The notes under the pieces are model-generated. The model was not told the origin of the DNA, ran no database searches, and saw nothing but the letters and a program-made list of their open reading frames with translations. Shown here piece after piece: positions 1-64,000 of a stretch of 64,000 nucleotides of DNA. Positions within the stretch are counted from its first letter, which is position 1, and each line of letters opens with the position of its first letter. The position numbers and the translations under genes were made by a program. The DNA lies in NCBI GenBank assembly GCA_021156365.1, contig JAJNDK010000011.1, positions 1-64,000 of the forward strand. Reading direction: 5' to 3'. The DNA is from Bacteroidota bacterium (lineage in GTDB: Bacteria > Bacteroidota > Bacteroidia > B-17B0 > Aurantibacillaceae).

Positions 1-1
1 A

Positions 2-1672
2 ACATGGACAGTAACTGCAACAGATGTAAACGCTTGTTCTGCATCTATAAACTTCACCATTACAGAACCTTCTCAAATTTCTTTCACCGCTTCTTCACAG
101 ACAAACATTTCCTGTTTTGGCGGAAATACCGGTGCGTTTGAAGTTAATGCAGCAGTAGGCGGAACAGGTGGATTCATTTACGACTGGTCACCCGGCAATC
201 CAACAGGTGACGGAACAACTTCTGTCAGCGGATTAACTGCAGGAACATGGACAGTAACTGCAACAGATGCAAACGCTTGTTCTGAATTTATAAGCTTCAC
301 CATTACCGAACCGTCTGCTATCACTTCCACACTGACTGTAACGAATTGCGATACCTATACACTGAACGGAACGAGCTACACTACTGGCGGAACCTATACG
401 CAGGTGCTTGCAGGAGCAAGTGCTACCGGGTGTGACAGCACGATCACACTGAACCTGACGATCCTGCAATCAACTGCCTCCGCACTGAGCGCAATAGCAT
501 GCGACAGCTATACGCTGAATGGAACAACGTACAATACAAGTGGAACTTATACGCAAAATCTTACGAATGCAGCAGGTTGCGACAGTATACTTACACTGAA
601 CTTAACAGTGAACCAGTCTACAACGTCAACACTGAACGAAACAGTATGTAGCTCTTACACACTGAATGGTACTACTTACACTTCAAGTGGAACATATACA
701 CAAAGCTTTACGAATGCGGCAGGTTGTGACAGCACACTTACACTAAACTTAACTGTGAACCAGCCTACAACGTCAACATTAAACGAAACGGCTTGCAGCA
801 GCTATACACTGAACGGAACTACTTATAATGCAAGTGGAATCTATACACAAAGCCTTACGAACGCGGCAGGTTGCGACAGCACACTTACATTGAACCTCAT
901 AGTGAATCAGCCGACAATGTCTTCATTCACAGAAGTAACATGTGGCTCTTACACACTGAATGGTACTACTTACACTTCAAGTGGAACATATACGCAAAGC
1001 TTTATGAATGCGGCAGGTTGCGACAGCACACTCACATTGAACTTAACAGTGAATCAGCCTACAACGTCAATACTGAACGAAACGGCTTGCAGCAGCTACA
1101 CACTGAATGGCACCACTTACACTTCAAGTGGAACATATACACAAAACCTTACGAATGCGGCAGGTTGCGACAGCATTGTCACGCTGAACCTGACCGTAGC
1201 GACTGCAATTGATATAACAACATCCACGGTAGCAGAAACGATTACCGCTACGGCCACAGGAGCTGCTTACCAATGGCTCGATTGCGACAGTGGCAGCGCT
1301 CCGATCCTGAATGAGACCAATCAGTCGTATACGGCAACTGCCAACGGAAATTATGCAGTAGTGGTAACAGTTGGTTCCTGCTCCGACACCAGCGCCTGTG
1401 TGAATATTGCAGGCATCGGTATCCGCACGGTGAAGGACGCAGCGCTTATCCGCCTGTATCCGAACCCTTCCACTTCCGGGATCTTTACACTGGAGACCGC
1501 TAAGGATGCAGTGATCAGTATCAGCACTTCACTTGGAGCAGTGATCCTGGAGAAAAGCATAAAAGCAGGAACAGAAAGCATCGATCTGCATACCGAAGCG
1601 AATGGTGTGTACTTTATGCAGCTGAGAAGTGAAGGAACTACACAGATCATTAAGATCGTGAAACAGGAATAG
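2..1672 (+). CDS. Secreted repeat protein with T9SS sorting domain (5' partial)
   Basis: The frame is open from base 2, so the true start lies left of the window; 556 residues are visible. The first ~110 residues are SprB-type repeats (CFGGNTGAF..., WTVTATDxNACS occurs twice 81 residues apart). Then come six copies of a ~49-residue unit built on C-x-SYTLNGTTY...SGTYTQ...NAAGCDSTLTLNLTV, between about 341 and 1199. The C-terminus holds the YPNPSTSGIF motif and ends in IKIVKQE, a type A T9SS sorting domain that is cleaved when the protein is moved to the cell surface or medium. The unit repeats at 147 bp with high DNA identity, so copy number probably changes by recombination. The role is likely adhesion or gliding; the ligand is unknown. 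A strong terminator follows. Confidence 0.9.
   Translation, partial: TWTVTATDVNACSASINFTITEPSQISFTASSQTNISCFGGNTGAFEVNAAVGGTGGFIYDWSPGNPTGDGTTSVSGLTAGTWTVTATDANACSEFISFTITEPSAITSTLTVTNCDTYTLNGTSYTTGGTYTQVLAGASATGCDSTITLNLTILQSTASALSAIACDSYTLNGTTYNTSGTYTQNLTNAAGCDSILTLNLTVNQSTTSTLNETVCSSYTLNGTTYTSSGTYTQSFTNAAGCDSTLTLNLTVNQPTTSTLNETACSSYTLNGTTYNASGIYTQSLTNAAGCDSTLTLNLIVNQPTMSSFTEVTCGSYTLNGTTYTSSGTYTQSFMNAAGCDSTLTLNLTVNQPTTSILNETACSSYTLNGTTYTSSGTYTQNLTNAAGCDSIVTLNLTVATAIDITTSTVAETITATATGAAYQWLDCDSGSAPILNETNQSYTATANGNYAVVVTVGSCSDTSACVNIAGIGIRTVKDAALIRLYPNPSTSGIFTLETAKDAVISISTSLGAVILEKSIKAGTESIDLHTEANGVYFMQLRSEGTTQIIKIVKQE
344..1199 (+). repeat. Six in-gene tandem repeats, ~147-bp period
   Basis: Copies start near 347, 500, 647, 794, 941 and 1088 (the Cys codon). 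Spacing is 153 bp for the first copy and 147 bp for the rest. The copies are nearly identical at DNA level over blocks such as GGTTGCGACAGC. They encode the Cys-x-SYTLNGTTY unit of the surface protein. Confidence 0.85.
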
Positions 1673-1732
1673 ATCATCACCTGTTGGTGACAAGCTGCTA
1701 TAGGCAGAGGCAATACCAACAAAGGCTCAAAG

Positions 1733-1778
1733 AAAGGCTGCTTTGCCCCGGGAGATCGGGTGGAAGCAGCCTTTTTTG
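1733..1778 (+). terminator. Rho-independent terminator of the T9SS protein gene
   Basis: AAAGGCTGCTT (1733-1743) pairs perfectly with AAGCAGCCTTT (1764-1774) and runs into a T tract. It lies 60 bp after the stop codon and separates the gene from the palindrome array. Confidence 0.85.
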
Positions 1779-1790
1779 TTTTAGGTCCGG

Positions 1791-2307
1791 TAAGTCAGAC
1801 CGTAATTGACTTACCTAAGCTGTAAAACTTCAACAAGTCAAATGTAATTTGACTTAGCCATTTTTGTCTGCTCGGACAAGTCAAGCCACATTTGACTTAT
1901 CTATTCGAAGCAATTCAGGTAAGTCAAATCCGAATAGACTTAGCTTTCATGAAGATAATAAGTAAGTCAAAAGCCATTTGACTTAGCCTTTTTCACTTAT
2001 TCGGACAAGTCAAACCGCATTTGACTTATCTATTCAAAGAAATTCAGGTAAGTCAACCCGGGTCTGACTTACTTTTTATGAATGCTTTCGGCAAGTCAAA
2101 ATCAATTTGACTTATCCTTTTTTGCATAGTATCGCAAGTCAGACCAGAACTGACTTATCCATCCGGAGTAATTCAGGCAAGTAAGGAGCAGCACGACTAA
2201 GGACTTTATACCGGCCCGGACAAGTCGAAGGAAGTGTAACTGAGCCTTTGTGCCACCACTTATCGCAAAAAAATAACCACTTGCAAAGTCACAAGGGTCC
2301 TGACTTC
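1791..2307. repeat. Array of 23-bp palindromes with exact 43-bp period
   Basis: The consensus unit is YAAGTCA-N9-TGACTTA. Units start at 1791, 1834, 1877, 1920, 1963, 2006, 2049, 2092 and 2135; each step is exactly 43 bp. Two degenerate units follow in register at 2178 and 2221, and one more at 2285 that is out of register. The arm spacer is always 9 nt. The 20-nt intervals are not unique: every third one is alike (for example TCTATTC-aa-AATTCAGG after the units at 1877, 2006 and 2135), giving a 129-bp higher-order repeat. As 43 is not a multiple of 3, the TGA/TAA in the arms falls in every frame on both strands, so the array is non-coding. 43 bp is about four helical turns, which puts all palindromes on one DNA face. 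It could be a multi-site binding platform or a row of hairpins. Confidence 0.9.
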
Positions 2308-2371
2308 GATTTTAACGCTTATTAAGCAACATTTTGAAAAGCATTGCCGTTGTATAACAGAAAACGAAGCG

Positions 2372-3067
2372 ATGTCAGTTAAAGTAAGATACCTGCCGCA
2401 ATCGGATGCCGACCGGATGGTCTGGCTGAATAATTTTGCGTCTAAATTAGGGATCCATGCCACGGTGTTAGAGATATCTCCCGCAGAACTGAGCGATGTA
2501 CAAAAGGATGCCGTCTGTTTTCAATACATCCTGCAATTAGTTGAGCTCTACAAAAACACCCTGCCTTCCCTGGTAAGCTATAAGAACCTGCTCAGGAATG
2601 CTTCCGGGCAGAAACAGCCAGGTCCGCCTTCTTTGCCGGTGCTTCCGGTGCCGCCACCGCTTGTGAGGGAAGGTATATTTGACCGGGTAAGTCTGTTAGT
2701 GAAACGAATTAAGGCAAGCCGGCAGTATAGTGAATCAATAGGACTTGATCTTGGGATCATTGCGCCTGTACGTGTATGGGACAAAACAGAGCTGAAGCCC
2801 CTGCTTCGTGTAAAGCTACAAGGACCACTTCCATATGTGAAGAGCAGCAAAGGAATAACAACAGCGATGGACCTCTATGCAGATCGTAATGACGGACGGG
2901 GATTTGTATTTATAGGTCGTTTGACGAGAGCACAATACCTGGATAAAACGCCTTTACCAGCAGAGGGCGAATTTTTCGAATGGAAGTACAAGGCCATATT
3001 TGTGATCGCCGATAAGCAGGTGGGGCAGATGAGCAACGCCGTAAGTGTAGTGCTGCGAAAAGCCTGA
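2372..3067 (+). CDS. Conserved hypothetical protein beside the palindrome array
   Basis: 231 residues with no signal peptide or membrane segment, so probably cytoplasmic. The N-terminal part (YLPQSDADRMVWLNNFASKL, then ~70 helical residues ending YKNLLRN) is followed by a Pro-rich linker (residues ~80-98, PSLPVLPVPPP). A beta-rich C-terminal half comes next (LKPLLRVKL...KGITTAMDLYADRNDGRGFVFIGRLTRAQYLD), reminiscent of a fibronectin-III-like sandwich. I have seen similar hypothetical proteins in Bacteroidota but know no function for them. The ATG lies 64 bp after the last unit of the palindrome array, and the gene ends 6 bp before the convergent gene at 3074. A functional link with the array is inference from position only. 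Confidence 0.7.
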   Translation: MSVKVRYLPQSDADRMVWLNNFASKLGIHATVLEISPAELSDVQKDAVCFQYILQLVELYKNTLPSLVSYKNLLRNASGQKQPGPPSLPVLPVPPPLVREGIFDRVSLLVKRIKASRQYSESIGLDLGIIAPVRVWDKTELKPLLRVKLQGPLPYVKSSKGITTAMDLYADRNDGRGFVFIGRLTRAQYLDKTPLPAEGEFFEWKYKAIFVIADKQVGQMSNAVSVVLRKA

Positions 3068-3073
3068 GCGATC

Positions 3074-3484
3074 TTAATCGTCACCCGCAAGTATCCTGCA
3101 GGCGACACGCACAACGAATGGCCAGAGCTCTCCCTTGTCAATAGCATCCTGTATGCTCCCTTCCCGTTCCCGCATTTTTTCTTTTTTCAATAGCTTGCCC
3201 TGCTCATCGTAATAATACCAGGTACCCCGCTTCATGTCCTTTTGAAAATACATGCGGATCCTCAGCTGCCCGTTCTTATGGTAATAAAGCCATTCACCAT
3301 CCCGGATCCGTGTGCCCTCCATGTAATTCCCTACGATCTGCATAGTCCTCGTGCCTTCGTAATAAGCAATGTAATTATAGCTTTTGCCATTGATGGTGAA
3401 GGTGGTATCCTGCGCAGCAAGCCGGGTCGCTCCGTTGCAGAACAGCAGGATAAAGAAGCAGCTTCGCAGAAGGAAAGTACTCAT
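3074..3484 (-). CDS. Exported MORN/YwqK-like repeat protein
   Basis: 136 residues. A signal peptide covers about residues 1-24 (STFLLRSCFFILLFCNGATRLAAQ). The middle has two tandem MORN_2-type motifs, GEWLYYHKNGQLRIRMYF and GTWYYYDEQGKLLKKE, the pattern of YwqK-family proteins. That family is often labelled 'toxin-antitoxin system YwqK antitoxin', but nothing here suggests a toxin partner. The acidic, helical tail (REGSIQDAIDKGELWPFVVRV) is unrecognised. It is a single gene, convergent with the gene ending at 3067. Likely periplasmic or surface located; role unknown. Confidence 0.75.
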   Translation of the reverse strand: MSTFLLRSCFFILLFCNGATRLAAQDTTFTINGKSYNYIAYYEGTRTMQIVGNYMEGTRIRDGEWLYYHKNGQLRIRMYFQKDMKRGTWYYYDEQGKLLKKEKMREREGSIQDAIDKGELWPFVVRVACRILAGDD

Positions 3485-3608
3485 GTGATCAGTATGCTAT
3501 AGTCAGATACTGAATTAAAGATACGGGTTTTGAAATGGTTTTCAAATAGTGTTCCCGTGACTGCGACGGATAGCGAGCGTTACTTAGCTTTTAGCTTTTT
3601 TTCGCACC

Positions 3609-6600
3609 TTACTCGATCACGATCTTTTTATTTATCCATTTTCCTTCCGCATTGATGTTAACGATATACATTCCCGCCGGCAGCCCCCGGAGATTCAGTG
3701 ATGTTTTATTTTCCGCTGTTCCTTTGTACAGTATTTGTCCAAGGCAATTGGATACATTTATTTCATATCCACCGCTTATGTACGTTCCGGGATCTATATC
3801 GAACCTGCCGTCATTTGGATTGGGATATAGGAAAAAATCTTCGATGGAATTGCGCTGGTTTATAGAAGTCATATCATTGCCAGGCGTCAGGGTAATGCCG
3901 CATCCGTCCGCGAATCGGGTAACCATCCCGTCATAACCATTGGTAAGCCCTAAGGTTGTACCAAAATTGCTGTAGCTTCCGGAATATATGCTTGAGTTCC
4001 TGCTCAGGTAATAATAATCCCCCTTCCTGAAAAGGCCGCTTATATGGAGCGTCAACGAGACATTGAGAACGGTGTTCACACCATTGGTTCTGACCCGTAA
4101 CAGCGCGCCGGAAGTATCGTAATCAGCCACGAAATAATCCTCAAGATATTGCATCAGAACGATGGAGTCGTTGGTTGTTCCGTTGAGTACAGCTATATGC
4201 GGTATTGCCTGGTTCTGAGGCGCTATCCGTCCCAGAACACTCACCTCATTCTCGTGCAGTGTGATCCGGTGACCGGCTCCATAATAGGATGAAGCGGCTC
4301 CGCAGGCCCATTTATATAGTCCGTCCGATCCTATTTTTACAAGATAATACTCTCCAAAGTTTATGGAGTCGCGGCTGCCATCAGAACTTTCGAACACCTG
4401 GTAAGGAGAGGAGGCAGGACTTATATTTTTGCCGGTTATGTAATTGTTGCCTGTTTTGTCCGTTGCCATATCAACTATATTCCCTCCGTTCAGGCTTCTC
4501 ATGGTCCACTGGATCATGCCACTGCTGTTGTATTTGGCCAGGAAAAATTTTACGAGATTGCCGGTTCCCTGAGAGGGAATGGAGGTATAAGCACTGAGAC
4601 TACCTGCACTGTGCAGGTGCGCCATTGTTTCATACCTGCCGGTGAGATAGATGTTGTTTTGCTGGTCCGTATTTGTTTTTAAAGCGATGACATTGTTGTT
4701 CTGGGCCAGGGAAATGCCGGCGCTCCATTGCATGCGGCCAGTCGGATCAATTTTTAGTAAAGCATAATTAAAGAAAGGAGCTGCTAACGCATTTCTTAAA
4801 GTATCAAGGACAACCCCGTTCAGCGCCATAGGCATATAGGGTACACCAGTTGTCCAGCCTGCCAGTATTTTCGTCAGCATAAAAACATTTCCCGAATCGT
4901 CCACTGACAGATCATGAGGTAAGAGCTGCGGCCCGGTTTCGAGTGTCCATAGTGTTCTGCCAAGCGAATCGAGCTTGATCAGGAAGCCCTGCCGGCTTAT
5001 GCCTGTACCTGTAAGGTTGATGCTATCGCCGGTATTGTCGTAGAAATGTCCCTGGCTTATACCTGTAATATATATATTGCGGGCCTGATCCTCCTCAACA
5101 GAGGCGATCCGGTCCCTGTTATAAGGCAGGCTTACATCTATATTCTGATTGGTGTATGTACTCCATTTGGCAGCACCGTTGTCGGTGTATTTCATAAGAT
5201 AACCACCGATCGGGAATCGCATCCGGGCAGAATCTCCCATCCGGGAGGCAAAAGCTTCTTCATTGTTGTAGTGGCCGCAAATGAAGTATCCGCCAAAGGA
5301 GGAAGGATACATTTCGTTTATGTCGGATAGATAATATCCGCCCCAGGGAAGATCGGTCCCGTTGTTGACCATGGTCCAGCAGGAATCATCCGGATTCGGC
5401 TCTGTGTATACCATCGGGCCGCTTGTTTCCAGCGAGTCGTAACAACCATGATTTGACCAGCAAACCAGCTTCACCTGTGTGCTTCCGATAGAACCGAAGG
5501 AAGTGGACAGCTCAGGAAGATTGCCCGAACCCGGGCTGGCATTGGGTGAAAAAGTCCATTGATAATTCTGCGCATCCGTGCAGTGCTCGTAGCAGGTAAC
5601 TGTTTCGCCAGGGGTAACATTTGTTTTGTTCACATGCAGGCCGGCTCTCGTTTTTTCCACCAGTAAGGATATAGTATCGGTGAAATTACGTGAACATTGC
5701 GCAAGTGTACTTTTGGCCACAAGATAATAGTTGCCTGCAACCGAAAGGATGTCTGTGTTGAAAGATATGCTTCCCCCGTTGCCATTGCCCGATGTTCCGT
5801 AAGATAGGGTACCGCTGCCAAATTTCCGGAGGAAATAGAATACATCCAGTTGCGACGAATCGACCGTGATCACAATGGATTCCTGATTGCATAATACGTC
5901 TTTACTCAGACTCACAGGCTTGTTGATCTCGGGCCGATCAACAATGGTGATCACCTGTTGAGCTGTATCATAAGAGCCCGGTCCATTGCTGACATTCACC
6001 TGTACGGTGTACTGACCTGCAGACGGAAAGGTATAGGAGAAGGTGGGACTGCAGGAATAATTCACCGGACTTCCGTTGATGAGCCACTGGCATGTATTGG
6101 CCGTACCTGTCATGCCGCCTATCAGAACACCCATATTCACACAGCCTCCCTGGAGAGCCAGCTTTGCAAAAGGTTTGGTGAGTCCGCCCTGATCATTGGT
6201 TGTCAACAGAGTGCCATTATCGCCGCAGGCATATAAACCAGTTGTTCCGTTCCAAAAGTTATTGATACTATACGATGAGGAAGTAGGTTGCAACTCGAGA
6301 AACGAATACGGAGAAATGGATTTGAAAATGCCATGGCTGGTTCCCACAAATTGCGCACTTCCGGAAAATACCATACATCGCGCGTCCAGTGGCCCGAAGT
6401 CATAATTGGTATGGTTAGTGGCAACTATTCCGGTCCAGTTATAATAGCTGTTCCCGACGCCATAACCAGTTATCGCTCCTCCACAAAGTACATCCGTAAA
6501 TACGGCGGCTGGGGCTGAGGCCACATTATAAGTAAAATTACCACTGTTATTACTCCCGAGAATAAAAGCGCCGTTGGTCCCTATGGAATAATTGTTCCCT

Positions 6601-7133
6601 GAGAAATGAATGGCAGAGAGGTCCTGGGTAAGTGAAGAGGGAACCAACGTCGCGGAGCTTTGATTGAAGCGCACGATCAGTCCATTGTTGCCCACAGCGA
6701 AATACCTGGAATCAGGAGAACAGAATGCGATCCTGTTCAGAGTACTTCCTGACGGGCCGGTATATACGATTGAGTAGCTCATGTTGGACATATCTATATA
6801 CATGATCACCGCACGGTTATTCACTGTATCTTCTCCGCAAACAAATGCTTTTTCGTAACCGTTACTATTCTCCGAGCGCGCATGGTTGAACTTGGTATGC
6901 TCATAAGTGAGCGAATCGCTGCTGTTGCCTGTTATACTGTACCGCGTCCAGCTGGCAGCTCCGCTTCCGCCTGTGCTTGTGAAGTACAAACCCTTGTGGC
7001 CGGCCAAAAGACCTTTGCTGCCCCAGAATACAACACCGGTGAGCTTATCATTGATGCCTGTATTCAGGTCCGTCCAGCCGGCAAAAACAGAATAGCTTAC
7101 GATAAGGAGGAAAGTGGTAAAAAGTAGTTTCAT
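3609..7133 (-). CDS. Large secreted PKD/beta-propeller protein with T9SS sorting domain
   Basis: 1174 residues. Signal peptide MKLLFTTFLLIVSYSVFAG. Residues ~20-320 are rich in G-x-x-G and WTDLN/F-x-S-x-D blocks like YCF48/photosystem-assembly-type propellers. Residues ~320-400 form a PKD domain (NGSPVNYSCSPTFSYTFPSAGQYTVQVNVS is its core). The second half (~600-1050) holds repeated 'DxxGNxYITG...LxKxDSxGxxxW' blades, an SBBP-like propeller. The last ~80 residues (FFLYPNPNDGRFDI ... KKIVIE) are a T9SS type A sorting domain. The protein is probably exported to the surface; its substrate is unknown. It is monocistronic: a terminator separates it from the OmpA-type gene upstream. Confidence 0.85.
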   Translation of the reverse strand: MKLLFTTFLLIVSYSVFAGWTDLNTGINDKLTGVVFWGSKGLLAGHKGLYFTSTGGSGAASWTRYSITGNSSDSLTYEHTKFNHARSENSNGYEKAFVCGEDTVNNRAVIMYIDMSNMSYSIVYTGPSGSTLNRIAFCSPDSRYFAVGNNGLIVRFNQSSATLVPSSLTQDLSAIHFSGNNYSIGTNGAFILGSNNSGNFTYNVASAPAAVFTDVLCGGAITGYGVGNSYYNWTGIVATNHTNYDFGPLDARCMVFSGSAQFVGTSHGIFKSISPYSFLELQPTSSSYSINNFWNGTTGLYACGDNGTLLTTNDQGGLTKPFAKLALQGGCVNMGVLIGGMTGTANTCQWLINGSPVNYSCSPTFSYTFPSAGQYTVQVNVSNGPGSYDTAQQVITIVDRPEINKPVSLSKDVLCNQESIVITVDSSQLDVFYFLRKFGSGTLSYGTSGNGNGGSISFNTDILSVAGNYYLVAKSTLAQCSRNFTDTISLLVEKTRAGLHVNKTNVTPGETVTCYEHCTDAQNYQWTFSPNASPGSGNLPELSTSFGSIGSTQVKLVCWSNHGCYDSLETSGPMVYTEPNPDDSCWTMVNNGTDLPWGGYYLSDINEMYPSSFGGYFICGHYNNEEAFASRMGDSARMRFPIGGYLMKYTDNGAAKWSTYTNQNIDVSLPYNRDRIASVEEDQARNIYITGISQGHFYDNTGDSINLTGTGISRQGFLIKLDSLGRTLWTLETGPQLLPHDLSVDDSGNVFMLTKILAGWTTGVPYMPMALNGVVLDTLRNALAAPFFNYALLKIDPTGRMQWSAGISLAQNNNVIALKTNTDQQNNIYLTGRYETMAHLHSAGSLSAYTSIPSQGTGNLVKFFLAKYNSSGMIQWTMRSLNGGNIVDMATDKTGNNYITGKNISPASSPYQVFESSDGSRDSINFGEYYLVKIGSDGLYKWACGAASSYYGAGHRITLHENEVSVLGRIAPQNQAIPHIAVLNGTTNDSIVLMQYLEDYFVADYDTSGALLRVRTNGVNTVLNVSLTLHISGLFRKGDYYYLSRNSSIYSGSYSNFGTTLGLTNGYDGMVTRFADGCGITLTPGNDMTSINQRNSIEDFFLYPNPNDGRFDIDPGTYISGGYEINVSNCLGQILYKGTAENKTSLNLRGLPAGMYIVNINAEGKWINKKIVIE

Positions 7134-7245
7134 AGTAGGTTCATTGGTAGTTCAAATTTACAATAAATAACAGTCTCTGTGTTTTCAATGTGCTATCAAT
7201 TCATACTAAACATATTTTACTCCCGGGATCTCCCGATAAAACAAC

Positions 7246-7278
7246 AAAAACGCCCCTCCGTTTTGAGAGGGGCGTTTT
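7246..7278 (-). terminator. Terminator after the DUF5723-OmpA gene
   Basis: AAAACGCCCCTC (7247-7258) pairs with GAGGGGCGTTTT (7267-7278) around an 8-nt loop. Read on the minus strand the hairpin ends in a T tract. It lies 20 bp after the stop codon at 7299. Confidence 0.9.
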
Positions 7279-7298
7279 ATACATCAAATCATTATTTA

Positions 7299-9722
7299 TT
7301 ACTTGAATACAATTTTCATTTCCACGCGGCGGTTTTTCTGCTGACCTTCTTTGGTTGCATTGTCGGCGATCGGTTTCGTTTCGCCATACCACTCGGCCTG
7401 GATCTTATCGGCTTTCACACCTTTTTTGATCAGGTATTTCATTACCGCTTTCGAACGTTTCTCTGACAACAGCATGTTCTTCGCATCGTCGCCTACATTA
7501 TCCGTATGGCCTGCCAGTTTCAGCATCCAGTCTTTCGAGTGTTCTTTCAACAGTTTCGCCAGATCATCCAACGACTTGTATGAAGTCTTTTTGATGATGT
7601 CTTTTCCGGTTGCAAACTCCAGGTTGGCAAATGCCTGCTCCAGGATCTTCTTCTCTTCCGGTTTCAGCACCGGTGCAGGAGGACATCCTCTGTTCTCTTT
7701 CAAACCAGGAACAGTGAGACAGTCATCATCCTTATCGAACACACCGTCTTTATCCGTATCCGGCCATGGACATCCTTTGTTTTCTTTCTCACCCGGTACA
7801 TCCACACAGGCGTCTTCTTTATCCAGTACACCGTCTCCGTCTTTGTCAGGACAGCCTTTGTACTCGATCGATCCCGGGATATCCGGACAGGCATCTAATT
7901 TATCAGGTGTGCCATCGCCATCCTTGTCAGGGCAACCGAAGAAGGAAGCTATACCTGCATCATCCGGACACTCGTCGTCCTTGTCGATGATCTGATCTCC
8001 GTCTCTGTCAGGACATCCTCTGAATTCTACCAATCCCGAATCATCCGGACACATATCTTCCGCATCGGTGATCTTGTCGCCGTCTTTATCCGGGCAACCG
8101 TTCATTTCTTTGGTTCCCGGAATATCCGGACACTTGTCTTCCGAATCCTGGATATGATCGCCATCCTTATCAGGACATCCAACAAATTCCCATACACCCG
8201 GTATGTCTTTACACTTGTCTTTCTTGTTGGAAATACCATCCTTGTCCTTGTCTTTCGGTTTGTTGAAAGGCACAGGTATTTTCAGGAGCACATTCACATC
8301 GGCACCATACATGCTTTTTTTGCTCACGAGCGGGGTGAGGTTGGAAGTTCCTATAATAAGCGGGCCCATCCGAAGGCAGGCTCCGAATCGCATCCCGTCC
8401 AGCTGATGATACTGCACCGGCAGGAATACTCCGAACCATTTGTGATCCCAGCGCGGAGTGATACTTACCGCACTGTATTCGTGGATCTTTGTTTCTCTTT
8501 TCTTGAATTGCAGCGCCATGAAAGTCGTCATGTTCACATAGAAATCTTTCCAGATATTGTAATCGACCTGCAGGCTGAATGCAGTAGGCAATGTCATTTT
8601 ATAAGTAGAAGTAGGAGCGCTCGGCGGGAAATTCTGCTTCAGCAAACTATCGAACTCTGTTACCGATCCAATCGTATCGAATTTGTGCAGGTTGAAGAGA
8701 CTGAAATCGGCAATGAAGTTATTACTCAGGTTCCCTTTTTTAAATTTGATAGTACCGATATCGAGTGCGGACACACCCACACGTAGTTTGTATTTGTTGA
8801 GATCCCTTCTCCAGAGATCTTTTTCACCATCCAGCTCGTGCTTGAATTTCTTGTAATCGGGGCGCCACTCATACACAAAGCCGATATCGCCACCAATACC
8901 AGGGTAAGACTCGAAGGTTTTCAGTTTTACATTATTCCCTTCAAATTCGAAATTACGGGAGTGACCGTAGCTTACTTCCGAGTGAAGGAAATTCATAGTG
9001 GTATCATTCGGAACGTTGAACCTGAAATCCTTGATGTCCATGTAGGATGACATAATACCCTGCAGGAATTTAAGCCGGATAGCGGATTTGAAAAAATGCT
9101 CGTTATCTTCTTTCAATACTCTTCCGTAAGTGAGCCCGTATTCAGCCCAGCTCATTTGCTGCACGCTGAGGTTCTTGCTGCTAAGGTCGCCTGTATTAAT
9201 GGTCCATAAAGAAGGATAATTAAATTGCTCGATGATCAGCTTGGCCAGCTCGGGTGATACACCATCGGCATTTACATAGTTACGCAGATCCCAGGTGAAA
9301 GCGAATGAGTTTTTGTGATTGCAATACACCATGAAGGAAGGCATGTTTACACGTGCCGAAGAATAAACGGATTTGTTCCTCCTGTTTTCTCTTTCCTCCA
9401 TCGAATTGTGGATAAAATCGGTATCGTTGGACAAGGTAGGGAACCATTGTGTTTTGCCCTGATCGTCTTTTCCTTTGAAAGGCTTGAGCGCACTCTTTTT
9501 TAAACCGAGGTAGTTGTTATAGGCCGCCACATTTGCCCCGAAAAGGGTCATATCGAACTCCATCCGGTCATCTACAATGCAGGCAGGCTGAAGAGAGATA
9601 CCTGTAACGCCTACATAGTTACTGTTGGCATATCCAAGGAAATCCTGACTTTTTAGCTGGGAGCCCATTGCCATGATAAACAAGGCAACAAGGCGGAGTT
9701 TGAAGGATAGAGTTTTGGCCAT
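7299..9722 (-). CDS. DUF5723 outer-membrane barrel with TSP3 repeats and OmpA domain
   Basis: About 807 residues. After a signal peptide (LRLVALFIMAMGSQLKSQ), residues ~30-490 form a beta-barrel of the DUF5723 type (FLGYANSNYVGVTGISLQPACIVDDR). Seven thrombospondin type 3 calcium-binding units of 27 residues follow (D-K-D-G-D-x-x-x-D-x-x-D-x-C-P-D-x-PG...GCP; DNA about 7670-8260). The last ~120 residues are an OmpA peptidoglycan-binding domain (LAGHTDNVG...LSEKRSKAV...NRRVEMKIVFK). The protein ties the outer membrane to the cell wall. Two ATGs are possible, 9740 and 9722. I chose 9722 because a -7-like box (TATATTCG at 9742-9749, minus strand) would start transcription near 9737. Confidence 0.88.
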   Translation of the reverse strand: MAKTLSFKLRLVALFIMAMGSQLKSQDFLGYANSNYVGVTGISLQPACIVDDRMEFDMTLFGANVAAYNNYLGLKKSALKPFKGKDDQGKTQWFPTLSNDTDFIHNSMEERENRRNKSVYSSARVNMPSFMVYCNHKNSFAFTWDLRNYVNADGVSPELAKLIIEQFNYPSLWTINTGDLSSKNLSVQQMSWAEYGLTYGRVLKEDNEHFFKSAIRLKFLQGIMSSYMDIKDFRFNVPNDTTMNFLHSEVSYGHSRNFEFEGNNVKLKTFESYPGIGGDIGFVYEWRPDYKKFKHELDGEKDLWRRDLNKYKLRVGVSALDIGTIKFKKGNLSNNFIADFSLFNLHKFDTIGSVTEFDSLLKQNFPPSAPTSTYKMTLPTAFSLQVDYNIWKDFYVNMTTFMALQFKKRETKIHEYSAVSITPRWDHKWFGVFLPVQYHQLDGMRFGACLRMGPLIIGTSNLTPLVSKKSMYGADVNVLLKIPVPFNKPKDKDKDGISNKKDKCKDIPGVWEFVGCPDKDGDHIQDSEDKCPDIPGTKEMNGCPDKDGDKITDAEDMCPDDSGLVEFRGCPDRDGDQIIDKDDECPDDAGIASFFGCPDKDGDGTPDKLDACPDIPGSIEYKGCPDKDGDGVLDKEDACVDVPGEKENKGCPWPDTDKDGVFDKDDDCLTVPGLKENRGCPPAPVLKPEEKKILEQAFANLEFATGKDIIKKTSYKSLDDLAKLLKEHSKDWMLKLAGHTDNVGDDAKNMLLSEKRSKAVMKYLIKKGVKADKIQAEWYGETKPIADNATKEGQQKNRRVEMKIVFK

Positions 9723-9740
9723 TTTTGTCTGATTTTGCAT

Positions 9741-10094
9741 GCGAATATAGACTAAAAACGGAAAATCTGCTATAAATTCATCGCAAAAGCAGATGATTTA
9801 CCTCAAAAGGCGGATAAGCAACTGTAAAAAGAGAGGCGTACAATGCAGAAAAGCTTGATTAACAGACGGTATTATGTACCGATATGGTTAGCTGGCCGGA
9901 CGCGGATTACGCAGATATTGATTGAGGCAAAATTAACACAGATAGTGGATTAACTATTCATAGGGCCACTTGTACGATATGATCCGCGTAATCCGATGCC
10001 TTGGGTCCTGCAAACTATTCATCGGCGAAATCTGCGTAATCCGCGTCTGCATTCAGTTCCGTTGCCACCTGTTGCCCGGTATGCCGTGTGATTG
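9741..10094. repeat. Intergenic region with dispersed GCGGATTACGCAGATT repeats
   Basis: No gene is supported here. Three partial copies of a dispersed repeat occur: CGCGGATTACGCAGATATTG (9901-9920), GATCCGCGTAATCCGATG (9981-9998, opposite orientation) and GAAATCTGCGTAATCCGCG (10026-10044, opposite orientation). The same family occurs at 19968-20050. The OmpA-gene promoter lies at the left edge. Confidence 0.7.
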
Positions 10095-10122
10095 TAAAAA
10101 GCCCGCTCTTGCGAAGCGGGCT
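10095..10122 (-). terminator. Terminator of the DAB/SulP/porin cluster
   Basis: AGCCCGCT (10100-10107) pairs with AGCGGGCT (10115-10122). The A tract at 10096-10100 reads as a T tract on the minus strand. It sits 8 bp after the last codon of the PII-like remnant, closing the minus-strand gene cluster. Confidence 0.88.
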
Positions 10123-10129
10123 CCTGATT

Positions 10130-10311
10130 TTAATTATGTATCACCCGATGCGCATCCGAAACAATACAGATGCCGCCATAGGTGCTATATCTTTCAGGAT
10201 CGTGTATCCCAATACACCGGTCTCGTCGATCAGTGTCACCAGCTTGTTTTGTAAAGTACTGTCGGTGATGATCTCAATTTTTTTGATGTTGGTTATTATT
10301 TGATTTGTTTA
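10130..10311 (-). pseudogene. Decayed PII-like regulator (start lost, internal deletion)
   Basis: Just after the porin stop, the minus strand reads NIKKIEIITDSTLQNKLV then TLIDETGVLGYTILKDI. This is the N-terminal beta-alpha-beta of a PII-family protein (compare KKIEAII...GVQGMTV). It then breaks: in the same frame it ends in an unrelated 14-residue tail, while 2 nt out of frame it continues TYGGICIVSDAHRVIHN and stops at 10130-10132. That resembles the C-terminal strand (YGGxCIVSDA) of PII-like proteins linked to carbon-uptake operons. About 40 central residues, including the T-loop, are missing near 10181-10190, and no ATG precedes the start (codon ATC at 10287). PII-like proteins of this kind control inorganic-carbon transport, which fits the SulP/DAB neighbours. 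Identification of the C-terminal part rests on memory of the family. Confidence 0.65.
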
Positions 10312-11691
10312 TTAAAAAGCTACCTGGTATTGCAACACCACCATTCCCCTCCGTGCTGATTTCGTTTCGCGTATATCACCCTTGCTGTCTGTATTGAAGA
10401 TCGGCCGGCTCTGGTAATCGAGAGAAAGCTTTGAATTTTGCCCATCTTGTATCCAGTTCAAACCGATATCATATATAAGTACGGGATCTTTTAGCTTTTT
10501 ATAATCTGCATACATACCCGATACATACGGCTGCAGCGTTCCTTCTTTCTTCAGCAGATCGTGCCGGAAGAGATAAGCTGCCTGCAGGTAAACCACATGG
10601 CCCGTTCCATACACCGGGACGGAATTCCCTGCGCCATTATAGCTGCTCAGGGAGTTCACGCCATTGGCAGTATTCATCACACCTGCATTGCGAATGTAAT
10701 TGGGACCGAAATCATAATTCAGGTAAGAAGCATATGCGGTAATTGCGTTTCTTTTTTCCTTGTTGAGGTAATAATCGTAAAACACATCCACACCGAATTG
10801 CTGAAGCGGTGTACTGATGGTATCGAATACTCCTGCGTCCGTAGTATCGCGGTGCCACATGGCATCCTTCTGGTAAGCAAAACCGGAGCCGATGTTCAGC
10901 ACACGTTTTTTGCCAAGGTAAGAACCTGTCATGTAAGGAAGCTGGTTGCTTTCTTTCTCGAGGAACTGCCACATAAAATAACCCTGGTAATGCAGGTCAG
11001 GTGCTTTGGTCGAATAGTAGGAAGTGCCGATCCCCGTGGCAGGCATAGAAGTAGTGGTGGTACCGGTTCCGCTCACCGTGTTCTGGATCGGGAAGGGATT
11101 GGTGACTGCCAGCCGGTAATCGAATCCGCCGAGCTTCCCTTTTGCAAACACACCTAATTTCCGTACGAACTGATCGGTGACATCATTCGATGGTTCCTGT
11201 ATCACCGGTAGATCCATGCACAGGATGTTCCCTACGCCGGAAGAAGTGTAGCGGGCTACTCCGTTCCATCCGCTCAGGCCGGCGCCTAAAGTAAAGTAGT
11301 TTTTATAAACGGAATACTCGGCTGTTGCATCATGGAAAAAGATAGGCGTTTTACGTGCCGTCAGATTGTTGAAGCTGTTGATACCGATCTGGGTGTAAAA
11401 GAAAACTTTCTTATTTACCTGTCCCATTACCTGGTAGCGTACCCTGCGGAGTCCCACATCGAAAGTCTGATCTTTGGGTGTTCCATAGACAGTGGAGCCG
11501 GGGTTGTTCTCATTGTAGCGGAGCCATATCTGCACAAGGCCCGTACCTTTTATATAACGGGTACTGTCGTCATTCATATAAATTTTGAGCCCGTCCTTGA
11601 AACGGGCGCTTGGTGATAGATTGTTTTGGGCATAGGAATACACCCCGAACACAACCATCAACAAAAGCAGTGCTTTTTTCGCTGATCTCAT
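10312..11691 (-). CDS. Porin, OprO/OprP-like outer-membrane protein
   Basis: 459 residues. Signal peptide RSAKKALLLLMVVFGVYSYAQ, then a beta-barrel with features of the phosphate-selective porin O/P family (FKDGLKIYMNDDSTRYIKGTG, RRVRYQVMGQVNKKVFFYTQ, ending in aromatic QVAF). The frame extends upstream to a TTG at 11724, but ATG at 11691 starts the signal peptide cleanly. It lies downstream of the SulP gene (263 bp gap with its own promoter space) and directly upstream of the PII-like remnant. By context it may let bicarbonate or another anion through the outer membrane; this is inference. Confidence 0.82.
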   Translation of the reverse strand: MRSAKKALLLLMVVFGVYSYAQNNLSPSARFKDGLKIYMNDDSTRYIKGTGLVQIWLRYNENNPGSTVYGTPKDQTFDVGLRRVRYQVMGQVNKKVFFYTQIGINSFNNLTARKTPIFFHDATAEYSVYKNYFTLGAGLSGWNGVARYTSSGVGNILCMDLPVIQEPSNDVTDQFVRKLGVFAKGKLGGFDYRLAVTNPFPIQNTVSGTGTTTTSMPATGIGTSYYSTKAPDLHYQGYFMWQFLEKESNQLPYMTGSYLGKKRVLNIGSGFAYQKDAMWHRDTTDAGVFDTISTPLQQFGVDVFYDYYLNKEKRNAITAYASYLNYDFGPNYIRNAGVMNTANGVNSLSSYNGAGNSVPVYGTGHVVYLQAAYLFRHDLLKKEGTLQPYVSGMYADYKKLKDPVLIYDIGLNWIQDGQNSKLSLDYQSRPIFNTDSKGDIRETKSARRGMVVLQYQVAF

Positions 11692-11841
11692 ACTAAAAAT
11701 ATTTTTATCGTTCTTCTTCCTCAAAAATCGGAAAAAGAATCGGTTGGTAAATTAATTTCTTTACGTTTTTGTAACAGTATATTGTTGCTTTTGCATTTCA
11801 ACACGCCAACAGTAGCTTAATATATATCACATTAAAATAGT

Positions 11842-11931
11842 CTTTAACTACCCCTTTATTACCGGCATTCAGGAAACAAACAAGAACAATGAAAAGAACG
11901 ATCAGTTTCCGGTAACAAGGGGTAATTAAAG
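11842..11931. repeat. Imperfect inverted repeat, 24-bp arms
   Basis: CTTTAACTACCCCTTTATTACC.. (11842-11865) is the near reverse complement of ..GGTAACAAGGGGTAATTAAAG (11909-11931), with two mismatches and a 1-nt length difference. A 43-nt AT-rich loop lies between. It sits between the SulP stop and the porin start, ~150 bp upstream of the latter. It could be a transcript-processing hairpin, a regulator site or a small mobile palindrome. Confidence 0.6.
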
Positions 11932-11942
11932 TATTGCGGCAG

Positions 11943-11963
11943 TCCCGTCGCGAGCTATCGGGA
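11943..11963. repeat. TCCCG...CGGGA palindromic repeat at the end of the SulP gene
   Basis: A 21-bp element with TCCCG and CGGGA ends and core TCGCGAGCTAT. The last codons of the SulP gene (Ser-Arg-stop, TAG at 11955-11957) lie inside it. Relatives occur at 52908-52928 and 54452-54469. Confidence 0.65.
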
Positions 11964-13583
11964 TAAAACTGCCAGTTTCTTTTTCTTTTTTGTCGATTTT
12001 GGGTGATGAGAAACTTTTACATGCTCATCGTACCCTGTTAATTCTACTATTCCATTATCACGCTCATAATCTTTCTGAAAATCTTCCAGTGCTATCAGAC
12101 TGCTGTGATCGATCACTTTCGCTTCTTCGAGGTGGATCACCACTCTTTTACCCTTAGGCAGCCCGGCTAATTTTTTCTTCATTCCCAGGAAATTGGAGAA
12201 TACCAGCTCCGAGTGCATTTTAATATTCACTACCTCACTGTCCTGCGCGATCTCGTATTTAGCACTGAAAAAGTTTTTCCAGGTAGCTCCGTGCACAAAG
12301 TTGATAATGATCTCCAGCGCTATGCCTGTACCTATCCCGATCAGCAGATCGGTAGCCAGTGTAGTAACGATAGTGATACAGAAGATGGCCAGCTGATCGA
12401 TCCCGATGTGGTACATATGTTTGAATTCCCTTGGATGCGCCAGTCGGAAACCTACAAACACCAACATAGCAGCAAGCGCTACATTCGGGATCATCTCGAT
12501 GAAAGGAACTGCAAACAGAACGGCAAAGAGCAGGAAGATCCCATGGAAAAAATTGGCCCAGCGTGTTTTTCCTCCGTAGCCGATGTTGGCCGAGCTCCTG
12601 GCAACTTCGCTGATCATCGGAAGGGCACCTACTATTCCGCATAACGTATTCCCGATGCCCACACCGATAATATCCTTATTGAAATCGGTCTTGCGTTTAT
12701 AAGGATCAATGCCATCCATCGCTTTTGCAGTAAGCAATGATTCGATACTGCCGATCAGTGCATAAAGGATAACGTATTGTATAAATACACCGGTGTGCGT
12801 GCTGATTCCGGAGAAATCAACATTGACCATCCCGTTTTTGAAAGCGTCGGAGATACTCCCGATCTTTACAAGAGAGAAGTTGGAAATGGCTCCATCCGTT
12901 TTGATGTGCAATGCAAAACCTAATGGAATGGAAACGGCCAGTACGATCAGTGGAGCCGGGATCTTTTTTATTTTCTGATTTTTCACGAGGCTCATCACTA
13001 CCATAATAAGCAGGCAGGCGATCCCGATCTCAGCCAGATGTGCATTTTCGTGTACAATGCTGGATGGAAGCATCGCCAATAATTCGAGCGGCTCTTTACC
13101 TTTCAGATCGGCAGGATTAATGCCGAGGAGCAGGTGCAATTGTTTCGCCATGATAATGATACCGATGGCAGCTAACATTCCGTGTATGGCAGCGGTAGGG
13201 AAGAAGTCGGCCAGCTTGCCGAGTTTCAGAACACCGAACAGGATCTGCACGATACCTGCCACTACAATAGCTCCCAAAGCGAGGTGCCATCCCTGCTCAC
13301 CATCACCGAATGCTACTACCGATCCGCTTACGATCACGATCAGTCCGGCTGCGGGCCCTTTGATAGAAAGCCGGGAACCCATGAAGAAGGTAACGATCAC
13401 TCCGCCGATAATGGCAGTGACCAGGCCGAAGATCATCGGGAACTGAGAAGCTTTGGCAATACCTAAGCTCAGAGGCATTGCTAATAAAAATACAAGGAAA
13501 CCGGATAAGGCATCTGCCGAGAAATTTTCTTTTAAACCTGCAAGTCCGTCTTTCGGTATTTGCAATAATTTTTTAGTTGACAT
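11955..13583 (-). CDS. SulP-family anion transporter with STAS domain
   Basis: 542 residues: about 11-12 membrane segments (residues ~25-420) and a C-terminal STAS domain (~430-525, VVNIKMHSELVFSNF...VIHLEEAKVIDHSSLIAL). Family marks are GLVTAIIGG, SIKGPAAGLIVIVSGS and GVGIGNTLCGIVGALP. SulP proteins carry sulfate, bicarbonate or other anions. Placement downstream of dabA-dabB argues for bicarbonate uptake (BicA-like), with sulfate the alternative. The C-terminal tail is very basic (STKKKKKLAVLSR) and its last residues and stop codon come from a dispersed palindromic repeat. Start ATG at 13583. Confidence 0.9.
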   Translation of the reverse strand: MSTKKLLQIPKDGLAGLKENFSADALSGFLVFLLAMPLSLGIAKASQFPMIFGLVTAIIGGVIVTFFMGSRLSIKGPAAGLIVIVSGSVVAFGDGEQGWHLALGAIVVAGIVQILFGVLKLGKLADFFPTAAIHGMLAAIGIIIMAKQLHLLLGINPADLKGKEPLELLAMLPSSIVHENAHLAEIGIACLLIMVVMSLVKNQKIKKIPAPLIVLAVSIPLGFALHIKTDGAISNFSLVKIGSISDAFKNGMVNVDFSGISTHTGVFIQYVILYALIGSIESLLTAKAMDGIDPYKRKTDFNKDIIGVGIGNTLCGIVGALPMISEVARSSANIGYGGKTRWANFFHGIFLLFAVLFAVPFIEMIPNVALAAMLVFVGFRLAHPREFKHMYHIGIDQLAIFCITIVTTLATDLLIGIGTGIALEIIINFVHGATWKNFFSAKYEIAQDSEVVNIKMHSELVFSNFLGMKKKLAGLPKGKRVVIHLEEAKVIDHSSLIALEDFQKDYERDNGIVELTGYDEHVKVSHHPKSTKKKKKLAVLSR

Positions 13584-13643
13584 ATGTTTTTGAATTTAAA
13601 TGAAACATGATTTTATTTTCCTGGATGAAATAAAACCGGTTCA

Positions 13644-14030
13644 TCAAATTCGTAGAACACGGATGCGTATATAAATTGGAGTAAGGTAAAGTGTGCGCGG
13701 ATGGCAATGGAAGGCATCATGGCAGCTTCCTGTATGCCTAGGAGCAATAGTGGATGGCAGAATAGCAGCTAAGGGAGGAAAAGAAAGATCCTTGTTCCAT
13801 TCGCTGTTGTTTTCGTTCTTATCGCTCAGCTCGTTGTCTTCTTCAAACAGCAGGAAATCATTTTCGGTTTGCGCTTTTTTGCTTTTTTCCACCACCTGCA
13901 GGCCCGAGCGTTTGGAAACGTTTCCCCGCTGTGCCAGGATACCCAGCACAATAAATACAGCGATCAGTGCCATGCTCATGCAGCTGACAATGCTCTTTCT
14001 GAATTTTATATGTTGGAAACCTGTTTTCAT
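13644..14030 (-). CDS. Small exported/membrane-anchored protein in the DAB cluster
   Basis: 128 residues. One N-terminal hydrophobic segment (residues ~13-33, IVSCMSMALIAVFIVLGILA), then an acidic stretch (ENDFLLFEEDNELSDKNENN) and a C-terminal part ending IYIRIRVLRI. I do not recognise a domain. It lies between dabB (34 bp upstream) and the SulP gene (60 bp downstream), so it is probably co-transcribed. Its plan (hydrophobic N-terminus, 'EN.F......DNEL' acidic motif, C-terminal '..I.I...RI') matches the gene at 18629-18985, suggesting two diverged copies flanking dabAB. Function unknown. Confidence 0.65.
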   Translation of the reverse strand: MKTGFQHIKFRKSIVSCMSMALIAVFIVLGILAQRGNVSKRSGLQVVEKSKKAQTENDFLLFEEDNELSDKNENNSEWNKDLSFPPLAAILPSTIAPRHTGSCHDAFHCHPRTLYLTPIYIRIRVLRI

Positions 14031-14064
14031 TCTATGCCTGTTTTCTGTTTTTTATATTGTTTGG

Positions 14065-15933
14065 TTAAGAAGATTTGTAAGCGATCTCGTGGTATGTTTT
14101 TTCATGAGGGCCGAGGAAGATCCGTGCGTAAATACGTATCACCGACAAGCCATCCACCATAAAGCTGAGGGAAGTGAGAATGGCAAGTCCCAGCTGGTTC
14201 TCATGAATGTGGCTGAAAATAAGATCTTCTCCTACAAAGGAAGGGGTGATCGGGAAACCGGATAATCCGAGGCAGGCTATGAGGAATACAACGGCAAGTC
14301 TCGGATGCTCGTAGATATGTCCGTGGTAGGTGAGCAGGTCCACATTCTTCTCCTTTTTTTCGAGGTAGCGGATACAGATAAAGCCGAAGATCCCGGAAGC
14401 AATAATACCGCTTAAGTACACAAACGTATGCTGGGTATTGAAATGCTCATTGAACGAAATGGCCAGTGCGATCCAGAAATGGTTCATGATGATCAGCAGC
14501 CAGCTTACTTCCACACTTCTTTTCTCCGTGAAGGATTTCACTACCATGATCAGGCCTGTAAGCACAAACACCATTGGCAGGTATTTTCCAATGTAGGCGG
14601 GGATATAGTTGTCGAAGTGCAGGGCCAGTATACCAATGATGTAGGCAGGCACAAACAGGATAAGTCCCATACGCACGGAAAAGAAATTCAGCCGGTTGCC
14701 TGCTTTTTTTATCGGGTTCCATACAAAGCGGCTCATCAGTGTATCGAGATTCCATTCTTTGATGCAGATCATATACAAGGTATACTCTACCTGTTTCGGT
14801 ACGATCTTTTTCAGTAAGCTTTGCTGTGGTGAAAAATTGTAGAACTGTTCGCGGATGAGATAAGTGACGACGGATGGAGACACCAGCAGCTGGTAGGTTC
14901 TCAGGAACGCATTGCCGGCAAAATGAAACAGGGCAAGATCCTCAAATCCGAGAGCGATCTCAATAAAGATCAAACCGATCTGCGCCACCGAAGAATAAGC
15001 GATCTGGCTTTTTACCGAAGACTGGACCCTCGCAGTACCGGTGGCGATAATGCTGGTAAATAATCCTAATACAATGATGAGTATCCTGACGGAAACCTGG
15101 TTCTCCCAGAAAGGAAAAGTACGCAGCAACATGAACACACCCAAATGCACGGATAAGGAGCCATAAAAAATAGCGCTGGATGGAGTAGGGCCTTCCATCG
15201 CTCTTGGCAACCATGCAGAGAAAGGGAACTGCGCCGATTTCACGAGGGCAGCCAGCAAAATGGAAAGCGAGATGAATACTCCGATGTAGCTGTGGTTCTG
15301 CAAATGTTCGTGTACCATCACCTGGTCGTTGAGCTTCAGGAATGTGATGTTCTCGTGCCAGAGATGATGGTTCATCCAGATGGCAAGCACGAGTCCCACA
15401 TCACCGATCCGGTAAATGGAAAATACTTTCACGGCATTGCGTACCGGCAGGTAGCGCTCACGGTAAAAGGCGATCAGCAGGAATGAAGAGATACCTAAGA
15501 TCTCCCAGCCGATGAAGAGCGTTTCCAGATTTCCGGCCAGCACGGTAATGTTGTAACCAAGATAGAAAAACAAAATGGTGTTGAAGAAACGTTTGTACCC
15601 ACTTTCCCTGTGCAGGTAATAGCGGCTGTACATCGTTATCAGCAGGGTGAGGAAAGCTCCCACGAACATGTACACAGCAGTGATCTTGTCAAAACAAAAG
15701 TCTACAAAAAATTCGAAGTCGGTTGTTTTCAAAAGTACGGCATCTTTCACATCGATGGTGGTGTGGTGATGCAGAAGCCAGAGCGTAAAGAAAACAATAA
15801 GCGTCAGCAAATGCATGCCGACGGTGAGGAACGCTACCCAGGAGAGCAGCTTTTCTTTTTTACCGGGTACCAGCAAACTGATGATGTACCCGGCTATTGG
15901 AATAATTATAAATAAATTCAGTAACGAGTTCAT
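14065..15933 (-). CDS. dabB: Inorganic-carbon transporter subunit DabB (NuoL/MrpA-like)
   Basis: 622 residues, about 15 membrane segments, of the proton-pumping NADH dehydrogenase subunit 5 family. Motifs: FIGWEILGISSFLLIAFY and KSAQFPFSAWLPRAMEGPTP with its conserved Lys and Glu. No other Nuo or Mrp genes are nearby. The partner is dabA, which ends 4 bp upstream, so this is the membrane subunit of the DAB system rather than complex I. In characterised DAB systems the cation gradient through DabB drives CO2 hydration to bicarbonate by DabA. Start is the ATG at 15933 directly after the dabA stop, implying translational coupling. Confidence 0.88.
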   Translation of the reverse strand: MNSLLNLFIIIPIAGYIISLLVPGKKEKLLSWVAFLTVGMHLLTLIVFFTLWLLHHHTTIDVKDAVLLKTTDFEFFVDFCFDKITAVYMFVGAFLTLLITMYSRYYLHRESGYKRFFNTILFFYLGYNITVLAGNLETLFIGWEILGISSFLLIAFYRERYLPVRNAVKVFSIYRIGDVGLVLAIWMNHHLWHENITFLKLNDQVMVHEHLQNHSYIGVFISLSILLAALVKSAQFPFSAWLPRAMEGPTPSSAIFYGSLSVHLGVFMLLRTFPFWENQVSVRILIIVLGLFTSIIATGTARVQSSVKSQIAYSSVAQIGLIFIEIALGFEDLALFHFAGNAFLRTYQLLVSPSVVTYLIREQFYNFSPQQSLLKKIVPKQVEYTLYMICIKEWNLDTLMSRFVWNPIKKAGNRLNFFSVRMGLILFVPAYIIGILALHFDNYIPAYIGKYLPMVFVLTGLIMVVKSFTEKRSVEVSWLLIIMNHFWIALAISFNEHFNTQHTFVYLSGIIASGIFGFICIRYLEKKEKNVDLLTYHGHIYEHPRLAVVFLIACLGLSGFPITPSFVGEDLIFSHIHENQLGLAILTSLSFMVDGLSVIRIYARIFLGPHEKTYHEIAYKSS

Positions 15934-15937
15934 AACC

Positions 15938-18433
15938 TTATTTTATTAAACAAACGGGTATATTATCAGGATTCACTTCTGCCAATGGCAACACATCGTC
16001 TACCTTTCCCACATGGCCGGGTACAGGATGGTATGCTTCGAAAGCTCCGTTCCTGAACTTATACAGCTCTTTTGTTTCCGGGTGAATAACAACGAGATTT
16101 ACCCACTCATTGATAAACCATTCATAGGTAGCAGGATTTATCTGTATCGTTTTCATTACCACTTCGGGCATATGTTCAACGATCATCAGCAAACGGACCG
16201 GATCATGTACTTCTATCATCTGGCTGGGCAGTCCGGGACGCAGGTCTCCGTCGATCCCATTGGCCACACCGAACAAGCCCATCACATTGTGCGGAAGCTT
16301 GGTGCCCGCTCCTAATTTCTGGTTATCAACCCTTGAGAAAAAATACTCGAGGTTGATCCCGCCACAAACAGGAGCTGCCGCGTTCAATATATTCAGCAGG
16401 TATTTCCCTTCCGGATCTACCTTGCTGTCGAAGGAGTTCATGAATGCTCTCCTGTCGAGGAACAGGTCTTTGGTCAGCTCTCTTTTTCCTACTATACAAA
16501 GTGCATTGGTAGCATGGTTCAATTCCGGTCGCGGCTCGAAAAGGGAAACGGAGCGTTGGCGGATCTTCTCATGCACCGCCGCGGGGCTCAGGCAGGTGTT
16601 AACAGATTCGAGTCTCCTCGACCGTTCTTTCGAATTGTAATCCAGGGCCTGCGCAAATATTTTTTCGTTTTGCCGGTGCAGCTCGCGGTTCTTTTCCGAA
16701 AGGACCTGCTCATCGAAGAACTGCATTTCGTCGCGGCAGGTGTCATGCAACCCGCCTACGAATTGTGTTTCGTGCGGGATATCAATTCCGCGGGTGCTCA
16801 GGATGGCACGCACTTTCATGTTGTTGGCCATGTGAGAGAACACCCGTGCATTCACGGATCCCGGTCTGCCGCAGCAGGCTCCGCAATCGTATGCCGCGTA
16901 GTGCGGATTGTTCACGCTGCTGGAACCATGCCCGAACATATAGATGAGCGGCGAAAAATCTTTTACACAACCGGTACTTTTCAATACGCCTTCTACCCGG
17001 TTGGCCATCTCTTCCAATGTGAATCCCACCTGCAGGTCATTCTCCCTGTGTTCCGTAGTTGTGTTCTCGATCGTCAGCTGCGAATTTTTATCCATATGCC
17101 TGAACGAATGAGCAGTGCCGGGGCTCATGGTAGGACGCACCATATTGAAAAATAATTTGAACGCCGACCAGTAGCCTAATGTTTGTGTGATCAGCCAGCC
17201 CCTGAAAAGGGAATGGGAATGTTTGGTGAAATGCGGATCTTTTGCCCGTTTCGATCCGGAGCCTGTTTCTTTGATCAGGTATTTCGGAGTGACAGGTGCC
17301 GGGCAGAGTTTGGTATAGAATTTTCCATTCAGCGGTTGGAAAAAGAATTCGATACCGAAAAATCCCGGTGTGGCAAAAGTTTCGCAATTCGGATCAAAGT
17401 GTTCGATATACCTGCGCAGTGAGCATTCGCGGTCGTCAATGCAAAACATCGCCTGGAAGGATGGAGTGCCTGTACGTTTTTTAATTTCCCTGTCGAGGAT
17501 CAAACCGTTGAGCACATCATCGTAATAGCTCCATTCATAGGCCTGTTGCCAGAGTGCATATACGGTATCCAATTCTGTTTCTTCCACGTATTCCAATAGT
17601 GCACCGGGTTTGTGCGTGGTCCAGCTACCGAGCGGGAACCATTCCGAATTGAATTTGGTGTCTAATGCATCGATCTCCAGCAATAGTTCAAAAGCGATAA
17701 GATCCTGCGTGCTGATCTTTTTCGGATCCAGTAAATTCTGTGGGAAATCCTCGATAGAAGAGGTAATACCCGACCAGCCCTGATGGGCAAACTGCAGATC
17801 GAAAATATATTGTTTGTAAAGATTTTCATCACCTACCACAATTCGCAGCAGGTCTTCTACTTTGCACAGATCGTTTTGTAAAAGCTTTTTTGCGCGTTCG
17901 TTCCTGAAAAAACTGGTGAAGCTTTTATGTTCCAGTTCCTTAATGGCTGCCAGAAAACCACGGTGCTGCACCGGAAAATCCCACATGGAAATTCCCTGGT
18001 CGAGATAGCTGCAGAGTACACGGAACAGGATCGGATGAACGAGTGCATCGAGGTCGATGTTCTTCTCCGTTTTCCAGTTGGAGCGTAAAGTGCCGATCCT
18101 TTGTTTGATAGAGGTGTCATAGCTTTTCTCTACCAGCCGTCTTCTCCATGTTTTCAGCTCGCTCTCCCCTTTGTGTTCGGTAATGATATTGTCCAGCACC
18201 TTCGCGGAAATTTTTCCGGAGGCATGCAGGGCTCTGAATTCTTTTAAGGAAAGATATGTTTTGTATCCGAATATTTTGGAAGCATTCCGCAACGCATCGT
18301 TGAATTTCAGATGCTGGAATGCATGTAATGTATTGTGATGAACGAAGTCTTTCAGGGGCGCCTGTGCAGGCAGGTAATGCTTCAGCTCGTGCAGCACTCC
18401 ATCCAGATCAAAGTTTGTTTGTGTCGTTGCCAT
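15938..18433 (-). CDS. dabA: Inorganic-carbon transporter subunit DabA (DUF2309)
   Basis: 831 residues, a full-length DUF2309/UPF0753 protein. N-terminal hallmark HYLPAQAPLKDFVHHNTLHA (residues 20-38). The zinc site is intact: C331 and D333 in FCIDDREC, H502 in MFGHGSS and C517 in YDCGACCGRPG. The spacing resembles that of the characterised Halothiobacillus DabA. DabA is a vectorial carbonic-anhydrase-like protein at the inner membrane that works with DabB. It is the first gene of the dabA-dabB unit; the 195 bp upstream to the next gene hold no other ORF. In heterotrophs DAB supplies bicarbonate for anaplerotic and biosynthetic carboxylation at air-level CO2. Confidence 0.92.
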   Translation of the reverse strand: MATTQTNFDLDGVLHELKHYLPAQAPLKDFVHHNTLHAFQHLKFNDALRNASKIFGYKTYLSLKEFRALHASGKISAKVLDNIITEHKGESELKTWRRRLVEKSYDTSIKQRIGTLRSNWKTEKNIDLDALVHPILFRVLCSYLDQGISMWDFPVQHRGFLAAIKELEHKSFTSFFRNERAKKLLQNDLCKVEDLLRIVVGDENLYKQYIFDLQFAHQGWSGITSSIEDFPQNLLDPKKISTQDLIAFELLLEIDALDTKFNSEWFPLGSWTTHKPGALLEYVEETELDTVYALWQQAYEWSYYDDVLNGLILDREIKKRTGTPSFQAMFCIDDRECSLRRYIEHFDPNCETFATPGFFGIEFFFQPLNGKFYTKLCPAPVTPKYLIKETGSGSKRAKDPHFTKHSHSLFRGWLITQTLGYWSAFKLFFNMVRPTMSPGTAHSFRHMDKNSQLTIENTTTEHRENDLQVGFTLEEMANRVEGVLKSTGCVKDFSPLIYMFGHGSSSVNNPHYAAYDCGACCGRPGSVNARVFSHMANNMKVRAILSTRGIDIPHETQFVGGLHDTCRDEMQFFDEQVLSEKNRELHRQNEKIFAQALDYNSKERSRRLESVNTCLSPAAVHEKIRQRSVSLFEPRPELNHATNALCIVGKRELTKDLFLDRRAFMNSFDSKVDPEGKYLLNILNAAAPVCGGINLEYFFSRVDNQKLGAGTKLPHNVMGLFGVANGIDGDLRPGLPSQMIEVHDPVRLLMIVEHMPEVVMKTIQINPATYEWFINEWVNLVVIHPETKELYKFRNGAFEAYHPVPGHVGKVDDVLPLAEVNPDNIPVCLIK

Positions 18434-18628
18434 TTCTTTTTATTCTTTTTTGGTTAAAAGGAAATAAATTTCGGTTAACGCAGAGAGCTTTTCATACGGA
18501 TTGAAAACTCCGGTTAAACACAGGCTGTGGAAACAATTTTCAGGCAAACACGCAGAAAACTTGTTTTCCGGGCCGGATGCTGTCAACTACTTAAAAAAAG
18601 TGATTAACAGGTCGGCCGCAGGAAATGA

Positions 18629-18985
18629 TCAGATACGAAAATTGTGGATCGCAATAAAGATGGACTCTTTATTGGATGAGAAAGCAACAGGGCGTGCTAA
18701 AACAGGATGTTTATCATTTTCAGATACTACCTGGAAAAAGAGCTGCGGTACAATAAAAGAAACAAGCTCGAAATCCAGCTCATTGTCGTTTTCTGTTTCT
18801 TTTTCGATAAAGCTGTTCTCTGATGTTTCTTCTTTGGCTGCAGATTTATCTACCTGCTTGTGAGAATAATCCGGGGAATGAGTGCCGGAAACAGTGAAGG
18901 AAATTGAATACGCAGTCTGAAAAACAAACGATAGAACAAATACGAACAGTACTGTTATCCTTTTTATGCAGAGTGGTTTTTTCAT
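18629..18985 (-). CDS. Small exported protein upstream of dabA
   Basis: 118 residues. Signal peptide or anchor at residues ~8-29 (ITVLFVFVLSFVFQTAYSISF), a charged middle (SAAKEETSENSFIEKETEND, then NELDFELVSF) and a C-terminus ending KESIFIAIHNFRI. The plan and the 'ENSF...DNEL' and '...I.I...RI' segments resemble the gene at 13644-14030. It has a good promoter with a very short leader and precedes dabA by 195 bp, so it may be co-transcribed with it. No known domain; periplasmic or membrane location is inferred. Confidence 0.65.
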   Translation of the reverse strand: MKKPLCIKRITVLFVFVLSFVFQTAYSISFTVSGTHSPDYSHKQVDKSAAKEETSENSFIEKETENDNELDFELVSFIVPQLFFQVVSENDKHPVLARPVAFSSNKESIFIAIHNFRI

Positions 18986-18995
18986 TTATTCAACA

Positions 18996-19027
18996 CAAAG
19001 GTAAATCATTTTTAAATCGAAAATCAA
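18996..19027 (-). promoter_or_regulatory. Promoter of the dabA-upstream gene
   Basis: On the minus strand: TTG (in CCTTGA), 21 bp, then TACCTTTG (18996-19003), a perfect TAnnTTTG -7 box. The ATG at 18985 lies 10 bp downstream, so the leader is only a few bases. This may be the main promoter of the DAB cluster. Confidence 0.7.
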
Positions 19028-19075
19028 GGAAAAAGCAAAAAAATAATTTTTTGCTTAACATTAATTAACCGGGGC

Positions 19076-19906
19076 TTATTTTTGCAGGAGACCTTTCACC
19101 ATGTCCGGCTTATTTGTAATGATGCCATCAACGCCTCTGTTAATAAGCTTTCCGGCCTTTCGTTTTTTATTTACCGTCCACACAAAAACACTGATGTTTT
19201 GTTTGTGCAGCCTGTTGATAAGTCGCCGGCTTGCAAAGAGCCTGTATACATTTACTCCCTGCCAGTTCTTAAAATCGTCTTTGTTCAGCTTTTTCGAAAA
19301 AACAAAACTGCTGAGGGGCAATTTAAAAACGATCAGCTTCTGGAGCTTGATCCCGCTTTTTTGTTGCTGAACATTGAGTAAAGCTTTTTTGTCGAAGGAA
19401 TGAATGATATCTACCCACCCTTCGGCCTGGTTGTTTTGTATGATCTCAATGATGTTTTTTTCAATACCCGGATAATAATCATTGCCTTTTTTGAGCTCGA
19501 TCAGCAATTTGCAGCGCCCGTTGATAAATTTGATAGCTGAATCGAGTGTGGGTGGTTTTTCTTTTTGCTCTTTTAATTGCAGGGAGCTAAAATCCGCGAA
19601 GCTCAGTTCCCTGATCAGGATTTTTCCTTTGTGTTTTTTCTTTACTGCATCGGGTACCGAACAGGTACGGTCGACACTCAGATCGTGCATGATCACTACC
19701 ACTCCGTCTCCCGTTTGGTGAACATCTGTTTCTATGTAATCTGCATACATGGCGATCGCTTCGGCAAAAGCAGAGATGCTGTTCTCCGCTTTATAGGCGC
19801 TTGCTCCCCGATGTGCGATCACCAGGGTTTGTGCATCAACATGGCTCAGGCATTGCAGGCAAAAGTGAGCGACCAGGAGCAGGTGGCTTGTGCGGAAGTT
19901 TAGCAT
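19076..19906 (-). CDS. Glycerophosphodiester phosphodiesterase
   Basis: 276 residues from ATG at 19906. Signal peptide (LLLVAHFCLQCLSHVDAQ), then a GDPD TIM barrel. Motifs: AHRGASAYKAENS (catalytic His and Arg), YIETDVHQTGDGVVVIMHD (metal-binding Glu-Asp and second His) and the late FVWTVNK and VDGIITNKP. It hydrolyses glycerophosphodiesters to glycerol-3-phosphate and alcohol, probably in the periplasm. The frame is open up to 20017, but those extra codons lie in a dispersed palindromic repeat and lack a signal peptide, so the shorter start is preferred. Divergent from dapD. Confidence 0.9.
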   Translation of the reverse strand: MLNFRTSHLLLVAHFCLQCLSHVDAQTLVIAHRGASAYKAENSISAFAEAIAMYADYIETDVHQTGDGVVVIMHDLSVDRTCSVPDAVKKKHKGKILIRELSFADFSSLQLKEQKEKPPTLDSAIKFINGRCKLLIELKKGNDYYPGIEKNIIEIIQNNQAEGWVDIIHSFDKKALLNVQQQKSGIKLQKLIVFKLPLSSFVFSKKLNKDDFKNWQGVNVYRLFASRRLINRLHKQNISVFVWTVNKKRKAGKLINRGVDGIITNKPDMVKGLLQK

Positions 19907-19967
19907 CGGATTAAAAGTACAGATAAAACCGGAGTACAAAAAACAGAAGATTGAGTAAATATCTGCC

Positions 19968-20052
19968 GCGGATTTGCGCAGATTTCGCGGATTGTTGTAA
20001 CGGGCACTACTAACCACATTATCTGTGAAATCTGCGTTAATCTGTGGCTAAA
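19968..20052. repeat. Dispersed repeat in inverted orientation
   Basis: CCGCGGATTTGCGCAGATTT (19976-19995) is followed by its imperfect reverse complement GTGAAATCTGCGTTAATCTG (20025-20044). It is the same family as the copies at 9901-10044. It lies between the divergent glycerophosphodiesterase and dapD genes. Confidence 0.7.
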
Positions 20053-20107
20053 CTTCCCGTACTTTAGCTGATTATTATTACCTTGCAGTGAAATTTTTAA
20101 CTAGCAT

Positions 20108-20917
20108 ATGCAGGCAATAATTGAGCAAGCGTGGGAGAACAGGGAACTCCTGAAAGAGAAACATGTACAGGATGCTGTCAACAGTGTGATAGAGCAACTC
20201 GATCTTGGGGAGCTGCGTGTGGCGGAGCCTACCATATCCGGCGAGTGGCAGGTAAACGACTGGATCAAGAAGGCAGTGATCATGTATTTCCCGATCCGCC
20301 ATATGGAAACAATGGAGCTGAAACCATTTGAATTCCATGATAAAATGGCACTGAAAACGGATTATGCCGGACTGGGCGTTCGTGTGGTACCGGGTGCTAT
20401 TGCCCGCTACGGAAGTTATATTGCCAGCGGTGTTATTATGATGCCGGGTTTTGTAAACATCGGTGCGTACGTCGATTCCGGAACAATGGTAGATACCTGG
20501 GCAACCGTAGGAAGCTGTGCGCAGATCGGCAAGCACGTTCACCTGAGCGGTGGAGTAGGTATAGGCGGAGTGCTGGAGCCAGTGCAGGCAGCGCCGGTAA
20601 TCATCGAAGACAATTGTTTCATCGGTTCACGCTGTATTGTGGTGGAAGGTGTAAGAGTAGGAAAAGAAGCCGTACTCGGTGCGAATGTTGTATTAACCCA
20701 ATCGACAAAGATCATTGATGTGACAGGGAGCAGTCCTGTGGAAACAAAAGGTTTTGTACCGGAAAGAAGCGTGGTGATCCCCGGCTCTTATACCAAACAA
20801 TTCCCAGCGGGCGAATACCAGGTACCCTGCGCACTGATCATTGGAAAACGCAAGGAAAGTACGGACCTGAAAACATCACTGAATGATGCGCTCAGGGAAC
20901 ACCATGTAGCGGTATAA
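20108..20917 (+). CDS. dapD: Tetrahydrodipicolinate N-succinyltransferase
   Basis: 269 residues, the usual DapD length. After an N-terminal helical domain, the left-handed beta-helix shows hexapeptide repeats (VVPGAIARYGSYIASGVIMM, GTMVDTWATVGSCAQIG, HLSGGVGIGGVLEP). The protein succinylates tetrahydrodipicolinate with succinyl-CoA in the lysine/meso-diaminopimelate pathway; the trimer is cytoplasmic. It reads away from the glycerophosphodiesterase gene and is followed 34 bp later by an exported hypothetical gene. Confidence 0.97.
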   Translation: MQAIIEQAWENRELLKEKHVQDAVNSVIEQLDLGELRVAEPTISGEWQVNDWIKKAVIMYFPIRHMETMELKPFEFHDKMALKTDYAGLGVRVVPGAIARYGSYIASGVIMMPGFVNIGAYVDSGTMVDTWATVGSCAQIGKHVHLSGGVGIGGVLEPVQAAPVIIEDNCFIGSRCIVVEGVRVGKEAVLGANVVLTQSTKIIDVTGSSPVETKGFVPERSVVIPGSYTKQFPAGEYQVPCALIIGKRKESTDLKTSLNDALREHHVAV

Positions 20918-20951
20918 ATTTAGTTAGTCAAACTTTTTAAATTCCTGAACG

Positions 20952-21587
20952 ATGAAAAAAGTAATCCTCCTTTCCTTTTTCCTGTTAGCAATACATGCGA
21001 TCCATGCGCAAAAGAATGTAGAGAAAGCCGCCAGCGAAACCTGCGATTGTCTGAATAAGGCAAAGCTTCCCGATAACATATCCGGGGAGGAATTTCAAAA
21101 AGCGCTTACCACCTGTTTGCAAACGCCCGTATTGAATTATTACGGTAAGATCTGTAAGGAGATCAAAGTGGCGGCTGACAACTCGCAGGAATCCTATGAA
21201 GCGGTGGGAGCAAAAATAGGTTTGAAAATGGCGGATAACTGCCCGCTCTTCCTGCAGCTTGCCATGAATGCTGAAAAGGAAAAAGAGAAAAAGCTCGAAG
21301 CGGTTGTTACAAAAGAAGAGACAGGAAAAGAAGGTACATCTTCCGGTACGATAAAGAGTGTGGAGAGCAAGGATTTTTATTATATCACTATCGAAACAGC
21401 CTCCGGCAATAAGGAATCCTACATCTGGCTCCGGTATTTCCAGGGCAGCGCCCCTTTCGAGAATAACCCGGCTGCACAGGTTGGTAAAAAAGCAACAATA
21501 AAATACCGCGAGATCCGTTGTTTTTCTCCCGCTTTGGGCGATTATACCATAAAAAAAGAGATCACGGAGATCGTGTTGCAGGATTGA
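20952..21587 (+). CDS. Exported hypothetical protein
   Basis: 211 residues. Signal peptide KKVILLSFFLLAIHAIHAQ. The N-terminal domain has Cys-spaced helices (ETCDCLNKAK, TTCLQTP, KICKEIK, DNCPLF), a pattern seen in uncharacterised exported Bacteroidota proteins. A Lys/Glu-rich linker (residues ~112-135) leads to a C-terminal beta domain (GTIKSVESKDFYYITIETAS ... YTIKKEITEIVLQD), possibly OB-like. The stop overlaps the next ATG by one base (TGATG), so the two genes are translationally coupled. Function unknown. Confidence 0.8.
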   Translation: MKKVILLSFFLLAIHAIHAQKNVEKAASETCDCLNKAKLPDNISGEEFQKALTTCLQTPVLNYYGKICKEIKVAADNSQESYEAVGAKIGLKMADNCPLFLQLAMNAEKEKEKKLEAVVTKEETGKEGTSSGTIKSVESKDFYYITIETASGNKESYIWLRYFQGSAPFENNPAAQVGKKATIKYREIRCFSPALGDYTIKKEITEIVLQD

Positions 21588-22558
21588 TGCAAAAAATACT
21601 GGTCATACAAACGGCTTTTATCGGTGATGCCATTTTAGCGAGTTCCGTATTGGAAAAAATGCATCAATTCTATCCGGGCATTCAGCTGGATCTATTGGTG
21701 CGTAAAGGCAACGAAAGCTTATTCAAAGATCACCCCTATCTGAACAAGTGCATTGTATGGAACAAACAGGAAGGCAAATACAAAAGCCTGTTCCGCTTGC
21801 TCAAACAGATCCGTAAAGAAAAATACGACCAGGTGATCAATCTGCATCGTTATGCCAGCTCCGGTTTTCTAACAGCTTTTTCTGCTGCAAAAGAAAAGGT
21901 GGGCTTCGATAAAAACCCTTTGTCCTTTTTATTCACGAAAAAGATCCGGCATGAGATCGGGAATGGAAAACACGAAGTAGAACGGAATCAGCAGCTGATC
22001 GAAAGCTTTACTGACGGGACATTTGCAAAGCCGCGTTTGTATCCTGCAATGACGAATTTCGAAAAAGTGCATACATATAAAAACAATGCCTACGTATGTA
22101 TGGCACCTTCTTCCGTTTGGTTTACCAAGCAGCTTCCCCTGCACAAATGGATAGAATTGTGTGATAAAACAGCAGCAGATACAACGATCTGTCTTTTAGG
22201 TGCAGCAGGCGATACCGTTCTTTGCGAAGAGATCATTTCGAAATCGGGTCATAAGAATATAGTAAATCTGGCGGGCAAACTGAACCTGCTGGACTCCTGT
22301 GCACTGATGAAGGATGCGAAAATGAATTATGTGAATGATTCGGCGCCCCTGCATCTGGCTTCTTCCATGAATGCGCCTGTCACTGCTTTTTTCTGCAGCA
22401 CCGTTCCTGCCTTTGGTTTTACTCCTTTGTCAGACGAATCGTATATTATTGAAAAGACGGAGCCGCTTTCCTGCCGGCCCTGCGGTTTGCATGGTTACAA
22501 GCAGTGCCCGCTCGGACACTTCAAATGCGGGAACGACATTGAAATAAAAAATCAATAA
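21587..22558 (+). CDS. Glycosyltransferase family 9 (heptosyltransferase-like)
   Basis: 323 residues from ATG at 21587, which overlaps the previous stop. Start MQKILVIQTAFIGDAILASS is the typical GT9 N-terminus. The C-terminal part has the sugar-nucleotide site (NDSAPLHLASSMNAPVTAFF) and the Cys-rich end CRPCGLHGYKQCPLGHFKCG common to this family. It probably adds a heptose or related sugar to the LPS core on the cytoplasmic face of the inner membrane. The longer frame start at 21518 lies inside the preceding gene and is rejected. Confidence 0.9.
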   Translation: MQKILVIQTAFIGDAILASSVLEKMHQFYPGIQLDLLVRKGNESLFKDHPYLNKCIVWNKQEGKYKSLFRLLKQIRKEKYDQVINLHRYASSGFLTAFSAAKEKVGFDKNPLSFLFTKKIRHEIGNGKHEVERNQQLIESFTDGTFAKPRLYPAMTNFEKVHTYKNNAYVCMAPSSVWFTKQLPLHKWIELCDKTAADTTICLLGAAGDTVLCEEIISKSGHKNIVNLAGKLNLLDSCALMKDAKMNYVNDSAPLHLASSMNAPVTAFFCSTVPAFGFTPLSDESYIIEKTEPLSCRPCGLHGYKQCPLGHFKCGNDIEIKNQ

Positions 22559-22609
22559 ATTTTCGCGACGTATACATCTGTATATGTTTTTATAGTATAT
22601 TAGTGAGCT

Positions 22610-23014
22610 ATGTTAGAAGCCACTACCCGCACTGCAAATATCTATTACGACGGAAAGATACTTGTGACGGAGCTTTTCGACGATCTTGTTGTGGAAACGG
22701 AAGATGCCCTTGAGAATTATCATATTGTCCGGGAATTCATGCAGGAAAAAAAATATGTTTCGCTGGTGATCACTGCCCCTAATATTTCGATCACAAAGGA
22801 GGCCCGCGAAGATGCAAACCATCCTGAAAGATACCACAATTGTGTGGCCCAGGCGATCGTTGTCAACTCACTGGCTACCCGTTTGCTCGGAAATTTTATG
22901 GTGAGGATACTGAAGTCTCATTGTCCGCAACGCGTATTCCAATCGCGGAAAGCTGCTGCCGAATGGCTGGAACACCAGTGGGAGCTGCATGAACAAGGGA
23001 TACTGCTGAAGTGA
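22610..23014 (+). CDS. Conserved hypothetical, STAS/SpoIIAA-like
   Basis: 134 residues, soluble. The pattern (ANIYYDGKILVTELFDDLVV, then VSLVITAPNISITKEAREDA, then FMVRILKSHCPQRVFQSRKA ending in AEWLEHQ) resembles short SpoIIAA/STAS-like single-domain proteins, which end in a similar 'F.....A..WL' helix. I do not recognise a specific family. It has its own short intergenic region on both sides, so it is probably monocistronic. Role unknown. Confidence 0.7.
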   Translation: MLEATTRTANIYYDGKILVTELFDDLVVETEDALENYHIVREFMQEKKYVSLVITAPNISITKEAREDANHPERYHNCVAQAIVVNSLATRLLGNFMVRILKSHCPQRVFQSRKAAAEWLEHQWELHEQGILLK

Positions 23015-23069
23015 GCCGGTTGGACCGGCCCTGTCACAAAAACCATGTGGCTAAATCCCAATAAATCCT

Positions 23070-23077
23070 TAATTTTG
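23070..23077 (+). promoter_or_regulatory. pheS -7 box
   Basis: TAATTTTG, a perfect match to TAnnTTTG. The pheS ATG begins at 23082, only 4 bp later, so the transcript would be leaderless or nearly so. No clear -33 TTG. Confidence 0.55.
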
Positions 23078-23081
23078 TGTC

Positions 23082-24107
23082 ATGCGTGATAAAATAGAAA
23101 AATTACTGGAAGACGTAGAAGTATTTGCAGCGAACAGCAAAGAACAGCTGGAAGAATACCGTATCAAATGGCTGAGCAAAAAAGGAGAGATCACTACTTT
23201 ATTTGACGATTTTAAGACCGTAGCGCCGGAGCTGAAAAGGGAAATGGGGCAGAAACTGAATGAGCTGAAAACAAAAGCCCAGGACAAGATCAATGCCTTC
23301 AAAGAAAAATTCGAGAGTGAAAATTCTTCTTCCGAAACCCAGGCGGATCTTACGGTTCCCGGTGAGCCTTATGTTGCATTGGGCTCCAGGCATCCTATTT
23401 CCATTGTAAAAAAACAGATCATCGATATCTTTTCACGCATTGGCTTCACTGTGTCGGATGGCCGCGAGATAGAAGATGACTGGCATAACTTTACCGCATT
23501 GAACACGCCCGAAAACCACCCGGCCCGTGACATGCAGGATACCTTTTATGTACAGACCAATCCGGATATGGTATTGCGTACACAGACCTCTTCGGTGCAG
23601 GTCCATATTATGGAAAACCAGAAACCGCCGATCCGCACGATCTCCCCTGGACGAGTGTACCGGAATGAAGCGATCAGCGCCCGTGCGCATTGCCAGTTCC
23701 ACCAGGTGGAAGGTTTGTATATAGATACCAATGTTTCCTTTGCCGATCTGAAACAAACGCTTTTATATTTTGCCAAAGAAATGTTCGGTGCTGAAACAAA
23801 GATCCGTTTACGCCCGAGTTATTTCCCATTCACAGAGCCAAGCGCAGAAATGGATATTTCCTGTACCCTGTGTAAGGGAGCCGGTTGCAATGTGTGTAAA
23901 TACAGCGGATGGGTAGAGATCCTGGGCTGTGGTATGGTAGATCCGCAGGTATTGGAAAACTGTAAGATCGACAGCACAAAATACACAGGCTTTGCTTTCG
24001 GTATGGGAATAGAACGCATCACAATGTTGAAATACGAAGTAAAAGACCTGCGTTTGTTCTTTGAGAATGATATACGCTTTGTGAACCAGTTTACATCAGC
24101 CCTTTGA
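23082..24107 (+). CDS. pheS: Phenylalanyl-tRNA synthetase alpha subunit
   Basis: 341 residues, normal length. N-terminal coiled coil (residues ~1-85) for tRNA binding, then a class II core: motif 2 RTISPGRVYRNEAISARAHC, FHQVEGLYID, a Cys-rich patch CTLCKGAGCNVCKYSGW, and motif 3 GFAFGMGIERITML. It charges tRNA-Phe with the beta subunit, which is not in this window. The stop overlaps the next ATG (TGATG), coupling it to the TPR gene. Confidence 0.97.
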   Translation: MRDKIEKLLEDVEVFAANSKEQLEEYRIKWLSKKGEITTLFDDFKTVAPELKREMGQKLNELKTKAQDKINAFKEKFESENSSSETQADLTVPGEPYVALGSRHPISIVKKQIIDIFSRIGFTVSDGREIEDDWHNFTALNTPENHPARDMQDTFYVQTNPDMVLRTQTSSVQVHIMENQKPPIRTISPGRVYRNEAISARAHCQFHQVEGLYIDTNVSFADLKQTLLYFAKEMFGAETKIRLRPSYFPFTEPSAEMDISCTLCKGAGCNVCKYSGWVEILGCGMVDPQVLENCKIDSTKYTGFAFGMGIERITMLKYEVKDLRLFFENDIRFVNQFTSAL

Positions 24108-24424
24108 TGAAAGAAACAGAACGGCTGAAGCAGATCAGGGAAATGCTGGAGAAAGAACCCGGCGACGATTTCCTGAATTATGCACTGGCAGTGGAATGGG
24201 AGGCAGCAGGAGAACCGCAACAGGCGATTGCCCAATTGAAAAAGCTGTTGGAAAGAAATGTTGAGTACCTTGGCGCTTATTACAAGCTGGGCAAATTGTT
24301 AGAAGAAACAGGATCGACAGAGCAGGCTTTAGAAGTATACAATAAAGGCCTGGAGCTGGCACAAAAACAAAACAACAAAAAAGCAGCCGGTGAGCTTTCC
24401 GAAGCGATCTGGATGCTGGAGTAA
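24107..24424 (+). CDS. Small TPR protein
   Basis: 105 residues, cytoplasmic. Two to three tetratricopeptide-like helix pairs: FLNYALAVEWEAAGEPQQAI, YLGAYYKLGKLLEETGSTEQ, and GLELAQKQNNKKAAGEL. The ATG overlaps the pheS stop by one base. It probably mediates protein contacts; the partner is unknown. Proteins of this kind follow pheS in other Bacteroidota as far as I recall. Confidence 0.85.
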   Translation: MKETERLKQIREMLEKEPGDDFLNYALAVEWEAAGEPQQAIAQLKKLLERNVEYLGAYYKLGKLLEETGSTEQALEVYNKGLELAQKQNNKKAAGELSEAIWMLE

Positions 24425-24521
24425 TTAATTTTTGATTTTTAGAGGGATAGAATTTCTGAATGTGTTGTTAGGACCCGGAAATTCACTAAATCAAAAATTC
24501 AACAATTTTAAAATTACATAT

Positions 24522-25094
24522 ATGGATTTTTCATTCGATATTCGGGAAATTGCAACGGTGACGATGGTACTTTTTGCTGTGATTGATGTGATCGGTTCTA
24601 TCCCGGTGATCATCAATCTCCGCCAGCAGGCAGGGGAGATCAATGCGATGAAAGCATCCCTTGTATCTTTAGGGATCATGGTTGTTTTCCTTTTTGCCGG
24701 AGAATCCGTTCTTAAGCTGATCGGCTTAACGACGAGTGATTTTGCCATCGCCGGTTCGTTGGTTATCTTTTTTATAGCGCTTGAAATGATCCTTGGCATC
24801 CGTTTATACAAGGATGAAATGCCTGCCACTGCTTCGGTAGTTCCGCTCGCTTTCCCATTGATCGCGGGAACGGGTACACTTACTACTTTATTATCTATGC
24901 GTGCGCAATACAGCATGCTTTCCATACTGATCGGTATCGTAGTCAATGTGGGTATCGTATATGTTGTGCTCAAAACAATGAAACACATTGAACGCATCTT
25001 AGGAGTAGGAGGGATCTCCATTCTTCGTAAAGTATTTGGTATCGTGTTGCTTGCTATTGCTGTGAAAATTTTCCGTACAAATACAGGCCTTTAA
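24522..25094 (+). CDS. MarC-family integral membrane protein
   Basis: 190 residues from ATG at 24522; the open frame runs back to 24432, but the first membrane segment starts just after this ATG. Six membrane segments. Family marks: FAVIDVIGSIPVII, a central LVIFFIALEMILG, and VVPLAFPLIAGTGTLTTLLS. MarC proteins sit in the inner membrane; their substrate is not established and the old link to multiple antibiotic resistance does not hold. Followed 4 bp later by rnhA. Confidence 0.88.
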   Translation: MDFSFDIREIATVTMVLFAVIDVIGSIPVIINLRQQAGEINAMKASLVSLGIMVVFLFAGESVLKLIGLTTSDFAIAGSLVIFFIALEMILGIRLYKDEMPATASVVPLAFPLIAGTGTLTTLLSMRAQYSMLSILIGIVVNVGIVYVVLKTMKHIERILGVGGISILRKVFGIVLLAIAVKIFRTNTGL

Positions 25095-25098
25095 TTCA

Positions 25099-25572
25099 TT
25101 GTCCAACCCTGTCCATATATACACTGATGGCGCCTGTAGCGGAAACCCCGGGCCGGGCGGATATGGTATTGTAATGATCTACGGTCCGCACCGGAAAGAA
25201 ATGTACGAGGGTTTCCGCAAAACCACCAACAACCGCATGGAATTACTGAGTGTGATCGTAGCGCTGGAAAGCCTGAAAAAAGAAGGAACGGAAGTGATCG
25301 TTTTCTCCGATTCCAAGTATGTGGTGGATGCGATAGGTCAGAACTGGATTGGCGGCTGGGTAAAACGCGGCTGGGCAAAAGTGAAGAACGTGGATCTCTG
25401 GAAACGCCTGCTGGTAGCTATGAAAAAACACCGGGTAAAATTTACCTGGGTAAAAGGCCATGCAGACAATGCAGAGAACAATCGCTGCGATGAGCTGGCT
25501 GTGGCAGCCTGCAGAATGCCCAACCTGCATATCGATTATGGATATGAAGAATCAACTAATAAATTAGTATAA
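25099..25572 (+). CDS. rnhA: Ribonuclease HI
   Basis: 157 residues. Start TTG at 25099; no ATG occurs before residue 26, and the TTG gives the expected N-terminus just ahead of the first strand. Catalytic residues are all present: D10 in IYTDGACSGNPG, E48 in NNRMEL, D71 in FSDSKYV, H121 in KGHADN and D131 in RCDELA. It cuts the RNA strand of RNA-DNA hybrids. It sits 4 bp after the MarC gene and 2 bp before the next gene, so a three-gene unit is likely. Confidence 0.96.
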   Translation: MSNPVHIYTDGACSGNPGPGGYGIVMIYGPHRKEMYEGFRKTTNNRMELLSVIVALESLKKEGTEVIVFSDSKYVVDAIGQNWIGGWVKRGWAKVKNVDLWKRLLVAMKKHRVKFTWVKGHADNAENNRCDELAVAACRMPNLHIDYGYEESTNKLV

Positions 25573-25574
25573 GC

Positions 25575-26042
25575 ATGGAAACAACACCTGCCGAAGCTCC
25601 TAAAAAAAGAAAATGGCTTTCTTTTACTTTGTTCATTTTGATCACCACACTTGTTATTGTAGCCATCGTTTACATTAAAAAGTCGTCGGATCTCGAAGAG
25701 CAGGCTAAAAACTCCGAATTGCAATACCAGGAGCTTACCAAAAAAATAGCTGCTGATAATTCAGTTATTCTGAAGGAAACGAGACGGGCCGACTCCGTGC
25801 AGAAGATCCTCACACGGGTAGGGGATTACCTCCCAATGGCGCTTACCCTGCAATACCGGGATTCCATTACAACCAAACTCGTATATGAACCGGGTGATGT
25901 AGTGAAAATGAAACCCGATTCTTCCGTATGGGTAATTGTGAACGTAAATGTAAAAGGCGGTAAGTGGCAGCACCAGGTAAGTTACACACTGCGTGATAAA
26001 ACCGGAAAACAAATAGAAGTAGAACCGGAAATTTTATATTAG
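25575..26042 (+). CDS. Membrane-anchored hypothetical protein
   Basis: 155 residues. A short cytoplasmic N-terminus (KKRK) precedes one membrane segment at ~16-35 (SFTLFILITTLVIVAIVYIK). A coiled coil follows (~36-80, SDLEEQAKNSELQYQELTKK), then a small beta domain (~85-155, ITTKLVYEPGDVVKMKPDSS...). It is likely anchored in the inner membrane with its domain outside the cytoplasm. It starts 2 bp after rnhA. No recognised family. Confidence 0.75.
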   Translation: METTPAEAPKKRKWLSFTLFILITTLVIVAIVYIKKSSDLEEQAKNSELQYQELTKKIAADNSVILKETRRADSVQKILTRVGDYLPMALTLQYRDSITTKLVYEPGDVVKMKPDSSVWVIVNVNVKGGKWQHQVSYTLRDKTGKQIEVEPEILY

Positions 26043-26052
26043 TTGTTGCTTA

Positions 26053-28569
26053 CTACCCGTTCTCATTAGCCCAGATCATCTTCCTTTCTCTTGGTATTTT
26101 CACATCTTTCAGAGCCGATGTCTTCAGGTTGATACCAACGGAATAGCGCTGATTGAAACCGAACGGAACCCATTCGATCTTTGCTTCCCAGCAACGGAGG
26201 TCGCGGTATATATTAAAGGAAGTATAACTCAGGTTCTTTGTGGTAAAATCATAACCACTGCTGAAGCCGACCCTCCATTTTGGAGTTACATCCAGGTTTC
26301 CGTTGAAGTTCAGCTGCTGCCCGGGTTTGGCAGGGATTGTGTCCATGAGATCGAACTTTTTCGCGAACACAATGTTGTAAGTAAGATTAAAGAACCAGTT
26401 GCCGGTTGGTTGCTGTCCGGGTTTTGCAAATACCTGTGGATTGAAAGCTGCATTTACGGATAACTGCGAGCTTAAATAACGCAAAGGCAAACGCTTTTTA
26501 TTCGTATAATCATGCGCATAGAGAAGATTGATCCGGGTGCCTCTTTCATCGACTGCATAGGGGTCAAGCACTACTCCGCCCATGAGGTCTATATTTTTCC
26601 AGACCCTTGTACGTGCAGTCACATTTATTACGCTCCATGGCATCTCTTTCGCCGACATGTTGTAGGAACCATTGATCCCAAGGTTTTGAAGCAGTATGAT
26701 CTTTTTATCCACAAAACCGCTGTCTGTTTTCTGGCGGATCTTCGCTTCGAAATTGTTATTGAGCCCGTAGGTCAGAAATCCGCCTTCAGGACCTGTCGGC
26801 CCACCATAGATCCCATTTTCAAAAATAGAGCGCCTTGTGTAATTGCCCAAAGTATCGCTCTGAACCCATTTGTAAAAACCAAGATCATCACCCTGCATAT
26901 CCGGGTGGTAGGTAACACCAACCGTTGGGATAACGAAATGGCGGATCTGTTTCAGTCGTTTGCCTTTAAAATAATAATCACCGAAAAGTTTGGTCGTAAG
27001 ATTGGTGCTAAAGTTAACATCAAACCCGGTTTTGAAACCCTGCAGGGTGTCCCGTATGATCCGGTTCGTCAGGGTATCGAAGCTATAATCATTATACTTT
27101 AGATAATTCACTGCAGTGAAATTAACAGCCGGTGTGAGCGTAAAGTATTTGAATAAATTGAGATTCGTGCTGATCGGGATCGTATGGCGCACTCCGTATT
27201 GTATAGAATCCAGGCTCGATTCTTTGAAGAATGTAGTATCTGCAGCTTTCAGAAAACTTTTGGCTTCTGCAGTATAACTGATCCCTATTTTGTCGAGGAA
27301 ATTAGGCTTGCTTCTTTCTTCATTTTTGAAAGGGAAGAAACGAACGGTATTGAAGGTCAGCTCGGGAAAGCTCACTTCCATATAATGTGTCTGCGTGTTT
27401 TGGTTGTGCCGTGCATTTACTGATATGGCTGCATTTTTAAATGTGTAGCCGTAACTGATGTTCGAATAAAATGTATTGGTAAGATACTGTGCTGAGCTTT
27501 CCGGGTTATATTTGTTGTTGAATGCACTCTGAACATTCACGTTTGCACTGAAGCGTTCGTTTGGTTTTCGCTTGGCATCCTGGTTATGTAACCAGGCCAC
27601 GGAAAAATTATTCAGCTTTTGATAACCATTTGCCGGATTTTTCTCAAAAGGGATCTCTTTTTCACCTAACAGGATCTGCTTGAAACCAAGATTCACCGCA
27701 CCTGTGTACTTGTATCGTTTATAATACCGATTGGTAGTGTTGAGCGACCAGGAACCGATGGAATAGATATCACCGCGGATCTCCATATCTGTTCTGCTGT
27801 TGATCGGCAGGTACAGCCCGCCGTTTTGCAGGAAGAATCCCTGGCTGGGCAGCTGGCCGAAAGCCGGAATAATGATACCCATTTTTGATTTGTTCTTCAC
27901 ATTCGGGAAATATCCGAAAGGCATTCCCACTGGTGTTTGCATGCCCGCTACTTCAATAAATACAGGACCTGTCACGATCTTGTCGTCAGGGATCACTTTT
28001 GCTTTTTTAGCCCTGAAATAAAACACCGCGTCCTCATATTCACAGGGAATACATTTGGCATTTTTGATATAGAGTACATTGTTCGAGTCTTTTTTGATGA
28101 CCTCGCCGTAGATCAGCATTTCTGCCTGTTTTGTGAGCACACCATAGATCTTTCCCTTCGATGTTTTGGTGTTGTATTCGATCTTTTCGGCCCGCATGGT
28201 ATTCTCTCCATCCTTAAATTCGGGACGTCCGATCGTTTTGCCCAGGCTGTCGATCGTTCCGCTGGCGCTCACCAGGTTGTTTTTATTATCAATTTCGATG
28301 TAATTGGCTGTGAGTGTTTTTCCGGAGAACTCTACGGTCGCTTCTCCGTATAAGTATATTTTCTGGCTCTTAACCTCGAAACGAATGGAATCTCTGGCAT
28401 TATACTTGATTTCCTCCTCCAGCACATCGTCTGTGAGCGAATCCTGCCTTATGCCCAAAGAGTCTTTGATAACAGGAGTTTGCGCAGCAGCGTTGAACAC
28501 AACCAGAGTACCTGCAGTTATTAACAACAACCGCCTGAAAAGTAGTGGTATCCAAGGCTTTTGCCTCAC
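26053..28569 (-). CDS. lptD: LPS-assembly protein LptD, Bacteroidota type
   Basis: 838 residues from GTG at 28569. Signal peptide FRRLLLITAGTLVVFNAAAQ. Residues ~45-200 form an OstA/LptD N-terminal domain (IYLYGEATVEFSGKTLTANY, SASGTID..., RAEKIEYNTKTSKGKIYGVL). The rest is a large beta-barrel (MPFGYFPNVKNKSKMGIIIP, many aromatic-ended strands). It inserts LPS into the outer membrane. The frame extends to a TTG at 28608, but a perfect minus-strand -7 box (TAGTTTTG, 28606-28613) covers that codon. The GTG, with signal peptide directly after, is therefore the better start. Divergent from the amidase gene. Confidence 0.88.
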   Translation of the reverse strand: MRQKPWIPLLFRRLLLITAGTLVVFNAAAQTPVIKDSLGIRQDSLTDDVLEEEIKYNARDSIRFEVKSQKIYLYGEATVEFSGKTLTANYIEIDNKNNLVSASGTIDSLGKTIGRPEFKDGENTMRAEKIEYNTKTSKGKIYGVLTKQAEMLIYGEVIKKDSNNVLYIKNAKCIPCEYEDAVFYFRAKKAKVIPDDKIVTGPVFIEVAGMQTPVGMPFGYFPNVKNKSKMGIIIPAFGQLPSQGFFLQNGGLYLPINSRTDMEIRGDIYSIGSWSLNTTNRYYKRYKYTGAVNLGFKQILLGEKEIPFEKNPANGYQKLNNFSVAWLHNQDAKRKPNERFSANVNVQSAFNNKYNPESSAQYLTNTFYSNISYGYTFKNAAISVNARHNQNTQTHYMEVSFPELTFNTVRFFPFKNEERSKPNFLDKIGISYTAEAKSFLKAADTTFFKESSLDSIQYGVRHTIPISTNLNLFKYFTLTPAVNFTAVNYLKYNDYSFDTLTNRIIRDTLQGFKTGFDVNFSTNLTTKLFGDYYFKGKRLKQIRHFVIPTVGVTYHPDMQGDDLGFYKWVQSDTLGNYTRRSIFENGIYGGPTGPEGGFLTYGLNNNFEAKIRQKTDSGFVDKKIILLQNLGINGSYNMSAKEMPWSVINVTARTRVWKNIDLMGGVVLDPYAVDERGTRINLLYAHDYTNKKRLPLRYLSSQLSVNAAFNPQVFAKPGQQPTGNWFFNLTYNIVFAKKFDLMDTIPAKPGQQLNFNGNLDVTPKWRVGFSSGYDFTTKNLSYTSFNIYRDLRCWEAKIEWVPFGFNQRYSVGINLKTSALKDVKIPRERKMIWANENG

Positions 28570-28588
28570 TTCGACTCGTTTATTTTTG
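28560..28588 (+). promoter_or_regulatory. Amidase promoter
   Basis: TTTG (28560-28563), 17 bp, TATTTTTG (28581-28588), a perfect -7 box. Its left part lies inside the 5' end of the divergent lptD gene. Predicted start near 28593; ATG at 28636. Confidence 0.7.
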
Positions 28589-28605
28589 TTTGTACTAATG
28601 AGAGC

Positions 28606-28613
28606 CAAAACTA
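28606..28613 (-). promoter_or_regulatory. lptD -7 box
   Basis: TAGTTTTG on the minus strand, a perfect TAnnTTTG. It predicts an RNA start near 28601, slightly right of the opposing amidase start (~28593), so the two divergent transcripts would overlap by a few bases at their 5' ends. Confidence 0.55.
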
Positions 28614-28635
28614 CGGAAAATATATCGGTTTTAAC

Positions 28636-30453
28636 ATGCTAAAGAAACTTGTAAATTATCGTCGTTTTATATACATCGTAAAGCTGTCGGGGCTTTTCAT
28701 ACTCTGGTCTTTGCTCATTTTTTTCTGTCTTTCTTTTTCTTCCGTATATGTAGTGCCAAAGCCAAAAGGCATCAAGATCGTAGTGATCGATGCCGGGCAT
28801 GGAGGCAAGGATCCGGGATGTAATGGCGCTACGCATAACGAAAAACAGGTAACGCTGGCCATAGCCCTAAAATTGGGTAAGCTGATCGAAGAAAATCTAA
28901 AAGATGTTAAAGTGATCTATACCCGCAAGACCGACGTTTTTGTGGAACTGGAGGAACGGGCCCAGATCGCCAACAGGAACAATGCCGATCTTTTTATTTC
29001 CATCCATTGCAATGCGGCGGCAAAATATGTGACCTACAAAGGGAAAGACGGCAAGGTACATTACAAGACCTGGAAAGATAAAAAAGGAAAGATCCATAAA
29101 AAAGAAGTCGCGAACCCCGGGCCCTATGGTTCTGAGACTTACGTAATGGGGATCAAGAACGAAAAAGGCAAGATGGAAGTGGCCAAACGTGAGAATGCCG
29201 CTATGTTACTCGAAGACAATTACGAAATCACCTATGATGGGTTCGATCCCAACAGTGATGAGGCCTATATCATTATGACGATGGGTGTGAAAGTAAATGT
29301 GGAGCAAAGCGCTAAGTTTGCTGCCCGGATCCAGGAGGAATACAAAGCCAAAGCCGGTCGTATCGATAAAGGTGTTCAACGCCAGAGCATCTGGGTACTT
29401 TGGCGAACCACCATGCCGAGCATCCTTACAGAAGTTGGCTTCCTCACCAATCCGCAGGAAGAAAAATTCCTCGCTTCGGAAAAAGGACAGAACTATATGG
29501 CGATCGCAATTTTCAAAGCGTTTAGAAAATACAAGGACGACCAGGAAGGAAAAAGCGTAAGATACGATGATGAATATGAGAACCAGGAGCCGATCGAGAA
29601 TGAAAACCTGATCTATGAAAGAGAGCACCCCAAAGGTGAAGACTCGGCAGCGGTAGAAGAAACGGATACACTGGCACAAGCCGGAACTACAGTCGAACTG
29701 AAGGTGGACGATAAAACAACGGAAAAATACAACAGCCTGAAAAAGGCAGCCGATGATAAACTGAAAGAGAAAAAATTCGCAGAAGCAAAAAAAATATATG
29801 AGCAGGCTCTCGAAGTAAAGAAAGATGATGCGTATGCAAAATCGAAGATAGAAGAGATCGATAAAGGAACAGAAGAGGCGGAAATAAAAAAGAAAGAAGA
29901 GGAAAAGAACAAAGCAAACGCAGAAGCCGAAGCAAAATACAAAACACTGATCGAAAAGGCTGACAAGCTCCTGAAAGAAAAGAAATGGCAGGACGCGAAA
30001 AAAGCATATATCGATGCAGCTGTTTTCAAACCGGGTGACAAGTATCCGAAACAAAAGATCGCAGAGATCGAGACCATACAAAAGGAGATAGAAGCGAAAC
30101 AAAATGAGCAGGACAGCGCTGATATCAAACCCAAAGACATCCTCTCTACGTATTCAGGAAAAAAAGATTCGGTGAAAAAGGAGACCAAAGATCTGGTCGA
30201 ATTCCGTGTGCAATTCACTTCTTCCGATAAAGAACTGGCTGCCGGTTCTCCTAAACTGAAAGGCTTGGAAAATGTGACCTATTACAAAGCAGGAGCCGTG
30301 TTGAAATATACAGCAGGTAGTTTTCCGAAACCCGACGATGCAATAAGATACCAGGCAAAAGTACGTGAGCTGGGACATAAAGATGCTTTTGTGGTTGCGT
30401 TTAAAAATGGTGTTCGCATCGATTACAAAGAGGCACTGAAGCTCGTACAGTGA
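28636..30453 (+). CDS. N-acetylmuramoyl-L-alanine amidase with coiled-coil and SPOR-like tail
   Basis: 605 residues from ATG at 28636. One N-terminal membrane segment (FIYIVKLSGLFILWSLLIFF) acts as anchor or signal. Amidase_3 domain at ~45-300: zinc ligands in DAGHGG, NEKQ and SIHCNA, catalytic Glu in ILTEVGF. Then a Lys/Glu-rich region with two copies of a ~50-residue helical unit (KLKEKKFAEAKKIYEQAL and LLKEKKWQDAKKAYIDAA). A C-terminal ~80-residue SPOR-like domain follows (VEFRVQFTSSDKEL ... DAFVVAFKNGVRIDYKEAL). It cleaves the stem peptide from murein in cell separation; the tail probably targets septal glycan. The domain carries an insertion with KGKDGK/KDKKGK motifs. Confidence 0.92.
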   Translation: MLKKLVNYRRFIYIVKLSGLFILWSLLIFFCLSFSSVYVVPKPKGIKIVVIDAGHGGKDPGCNGATHNEKQVTLAIALKLGKLIEENLKDVKVIYTRKTDVFVELEERAQIANRNNADLFISIHCNAAAKYVTYKGKDGKVHYKTWKDKKGKIHKKEVANPGPYGSETYVMGIKNEKGKMEVAKRENAAMLLEDNYEITYDGFDPNSDEAYIIMTMGVKVNVEQSAKFAARIQEEYKAKAGRIDKGVQRQSIWVLWRTTMPSILTEVGFLTNPQEEKFLASEKGQNYMAIAIFKAFRKYKDDQEGKSVRYDDEYENQEPIENENLIYEREHPKGEDSAAVEETDTLAQAGTTVELKVDDKTTEKYNSLKKAADDKLKEKKFAEAKKIYEQALEVKKDDAYAKSKIEEIDKGTEEAEIKKKEEEKNKANAEAEAKYKTLIEKADKLLKEKKWQDAKKAYIDAAVFKPGDKYPKQKIAEIETIQKEIEAKQNEQDSADIKPKDILSTYSGKKDSVKKETKDLVEFRVQFTSSDKELAAGSPKLKGLENVTYYKAGAVLKYTAGSFPKPDDAIRYQAKVRELGHKDAFVVAFKNGVRIDYKEALKLVQ

Positions 30454-30461
30454 TCAGGAGA

Positions 30462-30710
30462 TTAATCTTCCTGTTTTCCGAATTCCGCTGCATCTATTAC
30501 CACTATATCCGGCGAATTCAGCAGCAGCAGATCCATGATGAAATTCTTTTCGGGAAATAATTCTGCCGTCACTTTCCGTTTGAGCTGCCTGCTTCCGATC
30601 AGCTGGATCTCTTCAAATTCAACGGGAGAAAGGATCCGGAAATAATTTTTATTGTTGCTGTACTTCCGGTATTGCGGAAATTGTATATCTTCAAGAGGTG
30701 ATTTGATCAT
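30462..30710 (-). CDS. Conserved small hypothetical protein
   Basis: 82 residues, soluble. Sequence marks: IQFPQYRKYSNNKNYFRI, SPVEFEEIQLIGSRQLKRKV and a C-terminal DLLLLNSPDIVVIDAAEFGK. The start codon (30708-30710) overlaps the start codon of the divergent nuclease gene by two bases, leaving no intergenic space. The gene ends 8 bp from the convergent amidase stop. Codon pattern looks coding throughout. No domain recognised; small proteins of this kind occur beside AddB-like genes in the phylum as far as I recall. Confidence 0.7.
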   Translation of the reverse strand: MIKSPLEDIQFPQYRKYSNNKNYFRILSPVEFEEIQLIGSRQLKRKVTAELFPEKNFIMDLLLLNSPDIVVIDAAEFGKQED

Positions 30711-33558
30711 GGCTCCATTTTTATTTGAAACGGCAAATTTTATTCATCAGCAATTCGGCGAAAACACGCGCGGAGTGTTGGTGGTGCTTCCCAATAAGCG
30801 CGGGGCTTTATTCCTGAAAAGACACCTCGCAAAGATATACAACAAAACCATATGGCTGCCCCGGATCATCAGCGCCGAAGAATTTATTGCCGAACTATCC
30901 GGGTTCCAGGCTGCCGATTCCATCACGCTTGCCGCATTGCTGTACGAAAGTTATGTGGAAGTGATGAAAGAAAAAGCGGAGCCCTTCGACAATTTTATCA
31001 AATGGGCCAATATGCTCCTGCAGGATTATAACGAGATCGATCGTTATCTCGTGGATGCCAAAAGTATTTACAAGAACCTTGCTGAGATCAAAGAGATAGA
31101 AAGCTGGAGCCTTGCAGAAGAGCATAAAACGGAAATGCAGTCGAATTACATTGCATTTATGTCTGCTCTCGGCGACGTATACGAACACTTTGTGAAAAGC
31201 CTGGAAGCAAAGCAGATCGCTTACCAGGGACTTGCCTACAAAAAGGCAGTAGCCAATGTGCAACAGAAAAAAGTGAAGATCGAAAGTGAACACATCGTGT
31301 TTGCAGGCTTCAATGCATTGAACCGGGCTGAAGAAATTTTGTTCCGTCATTTTATAGAAGAGCAGGGAGCAACCGTATTGTGGGATGCCGATCGCTATTA
31401 CCTCGAGGATCCGCTCCATGAAGCGGGCCTGTTCTTAAGACGGCATTTTACCAATGATTATTTTCGCTCGGGAACTTTTATCAGTAATAATTTATCGGAG
31501 CAGGAAAAAGAAGTCAACATCATTGGCGCACCGCAAAACATGGCACAGGTAGCTACCGCCGCCACTGTATTAAAAAAGTGGATATACGAAGGCGTGGACC
31601 TGAGCAACACGGCCATCATTCTTTGTGATGAATCCCTGTTATTTCCTTTGCTCAGCGTTTTACCGGCAGAAGTGGATGCTGTGAACGTATCGCTGGAGTA
31701 TCCGCTTCGTCAAAGCACCTTGTACGATCTGTCGGAGCAGCTGATCAATATGCATATCAATAAGAAGCAGAACAGTGCACAGGGCGCTATTTATTATAAA
31801 GACCTGCTGCGTGTGTTGCAGAACCCTTACTTTAATACACTTTTTGGTTCCGACATGCAATCGGGAAGGATCTCCAAACGCATTGCAGAAAACAATATTT
31901 CCTATTTTTCGGTGAAGACATTGCAACGGGTTTTTGATGTACAATATCAGAACGTGGCTTTTCTGTTTGAAGGATGGAACACAACCGCAGAAGCAGTGGG
32001 AAACCTGAAACGCCTTGCCGATGAGCTGCTCGCTGTGTTTGAAAAAAAAGGCAACAAACGCGACGCTACCGAAACGGAATTTGCCTTTGAGTTTGGCAAG
32101 CTGATCACACGCCTGCAGGAAGTGTGTCTGCAGGTAAACTATATCAATGACCTGAAAACCCTGCGCCGTATCATCCAGCAATTATTATCAGGCGCATCCG
32201 TTCCCTTTTTCGGAGAACCTTTGAAAGGCCTGCAGATCATGGGTGTACTGGAAACACGAACGCTCGATTTTGAGAATGTGATCCTCATTTCGGTGAATGA
32301 GAATATCCTTCCTTCCGGAAAATCAGCCAACACCTTCATTCCTTTCGATCTGAAAAAATATTTTCAGCTGCCGGTATACCAGGACAAGGATGCTATCTAT
32401 GCCTATCACTTTTACCGCCTGATCCAACGCGCAAAAAAGATCTCGCTGATCTACAATACCGAAACGGATGCCATGGGCAAGGGAGAGAAGAGCCGTTTTA
32501 TCACGCAGCTTATGCATGAGCTACCCCGGAAAAACAAGTTGGCAAAAATACAGGATGCGGTAGCGCTTCCGAAAGCACAGGAACAAAAAGCCATTCCACC
32601 CATAACGATACTCAAAACACCAGCCCTGCTTGAGAAACTGAAAGCAAAGGCTTTTTCGCCCGAGCGATCCGGATTTTCGCCTTCCCTGTTCAATACCTAC
32701 AAGGATTGCCGCCTGCGTTTTTATTATGCCTATCTCGCCAATATCAGGGAAGCGGAAGAAGTGGAAGAGAGCGTGGAAGCCAACACCTTCGGTACGATCC
32801 TGCATTATGTACTGGAGAATGCGTATGCCGATAAAAAAGGAGTATATCTGCAGCCTCTTGATTTTGCGGGAATGTATGGAAAGATCGAAGCGCTGACGGA
32901 AACCGCTTTCCGCAATGAATACAAGGAGAGCGAGTTTATGTTCGGAAAAAACTACCTCGCTTTTCATACCATAAAGATCTATGCGGAAAACCTCATAAAG
33001 GCCGATGAAGCCTATGTGGAGGAGCTAACGGAAAAGAAAAGCTCGCTGAAGATCCTGGAGCTGGAAAAGAAGCTGGAATACCTGCTTGTGCTGCAGATAA
33101 ACGGAGAAGAGCTGCAGGTGAAGATCTCCGGTACGGCAGACCGGATCGATACCACGGCCGATCATTTCAGGATCGTGGATTACAAATCGTCGGTGAATGA
33201 TATAAACGACAAGTTTGCTTTTGAAGGTTTTGAAAGCCTTTTCACGGAGAAGAAATTCAATAAGGCATTTCAGCTGTTTATGTATGCCTGGCTGGCCTGG
33301 AAGAATGATCTCTCGGAACCGGAACGGATCCGTACCTGCATTATTCCCTTCAGGGGAAATAAAAAGAAAGAATATTACATAGAAGAGAACCGCACACCGA
33401 TCCGGTTTTCCGAAGAGTTATTGCTGCAGTTTGAAGAGCGCCTGATCACTGAGATCCGTGAGATCTTTGATCCTGCTTTGCCTTTCGATCAAACAGAGGA
33501 CCTGGATAAATGTACATGGTGTGCTTATGCGAAGATCTGCAACCGGCAGGATTTTTAA
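30709..33558 (+). CDS. PD-(D/E)XK nuclease family protein, AddB-like
   Basis: 949 residues from ATG at 30709; the upstream extension to 30652 lies over the divergent gene. Residues ~1-600 resemble an inactive UvrD-like helicase (GVLVVLPNKRGALFLKRHLA, SLEYPLRQSTLYDL, GLQIMGVLETRTLDFENVIL). The C-terminal ~280 residues are a RecB-type nuclease: SLFNTYKDCRLRFYY, LHYVLENAY and VDYKSSVND (catalytic Asp-Lys). One Cys in YKDC and three in CTWCAYAKIC form a 4Fe-4S site as in AddB. It acts in double-strand-break repair with an AddA/UvrD partner, which is not in this window. Confidence 0.88.
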   Translation: MAPFLFETANFIHQQFGENTRGVLVVLPNKRGALFLKRHLAKIYNKTIWLPRIISAEEFIAELSGFQAADSITLAALLYESYVEVMKEKAEPFDNFIKWANMLLQDYNEIDRYLVDAKSIYKNLAEIKEIESWSLAEEHKTEMQSNYIAFMSALGDVYEHFVKSLEAKQIAYQGLAYKKAVANVQQKKVKIESEHIVFAGFNALNRAEEILFRHFIEEQGATVLWDADRYYLEDPLHEAGLFLRRHFTNDYFRSGTFISNNLSEQEKEVNIIGAPQNMAQVATAATVLKKWIYEGVDLSNTAIILCDESLLFPLLSVLPAEVDAVNVSLEYPLRQSTLYDLSEQLINMHINKKQNSAQGAIYYKDLLRVLQNPYFNTLFGSDMQSGRISKRIAENNISYFSVKTLQRVFDVQYQNVAFLFEGWNTTAEAVGNLKRLADELLAVFEKKGNKRDATETEFAFEFGKLITRLQEVCLQVNYINDLKTLRRIIQQLLSGASVPFFGEPLKGLQIMGVLETRTLDFENVILISVNENILPSGKSANTFIPFDLKKYFQLPVYQDKDAIYAYHFYRLIQRAKKISLIYNTETDAMGKGEKSRFITQLMHELPRKNKLAKIQDAVALPKAQEQKAIPPITILKTPALLEKLKAKAFSPERSGFSPSLFNTYKDCRLRFYYAYLANIREAEEVEESVEANTFGTILHYVLENAYADKKGVYLQPLDFAGMYGKIEALTETAFRNEYKESEFMFGKNYLAFHTIKIYAENLIKADEAYVEELTEKKSSLKILELEKKLEYLLVLQINGEELQVKISGTADRIDTTADHFRIVDYKSSVNDINDKFAFEGFESLFTEKKFNKAFQLFMYAWLAWKNDLSEPERIRTCIIPFRGNKKKEYYIEENRTPIRFSEELLLQFEERLITEIREIFDPALPFDQTEDLDKCTWCAYAKICNRQDF

Positions 33559-33592
33559 CTATAATTAGCGTAGCAGCGAGACTTAAATTTAT

Positions 33593-33600
33593 TATTTTTG
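33593..33600 (+). promoter_or_regulatory. -7 box of the carboxypeptidase-regulatory-like gene
   Basis: TATTTTTG, perfect -7 match, only 5 bp before the ATG at 33606. A leaderless or near-leaderless transcript is implied. No clear -33 element. Confidence 0.5.
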
Positions 33601-33605
33601 AAAGG

Positions 33606-34259
33606 ATGAAAGGAATAGTACGCTCAGCTCTGTTTATAGTTCTTACAATGTGTTCGATTGGTCTGGCTGCCCAGCAACCAGCCGTTTCAAAAAAACCAAC
33701 CAAACCCCTGATCCAGTTTTCGGGTGTGGTGGTGGAGAGCGACAGCCTGCGTCCCCTGCCTTTTACTTCTATCATTGTAAAAGGAACAACACACGGTACT
33801 ATCAGTGATTTTTACGGATTTTTTACCTTAGTTGCCTCGCCCGGCGATGAGATCGAGTTTTTCTCCGTAGCATATAAAGACGGGACCTACAAGATACCGG
33901 ATACTTTAAAAGTAGCTCATTATTCTATTATCCAGGTACTCCGGAAGGATACGGTGGAATTACCTACCGCTACTGTTTACCCATGGCCAAGCAGGGATGA
34001 ATTCAAAAAAGCCTTCCTGAAGCTCGAAGTAGCCCACAATGACTATGACCGCGCCCAGAAAAACCTGGAAGAATCGGAGATGCGTGAGCTGGCCAAAGGG
34101 CTCAGCATGGATGCACAGGCTAATTACAGCTATGCCATGCAGCAGAAATACACCAAACTCTATTACGCAGGGCAGTACCCGCCAAATAACCTGCTAAACC
34201 CGGTTGCCTGGGCTAAATTTATCAAAGCCTGGAAACAAGGCAAACTGAAACGTCAGTAA
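33606..34259 (+). CDS. Exported protein with carboxypeptidase-regulatory-like domain
   Basis: 217 residues from ATG at 33606. Signal peptide KGIVRSALFIVLTMCSIGLAAQ. Residues ~40-120 match the CarboxypepD_reg-like fold (SGVVVESDSLRPLPFTSIIV, TISDFYGFFTLVASPGDEIE). This domain is often found at the N-terminus of TonB-dependent receptors, but it stands alone here. The C-terminal ~90 residues are helical and charged (DEFKKAFLKLEVAHNDYDRA). Periplasmic or surface; function unknown. The longer frame from 33510 overlaps the nuclease gene and is rejected. Confidence 0.82.
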   Translation: MKGIVRSALFIVLTMCSIGLAAQQPAVSKKPTKPLIQFSGVVVESDSLRPLPFTSIIVKGTTHGTISDFYGFFTLVASPGDEIEFFSVAYKDGTYKIPDTLKVAHYSIIQVLRKDTVELPTATVYPWPSRDEFKKAFLKLEVAHNDYDRAQKNLEESEMRELAKGLSMDAQANYSYAMQQKYTKLYYAGQYPPNNLLNPVAWAKFIKAWKQGKLKRQ

Positions 34260-34318
34260 AATAGAATATTGATTTCCAGTAAATTATCCATTTCCCATTT
34301 GTTAAATTCCATTAAGGC

Positions 34319-34349
34319 TTGCTAAAAAAATAAAAATTTAGTACTATTG
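34319..34349 (+). promoter_or_regulatory. Promoter of the sigma factor gene
   Basis: TTG (34319-34321), 20 bp, TACTATTG (34342-34349, one mismatch to TAnnTTTG). The ATG is 90 bp downstream, giving a longer leader than most genes here. Confidence 0.55.
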
Positions 34350-34439
34350 TATTAGTCAATAATTAAAAAACCAGGAGGAAAATAGGCCAGACATCTACTT
34401 TTTACATTCTATTAATTAAAACAAGTAAAAAGAGTGCCT

Positions 34440-35036
34440 ATGAACAAGCGCGTTATTGACGACAATCAACTTGTATTTTTGTATATTAATGGTGACGAAT
34501 CAGCCCTTGCGGAATTGCTGATGCGCCATAAACGTAGAATTTATTCTTCTATTTATCTCGTTGTGAGGAACAAAGAGATAACGGAAGATATATTCCAGGA
34601 TACATTTTTCAAGGTGATCAATTCCCTGAAAGCAGGGCAGTACTATGAGGACGGTAAATTCCTTCCATGGGTACTACGGATAGCCCGCAACCTGGTGATC
34701 GATCACTTCCGCAGGATAAAAAAAATGCCCACTATACCCAATATTGTGAACGATGAAGGGGAGGAGGTCGACATTTTTTCCATCCTGAACATCCAGGAGA
34801 ACAACGACCATCAGATAGAAAAGAGTCAGTTTAAGAAAACCATGCGCAACCTGGTAGAAGAGCTTCCGTCGGAGCAGAAAGAAGTACTCATCATGCGTAT
34901 GTATTATGATATGAGCTTTAAAGAAATTGCAGATTTTACACAGGTGAGCATCAATACGTCCTTAGGCAGAATGCGGTATGCACTGATCAACCTGAAAAAA
35001 ATGCTTGAAGACAAAAACGTTGAAATACCTGTTTAG
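34440..35036 (+). CDS. Sigma-70 family RNA polymerase sigma factor (ECF type)
   Basis: 198 residues. Region 2 at ~15-95 (LAELLMRHKRRIYSSIYLVV, EDIFQDTFFKV, FLPWVLRIARNLVIDHFRR). Region 4 at ~135-190 (LPSEQKEVLIMRMYYDMSFK, EIADFTQVSINTSLGRMRYA). No region 3. ATG at 34440 is used; an upstream in-frame GTG at 34434 is also possible. No anti-sigma gene is adjacent, since a terminator and a repeat array follow. In this phylum similar sigma factors act on their own or are controlled at expression level. Confidence 0.93.
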   Translation: MNKRVIDDNQLVFLYINGDESALAELLMRHKRRIYSSIYLVVRNKEITEDIFQDTFFKVINSLKAGQYYEDGKFLPWVLRIARNLVIDHFRRIKKMPTIPNIVNDEGEEVDIFSILNIQENNDHQIEKSQFKKTMRNLVEELPSEQKEVLIMRMYYDMSFKEIADFTQVSINTSLGRMRYALINLKKMLEDKNVEIPV

Positions 35037-35075
35037 TTAACATTTTTTGCCCTGGTTTTTGTCTTTTGAAGTGAG

Positions 35076-35102
35076 CCCCTTCCTGTAAGAAGGGGTTTTT
35101 TT
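35076..35102 (+). terminator. Terminator of the sigma factor gene
   Basis: CCCCTTC (35076-35082) pairs with GAAGGGG (35089-35095) around a 6-nt loop, followed by seven Ts. It lies 40 bp after the stop. Confidence 0.92.
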
Positions 35103-35116
35103 CTGCTATTTCGATC

Positions 35117-35347
35117 CGAATTGCAGCTAATCCGATCCGAATTGCAGTTGGTACGATCGTACTTGAAACTAATCCGATCCGTATTGATGCTGGTACGATC
35201 CGAATTGCAGCTAATCCGACCCGTATTGATGCTGGTACGATCCGAATTGCAGTTGGTACGATCGTACTTGAAGCTAATCCGATCGGTATTGCAGCTGGTA
35301 CGATCATACTTAAAGCTGATCCGATCTGTATTACAGTTGGTACGATC
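35117..35347. repeat. 21-bp tandem array, 11 units
   Basis: Units of exactly 21 bp such as GAATTGCAGCTAATCCGATC(c), GAATTGCAGTTGGTACGATC(g), TACTTGAAACTAATCCGATC(c) and GTATTGATGCTGGTACGATC(c). Two end types, CTAATCCGATC and TTGGTACGATC, mostly alternate. Every unit contains (C/A)GA-TC-like GATC except one (GACC). Junctions make palindromes such as GTACGATCGTAC. 21 bp is two helical turns. The array lies between a terminator and a convergent gene. As 21 is 7 codons, several frames stay open and read as heptads, which explains spurious ORFs. Confidence 0.88.
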
Positions 35348-35375
35348 AGATTTTTTAGTAATACAAGGAAAACTG

Positions 35376-35993
35376 CTATCCTCTTACCATTACAATAATG
35401 GCAGCAATGATCAGGATGAGAGCAGCCAGTCCGAAAAACCAGAACACGAGGAGGCCGAATGAACCGCCGATCAGTGAGCTGAAAAGAGCGCCTAAACCCA
35501 AAAGCAAAAGAGCAACGATCAGCATCAGGATCCCTCTTCCGATTCCACCACCTCCATCACCACCACTGTTCGTAAGGGCTTTTGAGGAATAGCTCTTTTT
35601 GGTATCGGACAGGCTGTTTTGTTTGCCTGTATGATCTTTAAAAGAAGAGGGATTGCCAATCGTGTTTTTTGTATCGCTGTTGGATACCGGAAGAGCAACT
35701 GCTTCAGGGGATTTGATCTCCGGAATGGCTTTTTCCGGTTTTGGAACGGAAGGAGTAACAAGCTGCTCCATCGCTGTATTCAGGTATACTGTTTTCGGAT
35801 TCTTTTCCGAAGTGGCTCCATTCTGGTATGCGGCAGGTTCCTGTTTCTCCGTTTCCATAGCTGTTGGGGCTACCGGTGATTTTTTATGGTGTACATGGTA
35901 TCCTGGTCTGTAAAGCCGCTTTTCCATCGTACAGGAAGAAAAAATAACAATACATGCAAGAATAGCGGGTACAAAGTGTTTTAGCTTTTTCAT
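35376..35993 (-). CDS. Lipoprotein with C-terminal membrane segments
   Basis: 205 residues. Lipobox IVIFSSC (Cys ~21) after a basic N-terminus, then TMEKRLYRPGYHVHHKK, a motif I recall from uncharacterised Bacteroidota lipoproteins. Residues ~35-140 are low-complexity, rich in Pro, Ser, Lys. A Gly-rich hinge (GGDGGGGIGRG) leads to two membrane segments (~150-203, ILMLIVALLLLGLGALFSSL and LLVFWFFGLAALILIIAAII). Probably an inner-membrane protein with lipid-anchored N-terminus. Function unknown. Confidence 0.8.
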   Translation of the reverse strand: MKKLKHFVPAILACIVIFSSCTMEKRLYRPGYHVHHKKSPVAPTAMETEKQEPAAYQNGATSEKNPKTVYLNTAMEQLVTPSVPKPEKAIPEIKSPEAVALPVSNSDTKNTIGNPSSFKDHTGKQNSLSDTKKSYSSKALTNSGGDGGGGIGRGILMLIVALLLLGLGALFSSLIGGSFGLLVFWFFGLAALILIIAAIIVMVRG

Positions 35994-36170
35994 AAGTAGT
36001 TTTTTAAGGGTTATTTAAACTGCTTTTTGGGTTCCTGTTGCAACTGGCTGTGCTATCGGAACACTGTTTCTCAATAAAGAATATACTAATGTACATAATT
36101 ATTTTAAACAGGCATTTCATTTCGCAATCCTATGTTTTTTCAAAGAGATTGGATTGCGAAAGCAGCTACT

Positions 36171-37202
36171 TTATTCAAACAGCTTAAACGCCACTGCTGA
36201 TAAATAACCGATCAGGGTGCTAAGGCCAACTACCCGTGTGCCGCCTATATGCACGGCTTCGGGCAACATGGTTTGTGCGATCATGGTAAGCATAGCACCT
36301 GCAGCCAATCCTTCGATACCGATCTCTACTTCATGCGGAACTTCGGCTCCGAGGTAATACCCGACAGTAGCACCGACAGCTACAATAACTACCAGAGACA
36401 TCCAGAGCATCAGGATCTTTCCGGTACTCATGCCCTGCTTTTTCATTCCGATAGAGCTTCCTAATGCTTCCGGGAAATTGGACAGGAACAAACCTGCTAT
36501 AAGTGTATAGGGGATCACTGCCGAAAAATCCGGATTGCCACCTGCTGCCAGCTTTGCAGAAAGGATGGCCAGGAAACCGGCACCGATCACAAAGCTTTCC
36601 GGAATGCCGTCGATCAGCAGTCCCAGCCAGATACCCATGGCTCCCGATTTTTGCTCATGTGCTTCCTTTTTTTCCAGTTGAACAATGTCCCGCTCGTTGA
36701 TATGATTGACAGTCGGATTTTTCTTTTTGAAAAAAGTGATCATAGTGCTCATTTTGCGCAGGAAACCACCGTGTGAATTAACGGCTTCGTCCAGGAAGAA
36801 AAACAGCAGGCCACCCAAAATGCAACCTACCAGTAAAGCTCCCATTGTATAAAATGCATGTGATTTATCGTGCACCATGCCTGTAGGACTGGATGCCTGA
36901 CCTACGATTTCCATTACGGTGGGCGCTATCAGCTCCACACTGAGTGCAGCCATCAACGCGCCGGCTCCGAAAGCAGTAAATGCTGCGGTAACGGATGCCT
37001 TCGGTTTGAACAGGATACCCGCCAGTGAGCCCAGCGGCAAGGAGATAGCACTGATCGCACCTAAGCCGAATGCCCACATAGCATATTTGGTAGTAGGATG
37101 GAACATATCGGCTCCGGTTCCGTCGTGGGTATTCCAGTACCAGAGACCGAATCCAAGAAATGCAGCTACAGCTATGATGATAAGGATCAGCTTTTTATTC
37201 AT
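36171..37202 (-). CDS. ZIP-family metal transporter
   Basis: 343 residues, about eight membrane segments. Metal-site motifs of the ZIP family: LLIDGIPESFVIG in one helix and LFLSNFPEALGSSIG in the next. The usual His of HGxxE is Asp here (DGIPE). A charged cytoplasmic loop (residues ~155-190, KKKNPTVNHINERDIVQLEK) lies before them. It probably imports Zn, Fe or Mn across the inner membrane. A good ribosome site (AGGAG) precedes the ATG. Monocistronic. Function as metal transporter is family knowledge; the substrate is unknown. Confidence 0.83.
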   Translation of the reverse strand: MNKKLILIIIAVAAFLGFGLWYWNTHDGTGADMFHPTTKYAMWAFGLGAISAISLPLGSLAGILFKPKASVTAAFTAFGAGALMAALSVELIAPTVMEIVGQASSPTGMVHDKSHAFYTMGALLVGCILGGLLFFFLDEAVNSHGGFLRKMSTMITFFKKKNPTVNHINERDIVQLEKKEAHEQKSGAMGIWLGLLIDGIPESFVIGAGFLAILSAKLAAGGNPDFSAVIPYTLIAGLFLSNFPEALGSSIGMKKQGMSTGKILMLWMSLVVIVAVGATVGYYLGAEVPHEVEIGIEGLAAGAMLTMIAQTMLPEAVHIGGTRVVGLSTLIGYLSAVAFKLFE

Positions 37203-37265
37203 ACTCCTGTTTGTTTAGGTAAATATAAATGTACAATAAATTTCAGGATTTCATAATCCGGGCGG

Positions 37266-37296
37266 TTTGAATGAAGAACACTTTTTAGTACCTTCG
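37266..37296 (+). promoter_or_regulatory. Promoter of the three-repeat exported protein
   Basis: TTTG (37266-37269), 19 bp, TACCTTCG (37289-37296, one mismatch to TAnnTTTG). ATG at 37322. Confidence 0.65.
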
Positions 37297-37321
37297 GTAT
37301 ACTATAAACAAACTCATCTTC

Positions 37322-37861
37322 ATGAAAAAAATCATTCTCTTCACCTGCATGATCCTTTGTATGGCCATTGCAGCAAAAGCACAAAACACACGTATGGTAT
37401 CTTACTTTGATACCAAGTATAACAAAGCCTATTACCTGGCCTGGGATATAAAAACAGGGAAGAGCATACAATACTACTGGGGCGATGGTAAATGGGAAGC
37501 GATGGAGATCAATCTGCCTTTGTCACCATTGACAGGCGTTACCGGCAATGTGCTTTTTGAAGTGTACTTCGATCAGAAATATGATAAAGCCTATTACATT
37601 GTATGGGATTCCAAAACAGGTAAAAGCCTTCAGTACTATTGGGGCGATGGCAAATGGGAAGCGATGGAGATCAACCTGCCTGCAAGCCCTGTTCCGGGTG
37701 CGAAGGGTGATATCTATATCAAGCCGTATTACGATCAGAAATATGAAAAGGCCTATTACATTGCTTACGATAGCTTCAAGGGAAAATCCGTTCAGTACTC
37801 CTGGGGTGATGGGAAATGGGAAGCGATGGAGATCAACCTGCCCGAAGTACCTGTAAAATAA
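37322..37861 (+). CDS. Exported protein of three 54-residue repeats
   Basis: 179 residues. Signal peptide KKIILFTCMILCMAIAAKAQ, then three tandem units of exactly 54 residues (162 bp). Each holds FDxKYxKAYYxxWD, KTGKSxQYYWGDGKW and EAMEINLP. The rich Tyr/Trp/Gly content suggests a beta propeller- or lectin-like blade repeat. DNA identity between copies is high in the GGCGATGG..AAATGGGAAGCG block, so duplication is recent or maintained. I know no named family. It has its own promoter and is followed 44 bp later by the gene at 37906. Confidence 0.8.
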   Translation: MKKIILFTCMILCMAIAAKAQNTRMVSYFDTKYNKAYYLAWDIKTGKSIQYYWGDGKWEAMEINLPLSPLTGVTGNVLFEVYFDQKYDKAYYIVWDSKTGKSLQYYWGDGKWEAMEINLPASPVPGAKGDIYIKPYYDQKYEKAYYIAYDSFKGKSVQYSWGDGKWEAMEINLPEVPVK

Positions 37862-37905
37862 AGAACAGGTATTCCCGTTAATAGAGTACATTAAGATCAC
37901 GCCCC

Positions 37906-38604
37906 TTGAATACCCGTATCAAAAAATTACTTCTTGTTTTTGTTGTTCTGAGTGCACTTTTTGCTGGTGCCTGGTATTTCTTTTTCCGGAATCCTGCGAT
38001 AGTACCTGTGAAAAAAGTAGTGGATTACACAGCTTATCCACTTGTGTTGGATTCCATTCAGATTGAGCGCAAACAATTGAAACGCGATCACGCCGGTCTG
38101 AAAGCATTGGAGAAAGCTTTTCTCATAAGCATGGACAAAAAGATCTTTGCATACTGGTACGGAACCAAATGGGATTTCAACGGCACTACCCAAAAACCGA
38201 ACGAAGGAGCCATTGCCTGCGGATACTTTGTTACGACCACCTTACGCGATGCAGGGGTGAAGATAAACAGGGTGAAGATGGCACAATGTGCTTCGGAAGA
38301 AATGATCAAATCGTTGGTGCAGAAAAGCAGCATTACCCGGTTTTCAAATGTAAAAATAGCGGACTTTGAGAAAAGAATGAATAAGCTGGGCAATGGTTTG
38401 TATGTAGTAGGCCTCGACAACCACACCGGTTTTATCCGGATCTCACCGGAGGGAAATTATTTTATTCATGCCAGTGGATGGTATCCCTACAAAGTGGTGA
38501 AAGAGGTGGTGGGAAAATCGTCCATCCTTGATCATTCCAACTACAAGATCGTAGGTAAGCTGAGTGGTGATAATGAATTCCTGAAGAAGTGGGTGAACCC
38601 GTAA
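37906..38604 (+). CDS. Membrane-anchored papain-fold (NlpC/P60-like) candidate hydrolase
   Basis: 232 residues. Start TTG at 37906; no upstream in-frame ATG exists, and the next residues (NTRIKKLLLVFVVLSALFAG) form a typical anchor. The catalytic-like Cys lies in GAIACGYFVTTTLRDAG and the His in GLDNHTGFIRI, followed by YFIHAS. This order (Cys at a helix start, His at a strand) fits NlpC/P60 or amidase-like papain folds. A substrate such as murein peptides is possible, but the match is by pattern only. Confidence 0.7.
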   Translation: MNTRIKKLLLVFVVLSALFAGAWYFFFRNPAIVPVKKVVDYTAYPLVLDSIQIERKQLKRDHAGLKALEKAFLISMDKKIFAYWYGTKWDFNGTTQKPNEGAIACGYFVTTTLRDAGVKINRVKMAQCASEEMIKSLVQKSSITRFSNVKIADFEKRMNKLGNGLYVVGLDNHTGFIRISPEGNYFIHASGWYPYKVVKEVVGKSSILDHSNYKIVGKLSGDNEFLKKWVNP

Positions 38605-38769
38605 ACAGATATTGCATGCAAAGGCGTAAAGAACGCAATGGTTTGTCTGTATAGAAACAAGAATCAGGCATCTTTGTTAAAGTCAGCCGGTTTTCTCAAA
38701 ATTGTCTTTGCGCCCAATGCGTCTCTGTGCGAACCATCCGCTTTGCGCAAAACATTCGCTTTTTTTTCT
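38605..38769. other. Intergenic stretch with CTTTGCG-rich dispersed repeat
   Basis: Contains GCAAAGGCGTAAAGAACGCAA (38619-38639 region) and, in opposite sense, TTGTCTTTGCGCCCAATGCG and CTTTGCGCAAAAC. This is a low-copy inverted arrangement of a 'CTTTGCG' motif like those dispersed in genomes of this phylum. No gene is seen. Confidence 0.5.
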
Positions 38770-38777
38770 TATTTTTG
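38770..38777 (+). promoter_or_regulatory. -7 box of the second sigma factor gene
   Basis: TATTTTTG, perfect -7 match, 9 bp before the ATG at 38787. A TTG lies 24 bp upstream, slightly farther than usual. A very short leader is implied. Confidence 0.55.
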
Positions 38778-38786
38778 AGATGGAAA

Positions 38787-39371
38787 ATGCTCTATCCCGA
38801 ACGTTATAAGGATTTATCGGACAAGGAATTGATTGCTGAATACAAAAAGTCGGCGGATAAGATCTTTGTGGGTATTTTATATAAACGGTATTCGCACCTT
38901 GTTTTCGGTTTGTGTATGAAATATCTCAAGGACCAGGACGAGGCACATGACGCTGTTACCAACATTTTCACCAAGCTTTTCGACGACCTTCAGAAGCACA
39001 GCATTGAGTATTTCAAAAGCTGGCTGTACACATTTACCAAAAATTTCTGCCTCATGCAGCTCCGTTCGGCGCAAAGTAAATTGCGTAAAGGGCTTGAATA
39101 TGAGTACGATGTAAAAACGTTTGTGGAAAAAAGCGAAGAAATGCATCAAAATGCCAACAAGAGGGAACAGGAATATGTGGCATTGGAAAAAGCAATGGCC
39201 GGATTGAATGAAGAGCAGCGGATATGTGTAGAGCTCTTCTACCTGAAAGACAAAAGTTATAATGAAATTGTAGAAATAACGGGATATACGCTGAACAATG
39301 TGAAAAGCTATATCCAAAACGGAAAACGGAACCTGAAGATAAAACTCGAAACCCAAAGTGGACAAGAATAA
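38787..39371 (+). CDS. ECF-type RNA polymerase sigma factor
   Basis: 194 residues from ATG at 38787. Region 2: IFVGILYKRYSHLVFGLCMK, DAVTNIFTKLFDDL, YFKSWLYTFTKNFCLMQLRS. Region 4: LNEEQRICVELFYLKDKSYN, EIVEITGYTLNNVKSYIQNG. The frame extends back to 38727, but the promoter box at 38770 rules that out. The next gene begins 7 bp after the stop and encodes a membrane protein, so the pair looks like sigma factor plus anti-sigma regulator in one operon. Confidence 0.92.
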   Translation: MLYPERYKDLSDKELIAEYKKSADKIFVGILYKRYSHLVFGLCMKYLKDQDEAHDAVTNIFTKLFDDLQKHSIEYFKSWLYTFTKNFCLMQLRSAQSKLRKGLEYEYDVKTFVEKSEEMHQNANKREQEYVALEKAMAGLNEEQRICVELFYLKDKSYNEIVEITGYTLNNVKSYIQNGKRNLKIKLETQSGQE

Positions 39372-39378
39372 AGGACAT

Positions 39379-40749
39379 ATGGATGCGAAAGAATTCTTCC
39401 GATTACTGGATGCTGATGCCAATCAGACTACCCGCGATCTGGATGAATTTGACCTGGAAGCTTTGGAAGGCCTGAAACTGGTGAAAGATCCGGAGCAGGC
39501 GAAAATAACCGCGGATGCCAATATTGATAAAAAGCTGGCGGAGTTACTGGAAGAAGAAAAAAAAGATAAGGCCGGTTTGTACATTGCAGCTGCCAATGGA
39601 GAAAAAAAGGATAAGCCTAAAACCGGCCTGTACATTATGTCGATCGCAGCTTCCCTTGTTTTGCTGCTCGGTCTGTTCTTTGTGTTTAAAGGATTTAATA
39701 AAGATGCCGCTACCAACATGGCAGATGTCAGTATGAGCAATGAGGTCACCGGTCAAACAGATACAAACAAGGCGCCTTTGCCTCCGACGGAAAATAATTC
39801 GGATGCAAGGATCGTGTCAGAAAAGGAACCGGTGAAAGCTCCGGGAGTAAAAGCTCCTGCTATTCCTTTAGAAACAAAGACTGATGGTGAAGTGTATACC
39901 GATGAAGGTGGGTATTTCAGTCAGACGGATACGGCAACAAATCCGCCAAAATATCGTGTTACAACCTATGATGAGGTGGAAAACACATTTGCAGCGAAAG
40001 ATGTGGATGATACGCAAAGTGACAAGAAAAACCAGAACGAGGAGATCGCCTTGAAAGAAGAAGAAAAGAAAAGCGTGAGGCTGGAAAGCCAGATCATGCA
40101 GAAAAATAAGTTTGATGTGGCAGAAGATGCAATGGTGGTAACCGATAATTCAAAACAAAAGGAAACGGTAAAAAAGAGAGCTGTTGTTAAAGGAAAAGCA
40201 AAAAAGACGGAATCGACGAATGCCGATTATGCAGCGGCTCCTCCAATGATGGATCAGAAATCATCTCCTGTACAACAGTCATCGGATTCGACGATCACTG
40301 GTTCTACACCTATAGCAATCACTTCCGGTTCAGCTACCACACTTACGCAAAATCAAAATACCACACTTACTACTCCCGGCGGAACTACCTATACCTGGTC
40401 CAATAAACCGGTCACTGTTACAGCAACTAACGGAGCTACAACAAGTCCTTCAGCGCCGGTAGTGAAAGCTGAATTTACAGGTGGAAAAACGGCATTGGAT
40501 GTTTATATCAAAAAGAACCTCAAAGTACCGGCAAGCTGTGTGTCGGAAGAAGTGATCATTGTGAAATTTACGGTCGATGCAAAAGGCATCATCAGCAAGC
40601 CGAAAATCACCAGCAAAACAGGGAACTGCAAAGACTGTGAAACAGAAGCGATCCGCTTTGTAAAAGCAATGCCGGCATGGGTGGCAGCCACACAGGGAGG
40701 CAAAGCCATCTCCTCGTCGAAAACGATAGCCCTTTCGTTTAAGAAGTAG
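39379..40749 (+). CDS. Membrane protein with TonB C-terminal domain, presumed sigma partner
   Basis: 456 residues from ATG at 39379 (ribosome site AAAGGA). Residues ~1-75 are acidic and cytoplasmic (EFFRLLDADANQTTRDLDEF). One membrane segment at ~85-105 (GLYIMSIAASLVLLLGLFFV). A long Thr/Lys/Pro-rich periplasmic linker follows, ending in a TonB_C-like domain (~365-456: VSEEVIIVKFTVDAKGIISK, GNCKDCETEAIRFVKAMPAW). Position right after an ECF sigma gene and the single-membrane plan suggest an anti-sigma regulator. No canonical anti-sigma zinc motif is seen. The periplasmic TonB fold could receive or pass on a signal. Confidence 0.8.
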   Translation: MDAKEFFRLLDADANQTTRDLDEFDLEALEGLKLVKDPEQAKITADANIDKKLAELLEEEKKDKAGLYIAAANGEKKDKPKTGLYIMSIAASLVLLLGLFFVFKGFNKDAATNMADVSMSNEVTGQTDTNKAPLPPTENNSDARIVSEKEPVKAPGVKAPAIPLETKTDGEVYTDEGGYFSQTDTATNPPKYRVTTYDEVENTFAAKDVDDTQSDKKNQNEEIALKEEEKKSVRLESQIMQKNKFDVAEDAMVVTDNSKQKETVKKRAVVKGKAKKTESTNADYAAAPPMMDQKSSPVQQSSDSTITGSTPIAITSGSATTLTQNQNTTLTTPGGTTYTWSNKPVTVTATNGATTSPSAPVVKAEFTGGKTALDVYIKKNLKVPASCVSEEVIIVKFTVDAKGIISKPKITSKTGNCKDCETEAIRFVKAMPAWVAATQGGKAISSSKTIALSFKK

Positions 40750-40804
40750 TTTTCAGGCAAAAGCCCCTCTTTACAAAGAGGAGAGAATCCCGGAACATAA
40801 AAAT

Positions 40805-40976
40805 ATTCAACCCCTTCAGGGTTGTAAAAAACTCATAAGATCAGATAATTATTCATATTCAAGCCCTTCAGGCTTGGATTAACAATTTAAAAATTTCGTA
40901 CAGCTGGAACCCCGAATGGGGTTCAATATGAATAATAAGAAAGATCAATATCCTAACAACCCTGAAGGGGTTGAAT
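40805..40976. repeat. Nested inverted-repeat element, 172 bp
   Basis: The outer 21-bp arms at 40805-40825 and 40956-40976 are perfect reverse complements (ATTCAACCCC...GGGTTGT). Inner 12-bp arms ATTATTCATATT (40848-40859) and AATATGAATAAT (40925-40936) also pair. Two small hairpins lie inside: AAGCC..GGCTT (40861-40875) and GAACCCC..GGGGTTC (40907-40924). The element lies between two convergent genes. It resembles REP/BIME-type or MITE-like non-autonomous elements; it is too long and lacks the U tract for a plain terminator. Confidence 0.75.
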
Positions 40977-41005
40977 AATGTAGGCAGATTTTATACGTTA
41001 TGATT

Positions 41006-42055
41006 TTACGCCTTTTTCAGAGTAAACGTGAAAGTTGTTCCTTCACCCGGCGTACTGTTCACGGTAATGTGTTCATCGTGTGCTTCGATAATGTGTTTGA
41101 CGATCGAAAGGCCAAGCCCGGTTCCGCCCTGCTCGCGTGATCTTCCTTTATCGATCCGGTAAAAACGTTCGAAAAGGCGTGGCAAATGCTCTTCTGATAT
41201 GCCGATCCCATCATCGGAAACATCTATCAGTACTTTATCGTCAATGGCTTTGAACTTTAAAAGTGTTTTCCCGTTTTCCCTGCCGTACTTAATGGAATTA
41301 GTGATCAGGTTCACAAATACCTGCCGGATCCGGAATTTATCGGCATACACTTTGAACGGTTTTTTATACTCCTCACCAAAAGAAATGCGCAGGTTCTTTT
41401 TACCGGAAACCATTTCTAATTGTTCGATCACATCCCTGCACAGAGCCACTACATCAAATTTTTCCATATCGATGACCAACGCCCCTGTTTCAAGCTGGGA
41501 GATAGTCTCAAGATCATCGATGATATGGATCATACGATCAATACTCTTATCGGCACGTTTCAGATATTCTAAATTGATGCTCGGATCATTGATGCCGCCA
41601 TCTATCAATGTGGACACATATCCCTGGATATTGAAAATAGGTGTTTTGAGCTCGTGCGAAACATTGCCCAGGTATTCTTTCCGGTAATTCTCGATGCGGG
41701 TAAGGTGCTCGATCTCTTTCTGGCGGTCGTTGGCGATCTTAATGATGGCCTGGTTCAACTGTTCCAGCGGATCCGCCAGATCCTTTGTATAATCGTATTT
41801 CTCCTCCGGGATCTTACTGGAGGTAAAATCCTTCAGCCGCATGATAGTTTGCTCGATCCGGGTGTAAATGATCTTTTGGTAGACAAAATAAAAAAACAGG
41901 AAGGAGCAGGAAAAACAAATAAAGAGTGTGACCAAAGCCAGCTCTATGGAATAATGCAATGAAAAAAAGGCGTTGAAAAAAAAGAGTAATACGCATACGA
42001 GAATAGAAAAAACAAAGCAGGATATCAGAAAAGTGGTATTGTTGCTTTTTCCCAT
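41006..42055 (-). CDS. Sensor histidine kinase, PhoR/WalK-like (orphan)
   Basis: 349 residues. Two membrane segments (~8-30 and ~37-62) with almost no periplasmic loop. HisKA domain with phospho-acceptor H134 in NVSHELKTPI, then HATPase: N box NLITNSIKYGREN, G1 DVSDDGIGI, F box LPRLFERFYRID and G2 GGTGLGLSIVKHI. It phosphorylates a response regulator, but none is adjacent. With so short a loop it may sense membrane state or need a partner. It sits 22 bp after alaS on the same strand and may be co-transcribed with it. Confidence 0.92.
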   Translation of the reverse strand: MGKSNNTTFLISCFVFSILVCVLLFFFNAFFSLHYSIELALVTLFICFSCSFLFFYFVYQKIIYTRIEQTIMRLKDFTSSKIPEEKYDYTKDLADPLEQLNQAIIKIANDRQKEIEHLTRIENYRKEYLGNVSHELKTPIFNIQGYVSTLIDGGINDPSINLEYLKRADKSIDRMIHIIDDLETISQLETGALVIDMEKFDVVALCRDVIEQLEMVSGKKNLRISFGEEYKKPFKVYADKFRIRQVFVNLITNSIKYGRENGKTLLKFKAIDDKVLIDVSDDGIGISEEHLPRLFERFYRIDKGRSREQGGTGLGLSIVKHIIEAHDEHITVNSTPGEGTTFTFTLKKA

Positions 42056-42077
42056 TTACTACAGATTACCTGCTGTT

Positions 42078-44744
42078 TTATACTAAGTTTTTCGCTTTCT
42101 CGATTGCTTTTTCCAGGCCTTCCGGATTGCTGCCACCGGCTGTTGCATAAAATGCCTGCCCACCGCCGCCGCCATTGATCTCTTTGGCAATTTCTTTCAC
42201 CATGTTGACTGCATTCATGTTTTTATCTTTCACGAGGTTATCGCTGATGATCACAGACAGGCTTGGTTTCCCTTTTATTTCAGAGCCCAGCACACATACG
42301 AGGTTGTCCGTATGATTCCGCATTTCGAAAAGGATGTTCTTGGTTTCTTCCGCGCTGTCCAGGTCGATCAGCTCTGCAATAAAATTAAGACCGTTTACCG
42401 GTTTCACTTTCTGCAGCAGGTCTTTTTTTATGGATTGCGCTTTCTCTTTCAGTAAATGCTGTATTTGTTTTTGCAGGTGGTGGTGCTCATCTACGAGGTG
42501 TTGCAGGCTTTTGGTAAGCTCTTTCGGTGCCTTCAGAATGGTTTTTATTTCGTGGAGTGTGTGTGTTTGCTCCTGTATATAAGCTTCTGCTTTTGTGCCG
42601 GTAACTGCTTCAACACGGCGGATGCCGGCTGCTACAGCGCTTTCCGAAATAATTTTCAGGAAGCCGATCTGGCCGGTCTGCTGAACATGCGTACCACCGC
42701 ACAATTCGATGCTATATCGTTTGTCAAAAGTAACTACCCGCACCATATCACCGTATTTTTCGCCGAACAATGCCATAGCTCCTGTTTTTTTCGCATCTTC
42801 CAATGGCATCAGCTTAATCCCCGATTTAATGTTTTCACGGATTTTTGCGTTCACCATTTTCTCGATCAGGGTCAGCTCTTCTTCCGTTACTTTTGCAAAA
42901 TGAGAGAAATCAAAACGGAGGTGCTCGTCATTTACGAGACTTCCTTTTTGTTCCACATGCGTACCCAATACTTCGCGCAAAGCAGCATGGAGCAGGTGAG
43001 TAGCACTATGGTTGTTCTGGATCTGTAAACGTTTCTCTTTGTCCACACGGGAATGGAAATGAGCAGTAAGGTTCTCCGGAAGCTTATCCACCAGGTGAAT
43101 GATCATCCCGTTCTCTTTTTTTGTATCGATGATGTGTACAATATCGTTCGGAGCTTCCAGTATACCGGTATCTCCTACCTGTCCGCCACTTTCTGCATAA
43201 AAAGGAGTGATGTCCAGCACTAACTGATACAATTCTTTTCCTTTGGAAGTGACTTTACGGTAGCGCATGATGTAACTTTCGCATTCCAGCGAGTCGTAGC
43301 CGATAAATTCCACGTCTCTTCCTTTTTCACCTTTCCATTGCACAGCTGTATAGATCCAGTCATCAGCATCCACAATGCCTGCGGTCCGCGAACGGTTCTT
43401 TTGTTCCTCGAGGTGTTTTTTAAAAGTAACTTCGTCAATACTAAGTCCGTATCCGCGTGCAATCAGGGACGTTAGATCCAATGGGAATCCGTAGGTGTCG
43501 TACAATTCAAAAACGATCTTTCCGTCTACGAGATCATTGGTGCGGTGCTCATTCACCATCGTCACACATACATTGTCAATTCTTTTCAAACCATATTCCA
43601 GTGTCTTGAAGAAAGAGATCTCTTCTTCCTTGATCACTTTTTCGATCAGTAATTTTTGTGTTCTCAGTTCCGGGAACGCTTCTCCCATTTGTCCGGCCAG
43701 GGTAGGCACCAGGCGATACATAAAAGGCTCGCGCAGGTTCAGCGACTGATATCCATAACGGATCGCACGGCGCAGGATCCGGCGGATCACATAACCGGCA
43801 CCTGTATTGGATGGCAGCTGCCCGTCGGAAATGGAGAAAGAAATAGCGCGGATATGATCAGCGATCACACGCATAGCGGTGTTGATGATCTGTTGTTTTT
43901 TATGGTGTTCCTCATCATCCGGTTTGTAGCGGAGCCCACTCAGCTCTTCTATTTTTTCAAGAAGCGGCGTGAATACATCCGTGTCATAATTGGATTGTTT
44001 TTTCTGCAGTACACGTACCAGTCGCTCGAAGCCCATTCCGGTATCCACATGTTGTTTCGGAAGCTTTATCAGTGAGCCGTCTGCTTTCCGTTCGAATTCC
44101 ATGAACACATTGTTCCAGATCTCTATTACCTGCGGATCGTCATTGTTCACGAGTTTGGCACCGTCAGATTTTTTGCGTTCTTCTGCGCTTCTTCCGTCGT
44201 AATGGATCTCTGAGCATGGTCCGCACGGACCGGTATCACCCATTTCCCAGAAATTGTCTTTTTTATTTCCGTTCAGGATGCGTTTCTCATCAATGAATTG
44301 TTTCCAGGTATCGTATGCTTCCTGATCGAAGGACAAACCGTCTTCTTTGCTGCCTTCAAACACGGTTACATACAAGCGGTCTTTATCGATCTTGTATACT
44401 TCCGTCAGCAGTTCCCAGGCCCATGCAATCGCATCTTTTTTAAAATAATCACCGAAGCTCCAGTTACCAAGCATTTCGAACATGGTGTGATGATAGGTAT
44501 CCACGCCTACTTCTTCGAGGTCATTGTGCTTTCCGCTTACACGGAGGCATTTCTGCGTATCGGCTACACGCGCATATTTGATAGGAGCATTCCCTAGGAA
44601 AAGATCCTTAAAAGGAGCCATGCCGCTGTTGTTGAACATAAGGGTAGGATCACCTTTCACCACCATAGGTGCTGATGGAACAATATGATGTCCTTTGGAC
44701 CTGAAAAAATCTAAATATGTCTGACGAACTTTATTGGCTTCCAT
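42078..44744 (-). CDS. alaS: Alanyl-tRNA synthetase
   Basis: 888 residues, full length. Class II core at the N-terminus ([55 protein letters not shown]). The editing domain has its zinc-binding site: [11 protein letters not shown] and [13 protein letters not shown]. The C-terminal DHHA1-type domain has [15 protein letters not shown]. It charges tRNA-Ala and clears mischarged Ser/Gly. A minus-strand -7 box TATCTTTG (44775-44782) lies 31 bp upstream of the ATG. Confidence 0.98.
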
Positions 44745-44774
44745 AAATTAATAGCTGTGCGTTTTTAAAGATGG

Positions 44775-44782
44775 CAAAGATA
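44775..44782 (-). promoter_or_regulatory. alaS -7 box
   Basis: TATCTTTG on the minus strand, perfect TAnnTTTG, about 31 bp before the alaS ATG. The -33 region is weak. Confidence 0.55.
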
Positions 44783-44932
44783 GCTATTAGCGGATTAAAT
44801 GGGAGTGATTTTTACCCTAAATTATGAAGGTAAAGGCCAAAAAAAGGCACAATTTTATAGCAAAACGCCGGAAAAGGCAAAAAAGAGGATAACTGCCCCG
44901 AAGAAGGCCGGCCATACGGATCGGTGGAGGGC

Positions 44933-45166
44933 TTAGATCCCGTAGTCATCATCTTTGATCTTCCTGTTCATCTGGAGGAAGGCAAGCACATTGTTCACTA
45001 CAGGGCCTACCGTCAATACAGCCTGCCACAGGTCGTTCGATTCACATTTGAGTTTTTTTGCCCAGGCAGCTACACTTATATCATTCAGCGCGATCTTCTC
45101 GTCTTTCTTGTACTGCACATTTTTCATCGGCATAAAATACTGCACGTTAAAGTTTAGGTTTTTCAT
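44933..45166 (-). CDS. DUF3606-like small protein
   Basis: 77 residues from ATG at 45166. The core KIALNDISVAAWAKKLKCES, then DLWQAVLTVGPVVNNVLAFL, matches the DUF3606 pattern (W-A-x-x-x-x-V-x-x-x-x-L-x-x-A-V-x-x-V-G). A strong promoter lies upstream: TTG at 45200-45202, 20 bp, TACTTTTA. Directly upstream of the -33 are two CGTATTTCTACGT boxes 24 bp apart, the usual place for an activator. The NarL-type regulator encoded next door is the natural candidate. Molecular function unknown. The alternative start at 45202 would lie inside the promoter. Confidence 0.75.
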   Translation of the reverse strand: MKNLNFNVQYFMPMKNVQYKKDEKIALNDISVAAWAKKLKCESNDLWQAVLTVGPVVNNVLAFLQMNRKIKDDDYGI

Positions 45167-45171
45167 ACTTG

Positions 45172-45202
45172 TAAAAGTACTATATGTGAAAGCCTTTGTC
45201 AA
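45172..45202 (-). promoter_or_regulatory. Promoter of the DUF3606-like gene
   Basis: Minus strand: TTGACA-like -33 (TTG at 45200-45202), 20 bp, then TACTTTTA (45172-45179, one mismatch to TAnnTTTG). Predicted start ~45170, just before the ATG at 45166. Confidence 0.65.
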
Positions 45203-45203
45203 C

Positions 45204-45241
45204 CGTATTTCTACGTGACTTTTAGTGCGTATTTCTACGTA
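45204..45241. promoter_or_regulatory. Two CGTATTTCTACGTA operator-like boxes
   Basis: CGTATTTCTACGT at 45204-45216 and CGTATTTCTACGTA at 45228-45241, exactly 24 bp apart. They abut the -33 element of the DUF3606-like gene. The same box occurs three to four times at 47967-48051, also at 24-bp steps. Confidence 0.75.
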
Positions 45242-45351
45242 TAAAATCTGTAAAAAGACCGCAAAAAATAGAAATAAAGTACGTGTTTTTCAGTCCGAAA
45301 AAGAAGAAATTCAATAAAAGTAGGGCTTACAGGGCTTTTGGGAGTATAACC

Positions 45352-46008
45352 TTACTGCAGTTTTATGATCTTATGTTTCACTGCGTAGCTGATTAGTCCC
45401 AGGGTGTTTTTTACGCCGGTTTTCTCCATAATGCTTTTCCTGTATCCTTCCACCGTGCGTGTACTCAGGCACAGTTGATCCGCAATTTCCCGTGTGGTTT
45501 TGTCGCGGCAAAGCATTTCAACAATTTCTTTTTCCCTGGCACTGAGCTCGGCTTCCACAAAAGCAGGGTTTGCTTTGCTTCTGTCAATAAGGTTTTGAGC
45601 CAGCATAATGGACACCTTATTGTCAAAATAAAAGCCCTGTTCATGCACGGTGTAGATCGCATCCACTACTTTGTCGATATCCACGTTTTTCGGCAGGAAA
45701 CCCGCAGCTCCGCTGGTTACAAATTCGATCACATAAGAGTCTTCGAAATGTGAGCTGATGATGATCACCTTCACTTTTGGGAATTTTTCTCTTATTTTCA
45801 GGAGGGCTTCCTTGCCGTTCATAACAGGCATTTCGATATCCAGGAGTACGATCTCCGGTTTGCTTTTTTTCAATTCGTCCAATAGCTCGGCGCCGTTGCC
45901 CACGTCAAACAATACGTTTATATCTTCGTATTCTTTCAGCAGGTTAACGATGCCCTGGCGAACCAGTACGTGGTCTTCTGCGATACCGACGTGAATGAGT
46001 TTTTTCAT
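45352..46008 (-). CDS. NarL/LuxR-type response regulator
   Basis: 218 residues. Receiver domain: E11-D12 acidic pair, phospho-acceptor D57 in VLLDIEMP, and Lys in FLPKNVD. LuxR-type helix-turn-helix in the C-terminus (LSAREKEIVEMLCRDKTTRE, IADQLCLSTRTVEGYRKSIM). It ends the four-gene operon and starts 12 bp after the kinase gene that presumably phosphorylates it. Likely DNA targets are the CGTATTTCTACGTA boxes on both sides of the operon, an inference from position and palindromic shape. Confidence 0.94.
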   Translation of the reverse strand: MKKLIHVGIAEDHVLVRQGIVNLLKEYEDINVLFDVGNGAELLDELKKSKPEIVLLDIEMPVMNGKEALLKIREKFPKVKVIIISSHFEDSYVIEFVTSGAAGFLPKNVDIDKVVDAIYTVHEQGFYFDNKVSIMLAQNLIDRSKANPAFVEAELSAREKEIVEMLCRDKTTREIADQLCLSTRTVEGYRKSIMEKTGVKNTLGLISYAVKHKIIKLQ

Positions 46009-46020
46009 TTGTGTCTTGTG

Positions 46021-46845
46021 TTAATTGATAAGCTCTGAACGACTGGCCGGAACAGAAAAATGGATGCCTGGCCGGCCGGTCCCTTTTATATAGTTGAGAT
46101 CTGCATTCAAAAGTAATACCCGCACCTTTAAGGACTTTAGTCCCTGTCCTTTTGATGAGTCCGTGATCGCATCGATCTCTTCGTTGCTGATACCTTTCCC
46201 GTTGTGCGAAAATTCCACCCGGAAACCTTCAGGGCGATTTTCGACAAGGATGTGCAGGTTCGTGTATCCGGCGTGTTTGAACAGGTTGTTCAGCACTTCC
46301 ATACAGATCCGGTAGGCGCTCAGCTGGTCCTGTTTGGATAAACATACATCCGTATTCCCGGGCTGTCTGTTCTCGAATACAGCTTCGATGTGTTCATTCT
46401 TGTTCAGGTTGCGGATATAATCATCCAGCGCTTTGATGATGCCGAATTCGATCAGGAACGAAGGGATCAGCTCCCGGCAGGAACTGCGGATGCCTTCTAC
46501 TGCCTGATCGATCAGCTCAGCGTCTTCCTTAAAACTGTCGGGATTGAACTTGTTTTTTTCCAGGTTCCGTTTGTGCATGGAAAGGTTCATTTTCAATAAG
46601 GAGAGCATAGGGTTCACGCTGTCGTGCAGGTTGTTGGCGATCTTTTCTTTCAGCTGTTCCTCTGCTTCCACGGTGGCTTTGAAGAGCTGGATCTGTTTCT
46701 CCTGCTCGATCTCTTTGATCCGGCTTTCTTTTTCGAGCATTTTGCGCTGGTATACAACTACAAAAAGGATAATGACAACCACCAAAAGGAACATCACCAC
46801 CGAGCCAAGTGCTATAAATAATCCTATGTCCGTTTGATTTTGCAT
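46021..46845 (-). CDS. HisKA_3-type sensor histidine kinase
   Basis: 274 residues. One membrane segment (~8-32, FIALGSVVMFLLVVVIILFV), a coiled coil (~35-68), and a HisKA_3 dimerisation domain with H74 in IANNLHDSVNPML. A reduced HATPase_c follows (LNNLFKHA, EFSHNGKGI, GQGLKSLKVRV). There is no extracytoplasmic sensor, so a signal must come through the membrane protein encoded just upstream, whose 3' end overlaps this gene by 22 bp, or from the cytoplasm. The partner is the NarL-type regulator downstream. Confidence 0.92.
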   Translation of the reverse strand: MQNQTDIGLFIALGSVVMFLLVVVIILFVVVYQRKMLEKESRIKEIEQEKQIQLFKATVEAEEQLKEKIANNLHDSVNPMLSLLKMNLSMHKRNLEKNKFNPDSFKEDAELIDQAVEGIRSSCRELIPSFLIEFGIIKALDDYIRNLNKNEHIEAVFENRQPGNTDVCLSKQDQLSAYRICMEVLNNLFKHAGYTNLHILVENRPEGFRVEFSHNGKGISNEEIDAITDSSKGQGLKSLKVRVLLLNADLNYIKGTGRPGIHFSVPASRSELIN

Positions 46846-47462
46846 ACGCCGATAGTTAAGACTGTGCTATAGATAAGGTTAGTAAAGAGTTGAATCGCCC
46901 ACAGAAAAAAACTTGCCTGGGAATCATCATCTCTTATATGTTTTTCGAAAAGGGACAAAATAAATGGTGCAGCAAAATAAATAAGTACCCCCGAATTTAG
47001 CCAGAAAAAATAATAATTGGTTAGTTTTGGAATGGTAAGGTCGAGAAAAATTTTCAAGAAATAAAAAACAGAAAAACCCATCATAATAACAGCAACAATC
47101 CCGCTCGTTATATTGCTTGGATCTGTAAAAGAAAACTCAATAGAAGCAATGAATAGGAGAGGTATTACAAACGATAGAAAGATGGATAATTTTTGTTTTA
47201 TCTGTAATTCCTGTATATATATAAACAATAACAACATAAATTCCACGCATGTAAAAATGTTGAACAATGCGCAGTTATTGATCCTATAGATTGTCAGGAT
47301 ATGATTAGTGATATCAAAAATAGCATAGACAATCATATAAACAAGCAAGGCTCTCAACTGGATGTTGAAAGCCTTGCGTTTGTATAAAGCTACTGATATA
47401 GGAACGAATATGCTTGCTATAGCAATATAAGTAAGTAATATGTAGAGCTTTTCTATTGTCAT
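46824..47462 (-). CDS. Multi-pass membrane protein of the signalling operon
   Basis: 212 residues from ATG at 47462, which overlaps the stop of the upstream gene (TAATG). Six to seven membrane segments, for example LYILLTYIAIASIFVPISVA, LLVYMIVYAIFDI, IFTCVEFMLLLFIYI, LSIFLSFVIPLLFIASIEF and YFFWLNSGVLIYFAAPFIL. No catalytic motif is seen. Its 3' end overlaps the kinase gene by 22 bp, so synthesis is tightly linked. It may be the sensor for the kinase, which has no sensor domain of its own. The longer frame up to 47627 overlaps the upstream gene and is rejected. Confidence 0.85.
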   Translation of the reverse strand: MTIEKLYILLTYIAIASIFVPISVALYKRKAFNIQLRALLVYMIVYAIFDITNHILTIYRINNCALFNIFTCVEFMLLLFIYIQELQIKQKLSIFLSFVIPLLFIASIEFSFTDPSNITSGIVAVIMMGFSVFYFLKIFLDLTIPKLTNYYFFWLNSGVLIYFAAPFILSLFEKHIRDDDSQASFFLWAIQLFTNLIYSTVLTIGVCKIKRT

Positions 47463-47776
47463 TAACTGTTCAGCGGATTTCCACCACCACAGAATGGAGG
47501 ACACGGAGAGGATTTTTCCGCAATAATGCCATTGTACATATCGTTCTCGTTGGCATCTGCTCCTACTATGATCAATTGTCTCTTGTTGTCCGCATCCAAA
47601 GCATAATATGCCCTGATACCCATACAACCTTCCTGAGCAAGGATATCAGTGATGATCGACTTTCCGAAGAAATGCGCGATCGTTGTCCCTGACACAATGC
47701 CGTCCCTGAATCTTGCTGTCCACTCTGCAGCAGTTCCCAATGGAAACTGTTCTGCCTCTTTGCCTGAAAATGCCAT
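47462..47776 (-). CDS. Small conserved protein, first gene of the signalling operon
   Basis: 104 residues, soluble, no signal peptide. Marks: EQFPLGTAAEWTARFRDG, AHFFGKSIITDILAQEGCMG, IRAYYALDADNKRQLIIVGA and a Cys-rich C-terminus SSPCPPFCGGGNPLNS. I have seen this protein type beside kinases in Bacteroidota but know no function. The CxxxC-like end (CPPFC) and lone Cys in QEGCMG hint at metal or redox sensing; that is speculation. Its stop codon overlaps the next start by one base. It may be a ligand-binding or output partner of the two-component system. Confidence 0.8.
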   Translation of the reverse strand: MAFSGKEAEQFPLGTAAEWTARFRDGIVSGTTIAHFFGKSIITDILAQEGCMGIRAYYALDADNKRQLIIVGADANENDMYNGIIAEKSSPCPPFCGGGNPLNS

Positions 47777-48174
47777 AATCTGTTTGTTTTAATGATTAAA
47801 TTAAATGGTTGAATTAGGCTAAATGTACACAGGCTCTTTTGCGAATATGAGCTGAATTTTCGTTACAAAAAAGATGGAATTTTCGAAATATATATAACTG
47901 GTTAATAATTAGTTGTTTAATGTTTGATTGAAGGGCACCGGTTGCGTGAAAACACCATGCACTTTACGTAGTTCTACGTATGGGAATACCCGTATTTCTA
48001 CGTATAAAGGGCACCGTATTTTTACGTATAAATGGTGTTTTTAACTACGTAAAAAATTGATTTTTTATACGGTTTTTTGATGATAATTGTCCGCAAAAAG
48101 GAAAGAGTCAGGTACTGAAAGGCATATCCCGAACGCAAAAAAACGCACAAAAAAAGATTTCATATCTTGCAGAT
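47777..48174. promoter_or_regulatory. Divergent regulatory region of the signalling operon and acyltransferase
   Basis: 398 bp without a gene. Near the left end a minus-strand TACATTTA (-7-like) lies upstream of the 104-residue gene. At 47967-48051 there are CGTA-type boxes. A long AT-rich stretch occupies the rest. No firm -33/-7 pair is seen for the acyltransferase; TATCTTGC just before its ATG is a weak match. Confidence 0.5.
47967..48051. promoter_or_regulatory. Three to four CGTATTTCTACGTA operator-like boxes
   Basis: CGTAGTTCTACGTA (47967-47980), CGTATTTCTACGTA (47991-48004) and CGTATTTTTACGTA (48015-48028) are spaced exactly 24 bp. A half box CTACGTA follows at 48045-48051. The motif is the same as at 45204-45241. 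Each box is an imperfect palindrome, fitting a dimeric NarL-type regulator. Confidence 0.78.
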
Positions 48175-49368
48175 ATGCAACGGATCCATTTTATAGATGG
48201 TCTGCGCGGTATACTGGCGCTTATCGTTTTCTTCCATCATTTTATACTGATGTTCTTTCCTGCGTATTATTACGGTTGCTCCAACATTGCAGAAGGATTT
48301 TCCACAGCCGGCTCTATTTATAAAACTATTGCATACACTCCCCTTAATTTATTGATCAATGGCAACTTTGCCGTTGTTTTCTTTTTTGTGCTGAGCGGCT
48401 ATGTGCTGAGCATTAAATATCTCCGGAACTTTTCGTCCCAGCTGCTTTCACAGGATGTTTTCAAACGGTATTTCCGTTTAAGCATTCCGATTCTGGCTTC
48501 CTGTCTGATGGTGTATCTTGCTCATCGTTTCAGCCTGCTGCATAACCGTTTTGTCCCCGTTTCGCAAATGAACGAAAGCTGGCTCCCGAATCTATTCAAA
48601 CAGGATTACCCGCTTTGGAGGGTCATTACATTTAGTTTCCTCGATGCAATCTTTCTTGGGAAAACTCCCTACAACAGCGTTCTCTGGACCATGGTCTTCG
48701 AATTTTTCGGAGCACTGGTCGTTTTCCTATTATTGTTTATCAATCAATTTAATAAACGACCAGTAGCTGTAGTGTCTTTTTTTGCCATCCTTGGATTTTG
48801 TGTAGGTGGCATATATATACTGCCTTTCTGCCTGGGACTGATTATTGCATACATTCAACAAAAGAACATACAATTCAACAGTAGTATGATCCGGAGAGCG
48901 ATCCTGCTTGTGCTTTCCATTGCAGGCTTCTACCTCGCCTCGTATCCTTCCGCTCCTTATGAAATACTTGCGAGACACATGCATCGCTGGATCCTTATAA
49001 AAGATTTTCCTGGGATGGTATTGTATGAAGCGATGGGTTGTGCCTTACTTTTTTTTGTACTGCTCAACAGTAAAAGTATTCAGCGTTTTCTTTCAGTTAA
49101 ACCATTGCTGTTTATCGGAAAATTGTCTTTTTCCGTTTATCTCACGCACCTGCTTGTGCTGTGCACATTTTCCTCCTGGCTGTTTGAGAAGTTGTATCTC
49201 ACCCATACGTTCACGCAAAGTGCGCAGATCGTATTTGGCTGCACTTTCTTCGTCTTACTAATAGTAGCGTATGTTTTTTACAAAGCGGTTGAGCAGCCTA
49301 CACCACGTTTGGCAAAATTTATTGCAGGCAATTGGTTCGGGTTTGAAAAAGAAAACAAAAAGCTATAG
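48175..49368 (+). CDS. Acyltransferase family 3 (OafA/YrhL-like)
   Basis: 397 residues, about ten membrane segments. Start RIHFIDGLRGILALIVFFHH is the family N-terminus with its paired His; further marks are NFAVVFFFVLSGYVLS, TMVFEFFGALVVFLL and a late FIGKLSFSVYLTHLLV. These enzymes O-acylate carbohydrates such as LPS O-antigen or exopolysaccharide at the inner membrane. The CGTA-type boxes lie 120-210 bp upstream, so it may belong to the regulon of the adjacent two-component system. Its last 6 bp overlap the convergent GNAT gene. Confidence 0.9.
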   Translation: MQRIHFIDGLRGILALIVFFHHFILMFFPAYYYGCSNIAEGFSTAGSIYKTIAYTPLNLLINGNFAVVFFFVLSGYVLSIKYLRNFSSQLLSQDVFKRYFRLSIPILASCLMVYLAHRFSLLHNRFVPVSQMNESWLPNLFKQDYPLWRVITFSFLDAIFLGKTPYNSVLWTMVFEFFGALVVFLLLFINQFNKRPVAVVSFFAILGFCVGGIYILPFCLGLIIAYIQQKNIQFNSSMIRRAILLVLSIAGFYLASYPSAPYEILARHMHRWILIKDFPGMVLYEAMGCALLFFVLLNSKSIQRFLSVKPLLFIGKLSFSVYLTHLLVLCTFSSWLFEKLYLTHTFTQSAQIVFGCTFFVLLIVAYVFYKAVEQPTPRLAKFIAGNWFGFEKENKKL

Positions 49369-49794
49369 CTTCTTCCGCATCAGGTAATGCTGGATCTGCC
49401 CCCAGAGCAGGTGACTCTTTTCCAACACTTCGTAGCCGCATGCTTTGTAAAACTCTACTGCATTTTCGCGTGCCTGAAGGATGATGGTTGTGGCATTTTT
49501 TTCTTTGGCTTTTTCTTCCATCCGGGCTATGATGAGTTTACCTAATCCTTTCCCCTGCTGGTTCTCCGCTACAGCCATAAAACGTAATTGTGCAGTATCT
49601 GCATCATTCATTTGCAGGCGGCACACTGCCAGTACCTCGTCGTTGTGCTGAATGAATGCGTGTACGGATGTTTCTTCTTCCCCGTCCTTTTCGCTGCCGC
49701 GTGGCTGATTCCAGGGCTTGCGTAGGATCTCATAGCGCAGGGCATAATAAGCATCAAATTCTGCTGCAGTGCGTGGTTCGGAAACGATAAACAT
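49363..49794 (-). CDS. GNAT-family N-acetyltransferase
   Basis: 143 residues, soluble. GNAT motif A with the acetyl-CoA loop: LRFMAVAENQQGKGLGKLII (Q-x-x-G-x-G), then ATTIILQARENAVEFYKACG and YEVLEKSHLLW. It moves an acetyl group from acetyl-CoA to an amine; the substrate is unknown. Its stop lies inside the last codons of the convergent acyltransferase gene (6 bp overlap). The DUF6089 gene ends 11 bp upstream, so the two may share a transcript. Confidence 0.92.
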   Translation of the reverse strand: MFIVSEPRTAAEFDAYYALRYEILRKPWNQPRGSEKDGEEETSVHAFIQHNDEVLAVCRLQMNDADTAQLRFMAVAENQQGKGLGKLIIARMEEKAKEKNATTIILQARENAVEFYKACGYEVLEKSHLLWGQIQHYLMRKKL

Positions 49795-49805
49795 ACCGGA
49801 ATGAA

Positions 49806-50717
49806 TTAGAATTTGGAACGCGTTCTTCTCTTCTTGGTGAATTTATAACCAACCGTGAGCTCAAAGAACATATACGAATCTTTGTATTTTGTTTCGCCCC
49901 GCTGCGCCCCGGTCCCATCTGAATTTGGCAAGGTGGCTCCCGGTATCTTGCCCAGGCTCGGATCTGCCATTTGTGCGGCGCTTGCACCATAGGCCTGCTG
50001 AATGGCTGAATTGTCGTAATAAACACCACTCACATCATCTATATAATCGGTGAATGTTTTTCGGAAAGCAAACTCCGCACCCACACTCCATCTTTTGTCT
50101 ATCACATATTTCATCCCGATACCTACCGGCAAACAAAAATTGAAATTCGAATATTGTTTTGGACCGCCCGGTAAACCCTGACCTTCGGTGTGCATTTTCC
50201 GCAGCTTATACCGTTTCCCGTCTACCGGGTTTATTGCACTCGGGTTAGAATAGAAAAGACCTATTCCTCCCAGTATATAAGCTGTTGTTTTTTTGTTCTT
50301 CTTGCCTTTTACACCGCTTATTTTGTAGAGCTTACCGGATTTCTCACGCAGGAAATAAAATTCGGCCTGCGCTGAAAGTTCAAGCACCGGTGACCGAAAG
50401 CTCAGGTTCCTGTTGTTGCGGTATTTGTCTTCTGTAAGGTTATCATTGCCCGAAACCATCCCAAATGTGATCATCCCTTTAAAAGCATAGAATGGGCTTG
50501 TTTTATATCGGATGCCGGCCGAAAGAGAAGGACGTGTTGCTTTAAACTCGAAGTCTTTCAGTAAATGCGTTCCTTCCCGGTTGGCACCACCAAGATCTCC
50601 AAGAAAGTTTGCTACGCCTATACCGCCCGTTACCTCATACTTGTAGCGGATCTTCCTGTATTGGGAAGAAGCAAACAAAGGTAAAAGGATGAATAGTAAC
50701 AGTATATTACGCGCCAT
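49806..50717 (-). CDS. Outer-membrane beta-barrel protein (DUF6089-like)
   Basis: 303 residues from ATG at 50717. Signal peptide ARNILLLFILLPLFASSQ. DUF6089-type barrel: EVTGGIGVANFLGDLGGAN, RPSLSAGIRYKTSPFYAFKG, YILGGIGLFYSNP and a final FFELTVGYKFTKKRR. Function unknown; the family occurs in Bacteroidota outer membranes. The frame reaches a TTG at 50729, but a perfect minus-strand -7 box (TATCTTTG, 50727-50734) covers it, so ATG 50717 is used and the leader is very short. Confidence 0.82.
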   Translation of the reverse strand: MARNILLLFILLPLFASSQYRKIRYKYEVTGGIGVANFLGDLGGANREGTHLLKDFEFKATRPSLSAGIRYKTSPFYAFKGMITFGMVSGNDNLTEDKYRNNRNLSFRSPVLELSAQAEFYFLREKSGKLYKISGVKGKKNKKTTAYILGGIGLFYSNPSAINPVDGKRYKLRKMHTEGQGLPGGPKQYSNFNFCLPVGIGMKYVIDKRWSVGAEFAFRKTFTDYIDDVSGVYYDNSAIQQAYGASAAQMADPSLGKIPGATLPNSDGTGAQRGETKYKDSYMFFELTVGYKFTKKRRTRSKF

Positions 50718-50726
50718 AACTGTTTT

Positions 50727-50734
50727 CAAAGATA
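50727..50734 (-). promoter_or_regulatory. -7 box of the DUF6089-like gene
   Basis: TATCTTTG on the minus strand, perfect match, 9 bp upstream of the ATG at 50717. Confidence 0.6.
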
Positions 50735-50820
50735 GAGAATAATTTTTTCATGAGAAAAACAGGCCTTCCGCGATTTGAACAGTAGTATGTTCATTAGAGA
50801 TGTAAGAGATATGTAAGTGC

Positions 50821-51966
50821 TTATGGAAAAATCAGGATAGGTGTAAACAATGGCACTTCATCAAAGAGGACAGGGAGATCCGTGTTTTTCATACTGATGC
50901 AGCCCCAGGTGAGATGTTTCGAATTCAACGGCCAGTCACCTGCCCAGCCATGTATGCCAATGCCTCCGCCGAGTCCGGTGTGCTTGTTCGGCTCTTTATT
51001 ATTTGCATTGGCACTGATGATCTGTTCTGCCTGTTTCGCAGTGATCTTTTTATTTTTCAATGCATTCTCCGCATCATAGCTGTTCGGATAATTGAGCCGC
51101 ATGAAGCGTGATCCCAGGTACTCGCTGTAATCGCCTGCAAAAGGACCCTTTGTTTTTTGAATGATCTTATATTCTCCTTCCGGAAGTTTGTTATCTCCTT
51201 CTTCCTGTTTGTGACCCACAGGCGATTGACTGAGTGCGATATCGTATGTTTTGCTAAGCTTTCCGGATTTGTACACATACATTTTGTATTCGTGCTTCAC
51301 TGCGATCAGCAGAAGCGCTTTACCTTTCGGAGTATAGGTTTGTCTGTGTTTTTTGATGAAAGCAGAAGGACTGACAGAGCCCTTGTTATCTCCGGAGATC
51401 AGGATCTCTTCCTTTTCCAGTCTGGTGGAAGGAGATTCCGGCAGTACATTTTCCCTTACAGTAAAATAAAAACAGGAAACAGCGGAATCGTGCCTGAACG
51501 AGCCGATCAGCTGTCCTTTTGCCACCTGCTCGCCTTTTTTTACATGCATCTTTTTGAGGTGATCATAAGATGAGATAACCGTTTTGATCGAAGCATTCTC
51601 AACATACTCATGTTTTATTTCAACAGCGTATTCATTTTTGCCGGTATTCATTGCCAGAATAACTTCACCCTTAGCAATAGAAAATACAGGAGCAGTCTCC
51701 TCAGTACCGGTAAATTGCCAGTTTTCTCCCGGCTGCCCGGTAGAAGCAGTCAACCGCCATTTTTTCATATATGCCTGATCCCCGTCTTTTTCGAAAGGAA
51801 AGACAAAACTATTGGCCAATCGGTCCGAAAACAATTCTTCCGTGACCAGTTTCTTTTTTTCTTCGATCTTTTCAGGGGGCCGGGGCTTTGATGCCTGTTT
51901 TTCCGGTATTTCCTCCATACAGGAAAGGGTAAGCAGCAGGAAAAAAGGGAGCAGGAGGTAGCGCAT
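50821..51966 (-). CDS. Lipoprotein L,D-transpeptidase with degenerate M23-like domain
   Basis: 381 residues. Lipobox LLLTLSC (Cys 16). Residues ~55-200 have the LytM/M23 fold pattern (APVFSIAKGEVILAM, SYDHLKKMHVKKGEQVAKGQ, LIGSF...), but the zinc motif HxH reads FYF (CFYFTVREN), so it is probably not a metallopeptidase. Residues ~215-381 are a YkuD domain: ALLLIAVKHEYKMYVYKSGK, GIGIHGWAGDWPLNSKHLTW and catalytic Cys in GCISMKN. YkuD enzymes form 3-3 cross-links or attach proteins to murein in the periplasm. The dead M23 domain likely binds peptidoglycan. Monocistronic. Confidence 0.87.
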   Translation of the reverse strand: MRYLLLPFFLLLTLSCMEEIPEKQASKPRPPEKIEEKKKLVTEELFSDRLANSFVFPFEKDGDQAYMKKWRLTASTGQPGENWQFTGTEETAPVFSIAKGEVILAMNTGKNEYAVEIKHEYVENASIKTVISSYDHLKKMHVKKGEQVAKGQLIGSFRHDSAVSCFYFTVRENVLPESPSTRLEKEEILISGDNKGSVSPSAFIKKHRQTYTPKGKALLLIAVKHEYKMYVYKSGKLSKTYDIALSQSPVGHKQEEGDNKLPEGEYKIIQKTKGPFAGDYSEYLGSRFMRLNYPNSYDAENALKNKKITAKQAEQIISANANNKEPNKHTGLGGGIGIHGWAGDWPLNSKHLTWGCISMKNTDLPVLFDEVPLFTPILIFP

Positions 51967-52187
51967 AGATCCGACGGTGAATAATTTTGAAAAAAACGGG
52001 TATAAATCCCTTTGTTTTCCACAAAAATAGCCTAAATTAGTGTCCCTTTTTCTTCTGATGCCTGTAGTAAGCCTGAAATGTACCTTTTGCCCTCAAAAAA
52101 ATACCATTGAAATTCAATTTGTTAAAAAAAAATGCAGAAAAAAGGAAAAAAAATGAAAGTGGATCGGGTTAGATTAAAATCTTTTAT

Positions 52188-52195
52188 TACCTTTG
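52188..52195 (+). promoter_or_regulatory. tRNA-operon -7 box
   Basis: TACCTTTG, perfect TAnnTTTG, 50 bp upstream of the first tRNA. The -33 region is weak (GGTTAG). It probably starts the tRNA-tuf transcript. Confidence 0.65.
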
Positions 52196-52244
52196 CACTC
52201 CCTTTTTAATAAGGGTTACGTTCTTTCAGGAAAAATAAATTAAA

Positions 52245-52317
52245 GCCGAAGTAGCTCAGCTGGTAGAGCTCCTGATTTGTAATCAGGCGGTCGGGGGTTC
52301 GAGTCCCTTCTTCGGCT
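52245..52317 (+). tRNA. tRNA-Thr (TGT)
   Basis: 73 nt. Acceptor GCCGAAG/CTTCGGC, D arm, anticodon loop TTTGTAA within CCTGA/TCAGG, T arm with GGTTCGAGTCC. Encoded CCA is absent. Confidence 0.97.
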
Positions 52318-52338
52318 CTTTTTTTTAAATAGAATGTA

Positions 52339-52419
52339 GGGGAGATACCAGAGTGGCCAAATGGGACGGACTGTAAATCCGTTGCGAAAGCTTCGAAGGT
52401 TCGAATCCTTCTCTCCCCA
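52339..52419 (+). tRNA. tRNA-Tyr (GTA)
   Basis: 81 nt, class II with a long variable arm. Acceptor GGGGAGA/TCTCCCC, anticodon loop CTGTAAA within ACGGA/TCCGT. Confidence 0.97.
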
Positions 52420-52496
52420 CGGAAAGGATTCAGGATTTTCGGGTTAGATTTAGCAGTAAGTCTGAAATTTGGAAATTCTGAATGATAATGCACCAA

Positions 52497-52569
52497 GCGA
52501 AAGTAGCTCAATTGGTAGAGCTCCAGCCTTCCAAGCTGGAGGTTGCGGGTTCGAGACCCGTCTTTCGCT
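52497..52569 (+). tRNA. tRNA-Gly (TCC)
   Basis: 73 nt. Acceptor GCGAAAG/CTTTCGC, anticodon loop CTTCCAA within CCAGC/GCTGG, T arm GCGGGTTCGAGACCCGT. Confidence 0.97.
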
Positions 52570-52820
52570 CTGAAGATCAGGAACAGGATTGTTGCAACAA
52601 TCCTGTTTTTGAAGAAGATTTTGAAACGAGAAGTTGGAAATAACCCTCTGTGGTACAAAGATTTATCAAAATCTGCTTTGCGGTTTTGATGTTTTTTTGA
52701 AAGTCCCCAAAACTGAGGGACTTTTCGTGCTGAAAAAAGTTAAATCGTTCTTTGAGAGTATTTTATACTCAAGAAAGCAGGAAAATAATCTGCCAGAAGG
52801 CGGATCAGTGGTAAAACACT

Positions 52821-52892
<72 letters not shown>

Positions 52893-52943
52893 CGGAAGAG
52901 AGGTCGGTCCCGACCGCAGCGTCAGGGATCTACAGTTCAAAAA
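52893..52943 (+). repeat. tRNA-Thr 3' fragment with TCCCG...CAGGGA element
   Basis: Just after tRNA-Thr(GGT) comes GGAAGAGAGGTCGG, a near copy of that tRNA's variable and T-arm start (GGAAGAGGTCGG). A 21-bp element with TCCCG and AGGGA ends (52908-52928) follows, then CTACAGTTCAA, like the tRNA's CAGTTCAA. The remnant is not a functional tRNA. Confidence 0.5.
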
Positions 52944-53066
52944 AAGGGAATGCATCACGCCCGAAAGATGATGACCGGCTTTAAAAGATGCTGTTTAACA
53001 GCCGGGAAAAGAAAAGAAAGAAAAATAAATAAATAAGTAACAAAACAAAACAAAAACTAATAAGCT

Positions 53067-54254
53067 ATGGCAAAAGAAAAATTCGACCGTTCCAAGCCGC
53101 ACGTTAACATTGGTACTATTGGTCACGTTGACCACGGTAAAACTACTTTAACTGCTGCGATCACATCTGTATTAGCAGACCAAGGACTTGCAGAAGTTCG
53201 TGATTTCTCCTCAATTGATAATGCTCCTGAAGAGAAAGAGCGTGGTATTACTATTAACACTTCTCACGTTGAGTATTCAACTAAAAACCGTCATTACGCT
53301 CACGTTGACTGTCCAGGTCACGCGGATTACGTAAAGAACATGGTTACCGGTGCTGCTCAAATGGACGGTGCTATCCTTGTGGTTGCTGCAACTGATGGTC
53401 CTATGCCACAAACACGTGAGCATATCCTTCTTGCGCGTCAGGTAGGTGTACCTACAATCGTTGTTTTCATGAACAAAGTTGATATGGTGGAAGATGCTGA
53501 GTTATTAGACTTAGTTGAAATGGAGATCCGCGAGTTATTATCATTCTACAAATTTGATGGTGACAACACTCCGATCATCCGTGGTTCTGCTTTGGGTGGA
53601 TTGAACAAGGATCCAAACTGGGTTCCGAAAATTATGGAATTAATGGAAGCAGTTGATTCTTTCATTCCACTTCCTCCACGCGATAAAGAAAAACCATTCC
53701 TGATGCCGGTTGAAGACGTGTTTACGATCACTGGTCGTGGAACTGTTGCTACAGGTCGTATCGAGACCGGTGTAATCAATACAGGTGATACCGTTGAGAT
53801 CATGGGAATGCAGGACGAAAAATTAACTTCTACTGTAACAGGTGTGGAGATGTTCCGTAAGATCCTTGACTACGGTGAGGCTGGAGATAACGTAGGATTA
53901 CTGTTGCGTGGTATCGATAAAAAAGATATCCGTCGTGGTATGGTGGTTGTAAAACCCGGTTCTATCAAAGCACACACTGAGTTCAAAGCTGAGGTGTATA
54001 TCCTGAAAAAAGAAGAAGGTGGACGTCACACTCCATTCCATAACAAATACCGTCCTCAGTTCTACTTACGTACAACTGACGTAACAGGAGAAATTTCTCT
54101 TGACGCAGGACGTGAAATGGTTATGCCAGGAGATAACGTTACAATCACTGTTGCGTTGATCAACCCGGTAGCTATGGATAAAGGTCTTCGTTTCGCTATC
54201 CGCGAAGGTGGACGTACCGTAGGTGCAGGTCAGGTAACAGAGATCATCAAGTAA
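53067..54254 (+). CDS. tuf: Elongation factor Tu
   Basis: 395 residues. GTPase motifs G1 GHVDHGKT, G3 [12 protein letters not shown] and G4 NKVDMVE, then the two beta-barrel domains ([35 protein letters not shown]). It brings aminoacyl-tRNA to the ribosome. Codon choice is strongly biased to CGT, GGT, GTT and ACT, as in highly expressed genes. The gene is flanked by tRNA-Thr upstream and tRNA-Trp downstream, the classic arrangement. Confidence 0.99.
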
Positions 54255-54308
54255 TTGATAAAAATAAGACAGCAAATGGCTTTCTACGGAAAGCCTTTTG
54301 CTGTTAAT

Positions 54309-54379
54309 ACGGGTGTGGTGCAATGGTAGCATACCGGTCTCCAAAACCGTTGATGGGAGTTCGAATCTCTCCACCCGTG
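54309..54379 (+). tRNA. tRNA-Trp (CCA)
   Basis: 71 nt. Acceptor ACGGGTG/CACCCGT with G discriminator, anticodon loop CTCCAAA within CGGT/ACCG, T arm GGGAGTTCGAATCTCTC. Lies between tuf and secE as in many bacteria. Confidence 0.97.
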
Positions 54380-54418
54380 CGAAGAGAACGTTCTTTAAAA
54401 AATAAATAAATAAATTAA

Positions 54419-54482
54419 TCGGGTAGCGATTCAGATAGTTTAGGGAGTTCGTCCCGATAGCTATCGGGACTCTCCACCCGTA
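54419..54482 (+). repeat. tRNA-Trp fragment interrupted by a 20-bp palindrome
   Basis: Downstream of tRNA-Trp, GGGAGTTCG (54443-54451) and TCTCCACCCGT (54471-54481) repeat its T arm and acceptor end, where the intact gene reads GGGAGTTCGAATCTCTCCACCCGT in two adjoining pieces. Between them sits the perfect palindrome GTCCCGATAGCTATCGGGAC (54451-54470). The 5' part (CGGGTAGCGATT) is only weakly tRNA-like. Confidence 0.65.
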
Positions 54483-54543
54483 CAGGGAGAATGAAAAATG
54501 AAGAGTTGATCATTCTGAATTAATAATTTTAGTACAAAGAGCT

Positions 54544-54741
54544 ATGAGTAAAATTAGAACATACTTCGAAGAAACAACAAATGAGCTGGTTCACAAAACA
54601 TCGTGGCCAACCTGGCCGGAATTGCAAAGCAGCTCGATCGTTGTTTTGGTCGCTTCGGTTATCATTGCCCTTTTAGTAATGGGAATGGATTACGGTTTTA
54701 CGCACGTGATGGAATTGGCTTATTCGTTTTTCAAAGGTTAA
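54544..54741 (+). CDS. secE: Preprotein translocase subunit SecE
   Basis: 65 residues, the short single-span form. Conserved NELVHKTSWPTWPELQSSSI amphipathic helix, then one membrane segment (IVVLVASVIIALLVMGMDYG). It stabilises SecY in the inner-membrane translocon. It lies 15 bp before nusG in the standard secE-nusG order. Confidence 0.97.
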   Translation: MSKIRTYFEETTNELVHKTSWPTWPELQSSSIVVLVASVIIALLVMGMDYGFTHVMELAYSFFKG

Positions 54742-54756
54742 CCAAAAAATTGAACA

Positions 54757-55323
54757 ATGGCTGAGAACACAAAAAATGAAACGCTGACGAGGAAATGGTA
54801 CGTGGTTAGAGCCATCAGCGGACAGGAGAAAAAAGTGAAACAATATATTGAGCTGGAAGTTAGCCGTCTCAACCTGCAGGATTATGTATCACAGGTACTG
54901 ATCCCTACGGAAAAAATTGTTCAGATTCGTAACGGAAAAAAAATTGCAAAGGAGCGTTCTTTCTATCCAGGTTATGTGCTTATTGAAGCAGCTTTGGTAG
55001 GCGAGATTCCGCATACGATTAAAAACATCACAGGGGTTATCGGCTTCCTTGGTGAAACAAAAGGAGGAGATCCGGTTCCGATGCGTATTTCAGAAGTGAA
55101 CCGCATCTTAGGAAAAGTGGATGAGCTGACAGAAGCAGAAGGAACGTTGAACTATACGTATGTAGTAGGTGAGAGTGTGAAAGTGATCAACGGACCATTC
55201 AACGGATTCAATGGCATCATTGAAGAGATCAACGAAGAGAAAAAGAAAATTAAAGTAACAGTAAAAATATTTGGTCGCAAAACTCCGGTGGAACTTGGTT
55301 TCGGGGAAGTAGAGCGCGAGTAA
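54757..55323 (+). CDS. nusG: Transcription termination/antitermination factor NusG
   Basis: 188 residues. NGN domain: KWYVVRAISGQEKKVKQYIE, YPGYVLIEAAL, ITGVIGFLGE. C-terminal KOW domain: GESVKVINGPFNGFNGIIEE. It binds RNA polymerase and couples it to Rho or the ribosome. Start ATG 15 bp after secE. Confidence 0.98.
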   Translation: MAENTKNETLTRKWYVVRAISGQEKKVKQYIELEVSRLNLQDYVSQVLIPTEKIVQIRNGKKIAKERSFYPGYVLIEAALVGEIPHTIKNITGVIGFLGETKGGDPVPMRISEVNRILGKVDELTEAEGTLNYTYVVGESVKVINGPFNGFNGIIEEINEEKKKIKVTVKIFGRKTPVELGFGEVERE

Positions 55324-55456
55324 AAAATTACAGGTAAGTAGAAATACTGTTTTGTTGAGAGCGATTCGCTGCTTCCAGACTCAATGAAACAGTAAAGCGG
55401 TGTGAGTCCCGCAGTTTTCGAAAGCAAGTGATAAACAACAATAAATAATAAATAAA

Positions 55457-55900
55457 ATGGCAAAAGAGTTATCAGCAATTGTAAAACTACAAATCAAAGG
55501 AGGGGCAGCCAACCCATCACCGCCGATCGGACCTGCATTAGGTGCGAAAGGGGTGAACATCATGGAGTTTTGTAAGCAATTCAATGCGCGTACTCAGGAG
55601 CAGCCTGGAAAAATTTTACCTGTAATCATCAATGTTTACAGTGATAAATCGTTTGATTTCGTTATCAAACGTCCGCCTGCTGCAGTGCAAATATTGGATG
55701 CCGCAAAAATCAAAGGTGGATCAGCTGAAAGCAATCGTAAAAAAGTAGGTTCTATTTCATGGGATCAGATCCGTAAAATCGCGGAAGACAAGATCGTGGA
55801 TATGAATTGTTTTACAATTGAATCAGCAATGAGTATGGTTGCCGGAACAGCACGCAGTATGGGTGTTACAGTTTCCGGAGAGTCTCCTATTAAAAAATAA
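55457..55900 (+). CDS. rplK: 50S ribosomal protein L11
   Basis: 147 residues. Typical motifs [36 protein letters not shown] and the C-terminal [20 protein letters not shown]. It forms the GTPase-associated centre with 23S rRNA and is needed for the stringent response through RelA. 133 bp after nusG, 10 bp before rplA. Confidence 0.98.
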
Positions 55901-55910
55901 TTATTGAACA

Positions 55911-56600
55911 ATGAAGGTATCAAAAAAGAGAAAAGTAGCTTTAACGAAAGTAGACGCAAATAAGTCTTACTCGTTGGAAGAAGCTTCGAAAGTTGTGAAA
56001 GAAATCACTACCACAAAATTCGATTCTTCCGTTGATTTAGCTATACGCCTGGGTGTAGATCCGCGTAAAGCAAATCAAATGGTTCGTGGAACCGTTACTT
56101 TACCACACGGTACCGGGAAAACAGTTCGTGTATTGGCATTGGTAACTCCTGACAAGGAAGCCGAAGCTAAAGCTGCAGGAGCTGATTTCATTGGATTGGA
56201 CGATTATATCGAAAAAATTAAAGGCGGTTGGACCGACGTAGACGTAATCATCACAATGCCTCAGATCATGGGGAAATTGGGTGCTTTAGGTCGTGTGTTA
56301 GGACCACGTGGTTTAATGCCAAATCCAAAAACCGGAACAGTGACGATGGACATCGGTAAAGCGGTAACAGAATCCAAAGGAGGTAAGATTGACTTTAAAG
56401 TTGATAAAGCAGGTATTATTCACGCTTCAGTTGGTAAAGTATCGTTTGATGCTGCAAAAATTGCAGAGAACGCAAGCGAATTACTGAACACTGTAGTTAA
56501 ATTAAAACCGTCATCAGCTAAAGGAACTTACGTAAAAAGCGTGTTTATGTCCAGCACCATGAGTGCAGGCATAGCAGTTGAAACAAAGTCATTGGCTTAA
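55911..56600 (+). CDS. rplA: 50S ribosomal protein L1
   Basis: 229 residues. Marks: [57 protein letters not shown]. It forms the L1 stalk, moves deacylated tRNA out of the E site and in many bacteria represses its own mRNA. 12 bp before rplJ. Confidence 0.98.
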
Positions 56601-56612
56601 AAAATTAAACAC

Positions 56613-57110
56613 ATGAAAAAAGAAGAAAAAACAAAAGTGATCGATGCCCTGGTAGAACAGTTGAATGCAAACAACAAGATCTATCTGGCAGATTGCTCTT
56701 CTTTAACTGTTGAAAAAGTAAACGCATTCAGAAAAGCGTGCTTCGACAAGAAAGTGTCTGTAACAGTAGTGAAAAACACATTGCTTGAAAAAGCATTGGA
56801 AAGAGCTGCTGACAGTCGTCTTGTAGGACTGATACCGGCGTTGAAAGGTGCAACCGCACTGATCTTCACTGAAGTTGGTAATGCACCTGCGAAGCTGATC
56901 AAAGAATTCAGGGGTAAGAATGAACGTCCTATCCTGAAAGGCGCTTACGTTGAAGAAACCATCTACATCGGCGATAACCAGATCGATGCCCTTGCAAACA
57001 TCAAGAGCAAAAACGAACTTATCGGCGATATTATCGGATTGCTTCAGTCTCCTGCTCAACGCGTTATTTCTGCTCTGCAGAACAACGCCGAGAAAAAAGA
57101 GGCAGCTTAA
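56613..57110 (+). CDS. rplJ: 50S ribosomal protein L10
   Basis: 165 residues. N-terminal rRNA-binding domain (NKIYLADCSSLTVEKVNAFR, VTVVKNTLLEKALERA) and a C-terminal helix (LLQSPAQRVISALQNNAEKK) that carries L7/L12 dimers. 12 bp after rplA. Confidence 0.97.
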   Translation: MKKEEKTKVIDALVEQLNANNKIYLADCSSLTVEKVNAFRKACFDKKVSVTVVKNTLLEKALERAADSRLVGLIPALKGATALIFTEVGNAPAKLIKEFRGKNERPILKGAYVEETIYIGDNQIDALANIKSKNELIGDIIGLLQSPAQRVISALQNNAEKKEAA

Positions 57111-57169
57111 TTGGCAAACAGTTTAAAGAAAAAAGTAAATTAATTAGTAACATTTAAAAATCAATAAAA

Positions 57170-57538
57170 ATGGCAGACGTAAAAGCAATTGCTGAACAGT
57201 TAGTAGCTTTAACTGTGAAAGAAGTGCAAGAATTAGCAACAGTATTAAAAGACGAGTATGGAATCGAACCGGCTGCAGCAGCAGTTATGGTTGCTGGTCC
57301 AGGTGCAGGTGAAGCTGCAGCAGCAAAAACATCTTTCGATGTAATGTTACTTGAAGCTGGTGCTGGTAAATTAGGTGTGGTAAAAGTTGTAAAAGACCTT
57401 ACCGGACTTGGATTAAAAGAAGCAAAAGACTTAGTAGACGGAGCTCCAAAAGCTGTGAAAGAAGGCATCTCTAAAGAAGAAGCTGAATCTATCAAAAAAG
57501 CTCTTGAAGAAGCCGGCGCTAAAGTTGAGGTTAAGTAA
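57170..57538 (+). CDS. rplL: 50S ribosomal protein L7/L12
   Basis: 122 residues. N-terminal dimer domain ([20 protein letters not shown]), Ala/Gly hinge ([19 protein letters not shown]) and C-terminal factor-binding domain ([20 protein letters not shown]). Several copies per ribosome recruit GTPase factors. Strong codon bias as in tuf. Confidence 0.98.
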
Positions 57539-57555
57539 TTTAACACATAATTAAT

Positions 57556-57592
57556 CGGGATAGGTTTCTGTTTTCACAGAGACCTATACCCG
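57556..57592 (+). terminator. Hairpin between rplL and rpoB (attenuator-like)
   Basis: CGGGATAGGTTTCTG (57556-57570) pairs with CAGAGACCTATACCCG (57577-57592): 15 pairs, one G-U, one bulged A, a 6-nt loop. Only a short T run (TTT) follows. This fits partial termination or RNA processing that lowers rpoB/rpoC expression relative to the ribosomal genes. Confidence 0.7.
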
Positions 57593-57722
57593 TTTAATAA
57601 TAAAGCATTTTCGGAATTTGTTGATAAAAATTAATAAATTTCAAAAAGTGCAGAAGAGATGAAAAACTCTTTAAAGTGCAGGTAGGTCAGTTTTATTATT
57701 TGTTCAATTAAAACTTTGTTTT

Positions 57723-60700
57723 GTGTCAAAAACCGTAAAAAGTCAGAGATTAAATTTCTCTAAAAACAAATTCCCGATTGAATATCCCGATTTTCTGGAT
57801 ATTCAGTTAAAGTCCTTCCAGGACTTTTTCCAACTGGAAACTACTTCAGAAAACCGTCAGAACGAGGGTTTGTTTAAAGTGTTCGCTGAAAACTTCCCGA
57901 TCTCCGATGCGCGAAATAATTTCGTCCTGGAGTTTTTGGATTATTTCGTAGACCCTCCACGCTATGGCCTGGATGAGTGTATCGAAAGAGGCTTAACCTA
58001 CAGCGTACCTCTGAAGGCAAAACTGCGCTTGTATTGTACAGATCCTGAGCATGAAGATTTTGAAACGATCGTTCAGGATGTTTATTTGGGAACCATCCCA
58101 TACATGACCCCGAAAGGCTCATTCGTTATTAACGGAGCTGAAAGGGTTATTGTTTCCCAGTTGCACCGTTCACCAGGTGTTTTCTTCGGCCAAAGTCGTC
58201 ACGCAAACGGTACTAAATTGTACTCTGCCCGTGTGATTCCTTTCAAAGGATCATGGATCGAGTTCGCTACCGACATCAACAACGTGATGTATGCTTATAT
58301 CGATCGTAAGAAAAAATTACCGGTAACTACTTTATTACGTGCAATTGGATTTGAATCTGATAAATCTATTCTCGAAATATTTGGCCTTGCGGATGAAGTG
58401 AAAGTTTCCAAAGCAGGTCTGAAACGTGAGGTTGGCCGTAGGTTAGCTGCACGTGTACTGAAAACATGGATCGAAGACTTCGTGGATGAAGATACCGGAG
58501 AGGTTGTATCCATTGAGCGTAATGAGATCCTGATCGAGCGTGAAACCGTTATCGAAGATCACCATATCGACCTTATCGTGGATGCAGGTGTGAAAGCGAT
58601 CATCCTTCACAAACAGGATGTAAACACATCCGATTATGCGATCATTTACAACACGCTTCAGAAAGATGCTACGAACTCCGAAAAAGAGGCGATCGAGCAT
58701 ATCTATCGTTTATTACGTAACGCTGAACCACCAGATGAAGAAACAGCACGTGGTGTGATCGACAAATTATTCTTCTCCGACAAACGTTATGATCTTGGAG
58801 AGGTTGGTCGTTACCGTATCAACAAAAAATTAGGGATCGATACTCCTTCTAACGTAAGAGTTCTTACAAAAGAAGATATCATTCTGATCATTAAATATCT
58901 TATTGAGCTAATCAACTCAAAAACGGATGTGGATGATATTGATCACTTGAGCAATCGTCGTGTGCGTACAGTTGGAGAACAATTGTACTCTCAGTTCGGT
59001 GTAGGTCTGGCGCGTATGGCACGTACGATCCGCGAGCGTATGAACGTTCGTGACAACGAGGTATTCACGCCAACCGATCTGATCAATGCAAAAACATTAT
59101 CATCTGTTATCAATTCATTCTTCGGTACCAACCAGCTGTCCCAGTTCATGGATCAAACCAATCCACTCGCTGAGATCACGCATAAACGACGCCTGTCGGC
59201 ACTAGGGCCAGGAGGTCTGAGTCGTGAGCGTGCAGGTTTCGAGGTTCGTGACGTTCACTACACTCACTACGGTCGTTTGTGTACTATCGAAACTCCGGAA
59301 GGTCCGAATATCGGTCTGATCTCTTCTCTTTGTGTATATGCAAAAGTGAACAAGCTTGGTTTCATCGAAACTCCTTACCGCGCGGTAACAAACGGTAAAG
59401 TGGATGTAAGCAGAAATGTGATCTACTTAACGGCAGAAGAAGAGGATCTGAAAAACATCGCTCAGGCAAATGAGGTGATGGACGACAAAGGAAGACTGAC
59501 CGGCGACAAAGTGAAATCCCGTTACGAAGGTGATTTTCCTATCCTCGAACCGGACAAAGTGAATTTGATGGACGTATCTCCTAACCAGATCGCTTCTATC
59601 GCGGCTTCTTTGATCCCGTTCCTTGAGCATGATGATGCCAACCGTGCACTGATGGGATCCAACATGCAACGTCAGGCTGTACCATTGATGCGCCCTGAGT
59701 CTCCGATCGTAGGTACCGGTATCGAAGGTACTGTAGCGCGTGACTCCCGTGTATTGATCAACGCAGAAGCGGATGGAGTAGTGGAGTATGTAGATGCAAA
59801 TGAAATCGTGATCCGTTACAACCGTTCGGAAGATGAGCGTTTGATCAGCTTCGACGGCGACACGAAATCATATAAATTAACTAAATTCAAAAAAACCAAC
59901 CAGAGCACCTGTATGAACCTGAAACCGATCGTGAAGAAAGGTGAGAAGGTATCGAAAGGACAAGTGCTTTGCGATGGATATGCAACACAGGATGGTGAGC
60001 TGGCATTGGGCCGTAACCTGAAAGTAGCGTTCATGCCATGGAAAGGGTACAACTTTGAGGATGCGATCGTATTATCCGAGAAAATTATCCGCGATGATAT
60101 TTTCACGTCGATCCATATCGATGAGTACAGCCTGGAAGTGCGCGACACAAAACGTGGATTGGAAGAATTAACTTCTGATATTCCGAACGTAAGTGAAGAA
60201 GCTACCAAAGACCTGGATGCGAACGGTCTGATCCGTGTAGGTGCAGAGGTAAAAGAAGGTGATATCCTGATCGGGAAAATTACTCCGAAAGGTGAAACAG
60301 ATCCTTCTCCGGAAGAAAAATTATTACGTGCGATCTTTGGTGACAAAGCCGGTGACGTAAAAGATGCTTCTCTGAAATTGCCTCCGTCTGCAAAAGGTAT
60401 CGTGGTGAACAAACGTTTGTTTGCACGTGTGGTGAAAGACAAAAAAGCAAAAACAGAAGAAAAAGTCCTTGTTGAAAAACTGGATAAAGATCACAGCACT
60501 GAATTGGCTGATCTGAAAAACAAACTGATCGATAAATTGTTCATCCTCGTGAATGGTAAAACATCACAAGGTGTAACAAACAGTCTGAAAGAAGATCTGA
60601 TCCCGAAAGGAACCAAATTCACTCAAAAACTGTTGGAGAAAATTGATTACACGGAAGTGAATCCAACCAACTGGACTACTGACGACAGCAAAAACGGACA

Positions 60701-61532
60701 GATCCGTATCCTGTTACACAATTTCATGATCAAGTATAACGACCAGTTAGGTCAATACAAACGTCTGAAATTCCAGTTGACAGTTGGTGACGAGCTACCT
60801 GCAGGTATCGTACAATTGGCTAAAGTTTACATCGCTCAGAAACGTAAGTTGAGAGTGGGTGATAAGATGGCCGGTCGTCATGGTAACAAAGGTATCGTTG
60901 CGAAGATCGTGAAAGAAGAAGAGATGCCGTTCCTGGAAGATGGTTCTCCGGTGGATATCGTACTGAACCCGCTTGGTGTACCTTCCCGTATGAACATTGG
61001 TCAGATCTATGAGACCGTGTTAGGTTGGGCAGGACAAAAACTGGGGATGAAATTCGCAACGCCGATCTTTGATGGTGCGGATATCGATGACCTGGATAAA
61101 TGGTCGGAAAAAGCAGGTATCCCTCAGTATGGTAAAACATACCTGATCGACGGAGGTTCCGGGGAGCGTTTTGATCAGCCTGCAACAGTAGGTATTATCT
61201 ATATGCTGAAACTGGGCCACATGGTGGATGATAAAATGCATGCACGTTCTATCGGACCTTACTCGCTTATTACCCAGCAACCATTGGGCGGTAAAGCACA
61301 GTTCGGGGGTCAGCGTTTCGGTGAGATGGAGGTTTGGGCACTCGAGGCATTCGGTGCGGCTAACATCCTGCAGGAAATGCTTACGATCAAGTCGGATGAC
61401 GTTGTTGGACGTGCTAAAGCTTACGAAGCGATCGTTAAAGGTGAAAATATGCCAACTCCTGGTATACCTGAATCCTTCAACGTATTGTTGCACGAGCTTC
61501 GCGGTCTTGCATTAGACGTGACGATGGAATAA
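57723..61532 (+). CDS. rpoB: RNA polymerase beta subunit
   Basis: 1269 residues. Start is GTG at 57723 ([20 protein letters not shown]); no ATG fits. The rifampicin pocket is [20 protein letters not shown] and [20 protein letters not shown], with no obvious change from the sensitive form. Later marks: [43 protein letters not shown]-terminus [12 protein letters not shown]. It forms the catalytic core of RNA polymerase with beta'. The usual rplL-rpoB order holds. Confidence 0.98.
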
Positions 61533-61544
61533 AATTTTATTAAG

Positions 61545-61587
61545 CGCTCTCCCGTCATTCTGAGCTTGACGAAGGAAAGGGAGAGCG
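61545..61587. repeat. Dispersed hairpin repeat between rpoB and rpoC
   Basis: CGCTCTCCC (61545-61553) pairs with GGGAGAGCG (61579-61587). The loop carries GTCATTCTGAGCTTGACGAA, like a repeat (TCATTCTGAGCTTGTCGAAG) I recall as widespread in Bacteroidota genomes. It lies in the 105-bp rpoB-rpoC gap and has no T tract. Confidence 0.65.
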
Positions 61588-61637
61588 TTACAATAAAGTT
61601 TGATTAATTAATTAGTAAATAAAATAAACACAACAAT

Positions 61638-64000
61638 ATGGCTTTTAGAAAAGAATCGAAATTAAAATCGAACTTTACAAAGATCACCATCAGCCTTGCA
61701 GCTCCTGAAGCGATCCTGAATCGTTCGAGCGGTGAAGTGTTGAAGCCGGAAACCATTAACTATCGTACTTACAAACCGGAAAGAGATGGTTTGTTTTGCG
61801 AGCGTATTTTCGGGCCGGTAAAAGATTACGAATGTCATTGTGGTAAATACAAACGTATCCGTTACAAAGGAATTATTTGTGACCGTTGCGGTGTTGAAGT
61901 TACCGAGAAAAAAGTTCGTCGTGAGCGTATGGGACACATCAACCTGGTGGTTCCTGTTGCACACATCTGGTATTTCCGTTCATTGCCAAACAAGATCGGT
62001 TATTTGTTAGGTCTTCCTACCAAAAAACTGGATATGATCATTTACTACGAACGTTATGTAGTGATCAATGCAGGTGTTGCCGGTGAAAAAGGTGTTAGCT
62101 ACTTAGACTTCTTAACTGAGGAAGAGTACCTGAACTTACTGGATACATTGCCAAAAGATAATCAACTGTTGGATGATACGGATCCGAACAAATTCATCGC
62201 CAAAATGGGTGCTGAAGCATTGAACGATCTGTTACACCGTTTGGATCTGGATACGCTGTCTTACGACCTGCGTCACAAAGCAAACAACGAAACATCACAG
62301 CAACGTAAAAACGAAGCATTGAAACGTCTTCAGGTGATCGAAGCGTTCCGTAATGCAAACGGGCACATTGAAAATCGTCCGGAATGGATGATCGTAAAAG
62401 TGGTTCCTGTTATTCCACCTGAATTGCGTCCACTCGTTCCATTGGATGGTGGTCGTTTCGCTACTTCGGATTTGAATGACTTATACCGTCGTGTTATTAT
62501 CCGTAACAACCGTTTAAAAAGACTGATCGAGATCAAAGCTCCGGATGTTATCTTACGTAACGAAAAACGTATGTTGCAGGAAGCTGTTGACTCCTTGTTC
62601 GATAACTCACGTAAGGCAAACGCTGTGAAAACAGAAAGTAACCGTGCGTTGAAATCATTATCCGATTCATTAAAAGGTAAACAAGGACGTTTCCGTCAGA
62701 ACTTACTCGGTAAGCGTGTTGATTATTCTGCACGTTCCGTAATTGTTGTAGGACCTGAAATGAAACTGCACGAGTGTGGTCTGCCAAAAGAAATGGCAGC
62801 TGAGCTCTTCAAACCATTTATCATCCGCAAGCTGATCGAAAGAGGTATTGTGAAAACGGTTAAATCTGCAAAGAAGATCGTTGACCGCAAAGAGCCTGTA
62901 GTTTGGGATATTTTAGAGAACGTACTGAAAGGACATCCGATCCTTCTCAACCGTGCCCCTACACTCCATAGGTTAGGTATCCAGGCTTTCCAGCCGAAAC
63001 TGATCGAAGGAAAAGCGATCCAGTTGCATCCATTGGTGTGTACTGCGTTCAACGCCGATTTCGATGGTGATCAGATGGCCGTTCACGTTCCTCTTGGAAA
63101 CGCGGCTGTATTGGAAGCACAGATCTTAATGCTCGCGGCGCATAATATTCTGAATCCATCCAACGGTGCACCGGTAGCGGTACCATCTCAGGACATGGTT
63201 CTTGGATTGTACTACCTGACCAAAGCAAAACGCAATTTACCGAATGATGCGGTAAAAGGTGAAGGAATGAAATTCTACTCTGCCGATGAGGTAGTGATTG
63301 CATACAACGAAAAACAAGTGGACCTGCACGCGATGATCAAGATCAAAATTGAGAATCATGTGGAAGGTGAGAACCTGGTACCGAAAGTGATCGACACTAC
63401 TGTTGGTCGTGTATTGTTCAACCAGGTGGTTCCGTTTGAAGTTGGTTATATCAACGAATTATTGACTAAAAAATCACTTCGCGATATCATCGGATTTGTA
63501 GTGAAGAAAACAGGTATGGCAAAAACTGCCAAGTTCCTGGATGATATCAAAGATCTTGGGTTCAAGACGGCATTCAAAGGAGGTTTATCATTCAACCTGG
63601 GTGATATTCAAATTCCACCTGAAAAAGCTACATTGATCGAAGATGCAAACGAACAGGTTGTTGAAGTAATGGCAAACTACAACATGGGTTTCATTACCAA
63701 CAACGAGCGTTACAATCAGATCATCGACATCTGGACGCATACGAACTCAAAAGTGACCAAAAAAGTACTGGATCAGCTGAGCAACGATAAACAAGGTTTC
63801 AACTCTGTTTACATGATGCTTGATTCCGGTGCCCGTGGTTCCAAAGAGCAGATCAAACAGCTGAGTGGTATGCGTGGTCTGATGGCAAAACCTCAGAAAG
63901 CAGGTAGCTCCGGTTCCGAGATCATCGAGAACCCGGTACTATCTAACTTCCGCGAAGGTCTGTCCATCTTAGAGTACTTTATTTCTACTCACGGTGCGCG
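61638..64000 (+). CDS. rpoC: RNA polymerase beta' subunit (3' partial)
   Basis: Starts at ATG 61638 ([20 protein letters not shown]) and stays open to the window edge; 787 codons are visible. The N-terminal zinc finger is present: the frame reads [24 protein letters not shown] near 61827-61905. The catalytic loop NADFDGDQM is at about 63053-63079, coordinating Mg. It is co-transcribed with rpoB. Confidence 0.98.

Follow-up and report, generated by a model that had tools for sequence, protein, structure and literature searches.

A tandem array of palindromes near the beginning of the window (the whole analyzed stretch of 64,000 nucleotides from contig JAJNDK010000011.1 of a Bacteroidota bacterium) and the small-protein gene downstream of it apparently constitute one undescribed two-part locus. 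No published description of such array-gene loci was found, with subscription papers and preprints being outside the coverage of the search. Loci of this type recur many times in environmental Bacteroidota. For most homologs of the small protein in other Bacteroidota, the first family in the following, a tandem array was found upstream; its sequence differs from locus to locus, and the periods are 21, 22, 42, 43, 44, 63, or 84 bp. Non-coding repeats of a kind usually dismissed as minisatellites are now tied to two uncharacterized protein families of the Bacteroidota, and spacing can stay conserved while the sequence is free and locus specific. The association with the genes and the pitch, the private sequence of the arrays and their conserved core are direct observations. 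They are best accommodated, with a rough probability of 0.45, by a row of phased, often dyadic DNA binding sites for a locus-specific factor; we infer that these sites have a reader and influence the gene.

Table 1. Features of the array loci in the 64,000-nucleotide window
Feature	Position	Strand	Basis
Terminator-like hairpin (GGCTGCTT, 1736-1743; AAGCAGCC, 1764-1771) with T-run, ending the upstream gene	1736..1777	+	Read from sequence
Locus-specific AAGTCA-N9-TGACTT array, 11 units, exact 43-bp steps	1791..2242	.	Sequence, motif count, unit table
LytTR-like double direct repeat ACCACTTAT-12bp-ACCACTTGC, common to most such loci in the genome	2255..2284	+	Sequence comparison, published sites
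Twelfth palindrome, in part overlapping the shared CAAAGTC promoter element	2286..2306	.	Sequence, unit table
Linked small-protein gene, 231 aa, N-terminal helical domain and C-terminal fibronectin-III-like domain	2372..3067	+	Profile searches, structure prediction
Second array, different sequence (CGATCCGTATTG...), 21/42-bp pitch, without helical-FN3 gene	35105..35348	.	TRF and sequence

The sequence-only reading of the window that preceded this analysis had described eleven palindromes, nine of them near-perfect and two degenerate, at an exact step of 43 bp, and this was confirmed without any insertion or deletion. The near-perfect arms begin at positions 1792, 1835, 1878, 1921, 1964, 2007, 2050, 2093, and 2136, and the degenerate units at 2179 and 2222. 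When up to 2 mismatches were allowed, AAGTCA-N9-TGACTT matched 11 times in the 64-kb window compared to 3.3 matches expected from shuffles, with none of 100 shuffles of the window reaching 11, and 10 of these 11 matches are located inside the array region. The super-period of three units (129 bp) that had also been noticed is real, with TRF finding periods of 43 and 129 bp, and the presence of stop codons in all frames was borne out by six-frame counts of 4, 3, 14, 9, 9, and 9. A twelfth unit had been placed out of register. This palindrome is indeed present at position 2286, 64 bp past the eleventh unit, and the step from 2222 to 2286 comprises about 1.5 units, which means that the twelfth palindrome is offset by about half a unit.

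The window array begins 14 bp past the terminator-like hairpin of the upstream gene (Table 1), which was omitted by the consensus terminator scanner because its loop is too long for this scanner. The array is not part of a leader, being preceded by this hairpin and followed by LytTR-like and ECF-like promoter elements. Positions 2 to 1672 of the window encode a secreted protein with a type IX sorting domain and in-frame repeats of 147 bp, and repeats of similar sequence with a 147-bp period are also located at positions 336743 to 337462 of contig C16.

A motif search in the whole genome (5.3 Mb) identified AAGTCA-N9-TGACTT arrays at two places only, the window and positions 75.10 to 75.65 kb of contig C9. 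The C9 array contains 13 units, is located between two convergent genes, which encode a GH1 enzyme and KdsB, and likewise closes with a 64-bp step (5570 to 5634 in L007). Its steps are mostly 43 bp, with steps of 42, 43, and 41 bp occurring, so that the exact 43-bp step holds for the window array and not for this second one. The two arrays have little in common except for arms and pitch: when the 24 units tabulated for them are taken together, conservation reaches 97% at the twelve arm bases compared to 63% in the loop and 54% in the linkers. Without selection acting on the arms, this pattern would be difficult to account for. A change of both inner arm bases in the unit at 2136, which had been regarded as compensating, was seen in 1 of the 24 units, and the second array has mostly an A opposite a C at the inner-arm position; these data therefore do not support kept pairing outside the six arm bases.

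A search for the motif in other Bacteroidota, as had been proposed, yielded matches in 18 of the 120 genomes of relatives, which were essentially single and chance-like. In a genome of the same genus, the array is absent from the kdsB locus, and the region adjoining the conserved OmpA-like neighbor contains neither array nor linked gene among the genes read. The sequence-only reading had let its functional interpretation depend on conservation of the 9-nt gap or the 43-bp period in related genomes. The exact motif, the gap, and the period are not kept in relatives, so that this interpretation would fall if taken literally; the half-pitch of 20 to 22 bp and the adjacent gene, which that reading had missed, are kept, and a function of the array is supported on these other grounds. 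The opposite alternative, a one-off decayed minisatellite, is excluded because the same arms recur in a second array, because they are conserved, and because arrays with a pitch of about 21 bp are widespread.

The protein encoded next to the window array gave nothing above noise in Pfam, NCBIfam, PHROGs, and PADLOC. According to structure prediction and structure comparison, the proteins of the first family combine an N-terminal half that is a helical bundle with a fibronectin-III (FN3) domain at the C terminus. A second family of small proteins came to light via a 42-bp array on contig C12 that precedes one of its members. In six of its 19 members, the C-terminal half gives a match to Pfam fn3, and the N-terminal half of the family is taken to be helical, as judged from the amino acid sequence. 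No homology between the two helical-FN3 families was detected (hhalign probability of 1%). The linked protein possesses no recognized DNA-binding domain, and its helical domain has no convincing fold match; none of the 49 chains compared exceeded a Z of 4.3 with the N-terminal domain, which by itself does not make it a new fold. The linked proteins are also not consistently basic. No relatives were found as tblastn matches in phage or plasmid records or in viral contigs, and a phage- or plasmid-borne element was rejected for this reason. The genes in the neighborhood of the array loci revealed no shared third component and no conserved regulator gene close by.

The association of arrays and genes was evaluated with a strict periodicity test applied to about 900 bp upstream of the gene. 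It was positive for 49 of 65 family loci versus 4 of 514 ordinary genes (P = 3.5e-52; odds ratio of about 390), with 26 of 37 loci of the first and 23 of 28 loci of the second family contributing. In the control set, 6 of 516 same-genome genes were positive, and two of these six were family members; none of 34 kdsB flanks was positive by the strict test. About a quarter of the family loci failed this test, some of them due to short or degenerate arrays. Weak arrays were confirmed by comparing k-mer distances with those of shuffles, a test in which the 3' flanks were nearly always negative. Most arrays are positioned 50 to 850 bp upstream of the helical-FN3 gene. In L091 and L093, the array is located 3' of the gene, and in L076 and L082 none was seen. 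Locus L108 contains a CRISPR array (43 to 3284) with a 47-bp repeat 0.7 kb upstream of the helical-FN3 gene, probably by chance. Four loci (L116, L132, L143, and L156) have a common 5' leader, TTTACCTCTCCTGTAGTATGCAGG...CCTGCAGGACAGGTAAA, at most 170 bp before the start codon, which can form a long hairpin, and other clades have different shared 5' leaders.

A free fit of the pitch between 17 and 30 bp to 50 strong cases resulted in 21.0 bp in 39 of them, 22.0 bp in 5, 20 to 20.5 bp in 4, and 21.5 bp in the window array with its 43-bp step of 2 × 21.5 bp; the remaining case was a CRISPR array. The arrays have a length of about 7 to 22 units. Two turns of B-DNA correspond to 21 bp, so that protein sites on one face of the DNA would be a natural reading of this pitch. 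The register is fully held in the window array, as it is in L102, where 16 units of 22 bp with a mean mutual identity of 48% are all at offset 0, and in L103, 2 units are out of register. Column conservation was uneven in 9 of 9 arrays tested, an unevenness to which shared ancestry of the units can contribute and which it can inflate. Dyads with P < 0.05 were present in 20 of 54 arrays (combined P = 3e-14), with many arrays having no significant dyad, and this pattern fits dimeric sites in a subset of the arrays.

These features can be compared with those of arrays that carry no function or that are translated. If the arrays were neutral or recombinogenic minisatellites, slippage and unequal exchange would create and homogenize them, and such an origin of functionless repeats might be visible in the local amplification of three-unit (129 bp) and 86/171-bp blocks and in the unequal homogeneity of the orthologous loci L102 and L105. 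This explanation is improbable nevertheless, because some 50 arrays from many genomes adhere to a single narrow pitch, the register is mostly preserved at an identity of about 48%, two arrays have the same conserved arms, and the tie to two gene families is strong. A lack of preferred pitch, uniform decay, and loss of the register with divergence, the marks of neutral minisatellites, were not what was found. That the arrays encode a heptad-repeat peptide, with 21 bp being 7 codons, is still much harder to credit. Several of the arrays with a 21-bp pitch have at least one open frame, but the window array has stops in every frame, and the codon-phase signal was not significant in 25 arrays (combined P = 0.09). 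Together with homologous loci at a pitch of 20, 20.5, 21.5, and 22 bp, this excludes coding as a general explanation.

The similarity between arrays follows the proteins and not the genomes. Likeness of the motifs was consistent only for loci with proteins at least 80% identical (three pairs), and arrays within one genome are hardly more alike than arrays across genomes, indicating that a single host factor with one motif cannot read all of them. Private array sequences are also expected from concerted evolution. The eight arrays with a 22-bp pitch all fall into a single clade of the protein tree (95/91 support, one change). Several genomes contribute to this clade, and two of them contain 21-bp loci as well. 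This indicates that array and gene descend together, which would agree with recognition by the linked protein, but linked inheritance alone may make the period follow the protein tree.

On its promoter side, the window array is followed by the double direct repeat given in Table 1. In several loci, this repeat precedes the sequence TGTAAC...CGTTATA, which we take to resemble an ECF-sigma promoter. The exact double site is present in 29 copies in the genome compared to about 0.26 expected copies. The 29 exact sites, CCACTTR-n14-CCACYTR, make up a regulon of some fifteen genes that are unrelated to each other and that, as judged by eye, in many cases encode signal peptides. Sequence and spacing of the double site at 2255 to 2284 are as in the published LytTR sites ACCACTTAT-12bp-ACCGCTTAT and ACCACTTAC-12bp-ACCACTTGC (PMC6193735).

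The arrays may be enhancer-like elements for LytTR-family regulators, with its own regulator for each locus. Their pitch agrees with the published geometry, in which 9-bp direct repeats with gaps of 11 to 13 bp result in a pitch of 20 to 22 bp, a canonical double site is located at the promoter, the genome contains 46 matches to the LytTR domain, and one homologous locus, L067, has a LytTR gene adjoining the array. However, the units matched LytTR 9-mers no better than chance when a LytTR site model was run against permuted columns (Fisher statistic of 105.9, 108 degrees of freedom, P = 0.54; P = 0.93 for the window array alone), and an assignment of the units to known LytTR sites that looked good by eye failed statistically. 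Inverted arms are unfit for direct-repeat binding, and no conserved regulator gene was found nearby, which leaves this explanation unlikely. Other genes with the double site do not have an array of their own, with one of them sharing the array of its divergent neighbor. This indicates that the array goes with the helical-FN3 genes and not with LytTR control in general.

Alternatively, the arrays may function at the RNA level. A separately transcribed array could provide hairpins or 21- to 22-nt units as a scaffold or small-RNA source for the neighboring protein. For either strand, the folding of the window array as RNA is much stronger than that of shuffles (z of -8.8 and -11.7), dyads are enriched across the arrays, and private repeats next to a dedicated protein recall CRISPR and TIGR loci. 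On the other hand, a strong folding score is to be expected of any row of palindromes, a significant dyad is missing in many arrays, the inner closing pair is not maintained by compensation, and there is no evident reason for a fixed helical-turn spacing in RNA. The Rfam scan identified tRNAs only and no match for the array, and no promoter-like site was found before the window array by a simple sigma-70 scan, which covers Bacteroidota promoters poorly. An RNA-level element is doubtful when both sides are considered.

Arrays without a helical-FN3 gene are also present in this genome, the contigs of which were read by stretches in a sample of 0.86 Mb. The second window array (Table 1) is situated directly past a terminator-like hairpin and is flanked by a gene of the ECF-sigma type and, in convergent orientation, a lipoprotein-like gene. 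On contig C16, a third 43-bp array at 65555 to 65944 (L168) has GGTATA-N9-TATACC arms in the same geometry and is located between convergent genes, and a 42-bp array at 129579 to 129780 (L171) is positioned between purH-like and divergent YiiX-like genes and has no helical-FN3 neighbor.

Following the reading as a row of binding sites, the array would act as DNA, providing sites that are in phase at intervals of two helical turns and are often dyadic. A locus-specific and sequence-specific factor may fill these sites cooperatively on one face of the helix, and the bound patch would control the neighboring promoter. Since the array travels and diverges with the neighboring protein, this protein would be the simplest candidate for the reader, with a co-diverging regulator as the alternative. 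Orphan arrays such as that on C9 could be targets in trans, with the counterpoint that there is no promoter to be controlled where an orphan array lies between convergent genes. The multimeric protein-binding platform on one DNA face, which the sequence-only reading had listed among its candidates, is still the best-fitting idea and is partly supported. More specifically, the small helical-FN3 protein may recognize its own private phased array, a tentative and rather unlikely proposal by which the loci would constitute a new class in bacteria and a dozen or more mutually orthogonal pairs per genome would be possible. If this protein or another locus-specific factor reads its own array, many orthogonal DNA-recognition pairs could be obtained from these loci, and the arrays would be cis elements of a new kind.

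Several known systems share features with these loci. The LytTR sites of the HdrR/BrsR type (PMC6193735) are direct repeats with a pitch of 20 to 22 bp upstream of a promoter; in contrast, the arrays described here are long, private to each locus, often with inverted arms, and fail the LytTR site model. RemA, a regulator without a classical DNA-binding motif, binds cooperatively to poorly conserved repeated DNA (PMC8481266) and protects 7-bp regions at 3-bp intervals (PMC8481266), whereas the pitch is about 21 bp here and searches of the linked proteins revealed neither a LytTR-like nor a RemA-like domain. TIGR-Tas loci (PMC12045711) also have locus-private arrays, some of them palindromic, that adjoin a dedicated protein. 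Tas proteins have a Nop domain, while the linked proteins are composed of a helical domain and FN3; the Nop family was absent from the Pfam matches of 12 linked-protein members up to an E value of 1, and TIGR-Tas was rejected because the adjacent protein has no Nop domain. CRISPR loci likewise have regular repeats adjoining a gene. The arrays here are without unique spacers and have a pitch of about 21 bp, and a CRISPR assignment of the window array was rejected since its linkers recur every third unit and no cas-like gene was among the immediate neighbors read. REP/BIME elements are tandem intergenic palindromes, sometimes between convergent genes. They were rejected because no more than two places in the 5.3-Mb genome contain the exact motif; unlike REP/BIME, the arrays have a sequence that is private to the locus instead of genome-wide, and a fixed pitch.
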